DNA from: Bacteroides eggerthii
GTDB taxonomy: Bacteria > Bacteroidota > Bacteroidia > Bacteroidales > Bacteroidaceae
Length of the DNA: 64,000 nt
Direction of reading: 5' to 3'
Assembly (NCBI RefSeq): GCF_025146565.1
Contig: NZ_CP102258.1
Location: forward strand, 2,636,001 to 2,700,000
A program made the position numbers and the translations under genes. Of this stretch, positions 1 to 64,000 are shown one piece after another. The notes beneath the pieces are model-generated. The model made no database searches. It was not told the DNA's origin and was given only the letters and a program-made list of their open reading frames with translations. Within the stretch, counting starts at the first letter, position 1. Each line of letters begins with the position of its first letter.

Positions 1-1019
1 CGATGATTGGCAAAGTCGGAGAAATGAAACCCTATTAATCCGCAGATTTCATTATGCTCGTTCCAGATGCCGAATATAGGTTCGTAGCGGTCATCAGGAG
101 CAGAAAGTACGCCTTTTAGGAACTCCTCTTCGTCGGTCGTAGATTTCAGAGTGTCGACAAATGGCAACCAGATACGCATATAATCCCGATGTGTATCGAT
201 GGCGTGATAAATAGCGGCAGCGTCTTCTATCCTCACTTCACGTAGCTGTATATCAGGCAGAATCCTGAATGAAACGGCAGGACGATTGGAAGAGACTTCT
301 TCTTGAGGGCTTTTTTGTATCCTTTCTTTAACCTTTCCCCACGCATGCGTATCGAACAGGCAACTTTCGCGCATTGTGTGGTACATCACTTTGAATCGTG
401 ACATCGGAACAGCAAAACTTAATATGTCTGCTTCGAAACAGGGACGGACAGACGGATCGAAGAATCCTAAGAAAGTACGTCTTCCTTGCTTTTGATTTTC
501 GAGAATCGTTTGGGTCACAACAGAACAGCATCCTGAGCCGAATGGAGATGAAACCGTATCCGGTGCATTGTTGTCATAATATGCCCAGGTGGCCAAGCCC
601 GATAGAATGTCAGGAGTAGCGAGGAATAATATGCCTTCCACATCATCAAAAGAGGATATTCGGTCTATGCGTGCAAAATGCAGGTAATTTTTCTTGGCTT
701 TGGGCACTTGGATTTCCCGAATGAAGTCGGTTACCATTTCGGGAGTTCTCTTATATTTTTCTTTTAGGGATACGAAGTTAGGAACATGTTCCGGCATTTC
801 CGTAAATCCGGTGTAGAACTTTCCGCCACCGCAGCCCATTGTCTCTGCATTAAGGCTGACTGTCTTTCCTTCTCTGACTAACTTCATGCATTTGAACAAG
901 CAACCGTTTATTTTCTCTGTTGGAGCTTCCAATCGGTCGGAGTACCAGAATGTGATGGGGAGTTCAGCTTGCATGCCGAATGCTTCCTGATAGTTACTGA
1001 TGAAAGTGTGTATATCCAT
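1..1019 (-). CDS. DUF169 - GNAT acetyltransferase fusion (3' end cut by window edge)
   Basis: Reading the minus strand from ATG at 1019 gives an uninterrupted frame of 339 codons to the left edge. Residues about 1-235 resemble the DUF169 family, with a glycine-rich CGGGK segment near residue 63 and a GSGCCS segment near residue 162. From about residue 255 the protein reads as the start of a RimJ/RimL-type GNAT N-acetyltransferase (FRILPDIQLREVRIEDAA, then LIGFHFSDFANH at the edge). DUF169 proteins have no firmly known reaction; GNAT domains move an acetyl group from acetyl-CoA to an amine. The two domains are in one frame without a stop, so this is a fusion. The acetyl-CoA-binding part lies outside the window. 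The domain names come from recognition by eye. Confidence 0.72.
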   Translation of the reverse strand, partial: MDIHTFISNYQEAFGMQAELPITFWYSDRLEAPTEKINGCLFKCMKLVREGKTVSLNAETMGCGGGKFYTGFTEMPEHVPNFVSLKEKYKRTPEMVTDFIREIQVPKAKKNYLHFARIDRISSFDDVEGILFLATPDILSGLATWAYYDNNAPDTVSSPFGSGCCSVVTQTILENQKQGRRTFLGFFDPSVRPCFEADILSFAVPMSRFKVMYHTMRESCLFDTHAWGKVKERIQKSPQEEVSSNRPAVSFRILPDIQLREVRIEDAAAIYHAIDTHRDYMRIWLPFVDTLKSTTDEEEFLKGVLSAPDDRYEPIFGIWNEHNEICGLIGFHFSDFANH

Positions 1020-1087
1020 TTCTTTTCCTTTCTTTTTATTTTAAGGTAAAGATAATGAATATTTCAAGGAATGAAAAGTATAGACAT

Positions 1088-1149
1088 AAAAAAAGGAGTA
1101 CCGCTGTACTCCAACCTTTGTTAACCTTAAATCTAATACTATGAAAAAC
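1088..1149 (-). ncRNA. Putative small RNA, copy A of a repeated promoter-RNA-terminator element
   Basis: A TTTG-N19-TATCTTTG promoter on the minus strand lies just upstream. The predicted RNA starts near 1149. Its conserved 5' part is followed by a 7-bp hairpin (1095-1101 with 1106-1112) and seven T on the minus strand (1088-1094), a standard intrinsic terminator. The block 1117-1168 matches 54203-54254 at 51 of 52 positions. It sits 69 nt before the DUF169-GNAT start in the same direction, so it could also be an attenuated leader. The second copy has no gene downstream, which favours a free small RNA. No long reading frame is present. Confidence 0.6.
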
Positions 1150-1155
1150 ACATTG

Positions 1156-1186
1156 CAAAGATACGGACTCTTGGAATATTTGCAAA
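1156..1186 (-). promoter_or_regulatory. Bacteroides sigma-ABfr promoter of small RNA copy A
   Basis: On the minus strand the -33 box TTTG (1183-1186) and the -7 box TATCTTTG (1156-1163) are separated by exactly 19 bases, the published Bacteroides spacing. Confidence 0.75.
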
Positions 1187-1261
1187 CTATCCAAGAAAAA
1201 AAGTATGTTTTATAACACTTCTTATATATTTTCGTCCTTTGCTATATCTTTTTTAAGAATT

Positions 1262-2929
1262 TCAGCCTTTAGCTTCCTGATACATGAAGCGTTTGATGCT
1301 CTTCTTGGCGGTCTTTTCAAATTCCTCAAAGTGTATCTTCACTTTGGTTATCTGGCTGTATGCCGGCAATAGTAGGTTCAGCTCATTTCGGTTGGCTTCC
1401 ATTGCTTTTTCTATATCGGCCTGTTGGAGTCCATGAGCGAAGGCATCGTCGAAGTCGGGATATATCAGGGCGACGAGTTTGTCGTGCTGCAATACAATCA
1501 AAGACTCCGATACGTAAGGCATGTTGTTCAGTTTGCTTTCAATCTCTTCAGGGTATATGTTCTGTCCGCTGGAGGTTAGAAGCATATTTTTGCTACGTCC
1601 GCGTACGGTGACGTAGCCGTCTGCATCCATTGTGGCAAGGTCGCCCGTATGCAGCCAGCCGTTGACATCGATGATTTGCGAGGTAGCCTCGGTATTCTTG
1701 TAGTATCCCAGCATAAGATTGGTTCCTCGGCAGATAATTTCGCCCGCTACATTTTGAGGATCGGGAGAGTCTATCTTCACCTCCATGCGGGTAGTGGCTT
1801 TTCCGCATGAGGCGAGTTTCAGGGTTTCCCAACGGCTGGAACAAATGATAGGGCCACATTCTGTCATACCGTAGGCAATGGTGTAGGGGAAGCCTATCTG
1901 CTTGAGGAAGCGTTCCACATCGGCATTGAAAGGAGCGCCGCCAATAATGATTTCGTCAAAATTACCGCCGAAAACATCCATTGCTTTCTTGCGCATATCG
2001 GCTTTTATCTTATCGTTGACGATGGGCATGCGCAGCAACAGCTTACCTATTTTGTTGTCGATAAGCGGCAGGATGTTTTTCTTGATAATCTTCTCCACAA
2101 TAAGAGGCACGCAGGAGATGATACGCGGTTTGATTTCAGAGAATGATTGCGCGATAATCTTCGGCGATGGCATGCGGGTAAGGAAGTAGAGATGTGCGCC
2201 TGCCGAGAAGCCGTAAAGAAAGTCGTATACCATGCCGAAAACGTGTCCCAAGGGAAGCATGGAAACGATGTGGTCACCGGGACGCACAGGCAGCATTTCG
2301 TGACAATAGGCTATGTTGGACCACAAACTGCGGTAAGGCAGCATTACGCCTTTGGAATAGCCGGTGGTGCCAGAAGTGTAATTGATGACCGCCAATTCTT
2401 CAGGAGACTGTTCCTTGCGATAGCAGATATGTTCGGGACGGAAGTTTTTGGGATAGCGTGCGCCATAGATAGCATTACGGTGTTCGAATGCTTCCATGAG
2501 TCGTTCGTCCCGGCAAACGACCGGAGTGAAATCCGTCAGCAGTACCACTCCCATTAACAGCGGCATAGCTTCTTCGTTCAGGTTTTCCCAGGCCCGATCG
2601 CCCACAAAAAGAAGTTTGGCTTCGGAATGATTGACGATGTTGTGTATGTTGTCTGCCTTGAATTCGTGGAGAATAGGAACAATGACAGCACCATAGGTCA
2701 CTGTTGCCAGAAAGCACACTGCCCAATGGGCGCTGTTACGACCGCATACGGCTATTTTATCACCGGGCCGGATACCGGCGCTTTCCAATACGATATGAAA
2801 TTTTGCAATCTTTCGGGCAACATCTTTATATTGTAGGGTGATTCCCTGGTAGTCGGTTAGGGCATTTTTATCCCAATTTTGTACGATGCTTCGTTCTATA
2901 TAGTCAATGAACAGTTGTTCTTGTTCCAT
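1262..2929 (-). CDS. Long-chain fatty acid-CoA ligase (AMP-binding enzyme)
   Basis: A 555-residue adenylate-forming enzyme. It would activate a carboxylic acid with ATP and load it on CoA. The P-loop YTSGTTGYSKG is at residues 184-194, an ATP-binding YGMTECGP segment near 355, and the GWLHTGDLA and YVTVRGRSKN core motifs near 440-470, all in family order. Full length for the family. The C-terminal domain lacks a recognisable extra module. It stands alone between the K+/H+ antiporter and the DUF169 gene, all on the minus strand. The substrate chain length cannot be read from the sequence; other acyl or aryl acids are possible. Confidence 0.88.
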   Translation of the reverse strand: MEQEQLFIDYIERSIVQNWDKNALTDYQGITLQYKDVARKIAKFHIVLESAGIRPGDKIAVCGRNSAHWAVCFLATVTYGAVIVPILHEFKADNIHNIVNHSEAKLLFVGDRAWENLNEEAMPLLMGVVLLTDFTPVVCRDERLMEAFEHRNAIYGARYPKNFRPEHICYRKEQSPEELAVINYTSGTTGYSKGVMLPYRSLWSNIAYCHEMLPVRPGDHIVSMLPLGHVFGMVYDFLYGFSAGAHLYFLTRMPSPKIIAQSFSEIKPRIISCVPLIVEKIIKKNILPLIDNKIGKLLLRMPIVNDKIKADMRKKAMDVFGGNFDEIIIGGAPFNADVERFLKQIGFPYTIAYGMTECGPIICSSRWETLKLASCGKATTRMEVKIDSPDPQNVAGEIICRGTNLMLGYYKNTEATSQIIDVNGWLHTGDLATMDADGYVTVRGRSKNMLLTSSGQNIYPEEIESKLNNMPYVSESLIVLQHDKLVALIYPDFDDAFAHGLQQADIEKAMEANRNELNLLLPAYSQITKVKIHFEEFEKTAKKSIKRFMYQEAKG

Positions 2930-3035
2930 TCGTATAATTGCACACTTTAGTTAAAACTGCGCAAATATAGGGCTTATAGTGATGCAAAGCAAGTGGTTTG
3001 AAGTTTTTTTCATGGAGACTGTTCTCCTTTATTTC

Positions 3036-4490
3036 CTATTCTTTGACCTTTTCAGAAATAAGGAGCAACTTGTCTCCTACGTGGAGTTTTAGGGTGCCGT
3101 TGGGTATCAGGTACTCATTGCCGCGTTTCACTATCATGACGAGGGTCCCCTGGGGGAGGTTCATGTTTTTGAGAGTGTCGCCTTTTTTGTCGAGCATCTC
3201 TTGGGTAACGGTTACATCGCGCAGGTCGGAGTCGATTTCCTCGGGCAGCTCTACTCCGAAGTCATTGCCTGTCTTTTCCATTGGAGTGGAAAGTCCCAGC
3301 AAGCGCGCCACTTTTGAGACGGTAGTACCTTGAATGACGAGAGATAGGATTGTGATGAAAAATACAATGTTGAAGATTACGTCGGCGCCGGGTACATCTG
3401 CCACTACCGGATAGGTGGCAAAGATAATGGGAACCGCACCACGCAGCCCTACCCAGGAAACGAAGAGCTTGGATGTCGGAGTGATACGTTTTCCGAACGG
3501 AAGCAGACAGAGAAATACACTGAGCGGCCGCCCTATAACAATCATAAATACGCCGATGAGCAGTGCTACGACGGCTACTTCCAGCATTTCGTGCGGATTG
3601 ACAAGCAGACCGAGACAAAGGAACATGATAATTTGGAAAAGCCATGTCAACCCGTCCATAAACGTGTAAATCTCCTTGCGGTGCATAATTTTGTTGTTGC
3701 CCACCATCATGCCGGCAATGTAGACGGCCAGGTAGCCGTTGCCTTTCATCAAGTCGGTAACGGAGAATGTGAAGAAGACAAACGACAGCAGCAATATGGG
3801 ATAGAGCGACTGGTTGTCTATATTCAGCCTGTTCAGCATAAGGATGGCCAATTTGCCCAGCAGGTAACCGGCTGCGGCACCCACAATAAACTGTATCACG
3901 AAAGAGAGAGCTATTTGGGAAACGCCCATCCCTGAGGACTGGATGAACTGAATCAGTACGATAGTCAGCATATAAGCCATCGGGTCGTTACTTCCGCTTT
4001 CCAACTCCAGCATAGGGCGAAGGTTGTGCTTCAGGTTCATCTTCTGTGAGCGCAGAATGGCGAATACCGATGCCGAGTCGGTAGACGACATGGTGGAAGC
4101 CAGCAGCAAGGATGTGATTAGCGGCAGATGAATATTGGTCCAGCTCATGCCCGAAAGCCACCATATAAACAGTCCGGTGAACAATGCCGTCAGGAGAACA
4201 CCCAAAGTGGACAGTACGATACCGGGGGAAAGGATGGGTTTGATTTCAGTAAACTTAGTGTCCATACCGCCCGAAAACAGTATGATACTCAAGGCTACCA
4301 TACCGATGAATTGCGCTTCTTTTGCATTATGGAATTGCAATCCCAGTCCGTCACTGCCGAAGAGCATACCCACTACCAGAAAGAGCAATAAAGCGGGAAC
4401 TCCGAAACGATAACCGGTCTTGCCTACGATGATGCTGACGAAAAGTAAAATAGAACCTACGAGTAGAATGTTTTCTGCTGTAAATAACAT
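3036..4490 (-). CDS. nhaP2: K+/H+ antiporter, CPA1 family with TrkA-C domain
   Basis: A 484-residue membrane protein with about 12 hydrophobic segments forming a Na+/H+-exchanger fold, including the conserved SSTDSASVFAIL segment near residue 137 and LELESGSNDPMAY near 162 that carry the ion-binding acidic residues. Residues about 413-484 form a TrkA-C ligand-binding domain. NhaP2/CvrA of E. coli is about 578 residues with a further C-terminal domain; this protein stops after TrkA-C. Expected role: extrusion of K+ in exchange for protons at the inner membrane. Ion specificity is inferred from domain layout only. Confidence 0.85.
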   Translation of the reverse strand: MLFTAENILLVGSILLFVSIIVGKTGYRFGVPALLLFLVVGMLFGSDGLGLQFHNAKEAQFIGMVALSIILFSGGMDTKFTEIKPILSPGIVLSTLGVLLTALFTGLFIWWLSGMSWTNIHLPLITSLLLASTMSSTDSASVFAILRSQKMNLKHNLRPMLELESGSNDPMAYMLTIVLIQFIQSSGMGVSQIALSFVIQFIVGAAAGYLLGKLAILMLNRLNIDNQSLYPILLLSFVFFTFSVTDLMKGNGYLAVYIAGMMVGNNKIMHRKEIYTFMDGLTWLFQIIMFLCLGLLVNPHEMLEVAVVALLIGVFMIVIGRPLSVFLCLLPFGKRITPTSKLFVSWVGLRGAVPIIFATYPVVADVPGADVIFNIVFFITILSLVIQGTTVSKVARLLGLSTPMEKTGNDFGVELPEEIDSDLRDVTVTQEMLDKKGDTLKNMNLPQGTLVMIVKRGNEYLIPNGTLKLHVGDKLLLISEKVKE

Positions 4491-4583
4491 AAGTATTGTG
4501 TTATAAAGTTTATTATAAATGCTTTTTGTACCTTAGTGTACAAAGGTATTTATAATTAATAACAAATACAATATTTAGTTAGT

Positions 4584-5945
4584 TCAATTAAATTTCAGTA
4601 CAAAAGTTGTCTCTTTTCCCGGTCTCAAGGAGAGATTTCCACCGGACAAGCGCATGATTTGCCGGGAGATGCTGAGTCCTATTCCGCTTCCGTTTTCTTT
4701 GGTGGTGAAGAAGGGAATAAATATATGTTCGGCAATGTTCGGGGGGATGGCAGGACCATTGTTGGATATTTCAATCAATACAGCTTCGGCTTCATCGCAA
4801 TAGGCGCGTATATGGATGTGCTTTTCCTCTGCTGGAGAGGAGGACTTCTCAAAAGCCTGCATGGCATTCTTCAGCAGGTTGATGATGACTTGTGAAATGA
4901 GGTTCTCGTCTGCATGAAGTATCAGGTCGTTGGGAACGATGGAGGCATGGAAAGTTACGGGGATACCGGGATACTGATGGCGTGCCAGCTCCACCATGCG
5001 GCCGATGAAGCCTTTGAGGTAGAATAAGGTCGGTTCGGGAGTAGGGATATGTGTGAATTTGCGGTAGGAATCGACGAAGGCGAGCAATCCTTTGCTGGTG
5101 CTGCTGATTGTTTCCAGACCGTTGCGTATCTCTTCTTTGGATATTTTTTCTTCGGTGAGTTCCAGCAGAGTGTCGCTAAGGGAGGTGATAGGGGTTATGG
5201 TGTTCATAATCTCGTGGGTCAGTACACGTGTGAGTCGTATCCATGAGTCTATTTCTTTTTCGTCCAACTCGCTGTTGATGTCGTTCAGGGCGAGGATGCG
5301 CAGGTGTTCCTTGCGGACGGTGATGTCGCTGACGCGGACGGAGAGGTTTACTGTGCCGCGTTCGTTGCCGAATGCTACCTGAAATTTGTCACCGGAACGG
5401 CAGGTGGTGAGTAAATCCATAAGATGATTGTCCACACGTGACAGTTGGCGGATGTGGGTGAATACTTCCAGTCCGAGCAGATGCAGGGCTTCGTTGTTCT
5501 TTTGATAAATGGCTCCGTTGTCGTTCAGCACGACGATGCCGGTATTGACGCAGTCGAGGATAAGCTCGTAGTATTTCTCTTGTTGGGCAGTTTCGCTTTT
5601 TACATTATATAAGATGCGGGCTACGCGGTTCAGAGAACGGTTTATGAGACGGCTATCTTCGTTTCCGTCCGTCTCGGAGAAATGAATGGCGGTGTCGTTG
5701 TTTTCAATGGCATCAAGCATGAAAAGGACTTTGCGGGTGTGGCGGTGGTACAACCGTTGCTGCCGGCGTATTGCCAGGGGAAGAAGTACGGTGAAGAAGA
5801 CAGCCCAGAACAGAGGGGCGTTAAAGCCATGCAATGTCGGAGCTTTAAGAAAATACAAAGTCCACATTGCTCCTGCAGCTAAGGCAATGAACAGGCTGAC
5901 GGCAGTCTGAAAAACATAATATTGGTTTATATTCTTATACTTCAT
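4584..5945 (-). CDS. Sensor histidine kinase, NtrY-like, partner of the sigma-54 activator
   Basis: A 453-residue membrane kinase. Two hydrophobic segments at about 12-33 and 44-60 bracket a very short periplasmic loop. A HAMP-like linker and a PAS-like region (about 125-215) follow. The phospho-acceptor H-box is LTHEIMN with His244; the N-box NLLKNAMQAF is near 350 and the G boxes (SNNGPAIP, GSGIGLSISRQ) close the ATPase domain. It starts 29 bp after the response regulator stop and is surely co-transcribed with it. With so small an external loop it probably senses a membrane or cytoplasmic signal. The likely target is the ABC exporter operon that starts at 9351. Confidence 0.9.
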   Translation of the reverse strand: MKYKNINQYYVFQTAVSLFIALAAGAMWTLYFLKAPTLHGFNAPLFWAVFFTVLLPLAIRRQQRLYHRHTRKVLFMLDAIENNDTAIHFSETDGNEDSRLINRSLNRVARILYNVKSETAQQEKYYELILDCVNTGIVVLNDNGAIYQKNNEALHLLGLEVFTHIRQLSRVDNHLMDLLTTCRSGDKFQVAFGNERGTVNLSVRVSDITVRKEHLRILALNDINSELDEKEIDSWIRLTRVLTHEIMNTITPITSLSDTLLELTEEKISKEEIRNGLETISSTSKGLLAFVDSYRKFTHIPTPEPTLFYLKGFIGRMVELARHQYPGIPVTFHASIVPNDLILHADENLISQVIINLLKNAMQAFEKSSSPAEEKHIHIRAYCDEAEAVLIEISNNGPAIPPNIAEHIFIPFFTTKENGSGIGLSISRQIMRLSGGNLSLRPGKETTFVLKFN

Positions 5946-5974
5946 ACTATTTCTGGCTTATGCTTCTTATGTTT

Positions 5975-7312
5975 TCAGAGCCCGTACTTTTTCATTTTGT
6001 TATAAAGCGTTTGCCGGGTAATCCCCAGTTGCGAGGCAACAGCCGAGAGGTTACTGCCACATTTCTCCAGTGTCTGGCGTATCATCTGCTTTTCCATATC
6101 TTCAAGGGTGGATACGGGCGTTTCCGGTGCTTCGTTTCTGCGTTGTAACTGGAACGATCCGGCAGAGAGAAATGTGCCGTCGCAGATAATAACAGCCTTT
6201 TCAATGGCATGCTCCAGCTCGCGGATATTACCGAACCAGGGATGCAGCGTCAGCTTCTCACGTGCTGAATTGTCCAGACGCAAAGCAGGCTTTTCATATT
6301 GCTTGCAGAAGCGTGTGATGAAGCGTTCTGCCAGTGGAATAATATCTTCCGGCCGTTCTCGCAGTGCAGGAATTTCAAGATGAATGGTATTGATGCGGTA
6401 GAGCAGGTCCTCGCGAAACTCTCCTTTATCCGCCATTTCAGATAGGTGGCGGTTGGTGGCACAAACCAGGCGGATATCTATCGGGACAGGCGTATTGCTT
6501 CCCACGCGTACAATGCTGCGGCGCTGAAGTGCAGTCAGCAGTTTGGCTTGCAGATGATAGGGGAGATTGCCTATTTCGTCAAGGAAGAGAGTGCTGTGGT
6601 CGGCAGACTCAAACTTACCGGGACGGTCGGCATGGGCATCGGTGAAGGAGCCTTTCATGTGTCCGAAAAGTTCGCTTTCAAAAAGGCTTTCGGTAATGGC
6701 GCCCATATCCACGCTTATCATTTCTTTATGGTGGCGTGTGGAGAGGGCGTGTATTTCGCGGGCAAGCATCTCCTTGCCTGTACCGTTCTCACCGGTAATA
6801 AGTATATTGGCGTCGGTAACGGCTACTTTCTCCACCAGCATGCGAAGTTGTTGCATGGCGGAACTTTCTCCCCAGTACATGGAAGAAACGGCAGTTGCAG
6901 CCGTTGCTTTCTTCTTTCCGGATGTAGGGGTGTCCTGTGCGGCATTGAGCAGGGTTTCTACCAGCTTTCCGTTGTCCCAGGGCTTGACGACAAAGTCCGT
7001 TGCACCTTCTTTTATTCCGCGTACGGCAAGGTCTATGTCGGCATAGGCGGTGAACAGTACCACAGGCAGTGACGGATATTGCTTCTTTATTTCGTGCAGC
7101 CAGTAAAGTCCCTCGTTCCCGGTATTGATGCCGGACGTGAAATTCATATCGAGAAGCACTACCTTCCACGTATCTTCGCGCAAGGTGCCGGGAAGGGTAA
7201 CTGGTGAGGAAAGGGTGGTTATTTTATCAAAATAAGGTTTCAACAGCAGTTGCAAGGCGGTGAGTACGCCCCGATTGTCGTCAACGATAAGAATGTTTCC
7301 GGATTTCTTCAT
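5975..7312 (-). CDS. Sigma-54-dependent response regulator, NtrC family
   Basis: 445 residues in three domains. The receiver (about 5-125) has the acidic pair D11-D12, phospho-acceptor D55 and K110. The AAA+ domain has Walker A GENGTGKE (174-181), the sigma-54 contact loop and Walker B TLFLDEIG (241-248). A Fis-type helix-turn-helix occupies about 405-445 and ends TRQTLYNKMKKYGL. The contact loop reads GSFTDA (221-226) rather than GAFTGA. When phosphorylated by the adjacent kinase it should hexamerise, bind palindromic upstream sites and open sigma-54 promoters. Two such palindromes and a sigma-54 promoter lie 1.9 kb away, before the ABC permease gene at 9351. Confidence 0.92.
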   Translation of the reverse strand: MKKSGNILIVDDNRGVLTALQLLLKPYFDKITTLSSPVTLPGTLREDTWKVVLLDMNFTSGINTGNEGLYWLHEIKKQYPSLPVVLFTAYADIDLAVRGIKEGATDFVVKPWDNGKLVETLLNAAQDTPTSGKKKATAATAVSSMYWGESSAMQQLRMLVEKVAVTDANILITGENGTGKEMLAREIHALSTRHHKEMISVDMGAITESLFESELFGHMKGSFTDAHADRPGKFESADHSTLFLDEIGNLPYHLQAKLLTALQRRSIVRVGSNTPVPIDIRLVCATNRHLSEMADKGEFREDLLYRINTIHLEIPALRERPEDIIPLAERFITRFCKQYEKPALRLDNSAREKLTLHPWFGNIRELEHAIEKAVIICDGTFLSAGSFQLQRRNEAPETPVSTLEDMEKQMIRQTLEKCGSNLSAVASQLGITRQTLYNKMKKYGL

Positions 7313-7460
7313 GGCAGAACAGTGTCTTTTTATATTTGTGAGGACAAATATATTTCATTTTCCCGAGAATGTTTTCAAGAAGGAGAGAAAGATGAAATAA
7401 TAAATTGAGAAGTACCGGAATAATACATACCGTATCACAGTTAAGATACGGGCAGCGGAC

Positions 7461-8204
7461 TTACAGCAATTGCAACTTCAATCCGAAAGACAGGCTTAGG
7501 TAATCCCTTGGTTTCAGGTATTTGTTGGTGAAGGCGCTTACTATGTATAAGTCGCAGGTGCTCAGTTCATAGAAGAACGTAATGGACTTTGCCGTAAACC
7601 TGCGGCGGGGATCGATGTCGTACGTGATACGTTGTCCCAGAAAAGCATGGATGCGTACTTTGGACGAGAAGCCGTAATAGCCTTTCGGATAGCGGTCCGG
7701 CTCGTTCACCCAGAATTCGTCACCGAATACGGTGTTGAAGTACATACCGCAGGTGAGAGGTTCTGCCGAGAACCGGCTTTCCTTGATTTGCAGGCTCCAG
7801 GGGATATAGTTCTGCTTCAAGGTAAATGTCAGTTTGGTGCAATCGGACTGATATTTGGGCAGGACACCCAGAAATATATCCGTTTCCCACTGGTTACGTT
7901 TTCCGTAATCCCAGCCTGTACCCAGTGACAGCAAACCCATGTTGCCGGCAAACTGTATTTTGGTGTGTGTGGGAATCAAGGCTTCCCAATGTTTGCGATA
8001 GCGGTGCACACGCCGGTCGTAACGGCTGTGATGTGTACGGCCGGTCACAATGGTATCAGGCTTGCGTTGCAGGTAGACAGTATCGTGTTTCACGATAATC
8101 ACTGTATCTCTTTCTTGCGCAGAAAGCGCGCCGCACCACAATAGCAGCAGGCAGATAACGGCGGCGAGTACGGGTTGATTAGAAATAGACCACTTCGCGT
8201 TCAT
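7461..8204 (-). CDS. Hypothetical outer-membrane-type protein with signal peptide
   Basis: 247 residues. A signal peptide is visible (hydrophobic stretch to about residue 29, ending GALSAQ). After a basic, histidine-rich region (HSRYDRRVHRYRKHW) come alternating aromatic and polar strands that suggest a small beta barrel, perhaps of the DUF3575 type. The C-terminus SLSFGLKLQLL ends in a strand, typical of barrels. It overlaps the 3' end of the upstream phosphoesterase gene by 26 bp and should be translated from the same message. Function unknown. Confidence 0.75.
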   Translation of the reverse strand: MNAKWSISNQPVLAAVICLLLLWCGALSAQERDTVIIVKHDTVYLQRKPDTIVTGRTHHSRYDRRVHRYRKHWEALIPTHTKIQFAGNMGLLSLGTGWDYGKRNQWETDIFLGVLPKYQSDCTKLTFTLKQNYIPWSLQIKESRFSAEPLTCGMYFNTVFGDEFWVNEPDRYPKGYYGFSSKVRIHAFLGQRITYDIDPRRRFTAKSITFFYELSTCDLYIVSAFTNKYLKPRDYLSLSFGLKLQLL

Positions 8205-8988
8205 ATCCGTCGGGTGTTATGGTGAATATATAGTAATTGCGGTTCTTCATACAGTCGCTCATGTAGTACATGATGCCGTCCTCGAAGAGGTTTTCCTCGA
8301 ATACATGGTGTTCGTGGGCGGCGGTACAGAATTGTATGCCGGGGAACTCGGTTACGTAACGGTGAAAGACACGTGCCACGTTGTTATTGAACTGGTCGGC
8401 ATAAGGGCGGACATGCATGGACACTACGGTTTTGTCGAACTCGTCTTTACGGTCGGTAATTTCGTTTTCAAGAAAGGTGAAGTCGGGAATGGGGCGGGAG
8501 TAGTCGAACTCCATAGCGTTGGTGTTCAGGCATACGAATTTTATCCGTCCGGCAATGAACGAAAAGTTGGGGTCGCCGAATACGGCGCGATATGTCTCTT
8601 CTCCTGTGCCAAGGCAGTCGTGGTTGCCAATCAAGGTAACATAGGGCACGTGGAGCTTGTTCATAATGTCGCGTTGCCAAAGGAACTCGTCAGTAACACC
8701 GAAGTCGCTCATGTCACCGCCATGAATAACGAAGTCGATGTCGTCGCGCTTATTTATCTCTCCTACGAAATCCAGCGTCTCGTCATACCAGCGTTGCGAG
8801 TCGCCCATAGTCACGAATTTAATCGTTGTCTTGCCTTTGCATTTCTGTTCTATCTCTGCAATGTTATGGGCATTTACGTCGGTCTCACCGCTGATGCGCA
8901 CATCATACGGGTGATAGTCTATCATGTCGCAGCCATCCATGAACAGGCAGAGGAATGATAGGAGTAAGGGTTTATATGGCTTTATCAT
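8179..8988 (-). CDS. Metallophosphoesterase, predicted lipoprotein
   Basis: Calcineurin-like phosphoesterase of 269 residues from the chosen start. The metal-binding motifs are all present in order: GDSQRW, HGGDMSD, GNHD, a later H in VVSMHVRP, and AAHEHH. The ATG at 8988 is preferred over one at 9051 for two reasons. It yields a short signal with a lipobox-like FMDGC, placing the enzyme on a membrane surface, and a -7 box at 9034-9041 puts the transcript start downstream of 9051. The downstream gene overlaps by 26 bp. Substrate unknown. Confidence 0.85.
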   Translation of the reverse strand: MIKPYKPLLLSFLCLFMDGCDMIDYHPYDVRISGETDVNAHNIAEIEQKCKGKTTIKFVTMGDSQRWYDETLDFVGEINKRDDIDFVIHGGDMSDFGVTDEFLWQRDIMNKLHVPYVTLIGNHDCLGTGEETYRAVFGDPNFSFIAGRIKFVCLNTNAMEFDYSRPIPDFTFLENEITDRKDEFDKTVVSMHVRPYADQFNNNVARVFHRYVTEFPGIQFCTAAHEHHVFEENLFEDGIMYYMSDCMKNRNYYIFTITPDGYEREVVYF

Positions 8989-9033
8989 ATTAATCAGCTT
9001 GGTATATAAGTGTATGCCTATGAAAACTGAGGG

Positions 9034-9041
9034 CAAAGGTA
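9034..9041 (-). promoter_or_regulatory. -7 promoter box for the phosphoesterase operon
   Basis: TACCTTTG on the minus strand matches TAnnTTTG. It lies 46 bp before the chosen start at 8988. No clear TTTG was found 19-21 bases upstream. Confidence 0.45.
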
Positions 9042-9182
9042 GAGTTTTCATTCAATAGAAAAGTTGTCCTATTTTCCGTTTTTCTGTCCTGTAAAAGAGA
9101 TTTTGTTTCACTGCAACACTATACAAAAGGACATGGATTCTTTTCAGACGGAAGAATATAAGAACATACTGGATGGGCTGCT

Positions 9183-9201
9183 GTGTCTAATTATTGGACA
9201 G
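9183..9201. promoter_or_regulatory. Activator-binding site 1 (imperfect 19-bp palindrome)
   Basis: GTGTCTAATTATTGGACAG is a dyad with two mismatched pairs. Its centre is 22 bp, two helical turns, from the centre of the perfect site at 9205-9223. Position and spacing are those of enhancer sites for NtrC-type activators. Confidence 0.65.
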
Positions 9202-9204
9202 GCT

Positions 9205-9223
9205 GTGTCTAATTATTAGACAC
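9205..9223. promoter_or_regulatory. Activator-binding site 2 (perfect 19-bp palindrome)
   Basis: GTGTCTAATTATTAGACAC is a perfect dyad around a central T. It is about 65 bp upstream of the sigma-54 promoter centre. The probable ligand is the regulator encoded at 5975-7312. Confidence 0.7.
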
Positions 9224-9276
9224 TGATACTTATACGGTCTGTCCACTACTTGCTGACAACCAGTACTATAACTGTT

Positions 9277-9293
9277 TTGGCACGCTTTCTGCA
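9277..9293 (+). promoter_or_regulatory. Sigma-54 promoter of the ABC exporter operon
   Basis: TTGGCACGCTTTCTGCA matches the TTGGCACG-N4-TTGCA consensus except for one base. The -24 GG (9279-9280) and -12 GC (9291-9292) are ten bases apart as required. Transcription should start near 9303, 48 bp before the ATG at 9351. Confidence 0.75.
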
Positions 9294-9350
9294 TTATCTT
9301 AGGCAGGAAAAATAACATAATAAATAAAAACATAACAATATAAATATAGT

Positions 9351-11669
9351 ATGAAACAAATCTATTATGTCATTCAAACTTTGCTCCGGGGACGCGGCTC
9401 GAACATCATCAAAATTATCTCCTTGGGGTTAAGCCTGACGATGAGTATCCTGCTTTTCTCACGCGTTGCATACGAGCAGAGCTTTGATACCTGCTACAAA
9501 GACTATGACAACCTTTACCAAATCTGGTCTGTATTTACCGTCAAAGGCGAAAAGTATCCGCCACAAGAACAGAACTGTGGTCCTGTGGCAGGCGCCATAT
9601 TGGAGAATTTTCCGGAACAGGTGGAAGCTGCCACCAGCACTTGCTACTGGAAAAATTCTCCTTTGTACAATGGCAACATTCGTTTTGATGAAAAAAAGAT
9701 TGTGGCAGACTCGCTCTTTTTTCAGACAATGGGTATCGAGGTGCTGAGTGGCAATCCGGTGAAGGACCTTCAGCAGCCTGATGTGATTTTCCTGAGCGAC
9801 CGCTTTGCTAAGAAGATATTCGGCGGAGAGGATCCGGTAGGGAAGACCATCAATTACAATCACGAGAAGGATTTTATGGTGAAGGGCACGTATAAGGCAT
9901 TGCCCGCAAACGCTACTGTCAATCCTGAAGCCGTTATCTCCATGCCTACCTTATGGAACGAAGGTTCCGGCGGTAACTATTCATGGCAGGGCGGGGACAG
10001 TTATCCTGAATATATCCGTTTCCGTCCCGGTGCGGACAAGTCGGTGGTGAACGCACGTATAGACGCTATGATAGAGAAGTACCGTCCGGAAGAGAGTAAA
10101 ACGAAATATGGATATACGGCGTTTGTAAAGCCTATCCGCGATACATACCGGAACTATGAGAGTGTGAAACGGATGCGTAATATCATGAGCGTTCTCGGCT
10201 TTGCCATTCTTTTTATAGCGGCGTTGAATTATGTGTTGATTTCCATTTCTTCGCTCACCTATCGTGCCAAAGCGGTAGGCGTGCATAAGTGCAATGGTGC
10301 AAGCGGCGGTAAGATATTCGGTATGTTCCTTTTGGAGACGGGCATCATCATTGTGGCAGCCTTGCTCTTAATGGCTTTGGTGCTGCTGAATTTTCGGGAG
10401 TTCTTTGAGGATACTGCTGCGGCAAAGCTCTCCTTACTGCTTGCTCCGGAGCGCATTTGGGTTCCGTTGACGGTAATCGGCGTATTGTTTATAGTGGGCG
10501 GGGTGTTGCCGGGGCGATTGTTTGCCCGTATTCCCGTATCTCAGGTATTCCGCCGTTACACCGAGGGTAAGAAGGGGTGGAAACGTCCGCTGCTTTTCAT
10601 CCAGTTTGCGGGTGTGGCATTCATCAGCGGACTTATGTGTGTGGTGATGGCGCAATATCAATATGTACTGAACAAGGATATGGGGTATAACCCGCAACGG
10701 CTGGCGCTTGCCAATGCTTATTGGAATAAGGAAAAAGAGTGTGACGCCGCTTTCCAGTTTTTTAAGGGGCTTCCTTATGTAGAGGCTGTTACCAGTGCCA
10801 ATAATACGCCTATCAGTGGATACAGCGGATCTATGATTCGCGATGAATCGGGCAATGCGCTCTTCTCCACACGTGCTTGTTACTATATGCGTGAGGATTA
10901 TCCGGCGATGATGGGCATGACGTTCAAGACCGGCCGCATGGCCCGTACGGAAGATGAAGTTATAGTGAACGAAACATTCGCAGATATGATGCATTGGGGG
11001 AATGATGCTGTGGGACGCACAGTTGATGTTGACGGCACTGCACAGATGAAGGTGGTGGGAGTGCTGAAAGATTTTCAGATAGAGGACTTTACTGCCGACA
11101 AGATGCCTTTCGTTGCACGCTACAATAAATATTTCGTGGGAACGATACATGTCCGTCTGAAAGAACCTTTTGTCCGGAATCTGCAACAACTGAACAAAGA
11201 TGTAGCTGATGCTTTCCATAATCAGACTATCGACTTCATCGGCTATGAAAAGAAGATTACCGATTCTTATAATTCCGTTCGCGTGTTCCGCAATGCCACA
11301 TTGATGGCGGCCATAACAATGTTCTTCGTCATGCTGATGGGTTTGATAGGATATACCGCCGATGAAGTGCGCCGTCGCAGTAAGGAGATTGCCATTCGCA
11401 AAGTGAACGGCGCGGAAGCATCTTCTATATTGGAACTGCTTTCTAAGGACATACTTGTTGTGGCATTGCCGGCGGTTATTCTCGGAAGTCTCGCGTCATG
11501 GTACATCAACGGCGTCTGGATGGAACAGTTTGCCGAGCAGATTCCTCTCGGTTGGATTGTATACCTGCTGGTGATAATCGTCAATCTGGTGATAATAGTA
11601 GGTTGTGTTCTTTGGAAATCCTGGCGGATAGCCAACGAAAATCCGGTGAACAGTATTAAGAGTGAATAA
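9351..11669 (+). CDS. ABC transporter permease, FtsX/MacB type
   Basis: 772 residues with an N-terminal membrane segment (about 20-42), a large external MacB-type domain, three membrane segments near 285-400, a second external domain and three C-terminal segments. This is the duplicated FtsX layout often seen in Bacteroidetes. It pairs with the ATPase that starts 19 bp downstream. MacB-like complexes expel peptides, lipids or drugs or act mechanically rather than import nutrients. The operon is preceded by a sigma-54 promoter and two activator sites, so expression should depend on the kinase and regulator at 4584-7312. Substrate unknown. Confidence 0.88.
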   Translation: MKQIYYVIQTLLRGRGSNIIKIISLGLSLTMSILLFSRVAYEQSFDTCYKDYDNLYQIWSVFTVKGEKYPPQEQNCGPVAGAILENFPEQVEAATSTCYWKNSPLYNGNIRFDEKKIVADSLFFQTMGIEVLSGNPVKDLQQPDVIFLSDRFAKKIFGGEDPVGKTINYNHEKDFMVKGTYKALPANATVNPEAVISMPTLWNEGSGGNYSWQGGDSYPEYIRFRPGADKSVVNARIDAMIEKYRPEESKTKYGYTAFVKPIRDTYRNYESVKRMRNIMSVLGFAILFIAALNYVLISISSLTYRAKAVGVHKCNGASGGKIFGMFLLETGIIIVAALLLMALVLLNFREFFEDTAAAKLSLLLAPERIWVPLTVIGVLFIVGGVLPGRLFARIPVSQVFRRYTEGKKGWKRPLLFIQFAGVAFISGLMCVVMAQYQYVLNKDMGYNPQRLALANAYWNKEKECDAAFQFFKGLPYVEAVTSANNTPISGYSGSMIRDESGNALFSTRACYYMREDYPAMMGMTFKTGRMARTEDEVIVNETFADMMHWGNDAVGRTVDVDGTAQMKVVGVLKDFQIEDFTADKMPFVARYNKYFVGTIHVRLKEPFVRNLQQLNKDVADAFHNQTIDFIGYEKKITDSYNSVRVFRNATLMAAITMFFVMLMGLIGYTADEVRRRSKEIAIRKVNGAEASSILELLSKDILVVALPAVILGSLASWYINGVWMEQFAEQIPLGWIVYLLVIIVNLVIIVGCVLWKSWRIANENPVNSIKSE

Positions 11670-11688
11670 AAAGATAATATAAATAAAA

Positions 11689-12417
11689 ATGGATATTATG
11701 ATTGAAATTAATAACATCAGTAAAGTATTCTGTACTTCGGAAGTAGAGACGGTAGCACTGAATCACGTAAACCTCGAAGTCAAAGAGGGAGAGTTTGTAG
11801 CCATTATGGGGCCGTCCGGCTGTGGCAAGTCCACTTTGCTGAATATACTCGGTTTGTTGGATAATCCTACGGAGGGCAGTTATAAGCTGCTTGGGCAGGA
11901 AGTGGCGGATTTGAAAGAAAAGGAGCGTACCCGCGTACGCAAGGGCCAACTGGGATTTGTGTTCCAGAGTTTTAACCTGATAGACGAACTGAACGTCTAC
12001 GAGAATGTGGAACTTCCCCTCACATATCTGGGCGTAAAAGCCGGAGAGCGCAAACGCATGGTGGATGATATTCTGAAACGGATGAATATCGGTCACCGGG
12101 CCAAGCACTTCCCGCAACAACTTTCCGGCGGACAGCAGCAGCGTGTGGCCATTGCCCGCGCTGTGGTAACGAACCCGAAGTTGATTCTTGCCGATGAGCC
12201 TACCGGTAACCTGGATTCCAAGAACGGTGCGGAGGTGATGGCTTTGCTGACCGAATTGAACAAAGAGGGCACTACCATTGTCATGGTGACGCACTCCCGG
12301 CATGATGCATCATTTGCACATCGTACGGTGCACCTGTTTGACGGTAGTATAGTGGCGAGTGCGGCTTATGTATATCCACAGCGCGATGACAGCCGTAACG
12401 AAAGCAAAGAAGTCTGA
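11689..12417 (+). CDS. ABC transporter ATP-binding protein, LolD/MacB type
   Basis: 242 residues with Walker [10 protein letters not shown] (41-49), signature LSGGQQQR and Walker B LILADEP. It would power the FtsX-type permease encoded just upstream. An internal ATG at 11698 gives MIEINNIS and may be the true start. After the usual C-terminus (about residue 222) it continues for some 20 residues. The last 108 bp overlap, tail to tail, the 3' end of the MATE gene on the other strand. Confidence 0.9.
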
Positions 12418-13683
12418 TACGGGCATACAGGTCCAGATGCCATCCAGTCCCATGTAGCGGGGGAGGATAATCAATCCCGGCAATAAGTATAGCAGTTGCC
12501 GGGTGAGGGACAGGAATATGCTGATCTTCGCTTTGCCGATACTTTGGAAGAAGTTGCCGATAACGATTTGCGCACCCACCAGCGGGAACATGGCTATGCC
12601 GATGCGTACTCCTCTTGAAGCCATGTCAATCAACTGCTCATCACTCGTAAAGATTGCCGATACGGCATGCGGAAACAGTTCGCAGATGATAAAGCCGGTG
12701 CTGGTGATGCATACGCCTGCAATGATGCTCAGGCGCAAGGTTGCCTTTACCCGGTCGTGTTTCTGTGCTCCGAAGTTATAGCCGACAATGGGCTGCATAC
12801 CCATAGTCAGCCCTAATACAATCATTACATACAGCACCAGTAGCCGGTTCATTATGCCATATGCTCCGATAGCCATGTCGCCGCCGTAATGTTGCAGGCT
12901 GTTGTTGACGATGATTACAATGACGCACGCCGTTACATTCATTAGGAACGGTGACATCCCTATGGAGAATATGCTGCTGATAATGCGTTTTTTCATTTTC
13001 CAGAACCCCGGCTGCAACCGTACGATACTTGTCTTTTGCAGGAAATGGCTCACTACCCACACCATACCGATGAACTGTGAGATGACAGTTGCCGTTGCCG
13101 CACCGCGGATGCCCCAGTCAAAGTGGAAGATAAAGACAGGGGCCAGTATGATGTTGCAGACCACCGTAACCATTGAGGTCAGCATGGCTTTCTTGGGATA
13201 ACCGGTGGCGCGCATCACATTGTTCAGCCCGATCATCGTATAGGTAATGGGAGTACCCAGCAAGATCACTTGCATAAAGTCCCTCGCATAGGGCAAGGTG
13301 TCGTTGCTGGCCCCGAAGAAACGCAGGATCTCATCCAGGAAGAAGAAAGAGATGCTGCCAAACAGGAATGAGTTGACCAGGCAGAGCATCAGGGTGTTGT
13401 TCAACACTTCCGCTGCCCCGTCCATATCTTTCTGCCCCAGCCGTATGGACGAAATGGCAGAACCGCCTGCCGAAACCAGTGTACAGAAAGCAACCACCAG
13501 GTTCATCAACGGGAAAGTAATGGCAAGTCCGGCAATACCCATGGCGCCTACGCCATGACCGATAAATATACTGTCGATGATATTGTACAGTGAAGTGATT
13601 GTCATTCCGATAATGGCAGGAATAGAATACTGTACAAGAAGCTTGTCGATTCGTTCGGTTCCTAAAATATGCGGATCATTCAT
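12310..13683 (-). CDS. MATE family efflux transporter
   Basis: 457 residues with about 12 membrane segments in two homologous halves. The N-terminus reads [20 protein letters not shown], typical of the family. Such proteins use a Na+ or H+ gradient to export cationic drugs or metabolites. It is transcribed towards, and overlaps by 108 bp, the ABC ATPase gene. Substrate not determinable. Confidence 0.9.
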
Positions 13684-13782
13684 TTGATATTCGTCAATTA
13701 AGCATCTGCAAAGATAGGAAATATTTGCTCAGTTCGATGATTATTCAGACCTTTGCGGCTGAATATTATATTTGTTTTAATC

Positions 13783-14430
13783 ATGGATACAATAAAAACA
13801 ACAGCCGTCCTTTTTGATTTTGACGGAGTGATCATGGATACTGAAGCACAGTATTCTTTCTTTTGGCATAAAGCTGGTGTCGATTATCTGGGTATGGACG
13901 ATTTGGAAAACCGCGTGAAAGGTCAGACGCTGACCTACATCTACGATACTTTTTTTGGCGGAAAAGCGAAAGAACAGGAGGAAATCACCGCTGCCCTTAT
14001 ACGCTTTGAACAAGAAATGGATTATGATTATATTCCCGGTGTGCTTGATTTTATTGCCGATTTGCGCCGTAACCATGTGCAAATGGCGGTTGTCACCAGT
14101 TCCAATGACCAGAAAATGGCTGCTGTCTATCGCGCCCGTCCTGAAGTGAGAACGATGTTCGACCGTATCCTTACGGCGGAAATGTTTACCCGGTCCAAGC
14201 CGGCTCCCGATTGTTTCCTGCTTGGAATGGAAGTGTTCGGAACAACACCTGACACCACTTATGTGTTCGAAGATTCCTTTAACGGACTGAAAGCGGGCAT
14301 GGCATCCGAAGCTACTGTCATAGGGTTGGCCACGACAAATCCTCGTGAGTCCATTGCTCCCTTATGCCATTGTGTATTGGATGATTTTAGGGGCTTCACT
14401 TACGATAAAATGCTTCAAGTGCACAAGTAA
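13783..14430 (+). CDS. HAD-superfamily hydrolase, beta-phosphoglucomutase-like
   Basis: 215 residues from ATG 13783. HAD motif I is LFDFDGVIMDTE near the N-terminus with the nucleophile and acid/base Asp pair; motif II is VVTSSND; motif III lysine is in RSKPAPD; motif IV is VFEDSFNG. A helical cap follows motif I, as in sugar-phosphate phosphatases and phosphoglucomutases. An ATG at 13753 in the same frame is rejected because the -7 box TATATTTG (13767-13774) lies between the two. The leader would be only a few bases long. Substrate unknown. Confidence 0.85.
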   Translation: MDTIKTTAVLFDFDGVIMDTEAQYSFFWHKAGVDYLGMDDLENRVKGQTLTYIYDTFFGGKAKEQEEITAALIRFEQEMDYDYIPGVLDFIADLRRNHVQMAVVTSSNDQKMAAVYRARPEVRTMFDRILTAEMFTRSKPAPDCFLLGMEVFGTTPDTTYVFEDSFNGLKAGMASEATVIGLATTNPRESIAPLCHCVLDDFRGFTYDKMLQVHK

Positions 14431-14485
14431 TGGGAAAAAGCACTAACTTTGCGCGCAATTTAAAATCATTAACACACTAAACATT

Positions 14486-15307
14486 ATGGCTGGATATATT
14501 TCAGACGACACTCGTAAAGTAACTACGCATCGCCTTGTTGAGATGAAACAAAGAGGCGAAAAAATATCAATGTTGACTTCCTATGACTATACCATGGCGC
14601 AGATTGTAGATGGCGCCGGCATGGACGTTATTTTGGTGGGAGACTCCGCTTCCAATGTAATGGCGGGTAACGTGACTACGCTGCCGATAACACTCGACCA
14701 GATGATTTATCATGCCAAGTCCGTTGTTCGTGGTGTGAAGCGTGCAATGGTGGTAGTGGATATGCCTTTCGGTTCCTATCAGGGAAATGAAATGGAAGGC
14801 CTTGCTTCGGCCATCCGTATCATGAAGGAGAGCCATGCGGATGCTTTGAAGCTGGAAGGCGGAGAGGAGATCATCGGTACGGTGAAACGCATCCTCAGTG
14901 CCGGTATTCCCGTCATGGGACATCTCGGACTGATGCCGCAGTCCATTAATAAATATGGAACATATACAGTACGTGCCAAAGACGATTCGGAGGCGGAAAA
15001 GCTGATACGTGACGCTCATTTGCTGGAAGAAGCCGGATGCTTTGCCATTGTATTGGAGAAGATTCCCGCTGCGCTGGCAGAGCGCGTGTCGAGCGAACTG
15101 ACTATTCCTATTATAGGTATCGGAGCCGGTGGCGGGGTAGACGGACAGGTATTGGTGGTTCAGGACATGCTGGGTATGAACAATGGGTTCCGTCCCCGTT
15201 TCCTGCGTCGCTATGCCGACCTTCATACAGTGATGACGGACGCTATCAGCCATTACATATCCGATGTGAAGAATTTAGACTTCCCGAATGAGAAAGAACA
15301 GTACTAA
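14486..15307 (+). CDS. panB: 3-methyl-2-oxobutanoate hydroxymethyltransferase
   Basis: 273 residues, full length. It transfers a hydroxymethyl group from methylenetetrahydrofolate to 2-oxoisovalerate to make ketopantoate, the first committed step to pantothenate and CoA. Visible family motifs: [22 protein letters not shown] (metal ligand Asp), [10 protein letters not shown] and [10 protein letters not shown]. The following MFS gene overlaps its end by 20 bp. A -7 like box TAACTTTG is at 14444-14451. Confidence 0.95.
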
Positions 15308-16265
15308 CGGACTTATGACGCTGAACTTCTGGCGGATGTGCATAGCAAACCTGCTGCTGTTTGCATCTGCCTACATGCTCTTTCCCGTACTTTCGTTTGT
15401 GATGCCGGAGCAAGTGGGGATATCGCTTCCTCAAACGGGGACTATATTTCTGGCGTTTGCGGCGGCAATGTTCGCGGTAGGGCCGTTCCATGCCTTCCTG
15501 TGCGATGAGTACAAGCGGAAGAACGTATTGCTTTATTCCACCCTTATCATGCTGGCGGCAACGGCAGGCTATGTCTTTGCAGACAGTTATGCGAAGCTCT
15601 TGCTGCTTGCATCGGTGCAAGGGGCATGTTTCGGGCTGGCAACGACGGCCGGCATTACGGTGGCTATCGACATCACAGCATCTACAAGACGCAGTGCGGG
15701 AAATATGGTATACGCATGGTCGGCAAGGTTGGGTATGCTGATAGGAGCGGGAGCAGGTGTTTTATTGTTCGATTTCTATGGCTTCCGTACGGTTGTCTAT
15801 CTGGCTGTTGCCGCAGGGGCTTTCAGCATGTTTTTAGCTTCGAGGGTATATGTCGCTTTTCGTGCGCCTATCGGTATGAGGTTGTGTGGCATGGACCGTT
15901 TCCTGCTGCCGCGTGCATGGGTTCCGGCGCTGAACATGCTGCTGATTGCTTTTGTTCCGGGGGTATTGTTGCCCTTATTGTACATAGGAGATTACATTGC
16001 GCTTTTAGCATTGGTGATATTGGTATGCCTGACAATGCCTTTCACAAAGATGTTTGTGAAGCTGTCGCACCATTGCCAAAGAGGTACGGCCAATACGACG
16101 TGCTATTTGGCTATGGAAACGGGACTTCTGGCTGGGCTTGCAACCGCCTGCCGGTTGGCCGATGCATATCTGCTCTATCATGCTGCCGGCGTAGCTACCA
16201 TACTCGCGATCTTTTTCTTCGCACTATTGACCTATCCCTATTATAAGAAAAAAAGGGTAAGGTAA
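15288..16265 (+). CDS. MFS transporter
   Basis: 325 residues, almost wholly hydrophobic, with about 10 membrane segments. It opens like a major facilitator ([23 protein letters not shown]) and has the loop DEYKRKNVL between helices 2 and 3. Usual family length is about 400, so it is short, with no sign of a frameshift. Its start lies 20 bp inside panB in another frame, so the two are translationally linked. Whether it moves a pantothenate-related compound is not known. Confidence 0.8.
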
Positions 16266-16277
16266 AAAAACAGGCCC

Positions 16278-16634
16278 TTAAAAATACGGTATAAAGATAA
16301 TCAACCCTATAATTGCCGCCGCAACAGCGCATATCAGCACTGCTCCGGCGGCAATGTCTTTCACCTGGCCCGCAACGGGATGCCGTTCGGGAGACACCAA
16401 GTCTACCAGTTTCTCAATGGCGGTATTGAACAGTTCGGCTGCGATAACCGTCCCTATACACATCACAACCATTATCCATTCGGTACGTGTAATTCCCAAA
16501 ACAATCCCTGCTATGATTACTGCCATCGCAGCAATCAAGTGAAAACTCAGGTTTTGTTCCTTGCCTACACAGCTTTGAATACCCTTCCAAGCATAACCGA
16601 AGCTGCGGAGTTGTTTTTTTAAATCATATTTCAT
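16278..16634 (-). CDS. dgkA: Diacylglycerol/undecaprenol kinase family protein
   Basis: 118 residues from ATG 16634, about the size of bacterial DgkA. Three membrane helices and the active-site segment ELFNTAIEKLVDL are present. It phosphorylates a lipid alcohol at the inner membrane; in many bacteria the substrate is undecaprenol. An ATG 42 bp further upstream would add codons made of a repeated ATCACCAATC spacer and is judged non-coding. Its stop is 12 bp from the stop of the convergent MFS gene. Confidence 0.88.
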   Translation of the reverse strand: MKYDLKKQLRSFGYAWKGIQSCVGKEQNLSFHLIAAMAVIIAGIVLGITRTEWIMVVMCIGTVIAAELFNTAIEKLVDLVSPERHPVAGQVKDIAAGAVLICAVAAAIIGLIIFIPYF

Positions 16635-16676
16635 GAGCAGTTGGCGATTGGTGATGAATGATTGGTGATGAATCAC
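16635..16676. repeat. Spacer of repeated ATCACCAATC units upstream of dgkA
   Basis: Minus strand has ATCACCAATC twice in 42 bp before the dgkA start. Same family as the spacers at 56674 and 60478. Confidence 0.5.
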
Positions 16677-16682
16677 TTGAAC

Positions 16683-18905
16683 TCAGTTTCTTGAAACCTG
16701 CTTCACTCCCTTTATCGTTCTCAATTTCTTGATAAGCGCTTCCAGACGTCCGGTGTCGCCCACCATGATGGTCAGTGTACCGGAGAACAAGCCGTCGTGC
16801 GAATCTATGCCTATGCTCCGCAACGTGATTCCGGTTTCTTTGGAGATGATGGAAGTGATGTTCGTTACGATACCGATGTCGTCGTGCCCCACTACACGCA
16901 GTGTGATGGGGTACTGGGTCCCTTGGGATTTACCCGCCCAGCGTGCCTTTACGATACGGTATCCGAAACGCTCGCGCAGGTCGCTCGCGTTCGGGCAATC
17001 GCAACGGTGTATTTTGATACCGCCGCTTACGGTGACAAAGCCGAATACCTCGTCGCCGTAGATTGGATTGCAGCAACGTGCCAGTTTGAAGTCCAGCCCT
17101 TTCAGGTTTTGGTCGATGACGAGCACGTCCTCTTTGGCATTTGTCTCTTCGGGCAGGGCGGCTGCTTGCAGGTTATAACCTTCGGCGCTACGGTAGACGA
17201 TGTCGTCGTGCGTATCGTTTTCCCGTTTCTGCAGTTCAAGGTACTTGTCTATGATGTCGTTCACGTCGAGCGTTTCGTCGGCGATGCTCTGATAGAAGTC
17301 CGTCACCACTTTGAAGCCGAGGCGTTTGATGAGGCGCATCATCGTGCCCTCGTCATATTCTATTTTCCGGTTCTTGAATTTGCGTTCCAGTGTTTCTTTG
17401 GCAAATGCATGCTGGCGGGCAGCCATTTCCTTGAGTGCCTGCCGTATCTTGGTGCGTGCTTTGGAAGTTGTGACGATGTTCAGCCAGCCCTGTTTGGGGG
17501 TCTGCGTGTTGGAAGTCATGATTTCCACTTGGTCGCCGCTGTTCAGTATCTGCTTCAGCTGTGCGTTCCTGCCGTTTACTTTTGCTCCGATGCATTTGCA
17601 GCCCAGTTTGCTGTGGATATGGAAAGCGAAGTCGAGTACGGTGGAACCTTTGCCCAGCTTAAATAAGTCTCCTTTGGGAGTGAAGACGAACACTTCGTCT
17701 TCGTATAAGTCCAGCTTGAACTGGTCCATTGTTTCCAGTCCGCTACTGTCGGAGTTTTCCAGCGCTTCACGTACGGAAGTAAGCCATTCGTCCAGACCGC
17801 TTTCACCTTTGATTCCCTTATATCTCCAGTGCGCTGCAAGGCCGCGTTCGGCAATTTCGTCCATACGTTCGGTGCGTATCTGCACTTCCACCCATTTGCC
17901 TTCGGGGCCCATTACGGTGATGTGCAACGACTCGTAGCCATTGCTTTTGGGCACAGACAGCCAGTCGCGCAAACGCTTGGGGTTGGGCTGGTACATATCC
18001 GTTACGATGGAGTATGCCTGCCAACATTCCAGTTTCTCCTTTTCGATCTCGGAGTCCAGAATTACGCGAATGGCGAACAAGTCGTATACACCTTCGAAAG
18101 GGCACTTCTGCTTCTTCATCTTCTGATAGATGGAGTGGATGGATTTGGTGCGTCCCTTGATGTGGAAGTGCAGCCCCGCTTCTTCCAGTTTCTTTTGGAC
18201 GGGAGCGATGAAAGCGGCTATGTATCTGTCTCGTGAGGCCTTTGTTTCGTTCAGTTTCTCTTTGATATGATAGTAAACATCTTTCTCCGTATATTTCAGT
18301 GAAAGATCCTCCAGTTCCGATTTTAGCTTGTACAGTCCCAGCTTGTGGGCGAGGGGAGCGTACAGATAGGCGGCTTCATTGGCAACCTGCTTGCGTGCTT
18401 CATCATTCCTGCTGTCTTTTATCTGCCGCATGACATTCACGCGGTCGGCAATCATAATGAGTATGACGCGCATGTCTTCTGCAAATGACAGCAGCAGGTT
18501 GCGGAAGTTTTCCGACTCGATGGTGGGGCTTTTGGAGTAAAGTTCGTTTACCCGGATCAGGCCCCGTATGATACCTGCCACATCTTCGCCGTAGCCCCGT
18601 TCCACTTCTTCGGAAGTACAGGTGCCGCAACGTACGGAGTCGTGGAGCATCAATCCCAGAATGGATGCCCGCTTCATTCCTATTTCTTCCGCTACGATGA
18701 CGGCGGTCTGCATATCTTTGATAATGGGGTTCAGACCGAAAATATCCCGTTGTATGCGGTTGTTCTGTATAGAGTTTACAAGATGTGTTTTCAGTTTTTT
18801 GCAATCGCCTTTGTGGAGCGTGTCTCCGGAAAGCTGTAACAATTTTCGGTAGAGAACGAAGAGCAAACGCTTCTCTCCGGTAGTGAAAAATTCATCTGTT
18901 TCCAT
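16683..18905 (-). CDS. rel: Bifunctional (p)ppGpp synthetase/hydrolase, RelA/SpoT family
   Basis: 740 residues from ATG 18905 (METDEFFTTGEK). N-terminal HD hydrolase domain with LMLHDSVR and the FAEDMRVILIMIADR segment; synthetase domain with GRTKSIHSIYQKM and VYDLFAIRVIL; TGS domain (FTPKGDLFKLGKGSTVLDFAF); zinc-finger-like CCNPIYGDEV; ACT domain at the C-terminus. Both catalytic halves look intact, so it should make and break the stringent-response alarmone. The frame extends 29 codons further upstream, but these are lysine-rich and overlap the promoter area. Confidence 0.92.
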   Translation of the reverse strand: METDEFFTTGEKRLLFVLYRKLLQLSGDTLHKGDCKKLKTHLVNSIQNNRIQRDIFGLNPIIKDMQTAVIVAEEIGMKRASILGLMLHDSVRCGTCTSEEVERGYGEDVAGIIRGLIRVNELYSKSPTIESENFRNLLLSFAEDMRVILIMIADRVNVMRQIKDSRNDEARKQVANEAAYLYAPLAHKLGLYKLKSELEDLSLKYTEKDVYYHIKEKLNETKASRDRYIAAFIAPVQKKLEEAGLHFHIKGRTKSIHSIYQKMKKQKCPFEGVYDLFAIRVILDSEIEKEKLECWQAYSIVTDMYQPNPKRLRDWLSVPKSNGYESLHITVMGPEGKWVEVQIRTERMDEIAERGLAAHWRYKGIKGESGLDEWLTSVREALENSDSSGLETMDQFKLDLYEDEVFVFTPKGDLFKLGKGSTVLDFAFHIHSKLGCKCIGAKVNGRNAQLKQILNSGDQVEIMTSNTQTPKQGWLNIVTTSKARTKIRQALKEMAARQHAFAKETLERKFKNRKIEYDEGTMMRLIKRLGFKVVTDFYQSIADETLDVNDIIDKYLELQKRENDTHDDIVYRSAEGYNLQAAALPEETNAKEDVLVIDQNLKGLDFKLARCCNPIYGDEVFGFVTVSGGIKIHRCDCPNASDLRERFGYRIVKARWAGKSQGTQYPITLRVVGHDDIGIVTNITSIISKETGITLRSIGIDSHDGLFSGTLTIMVGDTGRLEALIKKLRTIKGVKQVSRN

Positions 18906-19010
18906 AATCGTCCGTATTTTCTGCTGTAAAGGTAGTTTTTTTCTTCCTTTTCTTGACGGCACTTGTGCTTTTTTTGTATTTTTGGGCATCAATTAATAAA
19001 ATTAGATATT

Positions 19011-20528
19011 ATGATAACACCCCAAGACAAAGAACTGCTTGCTAAAAAAGGCATATCCGAAGAGCAGATTGCCGAGCAATTGGCATGCTTCGAGAAAGGA
19101 TTTCCATATTTGAAATTATTTGCCGCCGCTTCTGTGGGACAGGGTATCCTTGCTCCGGATGCCGATGAACAGAAAAAATACTTGGATGCATGGGAAACAT
19201 ACACCCAGACGGACAAGACTGTTGTGAAATTTGTTCCTGCATCGGGTGCAGCAAGCCGTATGTTCAAGAATTTGTTTGAATTTCTTGGAGCAGACTACGA
19301 CGCTCCCCAATCGGGGTTCGAGAAAACATTCTTTGAGAAAATCGAGAAGTTTGCTTTCTATGATGACTTGAACGCCGCTTGCCTGAAAACAGCCGGTAAG
19401 GACATTCCCGCATTGCTGGCTGCCGGAGATTACAAGGCAGTGGTTGCTGCATTGCTTGAGTCGGCAGGGCTGAACTACGGTGCGCTCCCGAAAGGGCTGT
19501 TGAAGTTCCACAAATACGAAGACGGCGCCCGTACTCCGCTGGAGGAACATTTGGTGGAAGGTGCGCTTTATGCGGCCAATAAGAACGGCAAGGTGAATGT
19601 TCACTTCACCGTATCTCCCGAACATCGTGCATTGTTCAAGGCGCTGGTGGACGAGAAGGCGGCCGCCTATGCCAAGAAATACGGTGTGGACTACAACATC
19701 AGTTTCTCCGAGCAGAAGCCGAGCACCGATACCGTTGCCGCCGATATGGAGAACAAGCCTTTCCGCGATAACGGCAAGCTCCTGTTCCGTCCGGGTGGGC
19801 ATGGCGCGTTGATTGAAAACCTGAACGATCTTGATGCCGATATAATCTTCATCAAGAACATAGATAATGTAGTGCCCGATAAGCTGAAAGGTGATACCGT
19901 ATTGTACAAGAAGCTGATAGCCGGTGTGCTCATCACTTTGCAGCAGCAGGCATTTGCCTACCTGCAACTGCTGGACAGCGGTAAATACACGCATGAGCAG
20001 GTGCTCGACATCTTGCAGTTCGTGCAAAAGAAACTTTTCTGCAAGAATCCGGAGACAAAGAACTTGGAAGATGCCGAGCTGGTGATTTACCTGAAGAACA
20101 AGCTGAACCGTCCGATGCGTGTTTGCGGTATGGTGAAGAATGTGGGCGAACCGGGTGGCGGTCCGTTCCTTGCTTATAACAGCGACGGCACAATCTCTCT
20201 GCAAATTCTCGAAAGCTCACAGATTGACATGAACGATCCGGAGAAGAAGGATATGTTTGAAAAAGGCACGCACTTCAATCCGGTGGACTTGGTTTGTGCC
20301 GTACGCGACTATAAAGGGCACAAGTTCGATTTGGTGAAGTATGTGGATAAGGCCACCGGATTCATTTCTTATAAGTCGAAGAACGGTAAAGACCTTAAAG
20401 CACTGGAACTTCCCGGACTTTGGAACGGTGCGATGAGCGATTGGAATACAGTCTTTGTGGAAGTGCCCCTCACTACATTCAATCCGGTCAAGACTGTCAA
20501 CGATTTGTTGAGAGAGCAACATCAATAA
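19011..20528 (+). CDS. DUF4301 family protein
   Basis: 505 residues from ATG 19011, a start preferred to one 48 bp upstream that would overlap the divergent rel region. The protein matches the Bacteroidetes DUF4301 family by its FVPASGAASRMFKNL segment near residue 70 and PGGHGALIENLNDLDADI in the middle. The GAASR-MF segment is reminiscent of nucleotidyltransferase sugar-nucleotide enzymes, but this is only suggestive. No signal peptide. Function unknown. A strong terminator follows. Confidence 0.85.
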   Translation: MITPQDKELLAKKGISEEQIAEQLACFEKGFPYLKLFAAASVGQGILAPDADEQKKYLDAWETYTQTDKTVVKFVPASGAASRMFKNLFEFLGADYDAPQSGFEKTFFEKIEKFAFYDDLNAACLKTAGKDIPALLAAGDYKAVVAALLESAGLNYGALPKGLLKFHKYEDGARTPLEEHLVEGALYAANKNGKVNVHFTVSPEHRALFKALVDEKAAAYAKKYGVDYNISFSEQKPSTDTVAADMENKPFRDNGKLLFRPGGHGALIENLNDLDADIIFIKNIDNVVPDKLKGDTVLYKKLIAGVLITLQQQAFAYLQLLDSGKYTHEQVLDILQFVQKKLFCKNPETKNLEDAELVIYLKNKLNRPMRVCGMVKNVGEPGGGPFLAYNSDGTISLQILESSQIDMNDPEKKDMFEKGTHFNPVDLVCAVRDYKGHKFDLVKYVDKATGFISYKSKNGKDLKALELPGLWNGAMSDWNTVFVEVPLTTFNPVKTVNDLLREQHQ

Positions 20529-20584
20529 GAGGGGGAGGCCGTTTCACTGAAATAAAGGTGACTGTTTGCCGACATCATAATTGC

Positions 20585-20635
20585 GGGAAGCTGACTTCAT
20601 AGGGAGAATGAAGTTAACTTCCCGTATTTCTTTTT
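20585..20635 (+). terminator. Intrinsic terminator after the DUF4301 gene
   Basis: A 16-bp stem (20585-20600 with 20608-20623, two G-U pairs) with a 7-nt loop, followed by a T-rich tail TATTTCTTTTT. Confidence 0.75.
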
Positions 20636-20652
20636 ATATCGTTTTTTCTCCC

Positions 20653-20660
20653 TATCTTTG
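20653..20660 (+). promoter_or_regulatory. -7 promoter box of purT
   Basis: TATCTTTG, a full match to TAnnTTTG, 30 bp before the purT ATG. The -33 region is T-rich without a clean TTTG. Confidence 0.5.
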
Positions 20661-20689
20661 CCGTAATTCTATAATAACTGATACTGAAG

Positions 20690-21856
20690 ATGAAAAAGAT
20701 TTTACTGTTAGGTTCCGGTGAACTGGGTAAGGAATTTGTGATTTCCGCCCAGCGTAAAGGCCAATACATCATTGCCTGCGATTCTTATGCCGGAGCACCT
20801 GCCATGCAAGTGGCAGACGAATGTGAAGTGTTCAGCATGCTGGACGGTGACGCATTGGAACGTGTAGTACGCAAACACAAGCCGGACATTATCGTACCGG
20901 AAATTGAGGCTATCCGTACGGAGCGCTTGTACGACTTTGAGAAAGAAGGAATTCAGGTTGTGCCCAGTGCGCGCGCAGTAAACTTTACCATGAACCGTAA
21001 AGCCATCCGCGATCTTGCCGCCAAAGAACTGGGACTGAAAACCGCCAAATATTTCTATGCCAAATCTTTGGACGAACTGAAAACTGCCGCCGAAAAGATC
21101 GGCTTCCCTTGTGTGGTGAAACCGTTGATGTCTTCTTCCGGCAAGGGACAGTCGCTTGTGAAGAGTGCCGACGAGCTGGAGCACGCTTGGGAATATGGCT
21201 GCAACGGCAGTCGTGGTGACATCAAAGAGCTGATTATCGAAGAGTTTATCAAGTTCGACAGTGAAATCACCCTGTTGACGGTTACCCAGAAGAACGGGCC
21301 CACCCTGTTCTGTCCGCCTATCGGCCATGTGCAGAAAGGTGGTGACTATCGTGAGAGTTTCCAGCCTGCCCACATTGATCCTGCTCATTTAAAGGAAGCG
21401 CAGGAAATGGCAGAGAAAGTGACGCGTGCCCTGACAGGGGCCGGTTTGTGGGGAGTGGAGTTTTTCCTGAGCCATGAGAACGGCGTTTACTTCTCCGAAC
21501 TTTCTCCGCGTCCGCACGATACCGGTATGGTTACTTTGGCAGGGACACAGAACTTGAACGAGTTTGAACTGCATTGTCGCGCCGTTCTTGGCCTGCCTAT
21601 CCCGAACATCAAGCAAGAACGGATGGGTGCAAGCGCCGTCATTCTCTCCACCATTGCCAGTCAGGAACGTCCCAATTACCGGGGCATGGAGGAAGTGACG
21701 AAAGAAGAAGACACCTACTTGCGTATCTTCGGCAAGCCGACCACCCGCGTCAATCGCCGCATGGGAGTTGTATTGTGCTATGCGCCGCTGGATAGCGATC
21801 TTGACGCGCTGCGCGATAAAGCCAAACGAATTGCAGGAAAGGTGGAAGTGTACTAA
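20690..21856 (+). CDS. purT: Formate-dependent phosphoribosylglycinamide formyltransferase
   Basis: 388 residues, full length. An ATP-grasp enzyme that makes formyl-GAR from GAR, formate and ATP in purine synthesis without folate. The N-terminus has [11 protein letters not shown]; the ATP-grasp body has [14 protein letters not shown] and [13 protein letters not shown], both diagnostic. Its stop is 1 bp from that of the convergent ispE. Confidence 0.95.
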
Positions 21857-21857
21857 A

Positions 21858-22688
21858 TCACACAACCAGCTTTCCTTTGTATACAAACGCTTCCTTGCCG
21901 AAATCTATATCCGGCAAGGAGGCGTTTGGTTTGAATATCCCATAGACCGATGAGCCCGAACCGCTCATTGACGCATATACAGCACCTTGCCTGTACATTT
22001 CCTCTTTGATTTCCCTGATAGCGGGGAATTGCGGGAATACACTCTCCTCAAAGTCATTCACCATGCAGTTTCTCCATTCTTCAACGGGTAGTTGTATCGT
22101 CTCTTTCAGTGGCCGTTCCGGACGGTGCGGTTTTATCTGTGAGAAGGCATCCCGCGTAGAAACGAATATATCCGGCTTCACCAGCCAGAGCTGAAACCCT
22201 TTCAACGATAAGGAGACAGGCGAGAATACATTGCCGATTCCTTCCGCATAAGTAGGCGCGTTCCGGATGAAGAAAGCGCAGTCAGCACCCAGTCGGGAGG
22301 CATAGTCTTCCATGCTTTCAATGCTTAGGCCGAGGTTGAATTTTTCATTCAGCAGTTTCAGCATGAACGCGGCGTCTGCCGAACCTCCACCCAGTCCCGC
22401 CCCCGAAGGGATATGCTTGAATAGGTGGATATCCACCGGTGGCAGGTCGAACAGTTCGTCCAGCAGCTTGTAAGCCTTCACCACCAGGTTGTTTTCCGCT
22501 TCACCCGCTATTTCGATGCCGGCTTGGTGCAGGCAATACTTTCTACTGCCTTCATGCAGCAGATTTATTTCCAGCGCATCTTCAATGGGAATGGGGTAGA
22601 ATACGGTTTCAAGGTTATGGTATCCGTCCGGACGTTTCTCCGTAATATTCAGTCCCAGGTTTATTTTGCCATTCGGAAAGGTCAGCAT
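21858..22688 (-). CDS. ispE: 4-diphosphocytidyl-2-C-methyl-D-erythritol kinase
   Basis: 276 residues of the GHMP kinase family. It phosphorylates CDP-methylerythritol in the non-mevalonate isoprenoid pathway. The N-terminal [11 protein letters not shown] segment, the ATP loop [14 protein letters not shown] near residue 91 and the C-terminal [12 protein letters not shown] are all present. A -7 like box TAACTTTG (minus, 22759-22766) lies upstream, back to back with the dnaB promoter. Confidence 0.95.
21885..21927. other. Strong hairpin in the 3' end of ispE, possible purT terminator
   Basis: 21885-21900 can pair with 21912-21927 over 16 bp with one weak pair. It starts 29 bp past the purT stop and lies within ispE codons. 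There is only a short T-rich tail on the plus strand, so its role as a purT terminator is uncertain. Confidence 0.4.
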
Positions 22689-22833
22689 TGTTCAATTGAG
22701 AATTAAGAATTGAAAATTAAAAAAATAACAAACAGCTCGTTAAAATGAACTCCGGAGACAAAGTTAATGAATTCTGTTCATAGTAGATTGAAAACTTAAC
22801 AACGTTTTTTGGATAGCTATCAATAAAATCGTT

Positions 22834-22841
22834 TATCTTTG
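22834..22841 (+). promoter_or_regulatory. -7 promoter box of dnaB
   Basis: TATCTTTG with a TTTG 22 bases upstream (22808-22811), slightly wider than the usual 19-21. Confidence 0.45.
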
Positions 22842-22902
22842 CTCTCCCTTTTGAAAAGGCGGACTGTTATTTCATAATTTTTAATTCTTACATTCAAAAA
22901 AA

Positions 22903-24474
22903 GTGGCAGAACAAAGACGAACTACACGTACTCCGAAGGCTAAAACGCCCCAACCCGTCAACGACTACGGGCGCATACAGCCGCAAGCGCCGGAACTGGA
23001 AGAAGCTGTGCTCGGTGCATTGATGATCGAGAAAGACGCTTATTCACTGGTGAGCGAAATTCTCCGTCCCGAATCTTTTTATGAGCATCGGCATCAACTG
23101 ATATATTCCGCTATTACGGACTTGGCAGTCAACCAGAAACCGGTGGATATTCTTACGGTGAAGGAGCAGCTTGCCAAGCGTGGAGACTTGGAAGAGGTGG
23201 GTGGTCCGTTCTATATAACCCGGCTCAGCAGCAAAGTCGCATCTTCTGCACACATCGAATATCATGCCCGCATCATTGCCCAGAAGGCTTTGGCGCGCGA
23301 GCTGATAACATTCACCAGCAACATCCAGTCCAAAGCGTTCGACGAGACGCTCGACGTGGACGATCTGATGCAGGAGGCCGAAGGCAAGCTGTTCGAGATT
23401 TCTCAGCAGAACATGAAGAAGGATTACACGCAGATCAATCCGGTTATTGCCGAAGCGTATGACCTTATTCAGAAAGCTGCCGCGCGTACCGACGGTTTGA
23501 GTGGTTTGGAGAGTGGATTTACGAAGCTGGACAAGATGACTTCCGGCTGGCAGAATTCCGACCTCATCATCATCGCTGCCCGTCCTGCTATGGGTAAAAC
23601 GGCATTTGTGCTTTCCATGGCAAAGAACATTGCGGTGAATTTCCGCAATCCCGTCGCCCTGTTCTCCCTTGAAATGAGCAACGTGCAGTTGGTGAACCGT
23701 CTCATCTCCAACGTGTGCGAGATTCCGAGTGAGAAGATTAAGAGCGGACAGCTTGCCGACTACGAATGGCAGCAGTTGGACTATAAGTTGCGCGACCTGC
23801 TGGATGCACCGCTTTACGTGGACGACACTCCTTCGCTTTCCGTCTTTGAACTTCGCACCAAAGCCCGCCGTCTGGTTCGCGAGCATGGGGTAAGGGTGAT
23901 AATCATCGACTACCTTCAGTTGATGAACGCCAGCGGCATGTCTTTCGGTAGCCGTCAGGAGGAGGTCAGCACGATTTCGCGTTCATTGAAAGGACTGGCC
24001 AAGGAGCTGAACATTCCCATCATCGCCCTGTCACAGTTGAATCGTGGAGTGGAGAATCGTGAAGGGGAAGAGGGCAAGCGTCCGCAGTTGAGCGACCTTC
24101 GTGAGTCCGGAGCCATTGAGCAGGATGCCGATATGGTATGTTTCATCCACCGTCCCGAATATTATAAGATTTATACATCTGCCGACGGCAGCGATTTGCG
24201 CGGTATGGCAGAAATCATCATAGCCAAGCACCGTAACGGTGCTGTGGGCGATGTGCGCCTGCGCTTTATCGGACAGTACACCCGTTTCCAGAATCCGGAG
24301 GACGATATGATTATTCCTCCACCCACCGAGGGTGGAGGAGGAGCTACTTTCGGCTCGCGCATGAATGCACCCATAGGCAGCCCCTCTACGCCACCACCGT
24401 CTTCCGCCGACTACCTGCCGCAAACCGATAATCCGTTCGGCGGGGTGGGAACGGACGGGCCGTTGCCGTTTTGA
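22903..24474 (+). CDS. dnaB: Replicative DNA helicase
   Basis: 523 residues from a GTG start. It unwinds DNA at the fork as a hexamer. The N-terminal DnaB domain starts at about residue 28 (PQAPELEEAVLGALM) and the RecA-like core has Walker A ARPAMGKTA near 226-234, Walker B VIIIDYLQLM and the SQLNRGVENR arginine-finger region. The C-terminus is a glycine- and proline-rich tail of about 55 residues, common in Bacteroidetes. It faces the VirE-like remnant tail to tail. Confidence 0.95.
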   Translation: MAEQRRTTRTPKAKTPQPVNDYGRIQPQAPELEEAVLGALMIEKDAYSLVSEILRPESFYEHRHQLIYSAITDLAVNQKPVDILTVKEQLAKRGDLEEVGGPFYITRLSSKVASSAHIEYHARIIAQKALARELITFTSNIQSKAFDETLDVDDLMQEAEGKLFEISQQNMKKDYTQINPVIAEAYDLIQKAAARTDGLSGLESGFTKLDKMTSGWQNSDLIIIAARPAMGKTAFVLSMAKNIAVNFRNPVALFSLEMSNVQLVNRLISNVCEIPSEKIKSGQLADYEWQQLDYKLRDLLDAPLYVDDTPSLSVFELRTKARRLVREHGVRVIIIDYLQLMNASGMSFGSRQEEVSTISRSLKGLAKELNIPIIALSQLNRGVENREGEEGKRPQLSDLRESGAIEQDADMVCFIHRPEYYKIYTSADGSDLRGMAEIIIAKHRNGAVGDVRLRFIGQYTRFQNPEDDMIIPPPTEGGGGATFGSRMNAPIGSPSTPPPSSADYLPQTDNPFGGVGTDGPLPF

Positions 24475-24490
24475 TTGAGGAAAGAACCCG

Positions 24491-24511
24491 GAAAAAAGAG
24501 GGGGCCCTCTT
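24491..24511 (-). terminator. Intrinsic terminator at the end of the VirE/HU remnant
   Basis: On the minus strand a 6-bp stem (24496-24501 with 24506-24511) with a 4-nt loop runs into a T tract (24492-24497). It probably belonged to the HU-like gene whose tail remains. Confidence 0.55.
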
Positions 24512-24525
24512 ACACATTCATGGCA

Positions 24526-26355
24526 TTAGCTCCGAGATCCGTTCGTTGAGCGGGGAATATTCTCAGCCCAGCGGGTCTTCCTCTTCGCCTCCGTCAACTC
24601 CTCCGCCGCCGGATGTGCCGCCTTCTCCGTCTGTTTTGTTTGCCAGGACTTCAAGATCGTAGAAGTCAATCTTTTGCCGATGAACGAGGAGTGTCGCGCC
24701 AGCGTAAACGCTTCTACGTCATAAGCCTTACGCTGTGTTATGTTGTCCTGCGCGATAATCCTTTTCAGGGCGGAGAGTTCTCCCGGTTTCACGCCTTCAA
24801 ACTCTTCCATATTGATGATGATGCGTGTGGACAATAACCGTTCATGGTCTTTGTTGGCAGGGTCTATGATGCCGTTGTAGAAGTATTCTTTCCATTCGGG
24901 CGGCAGCAGGTGGCGAATCCAACTGCTTTTTCCTTTGCCCTGTTCGCTGTAAAGGATAATCACAAGCTGATTCATCTCGTCTTCGCGCAATGCGCATGCC
25001 ACCATTCCCACGAGCCACCTCCGGAAACCTTCTGTCCATAGCGGTTGGTCTTCGGTCTGTACGGTTTCCGCCAGTTGGCCGATATAGTCCGTCCCGTCCC
25101 AGGGCGCAAGCCTGTCCAGATAGTCGGTGAAGGGGTTGAATTCTTTGGCGTAGTCCGAATCTATCACTGCCTTGAGGAAATTCTGGAAACAGGAGATGCT
25201 TGCCAATTGGAGATCCACGAATATGGAGTTATAATCTTTTCCCCGCATGGGACGGTAGCCTGCGGAGGAAGTCGAAGACTCGTTGCAGACGGTGAATTCC
25301 AGACGGTCCAGAATCATGTTCCGGCGTATGCCGTAGTGTGCTTGCAGAAAGTCCATTACGCGGTTGATGACCGGTTGCTTATCCTCTTTCCGGGTGGTGG
25401 TATCGGTAGTCTTGTCAGTGTAGATGTAGGCGTTGTGCAAAGGTGTGCGGACATCGAGGTCATCTTTGCCGAAGTCCTTTTGCGCCAGCCCGATGGCTTT
25501 TTCTTCGTCAAGTCCTTTGGCATAGCACTTATTCCCCAGCGCAAAGAGGAAATTGTTACGGTTTCCCTTTTTGAATTTCATGCTGCGTTTTACGGCGGTC
25601 ACCGCTTTGGAGAATAGCAGTTTCTCCCAGGGCTCTGCTTCGGGCAGGGGAGAAGCTGCGGTGCGGGGACACACCTCTATGCCGGCAGGTTTTCTTACCG
25701 GCTGTTTTTTCGCTCCTTTTTCGGGAGCGATGATGTGGACTGCCAATGGTTCTATTTGTTGCTGCAATGTCGTGTTCAGATAGGCTTCCGGGTCGTAGGA
25801 GATGAAATAGCCTCTCGATATGTCCTTGCCGCTGCCGTCTATCTCCGTTCCAAGCAATGCCTCGTAATATTGTTTGGCATCGTTGTACAGTTTCGAGTGT
25901 ACCTCTTCCAGACCCCCGTAGTCTATTTCTCCTTGCAGCAGCTCTGCGCGTAGCCGGCATGCATATTCGGTCTGCCTGAACACGAAAATTTTGTAACCAT
26001 GCCTTTTGGGAGACAGGAAGCTGCCTAAGGTATTCGGGTCGTTGTTGATCAGGCTCCGTATGGCTTCCAGACGATCTTCTTCCAGTTCGTCGAGGTCGAG
26101 GGTGATAACCGGATTGTAGCGGATAATGCCGTATGCCAACCTTCTTTCGCGATAGTTTGCTGTGAGAGTTCGGAAAGGCAGTTGTTTCTTTACGTTGTTG
26201 GCTTCTTCCGTCTTGCCCTGTATCACGAGGGAGGCAATTTTGATGATTAGTCTGGCATATTTGCCGTTCTTGATGTCCGCCATGTCCTGCGCGAGTGTCG
26301 TCTCTCCGTTGACGGTGCTGAAACCACGATAGGTGATTACTGAAATACTTTCCAT
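24526..26355 (-). pseudogene. VirE-like primase-helicase gene, 3' part lost and joined to foreign sequence
   Basis: 609 codons. The N-terminus (about 1-140) matches the VirE-N/BT4734 domain and the middle to C-terminal part the VirE P-loop family, with SEQGKGKSSW as Walker A and IIINMEEFEGV as Walker B. The family normally runs on after the HSSFI segment with a conserved stretch on host nucleotide and arginine residues. Here, directly after HSSFIG, the frame changes to an arginine-, lysine- and threonine-rich tail of about 50 residues that resembles no family member. A different frame over the same DNA encodes an acidic, glycine-rich tail typical of Bacteroides HU-like proteins. Read together this is a deletion joint, so the protein is probably inactive. 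Such genes often sit near capsule loci and mobile DNA. Confidence 0.65.
24563..24676 (-). pseudogene. Tail of an HU-like DNA-binding protein gene (remnant)
   Basis: In the frame offset from the VirE-like gene the minus strand reads QKIDFYDLEVLANKTDGE, then a Gly/Glu/Asp-rich run ending EEEDPLG and a stop at 24563. Bacteroides HU-family proteins encoded beside VirE-like genes often end in such acidic, glycine-rich tails. There is no start or DNA-binding arm left. The assignment rests on composition and position, not on a search. Confidence 0.5.
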
Positions 26356-26417
26356 TTATTTTGTTTTAGTTTGCCTTATTGGCGCTGCAAAAGTCTGCAT
26401 TATATCGCTATGAACCA

Positions 26418-26449
26418 AAAACGGCTTTTCCTGCGAAAAGCCGTTTTTT
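26418..26449. terminator. Bidirectional intrinsic terminator
   Basis: A perfect 12-bp stem (26418-26429 with 26436-26447) with a 6-nt loop, ending in six T on the plus strand and five on the minus strand. It would stop the minus-strand gene that ends at 26487 before the VirE-like gene. Confidence 0.75.
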
Positions 26450-26486
26450 CTACAATTTGATAGCGATGTCTTTATTACCTTTTTTC

Positions 26487-26810
26487 TCACATTACGGGAT
26501 ATAGTTCGTTGTATAACTTATATATCTCATCTTCAATGCACTCCGGGTTCAGAGTGTTGGCTCCTCCGTCCGCATCCATGAAGTCTACGAGCAGGTGCAG
26601 CGTTCTCGACAATTGCCTGACTCCTTGCAGTCCATGCGTCTTTGTAGGATTTATCAGCAGTTGTATAAAAGGGGATAGGAATATTTTCCGATCCGCATAC
26701 TTCACGCGTAAGCGCTTGTGTGTCTGCGATAATACCTCTATTACGAGTCGCGTTTTTTCGCTTTCTTTACGGTAAATCACTTGGATGTCTGCCTCCTGAA
26801 GCATCTTCAC
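26487..26810 (-). CDS. Hypothetical protein, 107 residues
   Basis: No family recognised. A soluble, basic N-terminal half (QTHKRLRVKYADRKIF) followed by a more acidic helical C-terminus (DADGGANTLNPECIEDEIYKLY). The methionine at codon 3 is an alternative start. It is bounded by a strong terminator downstream and has its own -7 like box TAACTTTG (minus, 26886-26893). In the orientation seen here the invertible promoter at 27126-27156 also points towards it, so it could be expressed when the capsule operon is off. Confidence 0.55.
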   Translation of the reverse strand: MKMLQEADIQVIYRKESEKTRLVIEVLSQTHKRLRVKYADRKIFLSPFIQLLINPTKTHGLQGVRQLSRTLHLLVDFMDADGGANTLNPECIEDEIYKLYNELYPVM

Positions 26811-27094
26811 TTCAATTGGAGTTTTTTTAACATGATAGTCACAATTAGAAAAGTGTTTATTTATAATTTGCTAACAAATCGGATGCAAAGTTAACAAATA
26901 GTGGCATTGCATCTTCTTCTTTATTCCAATAATTTCCTTTTTGTGGAAAGTGTGTTTGTGATGTTATAGATAGGGGGAGGTAGCTATCCCTGTTGTTATA
27001 TTAATGTAACACACACTTTTATAAAAGAAAAAGAATGATGCGCCTGCGCGCGTATCTTATATTAACGAAAAAGGAATTAAAGTAAGGGGGAGGG
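26811..27094. other. Non-coding stretch before the invertible segment
   Basis: No gene seen. It holds the -7 box for the 107-residue gene (26886-26893) and a structured zone: 26947-26955 can pair with 27011-27019 (9 bp), and inside it 26969-26973 with 26984-26988. A GC-rich run lies near 27040-27050 in otherwise AT-rich DNA. Confidence 0.5.
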
Positions 27095-27119
27095 AAGTGT
27101 TTTTTAAACGTTCGTTTAA
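27095..27119 (+). repeat. Left inverted repeat of the invertible promoter
   Basis: 25 bp matching the reverse complement of 27305-27329 at 24 of 25 positions. It contains AAACGTTCGT, which fits the ARACGTWCGT core that I recall for Mpi-type invertible capsule promoters of B. fragilis. Confidence 0.85.
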
Positions 27120-27304
27120 TAGACGCAAAGGTAACGTCAAGAAATGACATTACAAAATATTTTTTCAAATAAAATGGAAATCTCTTTGAATATTGCAGGT
27201 ATACTATTGATTACTAATAGGTTGAAAATGGCTTCAAATTGGAGATTTGTTATGGCTTTTTGCAAAAATAGAATGAAGCCTTTTGTACTCTTAAAGGGTG
27301 TTTT
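27120..27304. promoter_or_regulatory. Invertible promoter segment of the capsule operon, OFF orientation
   Basis: 185 bp between the two inverted repeats. The only good promoter inside it reads leftward, away from upxY. Inverting the segment would move the -7 box to 27291-27298 on the plus strand, with transcription starting inside the right repeat about 160 bp before upxY. No plus-strand TAnnTTTG box is present in the current orientation. This is the layout of phase-variable capsule loci in Bacteroides. The recombinase is not in this window. Confidence 0.8.
27126..27156 (-). promoter_or_regulatory. Promoter inside the invertible segment
   Basis: On the minus strand TTTG (27153-27156) and TACCTTTG (27126-27133) are 19 bases apart, an exact match to the Bacteroides consensus. 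Confidence 0.8.
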
Positions 27305-27329
27305 TTAAACGAACGTCTAAAAAACACTT
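27305..27329 (-). repeat. Right inverted repeat of the invertible promoter
   Basis: Its reverse complement contains AGACGTTCGT and matches the left repeat except for one base. The leader of the capsule operon begins here after inversion. Confidence 0.85.
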
Positions 27330-27384
27330 TTTGCTTTTAACTCATTCGTTTGCAATACTTTATAGACGCTAAACTAACATCGTA

Positions 27385-27419
27385 CGGTTTGAATGGTCAG
27401 AAATGTCCCGTTCAAACCG
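27385..27419 (+). promoter_or_regulatory. Leader hairpin upstream of upxY
   Basis: A 12-bp stem (27385-27396 with 27408-27419, one G-U pair) with an 11-nt loop and no T tract. A smaller stem (27433-27437 with 27441-27445) follows. UpxY-type antiterminators are known to act through the leader of their own operon; this hairpin is the obvious candidate pause or recognition element. Confidence 0.5.
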
Positions 27420-27468
27420 CGAAGCGCACCCTAATCCGAAGGATTCCTTTAACTTATATTACTTTTAA

Positions 27469-28002
27469 GTGTCTGAAACACAGAAATATTGGTTTGCTGC
27501 CCGCACTCGTGACAAGCAGGAGTTTGCCATATGCAAATCCCTTTCCCGGTTGAAGTCTGAGGAGCATTTGGATGTCGATTATTACCTTCCCACCCGTATT
27601 GTGGTTTCCCAGTTGAAGTACCGCCGCAAGCGCAGTGAAGTCCCTGTCATCCGCAATCTGGTCTTTATCCGTACCACCAAGCAGACGGCCTGCGACCTTT
27701 CCAATGTCTATGGCGTGCGTCTTTTCTATATGAAAGACCTCTTCACCCGTTCCATGCTTGTGGTTCCGGACAAACAGATGTCCGATTTCATGTTCGTGAT
27801 GGACCTGAATCCCGACGGTGTCAGCTTCGACAATGGCTCCCTTGTTGTAGGCGACAGGGTGCGTGTTGTCAAGGGCGATCTCACCGGTGTTGAAGGCGAG
27901 GTTGCCACAAATGCCAACAGGACGTATGTCGTTATCCGTATCAAGGACATCCTGACCGCAAGTGTCAAGGTTCCCAAATCTTATTTGAAGATAATCAAGT
28001 AA
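27469..28002 (+). CDS. upxY: UpxY family capsule transcription antiterminator (NusG-like)
   Basis: 177 residues from a GTG start. N-terminal NusG-like domain (YWFAARTRDKQEFAICKSL) and C-terminal KOW domain (VVGDRVRVVKGDLTGVEGEVA). UpxY proteins keep RNA polymerase going through long capsule operons by acting on their own leader. It is the first gene of the operon and lies about 140 bp after the right inverted repeat, as in the family's known loci. Present orientation of the promoter predicts that it is silent. Confidence 0.93.
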   Translation: MSETQKYWFAARTRDKQEFAICKSLSRLKSEEHLDVDYYLPTRIVVSQLKYRRKRSEVPVIRNLVFIRTTKQTACDLSNVYGVRLFYMKDLFTRSMLVVPDKQMSDFMFVMDLNPDGVSFDNGSLVVGDRVRVVKGDLTGVEGEVATNANRTYVVIRIKDILTASVKVPKSYLKIIK

Positions 28003-28057
28003 TAATTCAAACATTGTTTTCAAGAAACAATAATATTCCATCAAAATCCCTTTCTCA

Positions 28058-28540
28058 ATGAATAATTTGACTTCTCGTGCTCTTGAGCTCCAGCGTTTGG
28101 CTCACGAGCTGATTTATCTTGGTGTAGACGGTGAGCCTATCTATTCAGACACCTTTTGCCGTTTGAATAAGGATGTCCTTCTGGAGTGCGATTCTCTTTT
28201 CTTGCTCCGGGGTAGCACCTCCGATGAAGAGGCCAATCTCTGTCTGGCTCTCCTTTTAGGTTATAATGCCACGATTTATGACTACGGTAATAAGGAGCGT
28301 AATAAGCAGTCTGTGCTTGATCGTGCTTTTGAGGTGCTCGAACAGCTTCCCGCCTCCTTGCTGAAAGTGCGCTTGCTCACTTATTGCTATGGTGAGGTCT
28401 ATGAAGAGGCCCTGCTTCGTGAAGCCCACGAGATAATAGGGAGCTGGGACAATACCTCGTTGTCCTCCGGACAGGCCGAGATCATTGAAGAGCTTCGTAA
28501 CATTGAGGAGAATCCTTATCCTTACGAAGTGATAGAATAG
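28058..28540 (+). CDS. upxZ: UpxZ family antagonist of other capsule loci
   Basis: 160 residues, soluble and acidic. It fits the UpxZ family by position directly after upxY, by length and by features such as the LRGSTSDEEANLCLALLLGY segment. UpxZ proteins block the UpxY antiterminators of other capsule loci, so that one capsule prevails per cell. Here it lies 55 bp after upxY. Its activity would be tied to the ON state of the invertible promoter. Confidence 0.88.
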   Translation: MNNLTSRALELQRLAHELIYLGVDGEPIYSDTFCRLNKDVLLECDSLFLLRGSTSDEEANLCLALLLGYNATIYDYGNKERNKQSVLDRAFEVLEQLPASLLKVRLLTYCYGEVYEEALLREAHEIIGSWDNTSLSSGQAEIIEELRNIEENPYPYEVIE

Positions 28541-28577
28541 GAAGAAAATAGAACTAAACTAAGACTTTTATATTTTT

Positions 28578-29213
28578 ATGGAACCAATTGAGAAGGATGA
28601 TCATTTCATTCCCGACGGAATGAATGCCTTTGAGCGTAACGTAAAGCGTATCGGCGACTGTATTCTGGCCCTTGGCGCGCTTATTGTTTTTTCTCCTTTA
28701 TTTTTACTCTGTTATATAGCGGTGAAGCGTGAAGACGGTGGTCCCGCTATCTTCAAGCAGGAGCGTATCGGGCGTTTCGGTCGTCCTTTCAACATCTATA
28801 AGTTTCGCAGTATGAAGCTGGATGCTGAGAAGCATGGCCCGGCCCTGTATGCCGGTGAGGGAGACTCCCGTATGACTAAAGTAGGCCGTTTTCTTCGCGA
28901 CCACCACTTGGATGAGCTTCCCCAGCTTTGGAACGTGTTCTGTGGTGATATGGCCTTTATCGGTCCCCGTCCCGAACGTCAGTTCTTTATCGACCAAATA
29001 ATGAAGGAGGATCCTCGCTATCGTTATTTGTTCCAGATCCGTCCGGGCGTCACATCATATGCCACTCTTTACAATGGCTATACCGATACTTTGGAGAAAA
29101 TGCTCCGCCGTCTGCGTTACGATTTGTTCTATCTGGAACACCGTTCTTGGGGCTTTGACATCAAGATACTTTTTATGACGTTTATGAATATAGTGTTCGG
29201 GAAGAAATTCTAA
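28578..29213 (+). CDS. Initiating sugar-phosphate transferase (polyprenyl phosphate)
   Basis: 211 residues. One N-terminal membrane segment (about 24-45) and the catalytic PglC/WcaJ core: KQERIGRFGRPFNIYKFRSM, then the ELPQLWNVFCGDMAFIGPRPE block. It moves a sugar-1-phosphate from a UDP-sugar to undecaprenyl phosphate and so starts the repeat unit on the inner membrane. In many Bacteroides capsule loci this gene is last; here it directly follows upxZ. Confidence 0.92.
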   Translation: MEPIEKDDHFIPDGMNAFERNVKRIGDCILALGALIVFSPLFLLCYIAVKREDGGPAIFKQERIGRFGRPFNIYKFRSMKLDAEKHGPALYAGEGDSRMTKVGRFLRDHHLDELPQLWNVFCGDMAFIGPRPERQFFIDQIMKEDPRYRYLFQIRPGVTSYATLYNGYTDTLEKMLRRLRYDLFYLEHRSWGFDIKILFMTFMNIVFGKKF

Positions 29214-29290
29214 ACTATTTTCTGAGATAAGCAGAATCCTGTTAGGAAGTCTCGATATTTCAGTATATCTTTGAATAAAATTAGGAAGTT

Positions 29291-29518
29291 ATGAGCAAAT
29301 CCAAACCATACGAAGAGCAGAAAACGGAAAATCAGATGGCGAGTGAAGCGTCGATGATGTATGAAACCGCTCGCAGTGTGGATGATTTCGTTGCATCTAT
29401 ACCTGTGGATTTTATGCAGAAACTTGCGGAACATGCCATCGCAGAATGTAAGGCAGGGCGAGGTATTCCTCACGAACAGGTTGAAGACTTGATTGATAGG
29501 CGAATGGGATGGAAATAA
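29291..29518 (+). CDS. Small antitoxin-like protein
   Basis: 75 residues, no cysteines, acidic and helical. The C-terminal part (FMQKLAEHAIAECKAGRGIPHEQVEDLIDRRMGWK) resembles the addiction-module antitoxins that precede ParE/RelE toxins in Bacteroidetes. A 22-codon frame overlaps its last ten bases and looks like the start of such a toxin. It has no relation to polysaccharide synthesis that I can see. The assignment rests on pattern only. Confidence 0.55.
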   Translation: MSKSKPYEEQKTENQMASEASMMYETARSVDDFVASIPVDFMQKLAEHAIAECKAGRGIPHEQVEDLIDRRMGWK

Positions 29519-29577
29519 ATTGGTTGTTTTCTGCGACAGAAGACTTGATTTCTCTTTTAAATAGAGTGAATGAATAG
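29509..29577 (+). pseudogene. Truncated ParE/RelE-like toxin stub
   Basis: ATG 29509 opens MEINWLFSATEDLISLLNRV followed by NE and a stop. The spacing of Trp, Ala, Asp-Leu-Ile fits the first helix of ParE/RelE toxins, which usually run to about 95 residues. The remaining 180 bp before the flippase gene hold no continuation. The overlap with the antitoxin-like gene is that of a real pair. A short chance frame is possible. Confidence 0.4.
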
Positions 29578-29621
29578 AAATTAGCTATTTAGTCAATACC
29601 CCCCAAGTGTTATTTATTATA

Positions 29622-29698
29622 CAAAATCTGACGATAAAATTATCATTATCTCTATTCTTAATTCGAAGTAATCTCTTGAAAATATATATCAGATTTTG
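29622..29698. repeat. 10-bp inverted repeat pair before the flippase gene
   Basis: CAAAATCTGA at 29622-29631 and its exact reverse complement at 29689-29698, 57 bp apart in AT-rich non-coding DNA. No function assigned. Confidence 0.35.
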
Positions 29699-29757
29699 GT
29701 AAATGCTTTAAAAGCAAATAGTCTGTTATAAAATGTTTTAATATAAATATATTTCAC

Positions 29758-31305
29758 GTGTCTGAATCTTCCCGGACTGCCAAGAGCATCAAAAATGCGA
29801 AGGTAGCCCTTATCTTTTATTTCATTAATTTAGTTCTTCAGTTCTTCTCTCGCAAAGTCTTTTTGGACTATTTGGGAGCGGAGGTGCTGGGACTGAACAC
29901 TACGGCGCAAAACCTGATAGGTTTTTTGAATCTGGCGGAGTTGGGAATTGGCGGTGCTATTGCTTTTACGCTCTACAAACCTATTTATGAAAAGAATACG
30001 CAAGTTATAAATGAAATTGTTTCCGTACAAGGATGGCTTTATCGGCGGGTGGCATACGTGGTAATAGTTGGTGCCTGCATTTTGATGTGTTTCTTTCCGT
30101 TGATTTTTGAAAAGGCAGAAGTTCCTTTGTGGTATGCTTACGGTTCGTTTTCCGTTCTGTTGGTCAGTACTCTCCTAAGCTACTTTGTCAACTATCGTCA
30201 GATAGTGCTGACTGCTGACCAAAAGGAATATAAGATAACGCTGAATATACAGGGCTTTAAGGTTATAAAAGTAATCCTGCAAATATTTGTTATCAGCTAT
30301 TTGAGCAATGGATATGTGCATTGGATGATTTTAGAGTTGCTGATGTCGGTCACTACGGCTATTGCTTTAGATAAGTTATTGAAGCGGGAATATCCATGGT
30401 TAAAAACGGTAGTGAATGATGGAGATCGGTTAAGGCGAATCTATCCAGAAATTATCAGTAAAACCAAGCAGGTATTTTTTCATCAAATAGCAGGATTTGT
30501 CCTTCTCCAGACCAGCCCTTTGATTATCTATGCTTATTCTTCCTTGACTTTGGTTGCTATTTATGGCAATTACATGCTTATAGTGACAGGGCTTTCTTTA
30601 TTAATGGATGCATTGTTACGGAGCGTGAATGCAGGGGTGGGTAGTTTAGTTGCAGAAGGTGACAAACGGTGTATTAAGCGGGTGTTTTGGGAATTGACTT
30701 CCTTGAGAATATGGCTTGCTTCTATTGCTTGTTTTGGGATGTATAAATTAGCTCATAGTTTTATTTCTTTGTGGGTGGGCGAGGAGTTTGTGTTAAATCA
30801 GTCTGCATTTTTCATATTAATAGGCATTACTTTTATTAATTTGGCACGGACGAACGAAACTTTCCTGTTTGCCTATGGTTTATTTCAAGATGTTTGGGCA
30901 CCTATGATGGAAGCCGCGCTTAATTTGGGGTTATCTGTAGTGTTAGGCTATTTTTGGGGGTTATCTGGCATTTTGTCTGGCGTCATTATCAGTCTGTTGC
31001 TCATAGTTTGTGGGTGGAAGCCTATTTTTTTGTACAGGTATGGGTTCAAGGAGAATATACTGGAATATGTAGTGCGACATTTAAAGTATTTCCTGTTGAT
31101 AGCCATTTCTTTTATTTGCATTTCTGTTCTATCAGATAGTTATTTATTAATACCGACATATTCTTATGGACAATGGGGCTTATATGCTTTAAAACTTTTG
31201 GCTTGCTATTCCATATTCAGCTTTTTCTTGTTCATAGGAGGGGATAATGCTTTTCGTTCATTAACGGTGCGTTTCAAGTCGTTATTAATGAATAAGTGTT
31301 CGTAA
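29758..31305 (+). CDS. wzx: Capsule repeat-unit flippase (Wzx type)
   Basis: 515 residues from a GTG start, with 12-14 membrane segments in the polysaccharide-transport MATE/MVF layout. It begins KNAKVALIFYFINLVLQFFSRKVF, as many Bacteroides flippases do. It would turn the undecaprenyl-linked repeat unit to the periplasmic face. It starts the AT-rich part of the locus. Confidence 0.85.
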   Translation: MSESSRTAKSIKNAKVALIFYFINLVLQFFSRKVFLDYLGAEVLGLNTTAQNLIGFLNLAELGIGGAIAFTLYKPIYEKNTQVINEIVSVQGWLYRRVAYVVIVGACILMCFFPLIFEKAEVPLWYAYGSFSVLLVSTLLSYFVNYRQIVLTADQKEYKITLNIQGFKVIKVILQIFVISYLSNGYVHWMILELLMSVTTAIALDKLLKREYPWLKTVVNDGDRLRRIYPEIISKTKQVFFHQIAGFVLLQTSPLIIYAYSSLTLVAIYGNYMLIVTGLSLLMDALLRSVNAGVGSLVAEGDKRCIKRVFWELTSLRIWLASIACFGMYKLAHSFISLWVGEEFVLNQSAFFILIGITFINLARTNETFLFAYGLFQDVWAPMMEAALNLGLSVVLGYFWGLSGILSGVIISLLLIVCGWKPIFLYRYGFKENILEYVVRHLKYFLLIAISFICISVLSDSYLLIPTYSYGQWGLYALKLLACYSIFSFFLFIGGDNAFRSLTVRFKSLLMNKCS

Positions 31306-31448
31306 GTTGAGATAAGCTGGTTTTATTTAATGACAATCTTCTTTTTTTAACTTGGAATGAGTGGGCTGAAGGGCGTCATTTAAAACCTTGTTGAAAGTGA
31401 GGAGGGAATTATTTAGAATTTACTAAAAATCTTTTGATCAAGAATGAT

Positions 31449-32603
31449 ATGACTAATGTACTATTTGATTTAATCTCGTTACAAGATTATCGTAGTGGGG
31501 GTGGAGAGTATGTTAAAAAGGTATTTGATGAATTACTGCTATGCAACTCAATTAATATATATGGCGTATATGATTCAGAATTATTATTTATAGATAATGA
31601 CTTTGATGAGTTTTCTAAACAAATAGAAATGTTTGATATTAGAAAGATGAAGTTGTCAAATATAATTAATGTCTGCAAAATTGATATTTTATTTATAGGT
31701 ATTATTCAAAGATATAATCCATATGATTTGAATAATATATACTGCAAAGTAATATGTGTTATGCATGATATTGGCGATATTGAAATTACCCAGAATAATA
31801 TCCATTTTATGTATAAGCATACAATAAAAAACTATATAAAATTAACTATTGACTATTGGAATGAGAAGAGTAAATATTCTACTAAAAATAGAGTTTTAAA
31901 ACAGTACGGTAATATTAGACAATTTTTAGGGAAAGCAAATGTTTCTTTATACACAGTTTCTAATTATTCGTCAAGTTCTATATTGTATTTTTTTCCCGAA
32001 TTGAAAGTGAAAAATATAACAGTATTGTATCCGCCGCCAAAAAGCTATATTCGTTGTGATAATATTGATGATGTAACAATACAGAATCTTTTTTCGTCAG
32101 GAAAAAGATATTTATTATTTGTAAATGCGAATAGAGATAATAAAAATTTCAATGTGTTGAATAAATGTATTGATAAAGTGGTTAGCAATTTTCCTAATAT
32201 GTATATAGTGGTTACTGGTTTAAATATGCAAGTTGAAACAAAAAATGTGATAGCTTTGGGCTATGTGTCTAATTCCGATATGGAAAATTTATATCAGAAA
32301 GCCTGGGCACTAATATATGCGTCATATACAGAAGGTTTTGGATATCCTCCTATCGAATCTTTAAAGTATTCAGTACCGGTAATAACTTCTAATGTCTGTT
32401 CTATGCCTGAAATATTATCAAATGCAGTATTATACTTTTCTCCTTTTTATGAAAATGATTTATTTTTTAAAATAGTACAATTACATAAAGAATATCAATA
32501 TTATCAATCTCTAAGTTACGAACAATATACAAAGATAAGAAAAAAGCAAGAAATTGATTTTGCTAAATTGATGAGTTGCATAATAGATAAAATAAATCAA
32601 TGA
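31449..32603 (+). CDS. Glycosyltransferase family 4
   Basis: 384 residues from ATG 31449; a TTG five codons earlier is less likely. GT-B fold. The donor-binding E-x7-E motif is EGFGYPPIE in the C-terminal half, followed by ESLKYSVPVITSN. It adds one sugar to the lipid-linked repeat unit at the cytoplasmic face. Very AT-rich. Donor and linkage unknown. Confidence 0.82.
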   Translation: MTNVLFDLISLQDYRSGGGEYVKKVFDELLLCNSINIYGVYDSELLFIDNDFDEFSKQIEMFDIRKMKLSNIINVCKIDILFIGIIQRYNPYDLNNIYCKVICVMHDIGDIEITQNNIHFMYKHTIKNYIKLTIDYWNEKSKYSTKNRVLKQYGNIRQFLGKANVSLYTVSNYSSSSILYFFPELKVKNITVLYPPPKSYIRCDNIDDVTIQNLFSSGKRYLLFVNANRDNKNFNVLNKCIDKVVSNFPNMYIVVTGLNMQVETKNVIALGYVSNSDMENLYQKAWALIYASYTEGFGYPPIESLKYSVPVITSNVCSMPEILSNAVLYFSPFYENDLFFKIVQLHKEYQYYQSLSYEQYTKIRKKQEIDFAKLMSCIIDKINQ

Positions 32604-32662
32604 ATGTGGTTCTGATCGGGTTCGGTCGTAGATTATATTGCTAAATTTGTATTTATATTAAT

Positions 32663-33538
32663 ATGTGTATTCGTGTTGCTGCTACAGTTATTCTTTATAA
32701 TCCGGATGAAATTAGTTTACTGTTAAATATTTCATCGTATATAAATGATGTTGATAAACTTTATGTTATAGATAATTCCGATTTTTCACTAAGTTCAAAA
32801 ATCGTGGAATACTTTCTTTCAATAAATCATATTGAGTATATAAATTTAGGAGGGAATAAAGGTATTGCATATGCATTGAACTATGCTGCTATCTCTGCTA
32901 TAAAGGCCGGGTATGATTGGTTAATGACAATGGATCAGGATAGTAAAGCGACTCCTTCAATGGTAAATAAATTGATGTCATTTGTATATGACAATAGAAA
33001 TAAGCATTTAGGAATTGTTGCCGCTCGTCCAATTTTTACTGACGAAACAGTTGAAGTAAGTTTGATACCGAAATATGAATATGTAGATGTGGTAATATCA
33101 TCAGGTAATGTTATAAACTTAGCTGCATATGAGGAAATAGGTGGATTCGAAAATAAATTATTTATAGACTCTGTTGATACAGATTTTTGCCTATCTCTGC
33201 ATCTTTTTAAATATAAAATCATTCAATTGAACACTGCATTATTTTTACATCGATTGGGAGACTGTAAAAGGAAATATTTTTTAGGGTTCATCAAAATGAC
33301 TCCTACATTTCATTCTGTGGTGCGTAGGTATTATATAACTCGTAACCGTTATTATTTGTTTGATAAATATAAGTATGAATTTAGAGATTGGATTCGTAGG
33401 GAAAAATATAAAAATTATAAGGAGTTTATAATGATATTGCTTTATGAACCTAATAAGTGGAAAAAAGTACTCGCTATTTATAAAGGTTGGAAAGATGCTC
33501 GGAAAGGTGTTTTTGGTGGTTTAAAAACAAATCTATAA
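32663..33538 (+). CDS. Glycosyltransferase family 2, rhamnosyltransferase-like
   Basis: 291 residues. GT-A fold with an N-terminal ATVILYNPDE segment, the metal-binding TMDQDSKA motif near residue 94 and a later VDTDFCLSLHLFKYKI segment as in rhamnosyl or galactofuranosyl transferases. It overlaps the open frame of the polymerase but not its chosen start. Donor unknown. Confidence 0.82.
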   Translation: MCIRVAATVILYNPDEISLLLNISSYINDVDKLYVIDNSDFSLSSKIVEYFLSINHIEYINLGGNKGIAYALNYAAISAIKAGYDWLMTMDQDSKATPSMVNKLMSFVYDNRNKHLGIVAARPIFTDETVEVSLIPKYEYVDVVISSGNVINLAAYEEIGGFENKLFIDSVDTDFCLSLHLFKYKIIQLNTALFLHRLGDCKRKYFLGFIKMTPTFHSVVRRYYITRNRYYLFDKYKYEFRDWIRREKYKNYKEFIMILLYEPNKWKKVLAIYKGWKDARKGVFGGLKTNL

Positions 33539-33564
33539 TCGACAGGTTAATTGTATTTGTAGAT

Positions 33565-34623
33565 ATGTTTTTAGAATTTATAGTTCTTTTTATTTTGCTT
33601 TGTTTTCTATCCTTCATACCAACGAAAAAAAATAGAGACATCAATATCGTATTCTCCTCCGTTGGATTATTGTTATTTCTTTTTGCTGCTTTTAGGGATG
33701 GTGATTATATTGATTCGCGAGGGGTACAATTAAGTGACTATGATGTTTATATATCATATTTTAATCATTATCAGGATGCACTTGTTGAACCGACATTTAA
33801 GTGGATTTCTCAGATTATTCATAGTTTTGATGGGGGGTATATATTTTTATTCTGCATATATGCTTTTCTGGGCCTGTATTGCAAGTTTCTTGCTATAAGT
33901 AAGTTATCAACATTAGTTTTATCGTCCGTATTAGTTTATGTTAGTCGTTTCTTTATGCTTCATGAGATGACGCAAATCCGTATTGGAGTAGCTTCTGGGT
34001 TAGTATTATTAAGTTATATATATATATATGAGAAAAATATAAAAAAGTTTTTGTTTTTTGTGCTTATAGCGACCATGTTTCATGTATCGGCACTTTTGGT
34101 AATTCCTTTTTATTATTTTAATTGTCATTCTATCAATAAACGTTTGTATGGATTCTTAATTCCATTGTCATACGTCTTTTATTTTACAGGTATAAAGGTT
34201 ATTTCATTGTTGAAATTATTACCTATAAACTTCATTCAGGCTAAAATAGATACATATTTGGAATTACAAGAAATAGGTGATAGTGTGGCTTCTGACATCA
34301 ATGTTTTTAATTGGGTACATATTGTGCAGTGTATTATTGCGTATTTGTTACTTAATAAGGTAGGAGAAATTGCTAAATATAATTCATATGCATATTTATT
34401 GATTAAAATATATATATACGCATTAGCTTTTTATGTGTTCTTTGCAACATTCCCAGTTCTTGCAGGTCGCGGTAAGGAACTTTTTTTAATCGTTGAAATT
34501 ATTGTAATTCCTTGGCTTACATATCTTTTTAAACCACGAATGATTGCTAAAAGTATAGTTGTTGCGTATGCGATTATAATAATGGGAATAGTAGTGTTTT
34601 ATGATAAAATAATACCTATATAA
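33565..34623 (+). CDS. wzy: Capsule polymerase (Wzy/EpsG type)
   Basis: 352 residues from ATG 33565, with about 10 membrane segments and a large external loop. The early region FRDGDYIDSRGVQLSDYDVYISYF is typical of EpsG-like polymerases that join repeat units in the periplasm. A longer frame starting inside the preceding gene is rejected, since those residues are charged and out of keeping. The next gene begins on the last base of its stop codon. Confidence 0.8.
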   Translation: MFLEFIVLFILLCFLSFIPTKKNRDINIVFSSVGLLLFLFAAFRDGDYIDSRGVQLSDYDVYISYFNHYQDALVEPTFKWISQIIHSFDGGYIFLFCIYAFLGLYCKFLAISKLSTLVLSSVLVYVSRFFMLHEMTQIRIGVASGLVLLSYIYIYEKNIKKFLFFVLIATMFHVSALLVIPFYYFNCHSINKRLYGFLIPLSYVFYFTGIKVISLLKLLPINFIQAKIDTYLELQEIGDSVASDINVFNWVHIVQCIIAYLLLNKVGEIAKYNSYAYLLIKIYIYALAFYVFFATFPVLAGRGKELFLIVEIIVIPWLTYLFKPRMIAKSIVVAYAIIIMGIVVFYDKIIPI

Positions 34624-35450
34624 TGTCACTTGCAATTTTGATGTCTACCTTTAATGGTGAGAAATATTTAAAGGAGCAAATAGATTCCTTACTAAATCAA
34701 GAATATGAAGCCTTTGATATCTATATTCGTGATGATGGATCCACTGATCAAACAGTTTCTATACTTGAGAATTATGAACATATATATCCCAATATATATT
34801 TGTTAAAAGATACACAAGGAAACATAGGCGTTTTCAAAAGTTTTATGTATTTATTGTCACAAGTGCATGCTGACTATTATATGTTTTGTGATCAAGACGA
34901 TGTATGGTTGTCAAATAAGATTTCCATGTCAATGAAACGTATGAATGAATTGGAGGATATTTATACTTTACAAATTCCACTTTTAGTTTTTACAGATTTG
35001 GTTTTGGTAAATCATAAATTGGATGTTATTGCAGAGTCTGTGTGGAAAATAACGAAAACAGTTCCTGACATTGCTTTAAAATATTTGAATGGAGTTTGTC
35101 CTATGGCCGGATGCACTATGTTGTTTAATGATGCGGCAAAGAAAGTGTCATTACCCATTAGTGATAAAGGTTGGGTACATGACTATTGGGTGGCCTTGTC
35201 TGTTGCAAAAAAAGGAATAATTGGGTATGTTTCTCAGCCGTTGATTTGGTATCGCCAGCATGGTATGAATGAAATAGGAGCTATTGGATATCCTAAAAAT
35301 ATGCTATGGGAAAAAGTAAAAAACATTCGTAAAACGCTTCGTATTAATTGGTGTTCATATAAGATGGTTCATTTTATAAATAATATTGGCTGGTTTGATT
35401 ATTTAATTGTGAAGATAAAGTACGCTATTATATTAAGAAAGATATCATAA
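34623..35450 (+). CDS. Glycosyltransferase family 2
   Basis: 275 residues. GT-A motifs: MSTFNGEKYLKEQIDSLLNQ, RDDGSTD and FCDQDDVW. Stop and start codons overlap by one base with both neighbours, so translation is coupled across three genes. Donor unknown. Confidence 0.88.
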   Translation: MSLAILMSTFNGEKYLKEQIDSLLNQEYEAFDIYIRDDGSTDQTVSILENYEHIYPNIYLLKDTQGNIGVFKSFMYLLSQVHADYYMFCDQDDVWLSNKISMSMKRMNELEDIYTLQIPLLVFTDLVLVNHKLDVIAESVWKITKTVPDIALKYLNGVCPMAGCTMLFNDAAKKVSLPISDKGWVHDYWVALSVAKKGIIGYVSQPLIWYRQHGMNEIGAIGYPKNMLWEKVKNIRKTLRINWCSYKMVHFINNIGWFDYLIVKIKYAIILRKIS

Positions 35451-36526
35451 TGAGAATTGCATTTGTAGTAGGAGATATCTCCTCGGCGGGAGGTATTGAA
35501 AGGGTTTTAAGTATCTTAAGTAATCTTTTTGTAGAACGTGGTCATGATATTACTATTGTTTCATTGTTTAGGGCTCATGAGAAAATGAATTATCATTTTA
35601 ATTCAAGTGTGAAAATAATATCTCTTTCTCATTATCAATATGCATTGAAAAAACAAGGAGGTATCCTAAGACTTTGTATGTTTGGGTTGATACTTACATG
35701 TGCTAAACGATATTTTAAAGTGAATAATTTTGATATCATTATGGGAGAGGGATTTCCTGTTAATCTAATTTTATATTTGATAGGAAAGAAACAGAATGTC
35801 GTGGCATGTGAGCATGTTTACTATAATTATTATTCAAAAATAGTTAGAAGACTAAGGCTTCTTATATATAAAAAATTTAAGGCGGTTGTAGTTTTAACTC
35901 AGAATGATAAAAGGCATTTTGATAGATATCTGAGCGAGGTATATGTTATTCCTAATCCAGTTCTTTCTAATCCTCAAAAGAAATCGGATATATCATCTTT
36001 AAAAATGATTTCTGTTGGCCGGTTAGAACCTCAAAAAGGATATGACATGCTTCTACAAGCTTTACCTGATGTTTTTAAACTTTTTCCCAAATGGAGATTG
36101 CACATTTGGGGAAGTGGGGTTTTGGAAAAGCACTTGATAAGGTTGCGGGACAAACTTCATTTACAAAACCATGTGATATTTTGTGGAGTAACTGATAACA
36201 TAGAACAAGAGTATATTTCTTCTTCATTGTTTATCATGTCTTCTAGATATGAGGGATTTCCAATGGTTTTAATTGAAGCTATATCTTATGGATTGCCCGT
36301 CGTTTCTTTTGATTGCCCTGAAGGACCGTCAGATATTTTGAAAGATGGTGGAGGGGTGTTAGTTCCTCCGAATGATATTGTTGGGCTGAAGAATGCAATA
36401 ATCCAAATGCTATTGAATGAAAATGATAGAAGGAAATGCGCAGCAGAAGGGCCAATAATTTCAAAAAAATACTCACCTGATAATATTTACTCATATTGGA
36501 GTTCTCTTCTAGATAAATTATTGTAA
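35450..36526 (+). CDS. Glycosyltransferase family 4
   Basis: 358 residues, GT-B fold. N-terminal acceptor motif GDISSAGGIERVLS; C-terminal donor motif EGFPMVLIE and the VVSFDCPEGPSDIL segment common in galactosyl and amino-sugar transferases. Last gene of the AT-rich block. Confidence 0.88.
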   Translation: MRIAFVVGDISSAGGIERVLSILSNLFVERGHDITIVSLFRAHEKMNYHFNSSVKIISLSHYQYALKKQGGILRLCMFGLILTCAKRYFKVNNFDIIMGEGFPVNLILYLIGKKQNVVACEHVYYNYYSKIVRRLRLLIYKKFKAVVVLTQNDKRHFDRYLSEVYVIPNPVLSNPQKKSDISSLKMISVGRLEPQKGYDMLLQALPDVFKLFPKWRLHIWGSGVLEKHLIRLRDKLHLQNHVIFCGVTDNIEQEYISSSLFIMSSRYEGFPMVLIEAISYGLPVVSFDCPEGPSDILKDGGGVLVPPNDIVGLKNAIIQMLLNENDRRKCAAEGPIISKKYSPDNIYSYWSSLLDKLL

Positions 36527-36539
36527 AATATAGATTGAA

Positions 36540-37640
36540 ATGTTGCATGATTTTCTAATCGTTGGTGCTGGACTTTTCGGTGCCACTGCTGCGCACGTCC
36601 TTACCCGTCGTGGAAAGCGGTGTTTGGTGATAGACAAACGCTCGCATATAGGCGGCAATGTTTATACCGAAAATGTGAACGGCATCAACGTTCACAAATA
36701 TGGTGCCCATATCTTCCACACAAGTAGCAAGGATGTATGGGACTTTGTTAACTCATTCATAGAGTTCAACCGCTACACAAACTCTCCCGTAGCCAATTAT
36801 AAGGGGAAGCTTTACAACCTTCCTTTTAATATGAATACGTTTTACCAAATGTGGGGAGTTATTACTCCGGAGCAGGCGGCTGCGAAGATAGAAGAACAAA
36901 GGCGGGAATCGGGAATTATCAATCCCCACAATCTGGAAGAACAAGCGATTTCTTTAATTGGGAAAGATATTTATTACACGCTTATCAAAGACTATACGGA
37001 GAAGCAATGGGGCAGAAAGGCTACGGAGCTTCCAGCTTTTATCATTCGTCGTCTTCCTGTGCGCTTTACCTTTGATAATAATTATTTCAACGATAAGTAT
37101 CAGGGAATCCCTATCGGTGGGTATACAAAGTTAGTAGAGAAACTGCTGGGAGAAATCGAAGTGAAGCTTGATACAGATTATTTTGAGAACAGGAAATACT
37201 TTGATTCCATAGCAGACAAGGTAATTTATACGGGCGAGATAGACCGTTATTTCGATTATCGTTTCGGACACTTGGAGTACCGGACAGTAAGTTTTGAAAC
37301 CGAACTGCTGGAGGGTGTTGCTAATTATCAGGGTAATGCGGTGGTGAACTACACTGATGCAGAGACTCCCTACACCCGTATCATCGAGCATAAACACTTT
37401 GAATTCGGGAATCAGCCGGATACGGTTATCTCGAAAGAGTACTCCAAAGAGTGGAAGCCGGGCGACGAACCGTATTATCCGGTGAACGATGAGCGGAACG
37501 GGGCTTTATATGCCCAGTACAAGGCGCTGGCCGATGCGCAGGAGAGGGTGCTCTTTGGCGGTAGGCTGGCAGAGTATAAGTACTATGATATGCATCAGGT
37601 AATCATAAGGGCTTTGAATCTGGAAAATTCTTTAGTTTAG
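36540..37640 (+). CDS. glf: UDP-galactopyranose mutase
   Basis: 366 residues, full length. The FAD-binding LIVGAGLFGA motif is at the N-terminus, followed by RCLVIDKRSHIGGN, and KWKPGDEPYYP-like conserved residues near the end. It interconverts UDP-galactopyranose and UDP-galactofuranose, so the capsule probably contains galactofuranose. Codon use and base composition are closer to the chromosome than to the preceding genes. Confidence 0.95.
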   Translation: MLHDFLIVGAGLFGATAAHVLTRRGKRCLVIDKRSHIGGNVYTENVNGINVHKYGAHIFHTSSKDVWDFVNSFIEFNRYTNSPVANYKGKLYNLPFNMNTFYQMWGVITPEQAAAKIEEQRRESGIINPHNLEEQAISLIGKDIYYTLIKDYTEKQWGRKATELPAFIIRRLPVRFTFDNNYFNDKYQGIPIGGYTKLVEKLLGEIEVKLDTDYFENRKYFDSIADKVIYTGEIDRYFDYRFGHLEYRTVSFETELLEGVANYQGNAVVNYTDAETPYTRIIEHKHFEFGNQPDTVISKEYSKEWKPGDEPYYPVNDERNGALYAQYKALADAQERVLFGGRLAEYKYYDMHQVIIRALNLENSLV

Positions 37641-37657
37641 AAAAATCAAAAAATAGT

Positions 37658-38416
37658 ATGGAAAAAGGCTTGGTATCTATCGTTACTCCGGTTTATAACG
37701 GAGCGAAGTATGTGTGTGAAACGATAGATTCTGTATTGAGGCAGACATACGCGAATTGGGAAATGATAGTAGTGGATGACGGTTCGAAAGATAATAGTGC
37801 CGAAATTATAAATGAATATGTCCGGCGCGACAAGCGGATTGTATTGCTGAGGCAAGCTAATGGCGGTTCTGCTTCTGCCCGAAACAATGGGATAAGAAAT
37901 GCAAAAGGACAATATATTGCTTTGCTGGATGCTGACGATTTATGGGAACCTGATTTTCTGGAAAGCCAACTCGCCCTGATGAAACGGAAGAGTGCTATAG
38001 TGGTACATGCCTCCTACAAACGGATTAATGAGAACTCGGAAGAAATATTGCGTCCTTATCGAGCTAAAGAAGTAGTGACCTATAGACAGATGCAAATGAC
38101 AAATCATATTGCCTGTTTGACTGGTTTGTATGATAGTTCTGTGTATGGAAAAATTTATTTGAAAGAGGAGTTAAAAAGTATCAGGGATGATTATGCCTAT
38201 TGGCTTGACATTGTGAAGTTGGCAGGTAAGTCGTATGGTAATCAAGAGGTATTGGCGAGTTATCGGGTGATGGCGTCTTCTACAACAGGCAAGAAAAAGA
38301 AACTGGTTAAAGCACAATTCCTTTTTTATTATCGCTATCAAAAGTTGGGCATGTTGAGGAGCCTATTATATACTGTGTACTGGGGAATTCTTGGATTCAT
38401 TAAGTTTTATAAGTAA
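37658..38416 (+). CDS. Glycosyltransferase family 2
   Basis: 252 residues. GT-A motifs VSIVTPVYNGAKYV, VVDDGSKDNS and LLDADDLWEPDF. Last gene of the capsule operon, 17 bp after glf. Could be the galactofuranosyl transferase by position, but this cannot be shown. A strong hairpin follows. Confidence 0.88.
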   Translation: MEKGLVSIVTPVYNGAKYVCETIDSVLRQTYANWEMIVVDDGSKDNSAEIINEYVRRDKRIVLLRQANGGSASARNNGIRNAKGQYIALLDADDLWEPDFLESQLALMKRKSAIVVHASYKRINENSEEILRPYRAKEVVTYRQMQMTNHIACLTGLYDSSVYGKIYLKEELKSIRDDYAYWLDIVKLAGKSYGNQEVLASYRVMASSTTGKKKKLVKAQFLFYYRYQKLGMLRSLLYTVYWGILGFIKFYK

Positions 38417-38447
38417 TGAAGTTGCTGATGTTCCAAAAAGTCGTATA

Positions 38448-38503
38448 GTATAGCGAATAAAGAAAAGGAATCTCTTTATTCGCTATACAGTGGATATTTT
38501 TTT
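38448..38503 (+). terminator. Terminator at the end of the capsule operon
   Basis: A perfect 16-bp stem (38448-38463 with 38473-38488), a 9-nt loop, and a T run at 38497-38503 after a short spacer. Confidence 0.65.
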
Positions 38504-38569
38504 CATTGTGCATCGCTTCAGCATTTCTGCTTTTCATATAGAATATGTAAAATTGGATGTTAACAAATT

Positions 38570-38800
38570 ATGGGTATGGATAATGTGAATCAAAAAATAA
38601 TTGATACTCAAAGAGTAATTAATTATATCAATTCTTTTTTGGACAATGTCAGGGTAGAGGACATTATCCAGAACTCCGGTGCCGATAAGCTACGTGTATA
38701 TCCGGCTTTATTTGAATTGGAACAAAGTGGTTTTCTTGAAGTGGTGGAACGGGAAGAGCTTGGAGCACCGTTGATAGTCAGGAAAAGGAAAAACAGATAA
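38570..38800 (+). CDS. Hypothetical small protein, winged-helix-like
   Basis: 76 residues; the third codon is also ATG and may be the start. The region VEDIIQNSGADKLRVYPALFELEQSGFLEVVERE has the helix and wing pattern of a small winged-helix DNA-binding fold. The C-terminus is basic. It stands alone between two strong terminators. Function unknown. Confidence 0.6.
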   Translation: MGMDNVNQKIIDTQRVINYINSFLDNVRVEDIIQNSGADKLRVYPALFELEQSGFLEVVEREELGAPLIVRKRKNR

Positions 38801-38834
38801 ACGACAGGTAACAGCGGTTATTATGTTTTAGGCG

Positions 38835-38875
38835 CAGCCGGGATTGCTTCGATTTAGCAATTCCGGCTGTTTTTG
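38835..38875 (+). terminator. Intrinsic terminator after the 76-residue protein
   Basis: A 14-bp stem (38835-38848 with 38856-38869, one G-U pair), 7-nt loop and the T-rich tail TTTTTGTTT. Confidence 0.85.
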
Positions 38876-38942
38876 TTTAAATTCTTGATATAGAATGAGT
38901 ATTTATAAGACTTTCGATAATTGAACTTAAACGATAAAATTC

Positions 38943-38985
38943 ACTTATAAGTTATTTATTCTAATAATAATTATTACTTTTGTAA
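38943..38985 (+). promoter_or_regulatory. Promoter and possible autoregulation site of the toxin-antitoxin-chaperone operon
   Basis: -7 box TACTTTTG at 38975-38982, 19 bp before the GTG start. It is embedded in the palindrome TTAC-TTTT-GTAA (38974-38985). A second palindrome, ACTTATAAGT, is at 38943-38952. Antitoxins of this class usually repress their own promoter through such sites. Confidence 0.5.
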
Positions 38986-39000
38986 CAAAAATAGTGGCCA

Positions 39001-39489
39001 GTGAAAGTTGAGTTAGTTGATTTAGAAGAGTTTTCAGGGAACAAAGCACACATTTATTCTGTTTTGTTAGATGATGCGGAAGACACATTGTTCGATCAAT
39101 TTGTAGAAGAAAACGGTCCTTTATACCCTAATGAAATTAGAGAGATTGTGAAAGAACTAATAGCTATGGGGAATAAAGTAGGATGCCAGGAACACTTTTT
39201 TAAGTTGAATGAAGGAAGGTTAGGGGATGGTGTGGCTGCTGTATGGGCTAAGAGGATCAGAGTTTATTGTTTGCGCTATGGTTCATCTTTAATTATACTG
39301 GGAGGAGGTGGCTATAAGTCTCCAAGTATAAGGGCTTATCAAGAAGATCCTGTTTTGTCAGGAAAAGTTGAAGAAATAAAGCGGATAGCAGAATTGATAA
39401 ACGAGCGCATAAAAGAGAAAGATTTAAAATTAAACGAAGACGGAATTATTTCCGGAGAACTTATTATAAATGATTATGAGGAAAATTAA
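39001..39489 (+). CDS. higB: RelE/HigB-like toxin of a TAC module
   Basis: 162 residues from a GTG start. The central part, HFFKLNEGRLGDGVAAVW, then RIRVYCLRYG and IILGGGGYK, has the beta-strand pattern of RelE/HigB mRNA interferases. The protein is longer than classical HigB (about 100-125), with extra N- and C-terminal segments. It is followed by an overlapping HTH antitoxin gene, the toxin-first order of higBA. Predicted role: cut mRNA when the antitoxin is lost. Fold assignment is by eye. Confidence 0.75.
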   Translation: MKVELVDLEEFSGNKAHIYSVLLDDAEDTLFDQFVEENGPLYPNEIREIVKELIAMGNKVGCQEHFFKLNEGRLGDGVAAVWAKRIRVYCLRYGSSLIILGGGGYKSPSIRAYQEDPVLSGKVEEIKRIAELINERIKEKDLKLNEDGIISGELIINDYEEN

Positions 39490-39895
39490 AAAAGGGACTT
39501 TTTTAGACTTGATATTGTCTGATATATCAGAAGATGAAGTGCGAAGAACTGCATCCAAGATGGCAATTGCCGCTAAAATAGCCAAGACATTAGAAAAACG
39601 CAATATGAGCCAGAAAGAGTTTTCCAGAATACTGGGCAAGCGTCCCTCTGAAATATCTAAATGGTTGTCTGGGAAACATAACTTTACTACAGACACGTTA
39701 TCGGATATAGAACATGCTTTAGATATTCATTTGCTTGATAATAGAGAGGAGGTTGCCTTTGAAAGTACAATTAATCATAGGATAACTATTGAGGTTAAAC
39801 CTTCCCGAAAGAATATGTTTATACCTCAATACGAACAGGAGTCGTATAGTTATAACTATGATTTGGTTTCCTCACATAATTTATTATACAATTGA
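39470..39895 (+). CDS. higA: XRE-family antitoxin with C-terminal extension
   Basis: 141 residues; ATG 39476 is an alternative start. It overlaps the toxin gene by up to 20 bp. A helix-turn-helix of the XRE type lies at about 40-90 (TLEKRNMSQKEFSRILGKRP). After it come about 45 residues rich in aromatic residues (FIPQYEQESYSYNYDL). In toxin-antitoxin-chaperone systems a similar C-terminal patch, called ChAD, makes the antitoxin depend on a SecB-like chaperone. The gene for such a protein follows after 4 bp. Confidence 0.82.
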   Translation: MIMRKIKKGTFLDLILSDISEDEVRRTASKMAIAAKIAKTLEKRNMSQKEFSRILGKRPSEISKWLSGKHNFTTDTLSDIEHALDIHLLDNREEVAFESTINHRITIEVKPSRKNMFIPQYEQESYSYNYDLVSSHNLLYN

Positions 39896-39899
39896 TAAT

Positions 39900-40358
39900 A
39901 TGGCAAAAACAGTACCTGTAAATATAAAAATATCTTTGCTGAACCTTACAGAAACTCTTTATAGATTTAATTACGATTATGATTATTCTACGATTAAGCC
40001 AGATGATCTAAAAGTGGACTTTATTCATAGCTTTAAGAGTGATCAAGAAAAAGGAGAGTTTGGGGTAGAAGTTAAGGCAAGATATAAATCGGCTCACGAT
40101 AATTGTGTTTTGGCTGAATTAGGTGTATACACCAATTTTAGGATTGATCCGTTTTCTGCCTTTATAAAGATGGAAACAGAGAAAGGCTTTGAAACAAATT
40201 TGCCGGATGCTTTGGAACATCTATGTGAAATTAATGTTGGAGCTTTGAGAGGTATCTTTTTTACAAAGTTGAAAGGGACTCCGTTAGAAAAGTATCTGAT
40301 ACCTTTAATTCCTATGAATGCAATAATATCACCTGCCAATATTAAAAAAGAGGAATGA
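39900..40358 (+). CDS. SecB-like chaperone of the toxin-antitoxin module
   Basis: 152 residues from ATG 39900. A longer frame starting inside the antitoxin gene is rejected since the antitoxin would be cut by it. The protein has an all-beta N-terminal half (FGVEVKARYK, CVLAELGVYTNF) and then a helix with the proline-rich close LEKYLIPLIPMNAIISPANI, which recalls the SecB end LLLPPVNF. Position directly after a higBA-type pair is that of Rv1957 in M. tuberculosis. It would shield the antitoxin from aggregation and proteolysis. The match is structural in feel, with weak sequence identity. Confidence 0.65.
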   Translation: MAKTVPVNIKISLLNLTETLYRFNYDYDYSTIKPDDLKVDFIHSFKSDQEKGEFGVEVKARYKSAHDNCVLAELGVYTNFRIDPFSAFIKMETEKGFETNLPDALEHLCEINVGALRGIFFTKLKGTPLEKYLIPLIPMNAIISPANIKKEE

Positions 40359-40377
40359 AAATTCCTCTTTTTTTAAT
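40341..40377. terminator. Bidirectional terminator between the TAC module and the DUF1460 gene
   Basis: A stem of about 16 bp (40341-40356 with 40361-40377, one bulge), loop GAAA, flanked by A and T runs on both sides. The stop codon of the chaperone gene is in the stem-loop. Confidence 0.8.
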
Positions 40378-40378
40378 A

Positions 40379-41152
40379 TCATTTTATTCTTACCACCCTG
40401 ATCCCCGTAAACCTTTTATTATTTTTCAGCATCTGTGCCAATGTTTTTTGCGTAATAACCACCATTTTCCGGGTGGAAGAAGCATGAAGCAATTTCAATA
40501 CTCCCTTTTCATAATAGGCAATTCCCATGTGGGCGACATCCAGACCCGGAACATTGGTTGTAATAGCTATAATATCGCCATTCTTTATCCAGCTAAAACC
40601 TTCGTCGGGAAGTTTGGCTTTGGGGATGTAATGGAATGTCTGTCCGGAAAGGGCTTTTTCTATACTCTCTATTTTGCTGACATTCTCGGGAGAAGACGCC
40701 AACTGCCTGTACGATTTGGGATGTGAGGACATGAAGTTGAGGGACAGCGCTATTGAATCGGGACTGTTGGCTGCGGTTACATCTTCCATAAAACCATGTT
40801 TGACACCGTTGTTTATCCAGTCGGCAATGTAGTGCAGGCGGGAAGTATAACCGTTGATCCTGCCGTCGCGATAGCGTATCTTTTGTAGAACTCTTGCATA
40901 GTCAGTCTTATCTATCGCTCCGTTCTTGACGGGGGAGAGTGACAGGGCAAGTACGTACTCCACAAAAGTGGTGCAATCCACTTCGTCGAAATTGACTACG
41001 AGCTTCTCCTCTTCGTTCACTTCCAGTGTATGTGCCACATAAGGTGTTTTGAGGAAGTTCAATCCATATTTCAGCATGGCATTGCCCGTTTCCTGTGCAG
41101 AAACGGACGATGCTATTGCTAAAGTACAGAACATGCAGAACAAGGATTTCAT
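40379..41152 (-). CDS. DUF1460 family protein (NlpC/P60-like amidase fold)
   Basis: 257 residues with a signal peptide cleaved after about residue 19 (SSVSAQ). The FDEVDCTTFVEYVLAL segment carries the catalytic-type cysteine; HMGIAYYEKGVLKLLHAS carries the His. DUF1460 proteins are cell-wall-related, with N-acetylmuramoyl-L-alanine-amidase-like folds in the periplasm. It begins 12 bp after the beta-galactosidase stop and shares its transcript. Confidence 0.85.
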   Translation of the reverse strand: MKSLFCMFCTLAIASSVSAQETGNAMLKYGLNFLKTPYVAHTLEVNEEEKLVVNFDEVDCTTFVEYVLALSLSPVKNGAIDKTDYARVLQKIRYRDGRINGYTSRLHYIADWINNGVKHGFMEDVTAANSPDSIALSLNFMSSHPKSYRQLASSPENVSKIESIEKALSGQTFHYIPKAKLPDEGFSWIKNGDIIAITTNVPGLDVAHMGIAYYEKGVLKLLHASSTRKMVVITQKTLAQMLKNNKRFTGIRVVRIK

Positions 41153-41163
41153 TGTCTTGCGGT

Positions 41164-44406
<3,243 letters not shown>

Positions 44407-44443
44407 TTAATGATTGTTTGTAAATACGTTTTCTCCCGGTCTG

Positions 44444-45313
44444 CTATTTCTCCGGAAAGGTGAGTCCTTCTCTCAGCCATTTTTCCAGTTCCCCAGTCCA
44501 TTGGCGTTTGTAGGTGAAACTGTCACGAAAGCCCCAGCCATGTCCGCCGGTGGGGTAGACATGCAGAGTGGCGGGAACTTTCTGCTCTTGCAGGGCGAGG
44601 AAATAGCCGATGCCGTTGATGGGCAGAACGCCTGCATCATCTGCCGACAGCATGATGAATGTTTGCGGCGTTTGGGGAGATACTTGCCGTTCGAGCGAGT
44701 ACTTCTGTTCCAGTTCGGCGGAAGGCGTTTCTCCGAGGAGGTTTTTGCGTGAACCGCTGTGGGTGACTCCTTTCAGCATGGAGATGACGGGATAGAACAA
44801 GACCTGAAAATCGGGGCGGGTGGCGTCACTGCTGTATAGTGTGGCAAGAGAAGCCGCCAGATGCCCGCCGGCAGATGCTCCCATGATGCCGATACGGTTG
44901 GGATTCACACCCCATTCTTTGGCGTGTCCGCGCATCAGGCGGATAGCTTGTTCGGCGTCCGACAAGGGAACCTCATGGTGTCCGTTGGGCATGCGGTATT
45001 TCAATACGGCATACGTGATGCCCTGCGTTGTGAACCATGCCGCCATGTCGTGTCCTTCGTGGTTCATGGCGAGACGGCCGTATCCGCCGCCGGGGCACAT
45101 GATAACAGCCATGCCGTTGGGTTTTGCCGGACGGTAAACGGTTATGGAAGGATTGACTACATTGGCTACGCGGCCGCCTTCCAAATCTTCCTGATTGCCG
45201 GTCAGTCCGTTTGTATTAGGCGCTCCGTCGGGCCATAACGGCAGTTCGACGGGCTTTTGTGCAGACAACATTGTTGTTGCGAACAGTAAGGATAGGAATA
45301 GTGTCTTTTTCAT
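44444..45313 (-). CDS. Alpha/beta hydrolase, acetyl-esterase-like
   Basis: 289 residues with a signal peptide (FATTMLSAQ). Oxyanion segment CPGGGYGRLA near 74; nucleophile Ser147 in GASAGG; acid in SADDAGV (about 225); His258 in TGGHGW. It fits the esterase/lipase group that removes acetyl groups from plant polysaccharides. Co-directional with the beta-galactosidase 64 bp downstream, which suggests joint action on decorated glycans. Confidence 0.85.
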   Translation of the reverse strand: MKKTLFLSLLFATTMLSAQKPVELPLWPDGAPNTNGLTGNQEDLEGGRVANVVNPSITVYRPAKPNGMAVIMCPGGGYGRLAMNHEGHDMAAWFTTQGITYAVLKYRMPNGHHEVPLSDAEQAIRLMRGHAKEWGVNPNRIGIMGASAGGHLAASLATLYSSDATRPDFQVLFYPVISMLKGVTHSGSRKNLLGETPSAELEQKYSLERQVSPQTPQTFIMLSADDAGVLPINGIGYFLALQEQKVPATLHVYPTGGHGWGFRDSFTYKRQWTGELEKWLREGLTFPEK

Positions 45314-45330
45314 AATGAATACGGTTTTAT

Positions 45331-45371
45331 ATCATCAGCCATTCAGAACATAGCGAAGAATGGCTGATGAT
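45331..45371. other. Strong hairpin between the OPT transporter and the esterase genes
   Basis: A perfect 14-bp stem (45331-45344 with 45358-45371) with a 13-nt loop. It has no T tract on either strand, so it may be a processing or stability element rather than a terminator. Confidence 0.45.
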
Positions 45372-45403
45372 TTCCTATGAACTTATTTCAGTATCTCCGC
45401 AGC

Positions 45404-47395
45404 TTATTTCGTTTTCATCGAAGCTTTGACGAGATAGAATATAAGGATAGCGTAAGCACCCAGTGCCAGTACTTCGGACCATGTGTTGTTGAGCCATGCG
45501 TCGTTCACAAGGTTCACACCGCCGAAGCGCATTGCCGCGCTTACCACGCCCATCAGTGCGCCGCCGGCTATGAAACCGGATGCCAGCAGTGTACCTTTTT
45601 CACCGCGTTCGGCATTGAGGGCAGCATCCTTGCTGCGGCTGGTTACGTACCAGTTGACGGCGCCACCCACTACCAACGGAACGTTCAGCTCCAGTGGGAT
45701 GAACATGCCCAGCGCAAAGGCAAGTGCAGGTATCTTGCAAAAATTCAGTACGATAGCCAGCACAGCACCGATGCCATAAAGCAGCCAGGGTGCGCCTACA
45801 CCGTTCATCAACGGTTCGATGACAGCCGCCATTGCATTGGCCTGCGGGGCAGCCAGTTGTCCGCTGGTGAATCCGTATGTCTTGTTCAGGATAATCATTA
45901 CGCCGCCTACGGTAGCTGCCGAAACGATTGTTCCGAGGAATTTCCATGCTTCCTGCTTTACGGGGGTGCTTCCCAGCCAGTAGCCTATTTTCAGGTCGGT
46001 GATGAAGCCGCCTGCCATAGAAAGCGCCGTACAAACCACACCGCCCATGACCAGTGCGGCTACCATTCCGCCCGGGCCTTTCAGACCTACTGCTACCATT
46101 ACTACCGATGCAAGTATCAGCGTCATAAGTGTCATGCCCGATACCGGGTTTGTGCCCACAATGGCAATGGCATTAGCAGCTACGGTGGTAAAGAGGAATG
46201 ATATGCCTGCAACCAACAGGATAGCCACCAATGTGTGCAGCAGGTTGCCCTGCATCACATCAAAGTAGAAGAACAGCGTCACCAGTACCAGCGTGATGAT
46301 GGAGCCGATAGCAATGATCTTCATGGAAAGGTCGCGTTGTGTGCGTTTCACGTTGGCTTCCGCATCGGCTTTGCCACCCATCTCTTTGGCAGCCAGTCCT
46401 ACGGCGCTCTTAATGATGCTCCATGACTTGATGATGCCGATGATACCCGCCATTGCAATGCCGCCGATACCGATGCTCTTGGCGTAGTATTTGAAGATCT
46501 CTTCCGGAGCCATTGCGCCTACGGTGGCGGTAATCTCAGGATTCCATTGGTTCAGCACGCTGTCTCCCCAGATGAGGGACATGCCGGGAATGATAATCCA
46601 CCATACGGCAAGCGAACCGGCACAGATGATGGAAGCGTATTTCAGTCCGACGATGTAGCCCAGACCCAAAACGGCAGCTCCGGTATTTACCTTGAACACG
46701 AGCTTGGCTTTCTCGGTCAGCATTTCGCCGAAGCCGCATACGCGGGTTGTGAAGTTCTCGTTCCACCACCCGAAAGTGGCTACGATGAAATCGTACAGAC
46801 CTCCGATGATACCTGCCAACAGCAACGGCTTTGCCTGGCTACCGCCTTTCTCGCCCGATACAAGCACTTGCGTCGTTGCGGTGGCTTCGGGGAAAGGATA
46901 TTGGCCATGCATGTCGCTGACGAAATATTTGCGGAACGGAATGAGGAAAAGAATACCCAGCACGCCACCCAGCAATGAACTGATGAATACTTGCGTGAAT
47001 GTTACGGTGATTTCTTCCGGATAGCTTTCCTGCAGGATGTACAGTGCGGGCAGGGTGAAGATTGCACCTGCCACGATGACGCCGGAACTGGCTCCGATGG
47101 ATTGTATAATGACATTTTCGCCCAGCGCGTTCTTGCGTTTGGCTGCGCCTGATACGCCGACGGCGATAATGGCAATGGGAATGGCTGCTTCGAACACTTG
47201 TCCCACTTTCAATCCCAGATAGGCTGCCGCCGCCGAAAAGAGGATTGCCATAGCGATACCCCACAGCACCGACCAAAGGTTTACTTCGGGATATTTCTTG
47301 TCGGGACTCATCAAGGGGTTGTAGACTTCTCCCGGCTTCAGTGCGCGGAACGCATTTTCCGGCAAGCCGGTCAGTTTCTCTTCTTCTTGTTTCAT
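45404..47395 (-). CDS. OPT family oligopeptide transporter
   Basis: 663 residues, full length, with about 15 membrane segments. It begins LKPGEVYNPLMSPDKKYPEVN and has the glycine-rich GGKADAEANVKRTQRDL cytoplasmic loop near the middle. OPT proteins bring in short peptides or metal chelates by proton symport. It is separated from the DUF1573 gene upstream by a terminator. Confidence 0.9.
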   Translation of the reverse strand: MKQEEEKLTGLPENAFRALKPGEVYNPLMSPDKKYPEVNLWSVLWGIAMAILFSAAAAYLGLKVGQVFEAAIPIAIIAVGVSGAAKRKNALGENVIIQSIGASSGVIVAGAIFTLPALYILQESYPEEITVTFTQVFISSLLGGVLGILFLIPFRKYFVSDMHGQYPFPEATATTQVLVSGEKGGSQAKPLLLAGIIGGLYDFIVATFGWWNENFTTRVCGFGEMLTEKAKLVFKVNTGAAVLGLGYIVGLKYASIICAGSLAVWWIIIPGMSLIWGDSVLNQWNPEITATVGAMAPEEIFKYYAKSIGIGGIAMAGIIGIIKSWSIIKSAVGLAAKEMGGKADAEANVKRTQRDLSMKIIAIGSIITLVLVTLFFYFDVMQGNLLHTLVAILLVAGISFLFTTVAANAIAIVGTNPVSGMTLMTLILASVVMVAVGLKGPGGMVAALVMGGVVCTALSMAGGFITDLKIGYWLGSTPVKQEAWKFLGTIVSAATVGGVMIILNKTYGFTSGQLAAPQANAMAAVIEPLMNGVGAPWLLYGIGAVLAIVLNFCKIPALAFALGMFIPLELNVPLVVGGAVNWYVTSRSKDAALNAERGEKGTLLASGFIAGGALMGVVSAAMRFGGVNLVNDAWLNNTWSEVLALGAYAILIFYLVKASMKTK

Positions 47396-47460
47396 AATAG
47401 CTGTTTTATTGTTTATTGTTATGATTGCGATATGTATCGGTTATAGGCTTCAAAGAAAGC

Positions 47461-47489
47461 AAAAAAAAAGGAGAATTGAAAAATTCTCC
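47461..47489 (-). terminator. Intrinsic terminator of the DUF1573 gene
   Basis: On the minus strand an 8-bp stem (47470-47477 with 47482-47489) ends in nine T (47461-47469). Confidence 0.8.
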
Positions 47490-47512
47490 TTTATTCTGTA
47501 TCATAAAAACGA

Positions 47513-47908
47513 TTATTTGGCGTCTTTGGCAGTCATGTCGCCTTCCACAAAGAGCCGGAGCATTTCGGTCTTGGCATTGCTGCGCAACGTAATGGACTTC
47601 TTGAAGTGTCCGGGGTATTTGCCCGTACCGTTGTAAGTAATCTTGATTGTTCCTTTCTTTCCGGGCATTACAGGCTCCTGCGTATATTCGGGCACTGTAC
47701 ATCCGCAAGATGCCACTGCCTGATGAATTACCAGCGGGGCATCTCCTACGTTGGTGAAAGTGAAAGTGCAGCTCACCACCGGACTGCTTTCGGAGAATGT
47801 ACCGAAGTTATGGGTGGTTTTGTCGAATTTAATATCTGCCTGGCCTTGTGCGTGGGCATAACCGATACCCATAACCAGCATCAACATATAAAAAGCAAGT
47901 TTCTTCAT
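47513..47908 (-). CDS. DUF1573 domain secreted protein
   Basis: 131 residues with a signal peptide (to about residue 21, GYAHAQG). One Ig-like DUF1573 domain: KTTHNFGTFSESSPVV, then the conserved AVASCGCTVPEYTQEPVMPG and IKITYNGTGKYPGHFKKSI. Widespread in Bacteroidetes, periplasmic, function unknown. The -7 box TACCTTTG (minus, 47940-47947) is 32 bp upstream. Divergent from the AraC gene. Confidence 0.88.
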   Translation of the reverse strand: MKKLAFYMLMLVMGIGYAHAQGQADIKFDKTTHNFGTFSESSPVVSCTFTFTNVGDAPLVIHQAVASCGCTVPEYTQEPVMPGKKGTIKITYNGTGKYPGHFKKSITLRSNAKTEMLRLFVEGDMTAKDAK

Positions 47909-48009
47909 GTCTTTATCTTTAATTTAGTTACACAGTGCGCAAAGGTAAGCCATTTCTGCAAAAATCATTCGTATTTTATGCGAAATAGTATTAAATCCGG
48001 GATATTGCC

Positions 48010-48017
48010 TATCTTTG
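48010..48017 (+). promoter_or_regulatory. -7 promoter box of the AraC regulator
   Basis: TATCTTTG, 27 bp before the ATG at 48044. Confidence 0.45.
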
Positions 48018-48043
48018 TTTCCTTTATCAACGAATAGAAACTT

Positions 48044-48901
48044 ATGGACTATCAGCTAAATACGCGCTTGAACGGCAATATCGCGATGACCTCCCGTTTT
48101 CATGAAAACAAGCGGCTGCAACGGGACAAGACTTTGTATAAGTTCCTGTGGGTGCAGAACGGTTCGCTTGCTGTTGAGGTGGACCACATACCCATGAGAT
48201 TGGCAAAGGACGAAATCATTACGCTTACCCCGTTGCACCATTTGGAGGTGAAAGAGGTGGAAGGCGAGTACCTGACTTTGGTTTTCAACAGTAACTTCTA
48301 TTGCATCTTCGGACATGATGACGAAGTGTCCTGCAACGGCGTCCTGTTCTATGGTTCATCCCAGGTGATGCGTCTGGAACTCTCGGAAGAACAGTCGTCC
48401 GGGCTGCACGATATAGTCCGCGGCTTCTGTCGGGAATCGGCCATTAGCGACAGTTTTCAGGAGGAGATGCTGCGTATTATGCTGAAGCGCTTCATCATCA
48501 CCTGCACACGTATAGCCCGTACAAAGTTCAGTGTGGGGAGGGAGCATGAAAAGGCTTTCGACATCATTCGGCAGTTCTATGTGCTGGTAGACGGAAACTT
48601 CCGCGAGAAGAAGCAGGTGCAGGACTATGCCGGTATTCTTTGCCGTTCGCCTAAAACGCTATCCAACTTGTTTTCCGCCTGCGGACTGCCTTCTCCGCTT
48701 CGCATCATTCACGAACGGATAGAGGCGGAAGCCAAACGCCTGCTGCTCTACACACGAAAAAGCGCGAAGGAAATCGGGGATATTCTGGGCTTTGAGGATT
48801 TGGCGACATTCAGCCGTTTCTTCAAGAAAATGACGGGGGAGTGTGTGTCGGAGTACCGGAAAAGGGTGCAACGGGAAGAATTGCCAACAGTTACGGAATA
48901 A
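48044..48901 (+). CDS. AraC family transcriptional regulator
   Basis: 285 residues. N-terminal cupin-type sensing domain (about 1-150) and C-terminal double HTH (about 175-275) with KSAKEIGDILGFEDLATFSRFFKKMTG. It probably controls the DUF417 gene 244 bp downstream in the same direction. The signal is unknown. Confidence 0.88.
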   Translation: MDYQLNTRLNGNIAMTSRFHENKRLQRDKTLYKFLWVQNGSLAVEVDHIPMRLAKDEIITLTPLHHLEVKEVEGEYLTLVFNSNFYCIFGHDDEVSCNGVLFYGSSQVMRLELSEEQSSGLHDIVRGFCRESAISDSFQEEMLRIMLKRFIITCTRIARTKFSVGREHEKAFDIIRQFYVLVDGNFREKKQVQDYAGILCRSPKTLSNLFSACGLPSPLRIIHERIEAEAKRLLLYTRKSAKEIGDILGFEDLATFSRFFKKMTGECVSEYRKRVQREELPTVTE

Positions 48902-49144
48902 TTGCCATTTCACGTTCCGTCGGAAACAGGGATCTTTGCAAAAACATGAAGATGTGTCAAAACTAACATTAACTATCATTTTACTCTGTCATTCAAGAAT
49001 CTACTCTCTGTGTGAGTAGGAGAAGAGATGCTTCACTACGTTCTGCATGACAGACTATATATTAGCGTAAGAAATAAAAGATATTTTGAGCGAAATGATA
49101 GGCTTGTCAGAGTTTTGACACCCTCACTAAAAACAATAAAAATT

Positions 49145-49735
49145 ATGAAAACGAAATTGCAAAAACTGTTTCTTACACTGCTGACACTGGCCGCTTCTTC
49201 CCAAAAATTGGGCGTTAATCTGATCCGCGTGGCCATTCTTGTGATATTTGTATGGATAGGCGGCCTGAAATTCTGGAATTATGAAGCCGAGGGAATTGTT
49301 CCGTTCGTGGCAAACAGTCCGTTTATGAGTTTCTTCTATAACAAGGCGGCGCCGGAATACAAGGAGTATAAACTGAAGGAGGGTGAGTTCAATGAGGTGG
49401 AACACCAATGGCATATGGAGAACAATACCTACGGTTTCTCCCACGGTCTTGGAATACTGATTATGGCAATAGGTATCCTTACTTTTTTGGGCATATTCTC
49501 TCCTCAAATTGGGCTGGCGGGAGCTGCGCTGGCGGTCATTATGACACTCGGTACGCTTTCTTTCCTTGTTACCACCCCCGAAGTGTGGGTTCCCGATTTG
49601 GGAAGTGGGGAGCATGGTTTTCCTTTGCTGACCGGGGCGGGACGTCTGGTGATAAAGGATACCGCTATTCTTGCCGGAGCTCTTGTGGTGCTGGCAGACA
49701 GCGCAAAAAAGGTCTTGAACCGGTTCGAGAAATAA
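49145..49735 (+). CDS. DUF417 (YkgB/RclC-like) inner-membrane protein
   Basis: 196 residues from ATG 49145. Four membrane segments and the family segment IFVWIGGLKFWNYEAEGIVPFVANSPFM are clear. In E. coli the homologue RclC is part of a reactive-chlorine defence operon under the AraC-type regulator RclR. The AraC gene just upstream here gives the same pairing. A start 117 bp upstream in frame would add an unrelated basic stretch and is rejected. Confidence 0.85.
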   Translation: MKTKLQKLFLTLLTLAASSQKLGVNLIRVAILVIFVWIGGLKFWNYEAEGIVPFVANSPFMSFFYNKAAPEYKEYKLKEGEFNEVEHQWHMENNTYGFSHGLGILIMAIGILTFLGIFSPQIGLAGAALAVIMTLGTLSFLVTTPEVWVPDLGSGEHGFPLLTGAGRLVIKDTAILAGALVVLADSAKKVLNRFEK

Positions 49736-49888
49736 GACTATGAAAAAGTGGGATGCTGTTGCAATGGTTTTCATCTTCTTTTTATAGCGATTTGTTCGGG
49801 GAGAGTTTGCGTATCTCCCCGAAAATTCCGAATATTGCGCCCGGAAATGAGAAGTGCGTACCTGAAACTCCTAATCCGGTAATTCAAA

Positions 49889-50926
49889 TTGAACAGCGAA
49901 ACTATACATATAGAGAACCTTTCTATCGGCTATCCCGGTAAGAATGATGTGAAAGTGGTGGCGGACGGCATCTGTGCCGGCATCAACAGCGGTGAACTGA
50001 CCTGTCTGTTGGGAGCCAACGGAGTGGGCAAGTCCACACTGCTCCGGACATTGTCCGCCTTTCAGCCCAAGCTGGGCGGAGAGATACGTATTCAGGGCAG
50101 GGAGATCGAGACTTATACCGACAAGCAGTTGTCACGCGTCATCAGTGTGGTGCTGACGGAGAAGTGCGACCTCCGCAATATGTCCGTTACGGAATTGGTG
50201 GGGCTGGGACGCACCCCTTATACAGGTTTTTGGGGCGTGTTGACACAGGAGGACAAGCATGTGGTGGAACACTCCATTGCTTTGGTCGGCATCCCTCACC
50301 TGGCACACCGCATGGTGCATACGTTGAGCGACGGCGAACGTCAGAAAGTGATGATAGCCAAAGCGCTGGCTCAGGAGACGCCGGTGATTTATCTGGATGA
50401 GCCTACCGCTTTCCTCGACTTTCCCAGCAAAGTGGAAATGATGCAACTGCTGCATCACCTCAGCAGACGGACGGACAAGACTATTTTTCTCTCTACGCAT
50501 GATCTTGAACTGGCTCTGCAAATTGCCGACAAAATCTGGCTGATGGATAAGGCGAATGGGGTAACTATCGGTACGCCGGAGGATCTTTCGCTGAACGGCA
50601 GTCTTGGTAGTTTCTTTGCCCGCAAAGGCATTGTGTTCGATCCGGAGAGCGGATTGTTCAGGGTGGATAATGAATATGCCTCGCAGGTACGCCTTTCCGG
50701 TAGTGGACAGAGGTATGCCATGATGCGCAAGGCTTTGCAACGCAACGGCATCTTTGCCGGCCGCGACGTGGAAGCGGAAACGCACGTTGAGACGGACGGG
50801 TGTACGGAGGGAGGAGACGAGGTGTTTGTTGTGCATCAGCCCGGCAAAGAGCCGGTGTGTCTTTCCGGTATCGGAGAGGTATTGGCGAAACTCCTACCGG
50901 AACTTATATCCTATGGTAAAGAATGA
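49889..50926 (+). CDS. FecE-like ABC transporter ATP-binding protein
   Basis: 345 residues from TTG 49889; an in-frame TAA at 49880-49882 excludes an earlier start and no later ATG would keep the Walker A. Walker A LLGANGVGKST, signature LSDGERQKV and Walker B VIYLDEP. The nearest kind is the ATPase of Fe-siderophore, heme or cobalamin importers. Those are about 255 residues; this one has about 90 more at the C-terminus (from SGQRYAMMRKALQRNG) with an unknown role. No permease or binding protein is next to it. Its 3' end overlaps the convergent barrel gene by 33 bp. Confidence 0.85.
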   Translation: MNSETIHIENLSIGYPGKNDVKVVADGICAGINSGELTCLLGANGVGKSTLLRTLSAFQPKLGGEIRIQGREIETYTDKQLSRVISVVLTEKCDLRNMSVTELVGLGRTPYTGFWGVLTQEDKHVVEHSIALVGIPHLAHRMVHTLSDGERQKVMIAKALAQETPVIYLDEPTAFLDFPSKVEMMQLLHHLSRRTDKTIFLSTHDLELALQIADKIWLMDKANGVTIGTPEDLSLNGSLGSFFARKGIVFDPESGLFRVDNEYASQVRLSGSGQRYAMMRKALQRNGIFAGRDVEAETHVETDGCTEGGDEVFVVHQPGKEPVCLSGIGEVLAKLLPELISYGKE

Positions 50927-51568
50927 GGCGAAGTTCTTGGGTAAGTAGCCTTGAAACTCTTCCGTCTCGATTACCTGTCTCAACTGCTGGTTGACTTTCA
51001 CCAGTCCTACCTGTGCTTCTGCACCGATGATGAACCGGCGGTATTCAAACGCTATTTCAATGATGACGCCGCCGTCCAGCCTTCTGTTTCCCGCTTTATT
51101 CTCCAATACACTGCCGAATGTGCTTGTCCGGAAGCGGTAATAGCCGTCGTGACCGCTGTGGGCGTAATCCTGTTTGATGCTGCCGGATGTCTTTCCGCCT
51201 ACACCGCAAGCAATGTACGGACCCAAGCCCAATGAGGCGTGGTAGTTTTCGCCCAGCGGCAGTCGTGCGGCAACCATTACGGGTATCTGTAAGTACAATT
51301 CGTGCATCTTGGCATGTTCCACATATTGCATATCGTCTTTGCCGCCTATGGATATAAATTCCAGGGCGGATTGCAGTGCCCAGGTCCTGTTCAGCGTATA
51401 TTCCGCACCTACTCCCGCTTTATAGGATGTTTGCGTGTCACTGCCGGAGTGTCTTCCATAGAGGCGGGAGGTGCCGATTCCTGCCTCTGCATAGAAAGAG
51501 AGGGATGATTGGCCCCAAACGGCTGATGCGGCAACTAAGAGGCCGATTATCATCATTATCTTTTTCAT
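50894..51568 (-). CDS. Outer-membrane beta-barrel protein (PorT/OmpA-barrel type)
   Basis: 224 residues with a signal peptide (to about residue 20, AVWGQ). Alternating strands (SFYAEAGIGTSRLYG, KAGVGAEYTLNRTWALQSALEF, AFEYRRFIIGAEAQVGLV) and a C-terminal FFTIGYKFR ending in an aromatic-rich strand fit an 8-strand barrel of the outer membrane. Five 22-bp tandem repeats lie 95 bp upstream. Function unknown. Confidence 0.8.
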   Translation of the reverse strand: MKKIMMIIGLLVAASAVWGQSSLSFYAEAGIGTSRLYGRHSGSDTQTSYKAGVGAEYTLNRTWALQSALEFISIGGKDDMQYVEHAKMHELYLQIPVMVAARLPLGENYHASLGLGPYIACGVGGKTSGSIKQDYAHSGHDGYYRFRTSTFGSVLENKAGNRRLDGGVIIEIAFEYRRFIIGAEAQVGLVKVNQQLRQVIETEEFQGYLPKNFASFFTIGYKFR

Positions 51569-51662
51569 ACGTATGTTCTCTGTTTTTTGATCTTCTGACT
51601 GAATGTTTGAAATCTCATGTGCCGGATGTCAAAGATAGCAGTTCCTTTTTAATGTTTTTTTT

Positions 51663-51772
51663 CGTCTTGCAGGATGAATTATTTTGTCTTACGGGATGAA
51701 ATATTTCGTCTCGTGAGATGAATTATTTCATCTCATGGGACGATTTTTTTTATCTCGCAAGACGGATTTTCC
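51663..51772. repeat. Five tandem 22-bp imperfect repeats
   Basis: Units start at 51663, 51685, 51707, 51729 and 51751. Unit 3 is typical: CGTCTCGTGAGATGAATTAT plus TT. Each unit has a small dyad of the form TCTC-N2-GAGA, followed by an AT-rich spacer. The array lies between the barrel gene start (51568) and the end of the MurU-like gene (51817), both on the minus strand. Possible operator array or site for a DNA-bending protein. There are no unique spacers, so it is not CRISPR. Confidence 0.8.
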
Positions 51773-51816
51773 ATGTTCGTAAGAGAGAGTGAAGGGTATG
51801 TATGCGCCGGATTTTT

Positions 51817-52566
51817 TTACTTTAATGCACTCTCTATGAGGTAATTCTCCGCTTTTGCCAGTGTTTCCGGTTTACCGATGTCGAACCAGTGGCAACTTTG
51901 AAGCGGATAGCCTTGTATACGGGTTGTCTTGCAGACGGACAGATAGAAAGGGATAATGGAAAATTTCCCTTCCCATTGGGCACTTTCCATTTGGCGGAAA
52001 ATGGAAGGGGATATGACATGAATGCCGCCAAAAGCCATTTCCCTATATTCTCCTTCTTGGAAAACGAAGTCTCCGGGCTTGGTTTCGCCTGTGGATTTGT
52101 TTATCCAGCCATGCAGAAGATTATCATCGTCCAATAGCAGATACCGGGAGGTTTGTCGTTCGCTGACAAGCAGTGTGGCTTCGGCGTTGCTTTCCCTGTG
52201 ATGCCTGTAAAGCTCTGCAAGATCTACGTCGCAGATAATATCGGCATTGTGCACAAGAAAGGGTTCGTTGCCGTCCAAAAAGGGACGCGCTTTCTTTATT
52301 CCGCCACCGGTGTCGAGCAATCTGTCCCGTTCATCGCTGATGTGGATGGTGGCTCCGAAATCATTGTGGGTGCGGAGAAACTCGATGATCTGTTCGCCGA
52401 AATGGTGGATGTTGATCGTAATATCATTGAATCCGGCATCTTTCAGCCGTAGGATCACACGTTCCAACATCGTTTTCCCGGCTATGGGAACAAGGGCTTT
52501 GGGGGTGTGGTCCGTCAGCGGACGAAGGCGCGTGCCCAGTCCTGCGGCAAATATCATTGCTTTCAT
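51817..52566 (-). CDS. Sugar-1-phosphate nucleotidyltransferase, MurU-like
   Basis: 249 residues. GT-A nucleotidyltransferase with FAAGLGTRLRPLTDHTPKAL at the N-terminus, metal-binding VHNADIICDVD near residue 105 and GGIHVISP. In Pseudomonas MurU turns MurNAc-1-phosphate into UDP-MurNAc in cell-wall recycling. The gene upstream, 14 bp away, encodes an AmgK-like kinase, the partner enzyme in that pathway. Substrate inferred from this pairing. Confidence 0.85.
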   Translation of the reverse strand: MKAMIFAAGLGTRLRPLTDHTPKALVPIAGKTMLERVILRLKDAGFNDITINIHHFGEQIIEFLRTHNDFGATIHISDERDRLLDTGGGIKKARPFLDGNEPFLVHNADIICDVDLAELYRHHRESNAEATLLVSERQTSRYLLLDDDNLLHGWINKSTGETKPGDFVFQEGEYREMAFGGIHVISPSIFRQMESAQWEGKFSIIPFYLSVCKTTRIQGYPLQSCHWFDIGKPETLAKAENYLIESALK

Positions 52567-52580
52567 TATCTCATTGCTTT

Positions 52581-54011
52581 TTAGCGTTTTGCGTTGAAAG
52601 TCTGTTCAATATTCTGTTCTCTGTGCATAAGGTTCACTTGTACGCCGAACTTTTTGTTCAGGTGTTCGGCCAGGTGTTGTGCCGAATATACGGAGCGATG
52701 CTGCCCGCCTGTGCAGCCGAAGCATACGGAGAGACTGGTGAAGCCGCGTTCCATGTATCGCTTTACGGAAGCATCTACCAAAGCGTATACGTGTTCAAGG
52801 AAAACGGCTATTTCCCCGTCTTCTTCGAGGAAACGGATAACGGGTTCGTCAAGTCCGGTGAAAGGCTTATAGCGTTCGTACTTGCCGGGATTGTTTACGG
52901 CGCGGCAGTCGAATACAAAGCCGCCGCCATTGCCGGAGGAGTCTTCGGGGATTCCTTTCTTATAGGCAAAGCTGGTGACTTTCACTACCAGGCGCCGCTT
53001 TTGCAGGTCGTCGGTGAATTGTTTCAGTTCGGTCAGTTCGTGCAGGACTTTGCAGAGGTAGGGGTATTCGGGGTAAGGTTCTTGCAACAGTTGGCGCAGG
53101 TTTTCAATGGCGAAAGGCACACTTTGGATGAAGTGGGGCTTCTTCTCGAAGTAACCGCGAAAACCGTATGCGCCCAATACCTGCATGGTGCGGAACAGTA
53201 CGAAGTGACGAAGCTGGGCATAGAAATAACTTTCGTCCACCGGTTGGTATTTACGCAGCGCTTCTATATACTCTTTCAGAAGCTCCTGACGCAAGCTGTC
53301 GGGATAATTGGCTTTGGCTTGCCATAGGAATGAAGCCACGTCGTAGTAGACAGGCCCTTTACGCCCGCCCTGAAAGTCGATGAGCCAGGGCTCGCCATCC
53401 TTGATCATTACGTTGCGGCTTTGGAAGTCGCGGTACATGAAAGTAGCGGAACTGCTGCGAAGCAATACATCCGCCATTTTCTGAAAATCATCCTCCAGAC
53501 GGTCTTCCTGAAAGTCCATGCCGGTTGCTTTGAGGAAACAGTATTTGAAGTAGTTCAAGTCCCACAGGATGCTGCGGCTGTTGAACTCCGCCTGCGGATA
53601 GCAGTAGGAGAAGTCCATGCCGTCGGCTCCGGCAAACTGTATGGCAGGCAGCAGGCGGATAGTCTTGCGCAACAGTTGCTTTTCTTCTTCTCCGAATACG
53701 CTGGTTTTGCGTCCTTTTTCAATGGCATTGAACAGGAGAGTGTCTCCCAAATCTTCTTGCAGATAGTACACTTCGTCTTCGGAACGGATGAATACTTCGG
53801 GTACGGGCAGGCCTTTCCGCCGGAAATGCTCTGCCATATAGAGAAATGCGCGGTTTTCTTCGACGGATTCACCGCTGACACCTATCAGCGTGGGCGTACC
53901 TGTGAGACGGAAGTAGCGGCGGTTGGAGCCGGAAGAGGGGAGTTCGTCAATGATTTCGGGTTCGTGTCCGGTATGTACGGTGTAGAGTTTCTTCAGTTCT
54001 TCGGTTATCAT
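52581..54011 (-). CDS. AmgK-like sugar kinase fused to a RapZ C-terminal domain
   Basis: 476 residues in two parts. Residues about 1-330 are an APH-family kinase: catalytic D195 and N200 in YRDFQSRN and D212 in LIDFQGG. Residues about 340-476 match the RapZ C-terminal domain (VVKVTSFAYKKGIP, FVFDCRAVNNPG, CFGCTGGQHRSV). AmgK phosphorylates MurNAc and GlcNAc at the anomeric carbon; RapZ of E. coli binds GlcN6P and a small RNA to control amino-sugar synthesis. The fusion suggests a link between recycling and amino-sugar sensing. Made with the MurU-like enzyme from one transcript. Confidence 0.88.
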   Translation of the reverse strand: MITEELKKLYTVHTGHEPEIIDELPSSGSNRRYFRLTGTPTLIGVSGESVEENRAFLYMAEHFRRKGLPVPEVFIRSEDEVYYLQEDLGDTLLFNAIEKGRKTSVFGEEEKQLLRKTIRLLPAIQFAGADGMDFSYCYPQAEFNSRSILWDLNYFKYCFLKATGMDFQEDRLEDDFQKMADVLLRSSSATFMYRDFQSRNVMIKDGEPWLIDFQGGRKGPVYYDVASFLWQAKANYPDSLRQELLKEYIEALRKYQPVDESYFYAQLRHFVLFRTMQVLGAYGFRGYFEKKPHFIQSVPFAIENLRQLLQEPYPEYPYLCKVLHELTELKQFTDDLQKRRLVVKVTSFAYKKGIPEDSSGNGGGFVFDCRAVNNPGKYERYKPFTGLDEPVIRFLEEDGEIAVFLEHVYALVDASVKRYMERGFTSLSVCFGCTGGQHRSVYSAQHLAEHLNKKFGVQVNLMHREQNIEQTFNAKR

Positions 54012-54184
54012 AGCGTTTTTTTTATATTTGGCAGCTAAGATAAGGTTTTTGTCGGAAACATGTTAACCTTTGCCCAATAAATCCATGCCGGATAAGTTTT
54101 TTCCTGATTTATTATCATCAAAATGTTAATAACAGCACACTCCTCTTAAACCATGTTATAAGTTGGGCTTTGGCGCTCCGATAA

Positions 54185-54215
54185 TTTGGAGATTCCCGAA
54201 ATGTCCGTATCTTTG
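54185..54215 (+). promoter_or_regulatory. Bacteroides promoter of small RNA copy B
   Basis: TTTG (54185-54188), 19 bases, TATCTTTG (54208-54215). Confidence 0.75.
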
Positions 54216-54221
54216 TAATGT

Positions 54222-54288
54222 GTTTTTCATAGTATTAGATTTAAGGTTAACAAAAAGATTGGCTGTCTGGGATAGATAGCCTTTTTTT
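54222..54288 (+). ncRNA. Putative small RNA, copy B of the repeated element
   Basis: Shares 51 of 52 bases (54203-54254) with copy A at 1117-1168. Own promoter just upstream; the terminator stem (54261-54268 with 54274-54281) and seven T (54282-54288) follow. The terminator half runs antisense into the last codons of the ABC-2 permease gene (ends at 54247). No plus-strand gene starts downstream, so this copy is not a leader. Multicopy small RNA families are described in Bacteroides; membership is not checked. Confidence 0.6.
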
Positions 54289-56673
54289 ATGCCTTGCAGT
54301 GTGCAATGCCCATGCACCGTACACGATTGCTTGTATCCACAGCGTCAGCATCTGAGGCCAAATGTCGGCAAGAGTGGCACCCATTGAATTCAGTTGGACG
54401 AAAGCGAGCACCGCGGGAGCTGCGGGAAAAATGTAGTGCGCCGCCTGCCAATACCAAGGCATCAGTTCCAGAGGATAGGAAACGCCCGAAAGGAAGATGT
54501 AGCCCACAGAAAAGAATGCTATCATCAGCAGCGGGGCTTCCGGGTCGGTGAACCAGCGGGACAGGGCAAGCGCAAAGAAACTTGTGGCAAGCAGAAAAGG
54601 TATCATCATCACGACAATGTCCAATCCGTTGCCGATATTGGGAATACTGAAAATGTGCGGGAGCAATCCCAGCAGGAACAATGAGAACACCACATACAGC
54701 ATTACATATACAAAACTCCTTCCCGATACGATGCGCAGCGCATCCTTTAGGGAACAGGCGTTCATCATGGAAATTCCTTTCCGCCTTTCTTCGGCTTCTT
54801 CACCTGTCAGCATGGCAATCACCATTAGCATCGTCTGAAAGATGATGACAATCATTACGGCGGGGATCAGGTAGGAACCATATCCTTCGGTATAGTTGTA
54901 AAGGGCCGTCCCTGATACGTTGACGGGGGCGGATGATGCGACGGCCAACAACCCCTGTGGCGGCAGAAATACAGCTCCGGCAGATCGGTGGGCATCATTT
55001 ACGGCCAGCATAACGCGTGAGGCGGCTTCTTGCAATCCCTTGAAATTGAGGAACGCGTCTGTTGCCGCATATAGGGTGAATACGGAGTTTTCACCGCGGG
55101 CCACACGTGTCTCGAAATCGGAGGGAATATAAAGTATGCCGGTGACCTCGCCTTTCTTCATCCATTCGCGGGCTTCAAGGATGTTTGGAGTCCGGGCGCG
55201 GACCGAAGTCTGCGGAGCTGCATCCAGCCAGCGCACGTATTCCCGGCTGAGTGCGGAATGGGAGAGGTCGACTACGGCAACCGGAGCTTTGCGCACCAGG
55301 TTGGGGGCATACATGTAGTTATAGAGTAAACCGTAGAGGAATATACCGCCTGCCAACACCAGAAGGATTGCAGGATTGGTGGAGATGGCTTTCCATTCAT
55401 GGCGGATAACATCACCTAAGGACGGCATTCTGTTCCCGGCAGTATGTGCCAATGATTCCTGTGGGGTTGCTTTTTCAGTTACTTCCTCCGATATTGTTTT
55501 CCGTATCCACCATTTCAGTAAAGGTAGAATCAATACTCCCAACAATAGGAATATCAGGAGTATAGCAACCGATTGCCATAAATAGGCAAAACCTGCATTG
55601 AAATAGATCATTGCCTGTGACGCTTCGGTGAAGTGCCGCACCGGGAACAGGTAGGAAGCGGCATCAACCGGTGCGTACATAGCCGCCACCGGAAATGTAA
55701 CCCCTGACAGTGTAGCCCCCAAAGAACCTATCATTGAAACCACGCTGATGATGTAGGCTATCTTGGGAAAAACAGAGAATATCAGTACCGCCAATGCCTG
55801 TGTGGCCATGATGAAGAGCACTGTAATGGCATTCATCAGCCACAGGCTGCCCTGAAACGGTATATGCAGCGGGCCGAATAAGACGTAGTTCGCCAATATG
55901 CCTATGGCAGAGAATACAAGGGTATAGGGCAGCAGCTTCCCTGCGACAGCGGCAAGGATGCTGGCATTTTGCAGGTTGGCAGGATCTTTATCCGGAGGTG
56001 TGGCAGCCCGCATCCAATTTTGCGTGGTACCGAACTTGAATTCGCTTCCTATGGAGTAGACCGTTACAAGCAAAATCAGTATTTGGAACAAAACGAAGAA
56101 AAACGGCTGGCTCAGATAGATAGAGTAATCCATGTCAGGATTATAGAGTGGGTGTGTATCGGCTTCTACCGGAAGGAAGAACGTTTGCATTTGTCCCTGT
56201 TCCACCCCCAGCGCTTGTGCCTGTATGATGATAGGGGACAGGGCTATTGGAGCGAGGGTGGTTTCGAATGTAGCCATTAGTTCGCTTCCTACCGAGAGAA
56301 GGGCGTAATGGTAGTAATAGGTCAGCGTTGCGTCCGTTCCGCTGACTGCTTTCTGCTCAAACCGGGGAGGAATGGACAGGTAACCGTATATTTCTTTCTG
56401 CTGCAACGCCTGACGTGCTGAAGCTTCATCGGTGAAGTGCTTCGCCACCCGAAAAGCAGGGGCGGCCGATATGCGTCGGGATATGCTGCGTGAAGTCGCG
56501 GTATTGTCCCGGTCTACGATGCCGATGGGTATGTTCTCCATTTGTCCGTTCCCGAAAATAGTAGCCATGAAGAACAGGCAGAATAAGGGCAGGATGACAC
56601 ACACGCCGAGATAAAGGCGGCGTGAGGTGATACGGTGATATTCGCGGAGGAAAACATTATATAGTAAATTCAT
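54247..56673 (-). CDS. Double-length ABC-2 type permease
   Basis: 808 residues formed of two homologous halves. Each half starts with a membrane segment, then a periplasmic domain with an IGIVDRDNT or VAVVDLSHS segment, then five or six membrane segments. Half 1 covers about 1-390, half 2 about 430-800. Single YhhJ-type permeases are about 375, so this is a fusion of two copies, perhaps equal to both subunits of a dimer. TolC and HlyD genes lie upstream in the same operon. No ATPase gene is present, so energy coupling must come from elsewhere. The 3' end overlaps small RNA copy B on the other strand. Confidence 0.88.
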   Translation of the reverse strand: MNLLYNVFLREYHRITSRRLYLGVCVILPLFCLFFMATIFGNGQMENIPIGIVDRDNTATSRSISRRISAAPAFRVAKHFTDEASARQALQQKEIYGYLSIPPRFEQKAVSGTDATLTYYYHYALLSVGSELMATFETTLAPIALSPIIIQAQALGVEQGQMQTFFLPVEADTHPLYNPDMDYSIYLSQPFFFVLFQILILLVTVYSIGSEFKFGTTQNWMRAATPPDKDPANLQNASILAAVAGKLLPYTLVFSAIGILANYVLFGPLHIPFQGSLWLMNAITVLFIMATQALAVLIFSVFPKIAYIISVVSMIGSLGATLSGVTFPVAAMYAPVDAASYLFPVRHFTEASQAMIYFNAGFAYLWQSVAILLIFLLLGVLILPLLKWWIRKTISEEVTEKATPQESLAHTAGNRMPSLGDVIRHEWKAISTNPAILLVLAGGIFLYGLLYNYMYAPNLVRKAPVAVVDLSHSALSREYVRWLDAAPQTSVRARTPNILEAREWMKKGEVTGILYIPSDFETRVARGENSVFTLYAATDAFLNFKGLQEAASRVMLAVNDAHRSAGAVFLPPQGLLAVASSAPVNVSGTALYNYTEGYGSYLIPAVMIVIIFQTMLMVIAMLTGEEAEERRKGISMMNACSLKDALRIVSGRSFVYVMLYVVFSLFLLGLLPHIFSIPNIGNGLDIVVMMIPFLLATSFFALALSRWFTDPEAPLLMIAFFSVGYIFLSGVSYPLELMPWYWQAAHYIFPAAPAVLAFVQLNSMGATLADIWPQMLTLWIQAIVYGAWALHTARHKKRLSIPDSQSFC

Positions 56674-56703
56674 GATGAGAGGTTGGTGATTAGTGATTGG
56701 TGA
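56674..56703. repeat. Spacer of repeated ATCACCAATCAC units
   Basis: The minus strand between HlyD stop and permease start reads TAATCACCAATCACTAATCA then CC. Similar spacers lie before dgkA (16635-16676) and menD (60478-60500). Confidence 0.55.
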
Positions 56704-57696
56704 TTAGCGGTCGGCGTGAGTCAGCAGCACCGACATTCCCGGTCTTAGCCCTTCCACAGCCTGTACAGGGCGTGCATGTATTTCAAAGGTCTGCATGTCA
56801 TAGCTCCCTGTTTGCTTGGTGGATTTCCAAGTGGCGAAGCTGCCCAGCGGGCTGATGTAATAGATGCGGAACTCTATGTCTTTCTTGTCAAGTGCGGGAA
56901 CATCGGCTTTGAAAGTTCCGCCTATCTTGAACTGAGGCATCAGGTCTTCCCGAATATTCAAGACCGCGTGCACATCGTTCATTACAATCAGGTTCATAAT
57001 GGGAGTGCCCGGAGCCACCAGCTCGCCGCGTTTCGGGAAGATAGTGGCTATCTGTCCGTCTTCGGGAGCTATGAGCTTGGAGTCCACCAAAAGGGCGGAT
57101 ACTTCATCGACAGTGCTGCGGGCAGCGTCTACAAGGCTGCGGGCAGCGGCGCGGTCTTCACTTTGCGCACCGTCCACTGCCATTTGGTATTGTTGGTACG
57201 CAGCTCGTTCGGCGGCCTGTGCGGCTTTGTACATGGCTTCTACTTCGTCCTTTCGCTGCTCGGTGACGACGCTGTCTTTGTAAAGGGTTAGGACACGCCG
57301 GTAGGTGGTTTGGGCAAGGGTGAGGTCGCTTTGCGTCTTGTTCCATAGCTGCCGGGCTGTGGCAATGATTTGTCGGCGCGTTCCGGCATCAATCTTTTTG
57401 TTCTGCTCTTGCGCCACTTGTTCCAAAGCATTCACTTGGCGGTACTTGGCTTCGATAGTGGGACTGTTGATGACGACGAGCGTATCACCTGCCTTGACCC
57501 ATTCGCCTTCCTCCACGAGAAAGGAATCTACGCGGCCGGGGAGTTTCCCGCTGATGCGTATCTCTGTGGCCTCTATTTGTCCTTGCAGCACCATTGGCTG
57601 CCGGCTCATAAGTAACATTCCGATGATTGATACCACTACGGTAACGATTAAAATAACGATGAATGTGATGCTGATAGTTTTATTATTGATATTCAT
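56704..57696 (-). CDS. HlyD-family periplasmic adaptor (membrane fusion protein)
   Basis: 330 residues. N-terminal membrane anchor (about 7-30), lipoyl-like halves around IEATEIRISGKLPGRVDSF and QIATIFPKRGELVAPG, and a coiled coil between about 85 and 190. It links an inner-membrane ABC permease to a TolC channel. Order in the operon is TolC, this gene, permease. Confidence 0.9.
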   Translation of the reverse strand: MNINNKTISITFIVILIVTVVVSIIGMLLMSRQPMVLQGQIEATEIRISGKLPGRVDSFLVEEGEWVKAGDTLVVINSPTIEAKYRQVNALEQVAQEQNKKIDAGTRRQIIATARQLWNKTQSDLTLAQTTYRRVLTLYKDSVVTEQRKDEVEAMYKAAQAAERAAYQQYQMAVDGAQSEDRAAARSLVDAARSTVDEVSALLVDSKLIAPEDGQIATIFPKRGELVAPGTPIMNLIVMNDVHAVLNIREDLMPQFKIGGTFKADVPALDKKDIEFRIYYISPLGSFATWKSTKQTGSYDMQTFEIHARPVQAVEGLRPGMSVLLTHADR

Positions 57697-57728
57697 TTTA
57701 TATAGGTATAAAGTATGGAGTATAAGCC

Positions 57729-59129
57729 TTAATTTTCAATTCTCATTTTATCAAACCGTTCTGGTATTCCGCATAGCGCCAGCAGGTTCATCAGTGCAAC
57801 ATCGTACTCATAATATGCCGCCAGACGGGCCACGCGTACGGTTGCCAGCATGTTTTCGGCATCTATCACTTCTGTGCTTGTGGCCATGCCTTCGGTGAAT
57901 GATTTCTTGCGGATGCGGACCAGCTCTTCACTCAGTTCGATAGTGCTGTTCAGGGCGCGTACATTGTCCTGAGACTTCTGCATTTGTGTGTAGAGCTTGT
58001 CAATGCCTACACTTAAATCGTCTTTGGCCTTTTCCTGTCCTATGACAAGGGTCTGCTGGGCTATTTTTGATTGGCGTATCCGCTTTTCTCGTGCCAGCCC
58101 GTCAAAGAGGTTCCAAGTAAATCCTACTCCTATCATGGTGCGGGGAACGAGGTTGCTTTGAATACCATGTGCATATAAGGTCTGTTTGCCAAACACTGCA
58201 ATGTCGGGCAGGTATCCGCTCTGGTCGATACGGAGCTGTTGCTTGGCGATGTGCGACTGCAACTGCAATTGGTTGACGGTGTAGTTCTCGGTCCGCATGG
58301 CTTGCAAGAACTCCTCTTGAGCAGGAAGGACGGTGTTGATGAAGAGTGGGGAGATGGGCTGTATGGTGCAGGTATCTTCCATGTTGAGCAGTGTGCGCAA
58401 GGCATTTTGCAGCACTGCGGCCTCTTTCTGCGAGGCTTCCAGTGAGCGTTGCGCTTCGTCCATATTCACTTGGGCGAAGAGGCGTCCGGCTTTGTCTATC
58501 ATTCCGGCAGCCTCCAGCTTTAGGGCATTTTTGTAATGTTGTTGCAGACTGTTGTAGGTGTCTTGGCGCACACGTACCACTTCTTGTGCCAGGCGCAGGC
58601 CGAAATAGCTCTCTGCCAAAAGGATACGCTGTGTGGCATCGGTTTGTTCCCGGTTCTCGCGTGCCATGTCTATCATCGTGTTTCCTATTTTGCCGGCGCG
58701 GATACGTTTGCCGCCGGAGAATACAATCCATTCGGCTGTCAACCCCACCGTTGTGAGGTTACGCGGTGCAAGTGGAAAGACGAGTGTGTGGCTGCCTATC
58801 TGGTCGAGGATGCCGCTGATGAACTGGTCGTCCGGAACGAGGTTGTGTACGAAGTCTTTGGCAGGATCTGTAAATTGCGAAAGAGGCTGCTTCACTTCTA
58901 TTTTTTCGGACAGGTGTACGAATGTTCCTGCACCTTGCAGACTTGGATACCACAGAGCGTTCAACTTGTCACGTTCTGCACGTGCGGCTTCGATGCCCTT
59001 GTCGGCTATCTTCAGGCTCCGATTACCCTGCTGCATTTGCCGTAGGGCGTCGTCAAAACTCAGGGAGAGGGTTTGTGCCGTTATGGAAATTCCCGTTCCC
59101 AAGAGGATGATAAGTAAGATTTGTTTCAT
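57729..59129 (-). CDS. TolC family outer-membrane channel
   Basis: 466 residues with a signal peptide (to about residue 18). Two long helical repeats (about 25-230 and 250-460) with heptad coiled coils, as in TolC trimers. First gene of the export operon with the HlyD and ABC-2 proteins. Its last codons fall in an AT-rich repeat (GAATTGAAAATTAA) common between Bacteroides genes. Confidence 0.9.
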   Translation of the reverse strand: MKQILLIILLGTGISITAQTLSLSFDDALRQMQQGNRSLKIADKGIEAARAERDKLNALWYPSLQGAGTFVHLSEKIEVKQPLSQFTDPAKDFVHNLVPDDQFISGILDQIGSHTLVFPLAPRNLTTVGLTAEWIVFSGGKRIRAGKIGNTMIDMARENREQTDATQRILLAESYFGLRLAQEVVRVRQDTYNSLQQHYKNALKLEAAGMIDKAGRLFAQVNMDEAQRSLEASQKEAAVLQNALRTLLNMEDTCTIQPISPLFINTVLPAQEEFLQAMRTENYTVNQLQLQSHIAKQQLRIDQSGYLPDIAVFGKQTLYAHGIQSNLVPRTMIGVGFTWNLFDGLAREKRIRQSKIAQQTLVIGQEKAKDDLSVGIDKLYTQMQKSQDNVRALNSTIELSEELVRIRKKSFTEGMATSTEVIDAENMLATVRVARLAAYYEYDVALMNLLALCGIPERFDKMRIEN

Positions 59130-59290
59130 ATGTCAGGTTTATCGTTTAGGTTGAAATGATAATCTCTCAAACATTCCTTGTGAAAGATTGTTCATTCTGA
59201 AAGTATGCAAGGAAAGATACAGAGTCTTATATTCATATAAAGACAGTATAAACAAACTTTCGCTTTATATCTTCTATAAAAAGGATTTTG

Positions 59291-59298
59291 TATCTTTG
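59291..59298 (+). promoter_or_regulatory. -7 promoter box of the men operon
   Basis: TATCTTTG, 67 bp before the menF start at 59365. No clear TTTG at the -33 position. Confidence 0.45.
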
Positions 59299-59364
59299 TC
59301 ATCTGAATTAAAATCATGCAGCGCGTTTGAACACTATGCTGGTTTTATTCTTTTATGAAAGAAG

Positions 59365-60495
59365 ATGATTGACAAAGAAATAAGTAATCTGACAGCTATT
59401 GATACATTGATCCGGCAAGAACAGCCTTTTGCCGTCTATCGTATTCCCGGAGAGGCAGCTCCCCATTTGCTGATGCAGGCAACGGGGAATGTCCGCCTGT
59501 TGCACGACCTTGAAGAGTTGGATGGGGAAAGAGGATTCGTCATTGCACCGTTCCGGGTGAGTGAGGAGAGTCCGATTGTGCTGATACAACCGGAAGAACC
59601 GGAACATTTCCTGCTGCCCGATGAGTATTCGGAAGAAGAACAGGAGGCCTTCCGGTTGTTTCAGGAGCAGGAAACATTTTCGGAAACTTATACGGAAGGG
59701 TATGAGACTTGTTTCCGGACATTTATAGAAGCCTTGCGCAGTAAGAGGTTTGATAAATTAGTACTTTCACGCAAATCCGTCATTGGACAGTTTCCGGATT
59801 TCTCCCCTTCGGCAGTGTTCCATGCTGCATGCAAACATTATATTCATTCTTACGTATATTTGTGCTACACCCCCCGGACCGGTGTATGGATGGGCAGCAC
59901 TCCCGAAATTATCTTATCAGGAGAAAAGGACGAGTGGAGTACGGTGGCATTGGCAGGTACCCTGCCTTTGCAGAATGGTAATTTGCCGCAGGAATGGGGT
60001 GAGAAGAATAGGCAAGAACAGGAATATGTTGTATCTTATATCCGCCGGCAACTTCTTTCATTAGACATTCATCCTGCGGAGAACGGTCCGTATCCAGCTT
60101 ATGCCGGAGCATTGTCACATTTAAAAACGAGTTTTCATTTTACTTTGAGAGATAACCGGAAACTGGGAAGTCTTCTGAAAGTTCTGCATCCCACTCCGGC
60201 TGTATGCGGACTGCCTAAGGAGGAAGCATACCGGTTTATACTGGAAAACGAAGGCTATGACCGCCGTTATTATTCCGGTTTCATCGGATGGCTCGATCCT
60301 TCCGGAAAGACCGACTTATATGTGAACCTGCGGTGTATGCACATTGAAAACGGACAATTGTCTTTTTATGCCGGCGGTGGATTGCTGGCTTCTTCGGAAC
60401 TGAACGACGAATGGCTGGAAACGGAAAAGAAACTGCAAACCATGAAACGTCTGTTAAGGATTCCCTCCCATGATTCATTAACCACTAATCACTAA
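59365..60495 (+). CDS. menF: Isochorismate synthase
   Basis: 376 residues of the chorismate-binding family. Converts chorismate to isochorismate, the first step to menaquinone. Conserved elements: [31 protein letters not shown] and YSGFIGW. First gene of menF-menD-menB-menC. Confidence 0.92.
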
Positions 60496-60500
60496 CCACC
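60478..60500. repeat. Spacer repeat between menF and menD
   Basis: AACCACTAATCACTAACCAC, giving the last codons of menF and reaching the menD ATG. Same spacer family. Confidence 0.5.
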
Positions 60501-62162
60501 ATGTATACAGACAAAAAGAATATCCTCCAACTGGCGGCGCTTCTCGAAGCGTACGGAATTACTAAGGTTGTGTTGTGTCCCGGTAGTCGCAATGTCCCTA
60601 TCGCGCACACTTTGTCCAATCATCCGGCTTTTACTTGTTATGCAATGACAGATGAGCGGAGTGCCGGTTATTTTGCCCTTGGACTGGCTTTGAATAGCGG
60701 TAAACCTGTTGCGGTTTGTTGCACTTCGGGCACCGCCTTATTAAATCTTCATCCGGCTGTGGCAGAGGCTTTTTATCAAAAAGTGCCTTTGATAGTTATT
60801 TCCGCCGACCGCCCCGCAGCCTGGATCGGACAAATGGACGGACAGACACTTCCACAGCCGGATGTGTTCCGGACATTGGTCAAGAAGTCCGTCAATCTTC
60901 CCGAAATTCATACGGACGAGGATGAATGGTTCTGCAACCGCCTGATAAATGAGGCCCTGTTGGAAACCAATCATCATGGGAAAGGACCGGTGCATATCAA
61001 TGTACCTGTTTCCGAACCGCTATTCGGTTTCACAACGGCTGCATTGCCGGGAGTGCGCGTCATCACCCGCTATCAAGGCTTGAACATCTACGACCGCGAT
61101 TATAATGACCTCATCGACCGCATGAACAAATACAGAAAGCGGATGATCGTGGTAGGGCAAATGAATCTTATTTATCTGTTTGAAAAACGATATACCAAAC
61201 TGCTGTATAAGCATTTTGCCTGGCTGACGGAGCATATCGGCAATCAGACTGTTCCGGGTATCCCTGTGAAGAATTTTGATACGGCGCTCTATGCCATGCC
61301 CGAAGAGCAAATGAACCGGATGGCTCCCGACCTGCTGATTACTTACGGGGGACACATCGTGTCCAAACGATTAAAGAAATTCCTTCGCCAGCATCCGCCC
61401 AAAGAGCATTGGCATGTATCACCGGATGGAGAGGTGACTGATCTTTACTGCTCATTGACTACGGTAATAGAGATGGACCCGTTTGAGTTCCTGGAAAAGA
61501 TAGCAGGCCTGCTGGAAAATCACACTCCCGAATATCCCCGCATTTGGGAGGACTATTGCAAGGCTGTTCCCGAACCGGAGTTCGCATATTCGGAAATGGC
61601 GGCAGTGGGTGCATTGATAAAGTCTTTGCCGGAAAAGTCTGTTTTGCATCTGGCCAACAGCTCGGTGGTGCGCTATGCTCAATTGTATGCCATTTCTCCC
61701 ACCATTGAGGTATGTTGCAACCGGGGAACCAGTGGCATAGAAGGTTCGCTATCCACAGCCGTCGGTTATGCGGCAACTTCCGATAAACTGAATTTTGCAG
61801 CTATCGGAGACTTGAGTTTCTTCTATGATATGAATGCGTTGTGGAATGTCAATGTCGGTTCTAATCTGCGCATCCTTTTATTGAACAATGGTGGCGGAGA
61901 AATTTTCCATACATTGCCGGGGCTTGAAATGTCGGAGGCTTCGCATAAGTTTATTACAGCGGTTCATAAAACCTCAGCCAAAGGCTGGGCGGAAGAACGG
62001 GGATTCCTTTACCTGCGTGCGGAGAATGACGGGCAACTGGCGGAGACCATGCAAACTTTCACTTGTCCGGAAACGGTGGAACGGCCCATTTTGCTGGAAG
62101 TATTTACCGATAAGGATGAAGATATCCGGATGTTGAAGAATTATTATCACCAATTAAAATAG
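60501..62162 (+). CDS. menD: 2-succinyl-5-enolpyruvyl-6-hydroxy-3-cyclohexene-1-carboxylate synthase
   Basis: 553 residues, full length. ThDP enzyme: [13 protein letters not shown] at the N-terminus, [31 protein letters not shown] and the ThDP motif [12 protein letters not shown] near the end. It joins isochorismate and 2-oxoglutarate. Starts 5 bp after menF, in a repeat-like spacer. Confidence 0.95.
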
Positions 62163-62172
62163 AATATAAATT

Positions 62173-62997
62173 ATGCTGACACAAAGAGAGTGGACTACCA
62201 TCAGGGAATATGAAGATATTCTTTTTGATTATTATAACGGAATTGCCCGTATTACCATCAATCGCGAACGCTACCGTAACGCATTCACTCCGACTACAAC
62301 TGCCGAAATGAGTGATGCATTGCGCATTTGTCGTGAGGAAGCGGATATTGACGTGATTGTCATCACCGGAGCCGGAGACAAGGCTTTCTGTTCGGGAGGT
62401 GATCAGAATGTAAAAGGGCGCGGCGGATATATCGGTAAAGACGGCGTACCCCGTTTGAGTGTATTGGATGTGCAGAAACAGATCCGCAGTATCCCGAAAC
62501 CTGTAATTGCCGCTGTAAACGGTTTTGCTATCGGTGGCGGGCATGTGCTTCACGTGGTGTGCGACTTGTCTATCGCTTCCGAGAATGCTGTTTTCGGTCA
62601 GACAGGTCCTCGTGTAGGCAGTTTTGATGCCGGTTTCGGTGCATCTTATCTGGCGCGTGTGGTAGGGCAGAAGAAAGCGCGTGAAATCTGGTTCCTTTGC
62701 CGCAAGTATAACGCACAGGAAGCTTTGGAAATGGGGCTGGTTAATAAAGTAGTGCCTTTGGAGCAACTGGAAGACGAATATGTGCAATGGGCGGAAGAGA
62801 TGATGCAGCTCAGTCCGCTGGCTTTGCGCATGATTAAAGCCGGACTGAATGCGGAGCTGGACGGACAGTCCGGTATTCAGGAACTGGCAGGCGATGCGAC
62901 ATTGCTTTATTATCTGACGGATGAAGCGCAGGAGGGAAAGAACGCGTTTTTGGAAAAACGTAAGCCGAATTTCAAACAATATCCCAAATTTCCCTGA
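62173..62997 (+). CDS. menB: 1,4-dihydroxy-2-naphthoyl-CoA synthase
   Basis: 274 residues of the crotonase family. Oxyanion residues in [15 protein letters not shown] and [38 protein letters not shown] is diagnostic for MenB. It closes the second ring of the naphthoquinone. Gap of 10 bp to menD. Confidence 0.95.
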
Positions 62998-63005
62998 TTA
63001 TTGTA

Positions 63006-64000
63006 ATGAATTGTGAGATAGATATTATTCCCCGGTTGCTGCACTTTAAGCAACCGGCGGGAACTTCCCGCGGAGTGTATACAACCCGGAAAGTGTGGTA
63101 TCTTCATCTGACTTCTCCCGACTATCCGGGCAGGACAGGAATAGGAGAGTGCGCTCCTCTGCCTGCATTGAGTTGTGATGATCTTCCCGATTACGAGGAT
63201 ATACTTGTCAAGGCTTGTCGCCGGTTGGAGGACTGCGGGGGAGATTTGGATGTGGAGTCTTTACGCAATTACCCTTCCATTTTGTTTGGGTTGGAGACGG
63301 CTGTACGGCATTTCCGGATTGGAAGCTGGGCGCTCTATGATACGGCTTTTTCGCGCGGAAAGGCAGGGGTTCCGATAAACGGGCTTATCTGGATGGGAGA
63401 CTTTGACAGGATGCTTACCCGGATAGAAGAAAAAATGGCAGCCGGTTTTCGTTGCATCAAACTGAAAATAGGCGCTATCAACTTTGATGAAGAGCTGGCT
63501 TTGCTTCGCCATATACGTGCGCATTTTTCTTCTAAGGAAATAGAGTTGCGTGTGGATGCCAACGGCGCTTTCTCTCCGGTTGATGTGATGGAGAAACTGA
63601 AACGTTTGTCCGAGTTGGATTTGCACTCTATTGAGCAGCCTATACGTGCAGGACAGTGGGAAGAAATGGCGCGCCTTGCTTCCGACTCTCCGTTGCCGAT
63701 AGCTTTGGACGAAGAGCTGATAGGTTGCAATACTCCGGAAGGAAAGCGGAAATTGCTTTCGGCGGTCAATCCGCAGTATATTGTTCTCAAGCCCTCTCTT
63801 CATGGAGGAATATGCGGGGGGAATGAGTGGATTGCCGAAGCGGAAAAACGGCATATCGGCTGGTGGATTACTTCCGCTTTGGAATCTAATATCGGTTTGA
63901 ATGCAATTGCCCAATGGTGTGCTACATTCGACAATCCGCTGCCTCAGGGACTGGGAACCGGGCAGCTTTTCACAGACAATGTGGAGATGCCTCTTGAGGT
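63006..64000 (+). CDS. menC: o-Succinylbenzoate synthase, 3' end cut by window edge
   Basis: Open frame from ATG 63006 to the right edge, 331 full codons, no stop. Enolase superfamily: catalytic KLKIG near residue 155, metal ligands VDANGAF, then SIEQP and IALDEEL; second lysine in VLKPS. It dehydrates the MenD product after MenH to o-succinylbenzoate. 8 bp after menB. Confidence 0.93.
   Translation, partial: MNCEIDIIPRLLHFKQPAGTSRGVYTTRKVWYLHLTSPDYPGRTGIGECAPLPALSCDDLPDYEDILVKACRRLEDCGGDLDVESLRNYPSILFGLETAVRHFRIGSWALYDTAFSRGKAGVPINGLIWMGDFDRMLTRIEEKMAAGFRCIKLKIGAINFDEELALLRHIRAHFSSKEIELRVDANGAFSPVDVMEKLKRLSELDLHSIEQPIRAGQWEEMARLASDSPLPIALDEELIGCNTPEGKRKLLSAVNPQYIVLKPSLHGGICGGNEWIAEAEKRHIGWWITSALESNIGLNAIAQWCATFDNPLPQGLGTGQLFTDNVEMPLE

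Follow-up and report, generated by a model that had tools for sequence, protein, structure and literature searches.

The window analyzed in the current study, a stretch of 64,000 nucleotides from Bacteroides eggerthii, contains a capsule operon preceded by two inverted repeats and, on the other side of these, a short divergent gene. The features of the locus, in window coordinates, are as follows.

26490–26804, minus strand: conserved gene for a protein of ~105 amino acids, divergent from the capsule locus and faced by the promoter in the present orientation
27095–27119, plus strand: left inverted repeat, core AAACGTTCGT at 27106–27115, centre TT
27120–27304, no strand: predicted invertible segment of 185 bp (~201 bp from core centre to core centre)
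27126–27156, minus strand: Bacteroides promoter TTTG-N19-TACCTTTG, reading left, OFF for the capsule
27293–27332, plus strand: palindrome over the right repeat with T-rich DNA after it, a terminator-like hairpin that faces upxY in the OFF orientation
27305–27329, minus strand: right inverted repeat, core AGACGTTCGT on the minus strand at 27318–27309
27385–27431, plus strand: conserved leader hairpin CGGTTTGAA..TTCAAACCG (27385–27419), then CGAAGCGCACCC, between the repeat and upxY
27469–28002, plus strand: upxY, NusG-like transcription antiterminator (Pfam NusG; NCBIfam UpxY NF033644, 156 bits, cut-off 100)
28058–28540, plus strand: upxZ, antiterminator antagonist (Pfam UpxZ PF06603, 148 bits)
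28578–29213, plus strand: bacterial sugar transferase (profile match)
28578–38416, plus strand: remaining capsule operon (sugar transferase, glycosyltransferases, EpsG, UDP-galactopyranose mutase)

A preliminary description, made from the letters of the window, had reported two 25-bp inverted repeats with one mismatch enclosing 185 bp, and this is what we found: the arms match at 24 of 25 positions, the enclosed DNA runs from 27120 to 27304, and arms lengthened to 30 bp match at 90%. Both arms contain the ARACGTTCGT core of Mpi-type invertible promoters within a near-palindrome, TTAAACG-TT-CGTTTAA, whose central TT is non-palindromic, in the manner of a serine-recombinase site. The core had been likened to the ARACGTWCGT motif of Mpi-dependent loci of B. 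fragilis. The likeness is supported by the repeats given in the accessible text of PMC8375218, ARACGTTCGTN for B. fragilis and GTTCGTTTAA for B. intestinalis, both of which fit the arms, while the W at the centre suits only a minority of sites, the central dinucleotide being TT in most and TA in 14% of 61 at each end. A 23-bp arm motif matched the window three times (both arms, and the right arm on the opposite strand with three mismatches) vs. 0.00 times expected from 100 shuffles. The leftward promoter was also confirmed on the minus strand from 27156 to 27126, inside the segment and near one repeat, where it follows the TTTG-N19-TAnnTTTG form expected of Mpi-type elements. Since its -7 box adjoins the left arm on the minus strand, the promoter should fire leftwards; it points away from upxY, which lies to the right, and by this anatomy the segment had rightly been called OFF.

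Profile matches confirmed a capsule operon in which upxY and upxZ are the first two genes and polysaccharide genes follow, including one for a weakly flippase-like protein whose match lies under the model's cut-off. The roles assigned to UpxY and UpxZ come from the literature (accessible portions of PMC12632263 and PMC7593976). The leader hairpin is a candidate recognition RNA for UpxY, proposed by analogy with LoaP, which binds a hairpin (PMC12691694, in the part available); covariation in its stem is thin, with changes on both sides in 1 of 10 pairs. When 49 upxY-side leaders were sorted by eye, at least three sequence classes emerged, and other UpxY subfamilies have different conserved leaders. 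The leader was not matched to a known RNA family by Rfam, which returned only a sub-threshold match to the Bacteroides sRNA BTnc231 (28.1 bits, gathering threshold 80.4) elsewhere, at 26347–26448, overlapping an inverted repeat with a T tail. The region from the right repeat through the leader, upxY, upxZ, and the sugar transferase (27293–29260) has near-copies, 99.1–99.4% identical, at two other capsule loci of the same genome (122268–124189 and 1886445–1888405). UpxZ, which in print acts on other loci, may not distinguish these three near-identical ones.

A search of the 4.2-Mb genome for further inverted repeats, suggested as a check in the preliminary description, gave nine pairs in all. 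The 16-bp site occurs 17 times at zero or one mismatch, always inside one of these pairs, of which the ninth (124160–124377) has a degenerate partner arm with two mismatches. Although the search set no spacing, start-to-start distances are 201–204 bp in eight of the nine pairs and 178 bp in the other. ARACGTWCGT by itself is common in the genome (48 matches vs. 52 for the control), but two inverted cores 165–195 bp apart occur eight times vs. none for a control in which the same two-core pattern was read backwards. This control was also without a match among 301 genomes of the family, six of which, all from the genus Bacteroides (one of 30 genera), contain pairs with a TT centre. Canonical pairs, with a TT or TA centre, number 97 in 22 of the 158 genomes of the genus, and the corresponding control matched 3 of 158, once each. 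An upxY operon follows seven of this genome's pairs, which are ON in two cases and OFF in five; the ninth pair is among them and counts as OFF because its promoter end lies away from upxY.

Other surroundings were also observed. One Mpi-type pair (genome 824916–825103; L042:5917–6104) has divergent sets of glycosyltransferase genes on its two sides (right, GT90/GT8/GT2; left, GT11/GT2) and no upxY in the fetched stretch; its promoter, represented by a -7 box only, faces right, and the pair is possibly an either-or switch. Another (genome 270398–270608; L041:6399–6609) stands beside a DUF3575 gene with no capsule operon, its promoter directed away from that gene. In genome G219, a window-type promoter directed at upxY is accompanied by one degenerate site that lacks a partner (L218:6970–7020), and this is apparently a locked-ON relative. 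Five draft contigs (L120, L146, L148, L164, and L165) stop 9–55 bp from such a repeat pair, which is what mixed orientations or repeated loci would cause.

The lack of a recombinase gene in the window had been taken to imply control in trans. Our search of the genome for serine and tyrosine recombinases, also foreseen in the preliminary description, returned 10 resolvase (PF00239) and 31 tyrosine-recombinase (PF00589) matches, and for these two families the window is indeed empty (0 of 10 and 0 of 31). Among the matches was an Mpi ortholog, a 198-aa serine recombinase encoded at genome positions 2434088–2434681; with this Mpi-family gene 228 kb from the locus, control in trans is likely. Its product scored 292 bits against the NCBIfam Mpi model (cut-off 272), which was run on five of the ten resolvase matches; the other four scored 247, 240, 77, and 68 bits, below the cut-off. 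It is 96% identical to Mpi of B. propionicigenes, 93% to that of B. gallinarum, and 92% to that of B. clarus. The Mpi of B. fragilis Q1F2 (genome G319), a strain with 10 canonical pairs, is 78–79% identical to the one here and scored 311 bits, and two published mpi primers (accessible text of PMC10939037) fit its gene with 1 and 3 mismatches.

Across the genus, we counted as an Mpi ortholog any protein of at least 65% identity, a line set after seeing the gap between 65 and 57% in the list of matches, and found one in 27 of 158 Bacteroides genomes. Canonical pairs occurred in 20 of the 27 Mpi genomes vs. 2 of the 131 others (kinship ignored), and those two, G374 and G420, are both incomplete assemblies. 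A variant-core pattern was matched in six of the seven remaining Mpi genomes, the seventh (G338, 87% complete) being unmatched, and in three genomes without Mpi (G318, G335, and G428); the pattern is loose and was picked after it had been seen in Mpi genomes, and its backward control matches 3 of 158 genomes. Taken with the canonical pairs, it raises the count to 26 of 27 Mpi genomes vs. 5 of 131 without, again with kinship ignored. The repeat pairs closely track the mpi gene, which amounts to a genus-wide test of trans control.

Relatives of the locus exist in both orientations. Sixty-seven of the 97 canonical pairs were fetched, from 14 of the 22 genomes, and the 50 with a readable upxY and promoter comprise 14 ON and 36 OFF, with 17 undecided. 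When 30 chosen locus pairs were compared, the segment fitted better inverted in 11 and in the same orientation in 19; in five of the 11, identity reaches 90% or more in each flank, and the segment matches only when inverted. In one example (L126/L132), flanks of 98.8 and 95.2% identity enclose a segment that is 46% identical as it stands and 99.4% identical once inverted. When these two loci are aligned base by base, differences bordering the core on its outer side go with the flank and those on its inner side go with the segment, which confines the exchange to the 8 bp ACGTTCGT. Four other aligned inverted pairs agree, placing the exchange within 18–26 bp around the core. An exchange inside ACGTTCGT fits cleavage by a serine recombinase at the two central bases. 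In genome G314 (L119), a pair with the window-type promoter segment and a class-A upxY is ON.

The nine pairs, the mpi gene, its co-occurrence with the repeats, and the relatives in opposite orientation are the reasons for which we count the locus in the Mpi/upx class. We infer from its sequence that it is very probably a phase-variable capsule switch, in which the segment would flip, Mpi would be the actor, and OFF would mean silent. Mpi, supplied in trans, would synapse the two cores, exchange strands at their centres, and invert the ~200-bp segment. After inversion, transcription would begin at the right repeat or a little upstream of it and proceed across the leader hairpin. UpxY would then keep RNA polymerase from terminating along the length of the long capsule operon, and UpxZ would hold back capsule operons elsewhere. 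As the segment now lies, little or no expression of the capsule operon is expected. In gut Bacteroides, sensitivity to phages is governed by capsule switching, which has also been linked to their dealings with the host (PMC8375218, accessible text).

The orientation seen here also aims the promoter at the small gene at 26490–26804, whose product has no Pfam or NCBIfam match. Its homologs number 25 in 23 genomes, the remote ones beside other upx loci, and nine aligned sequences share 23 invariant columns with identity down to 42%. Eleven homologs have a repeat pair in the fetched stretch, and the promoter faces the homolog in all of them, with upxY on the other side in nine and a contig end in the other two. 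A twelfth small-gene locus with a pair (G315, L127) fits the same pattern, and the promoter also faces the small gene in G363, whose homolog lies at a contig end. Close homologs in G232, G434, and G403 have no repeat pair, and there the promoter faces the capsule operon; nine remote homologs have no pair in the fetched stretch. ON orientations number 0 of 11 at small-gene loci vs. 14 of 48 elsewhere (L127 included), giving p = 0.051 with kinship ignored, and an OFF bias at small-gene loci is possible.

On one reading of these observations, the switch works both ways, and the orientation seen here is itself an ON state, one that drives the ~105-aa gene on the minus strand. The constancy of promoter direction in 11 of 11 loci with both gene and pair, and the constraint on the protein, favor such a reading, which we nevertheless consider unlikely. 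A -7-like TAACTTTG lies 90 bp before the ATG, and such a box is found 89–90 bp before the start in three of the four small-gene loci compared, so that the gene may be transcribed from its own promoter. A conserved GC stem and a T-rich stretch separate the gene from the invertible promoter, which is ~330–350 bp upstream. Among the 67 fetched invertons, tblastn placed the protein next to three only (L048, L120, and L143). We considered whether this GC stem with its T-rich tail (~27022–27062) is a terminator that ends the OFF transcript before the small gene, and rejected it as such: it is conserved but folds weakly, with z of −1.55 in the window, −1.93 in L213, and −1.03 in L143, the L120 slice having missed the stem and being uninformative.

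Against a working capsule switch, it could further be argued that the locus is a relic, its repeats intact but its segment locked OFF and no longer flipping. In line with this, no ON copy of the exact locus, with small gene and both repeats, was found: the 11 loci and the twelfth (L127) all point away from the capsule and so share one direction. The arms and core are intact, however, Mpi is present, and the small-gene loci of G232, G434, and G403, which lack the repeat pair, have a promoter facing the capsule, all of which makes a relic very improbable. It is equally hard to credit that the switch is inverted not by the Mpi ortholog but by one of two Mpi-like paralogs encoded in the same genome (at 1833674 and 1792323). 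With 54 and 53% identity to Mpi, these relatives could act in its place or alongside it, but both fall below the NCBIfam Mpi cut-off, and 11 of the 20 Mpi genomes with canonical pairs (G219, G232, G314, G315, G316, G319, G331, G337, G363, G381, and G434) have no Mpi-like recombinase besides the ortholog (E 1e-20). That the repeats arose by chance, or are a plain terminator hairpin mistaken for an inverton, has next to no probability: the right arm alone is a terminator-like palindrome, but the nine pairs with zero in the control, their co-occurrence with Mpi, and sister loci inverted in nature refute this reading.

Within the capsule switch that we favor, the palindrome over the right repeat may have a part of its own. 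The hairpin at 27293–27332 has a predicted folding energy of −14.7 kcal/mol (z = −4.65), a stability that none of 200 shuffles reached; the end on the promoter side has little structure (−2.5, z = −0.93). A terminator scan, whose rule calls for at least three G-C pairs and a set loop, missed the hairpin. An asymmetry test, conceived after the window's hairpin had been seen, gave the greater stability to the non-promoter end in 42 of 61 loci (p = 3e-5, the loci not being independent); when the loci were grouped into 36 clusters, complementarity beyond the core was higher at the non-promoter end in 23, equal in 2, and lower in 11 (p = 0.008). Nineteen of the 61 loci do not show the stability asymmetry, and three (L138, L142, and L160) are strongly reversed; the table omits six of the 67 fetched loci (L120 and L164–L168) for contig ends, missing upxY, or an unclear promoter. 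These numbers hint that the non-promoter end is an orientation-dependent insulator. Because this end can pair with the outer arm of the one repeat or the other, a hairpin resembling a terminator should form behind the promoter whichever way the segment lies. In the OFF state, it would stand between upstream read-through and upxY, and in the ON state it would be replaced there by the little-structured promoter end. It is conceivable, if rather doubtful, that the flip moves a transcription barrier together with the promoter and that the OFF orientation may also feed the ~105-aa gene. The idea of an orientation-dependent hairpin was not found in the literature searched, which mostly left out subscription papers, and the accessible passages of PMC10994844 are silent on it. 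If true, it would help explain the silence of OFF capsule operons.

Capsule invertons operated by tyrosine recombinases, as in B. thetaiotaomicron, also have an invertible promoter before upxY, and a local recombinase gene is expected beside them. The present locus differs in this respect, with none of the 31 PF00589 matches in the window. It is much closer to the Mpi-dependent capsule promoters of B. fragilis, with which it shares the ARACGTTCGT core, a segment of ~200 bp, the TTTG/TAnnTTTG promoter, an upxY-upxZ operon, and a serine recombinase gene elsewhere in the genome, and from which it differs in species and in capsule gene set. In B. fragilis, a tyrosine recombinase gene lies head-to-head with mpi (PMC4747536, accessible text); here there is none near, with no PF00589 match within 500 kb of mpi. 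As a well-formed further example of a switch already known from B. fragilis, the locus would extend capsule phase variation to another Bacteroides. The five B. intestinalis capsule (CPS) promoters PVR7, 8, 9, 11, and 12 do invert, with a start site in the proximal repeat, and four of the five are mainly OFF in wild-type culture, according to the accessible text of PMC8375218; inversion and start sites were measured in that species and are predicted from sequence here. Like the present locus, these promoters precede CPS operons; their 10-bp repeat, GTTCGTTTAA, lies inside both arms here, and their length of 183–186 bp (PMC8375218) compares with 185 bp in B. eggerthii.
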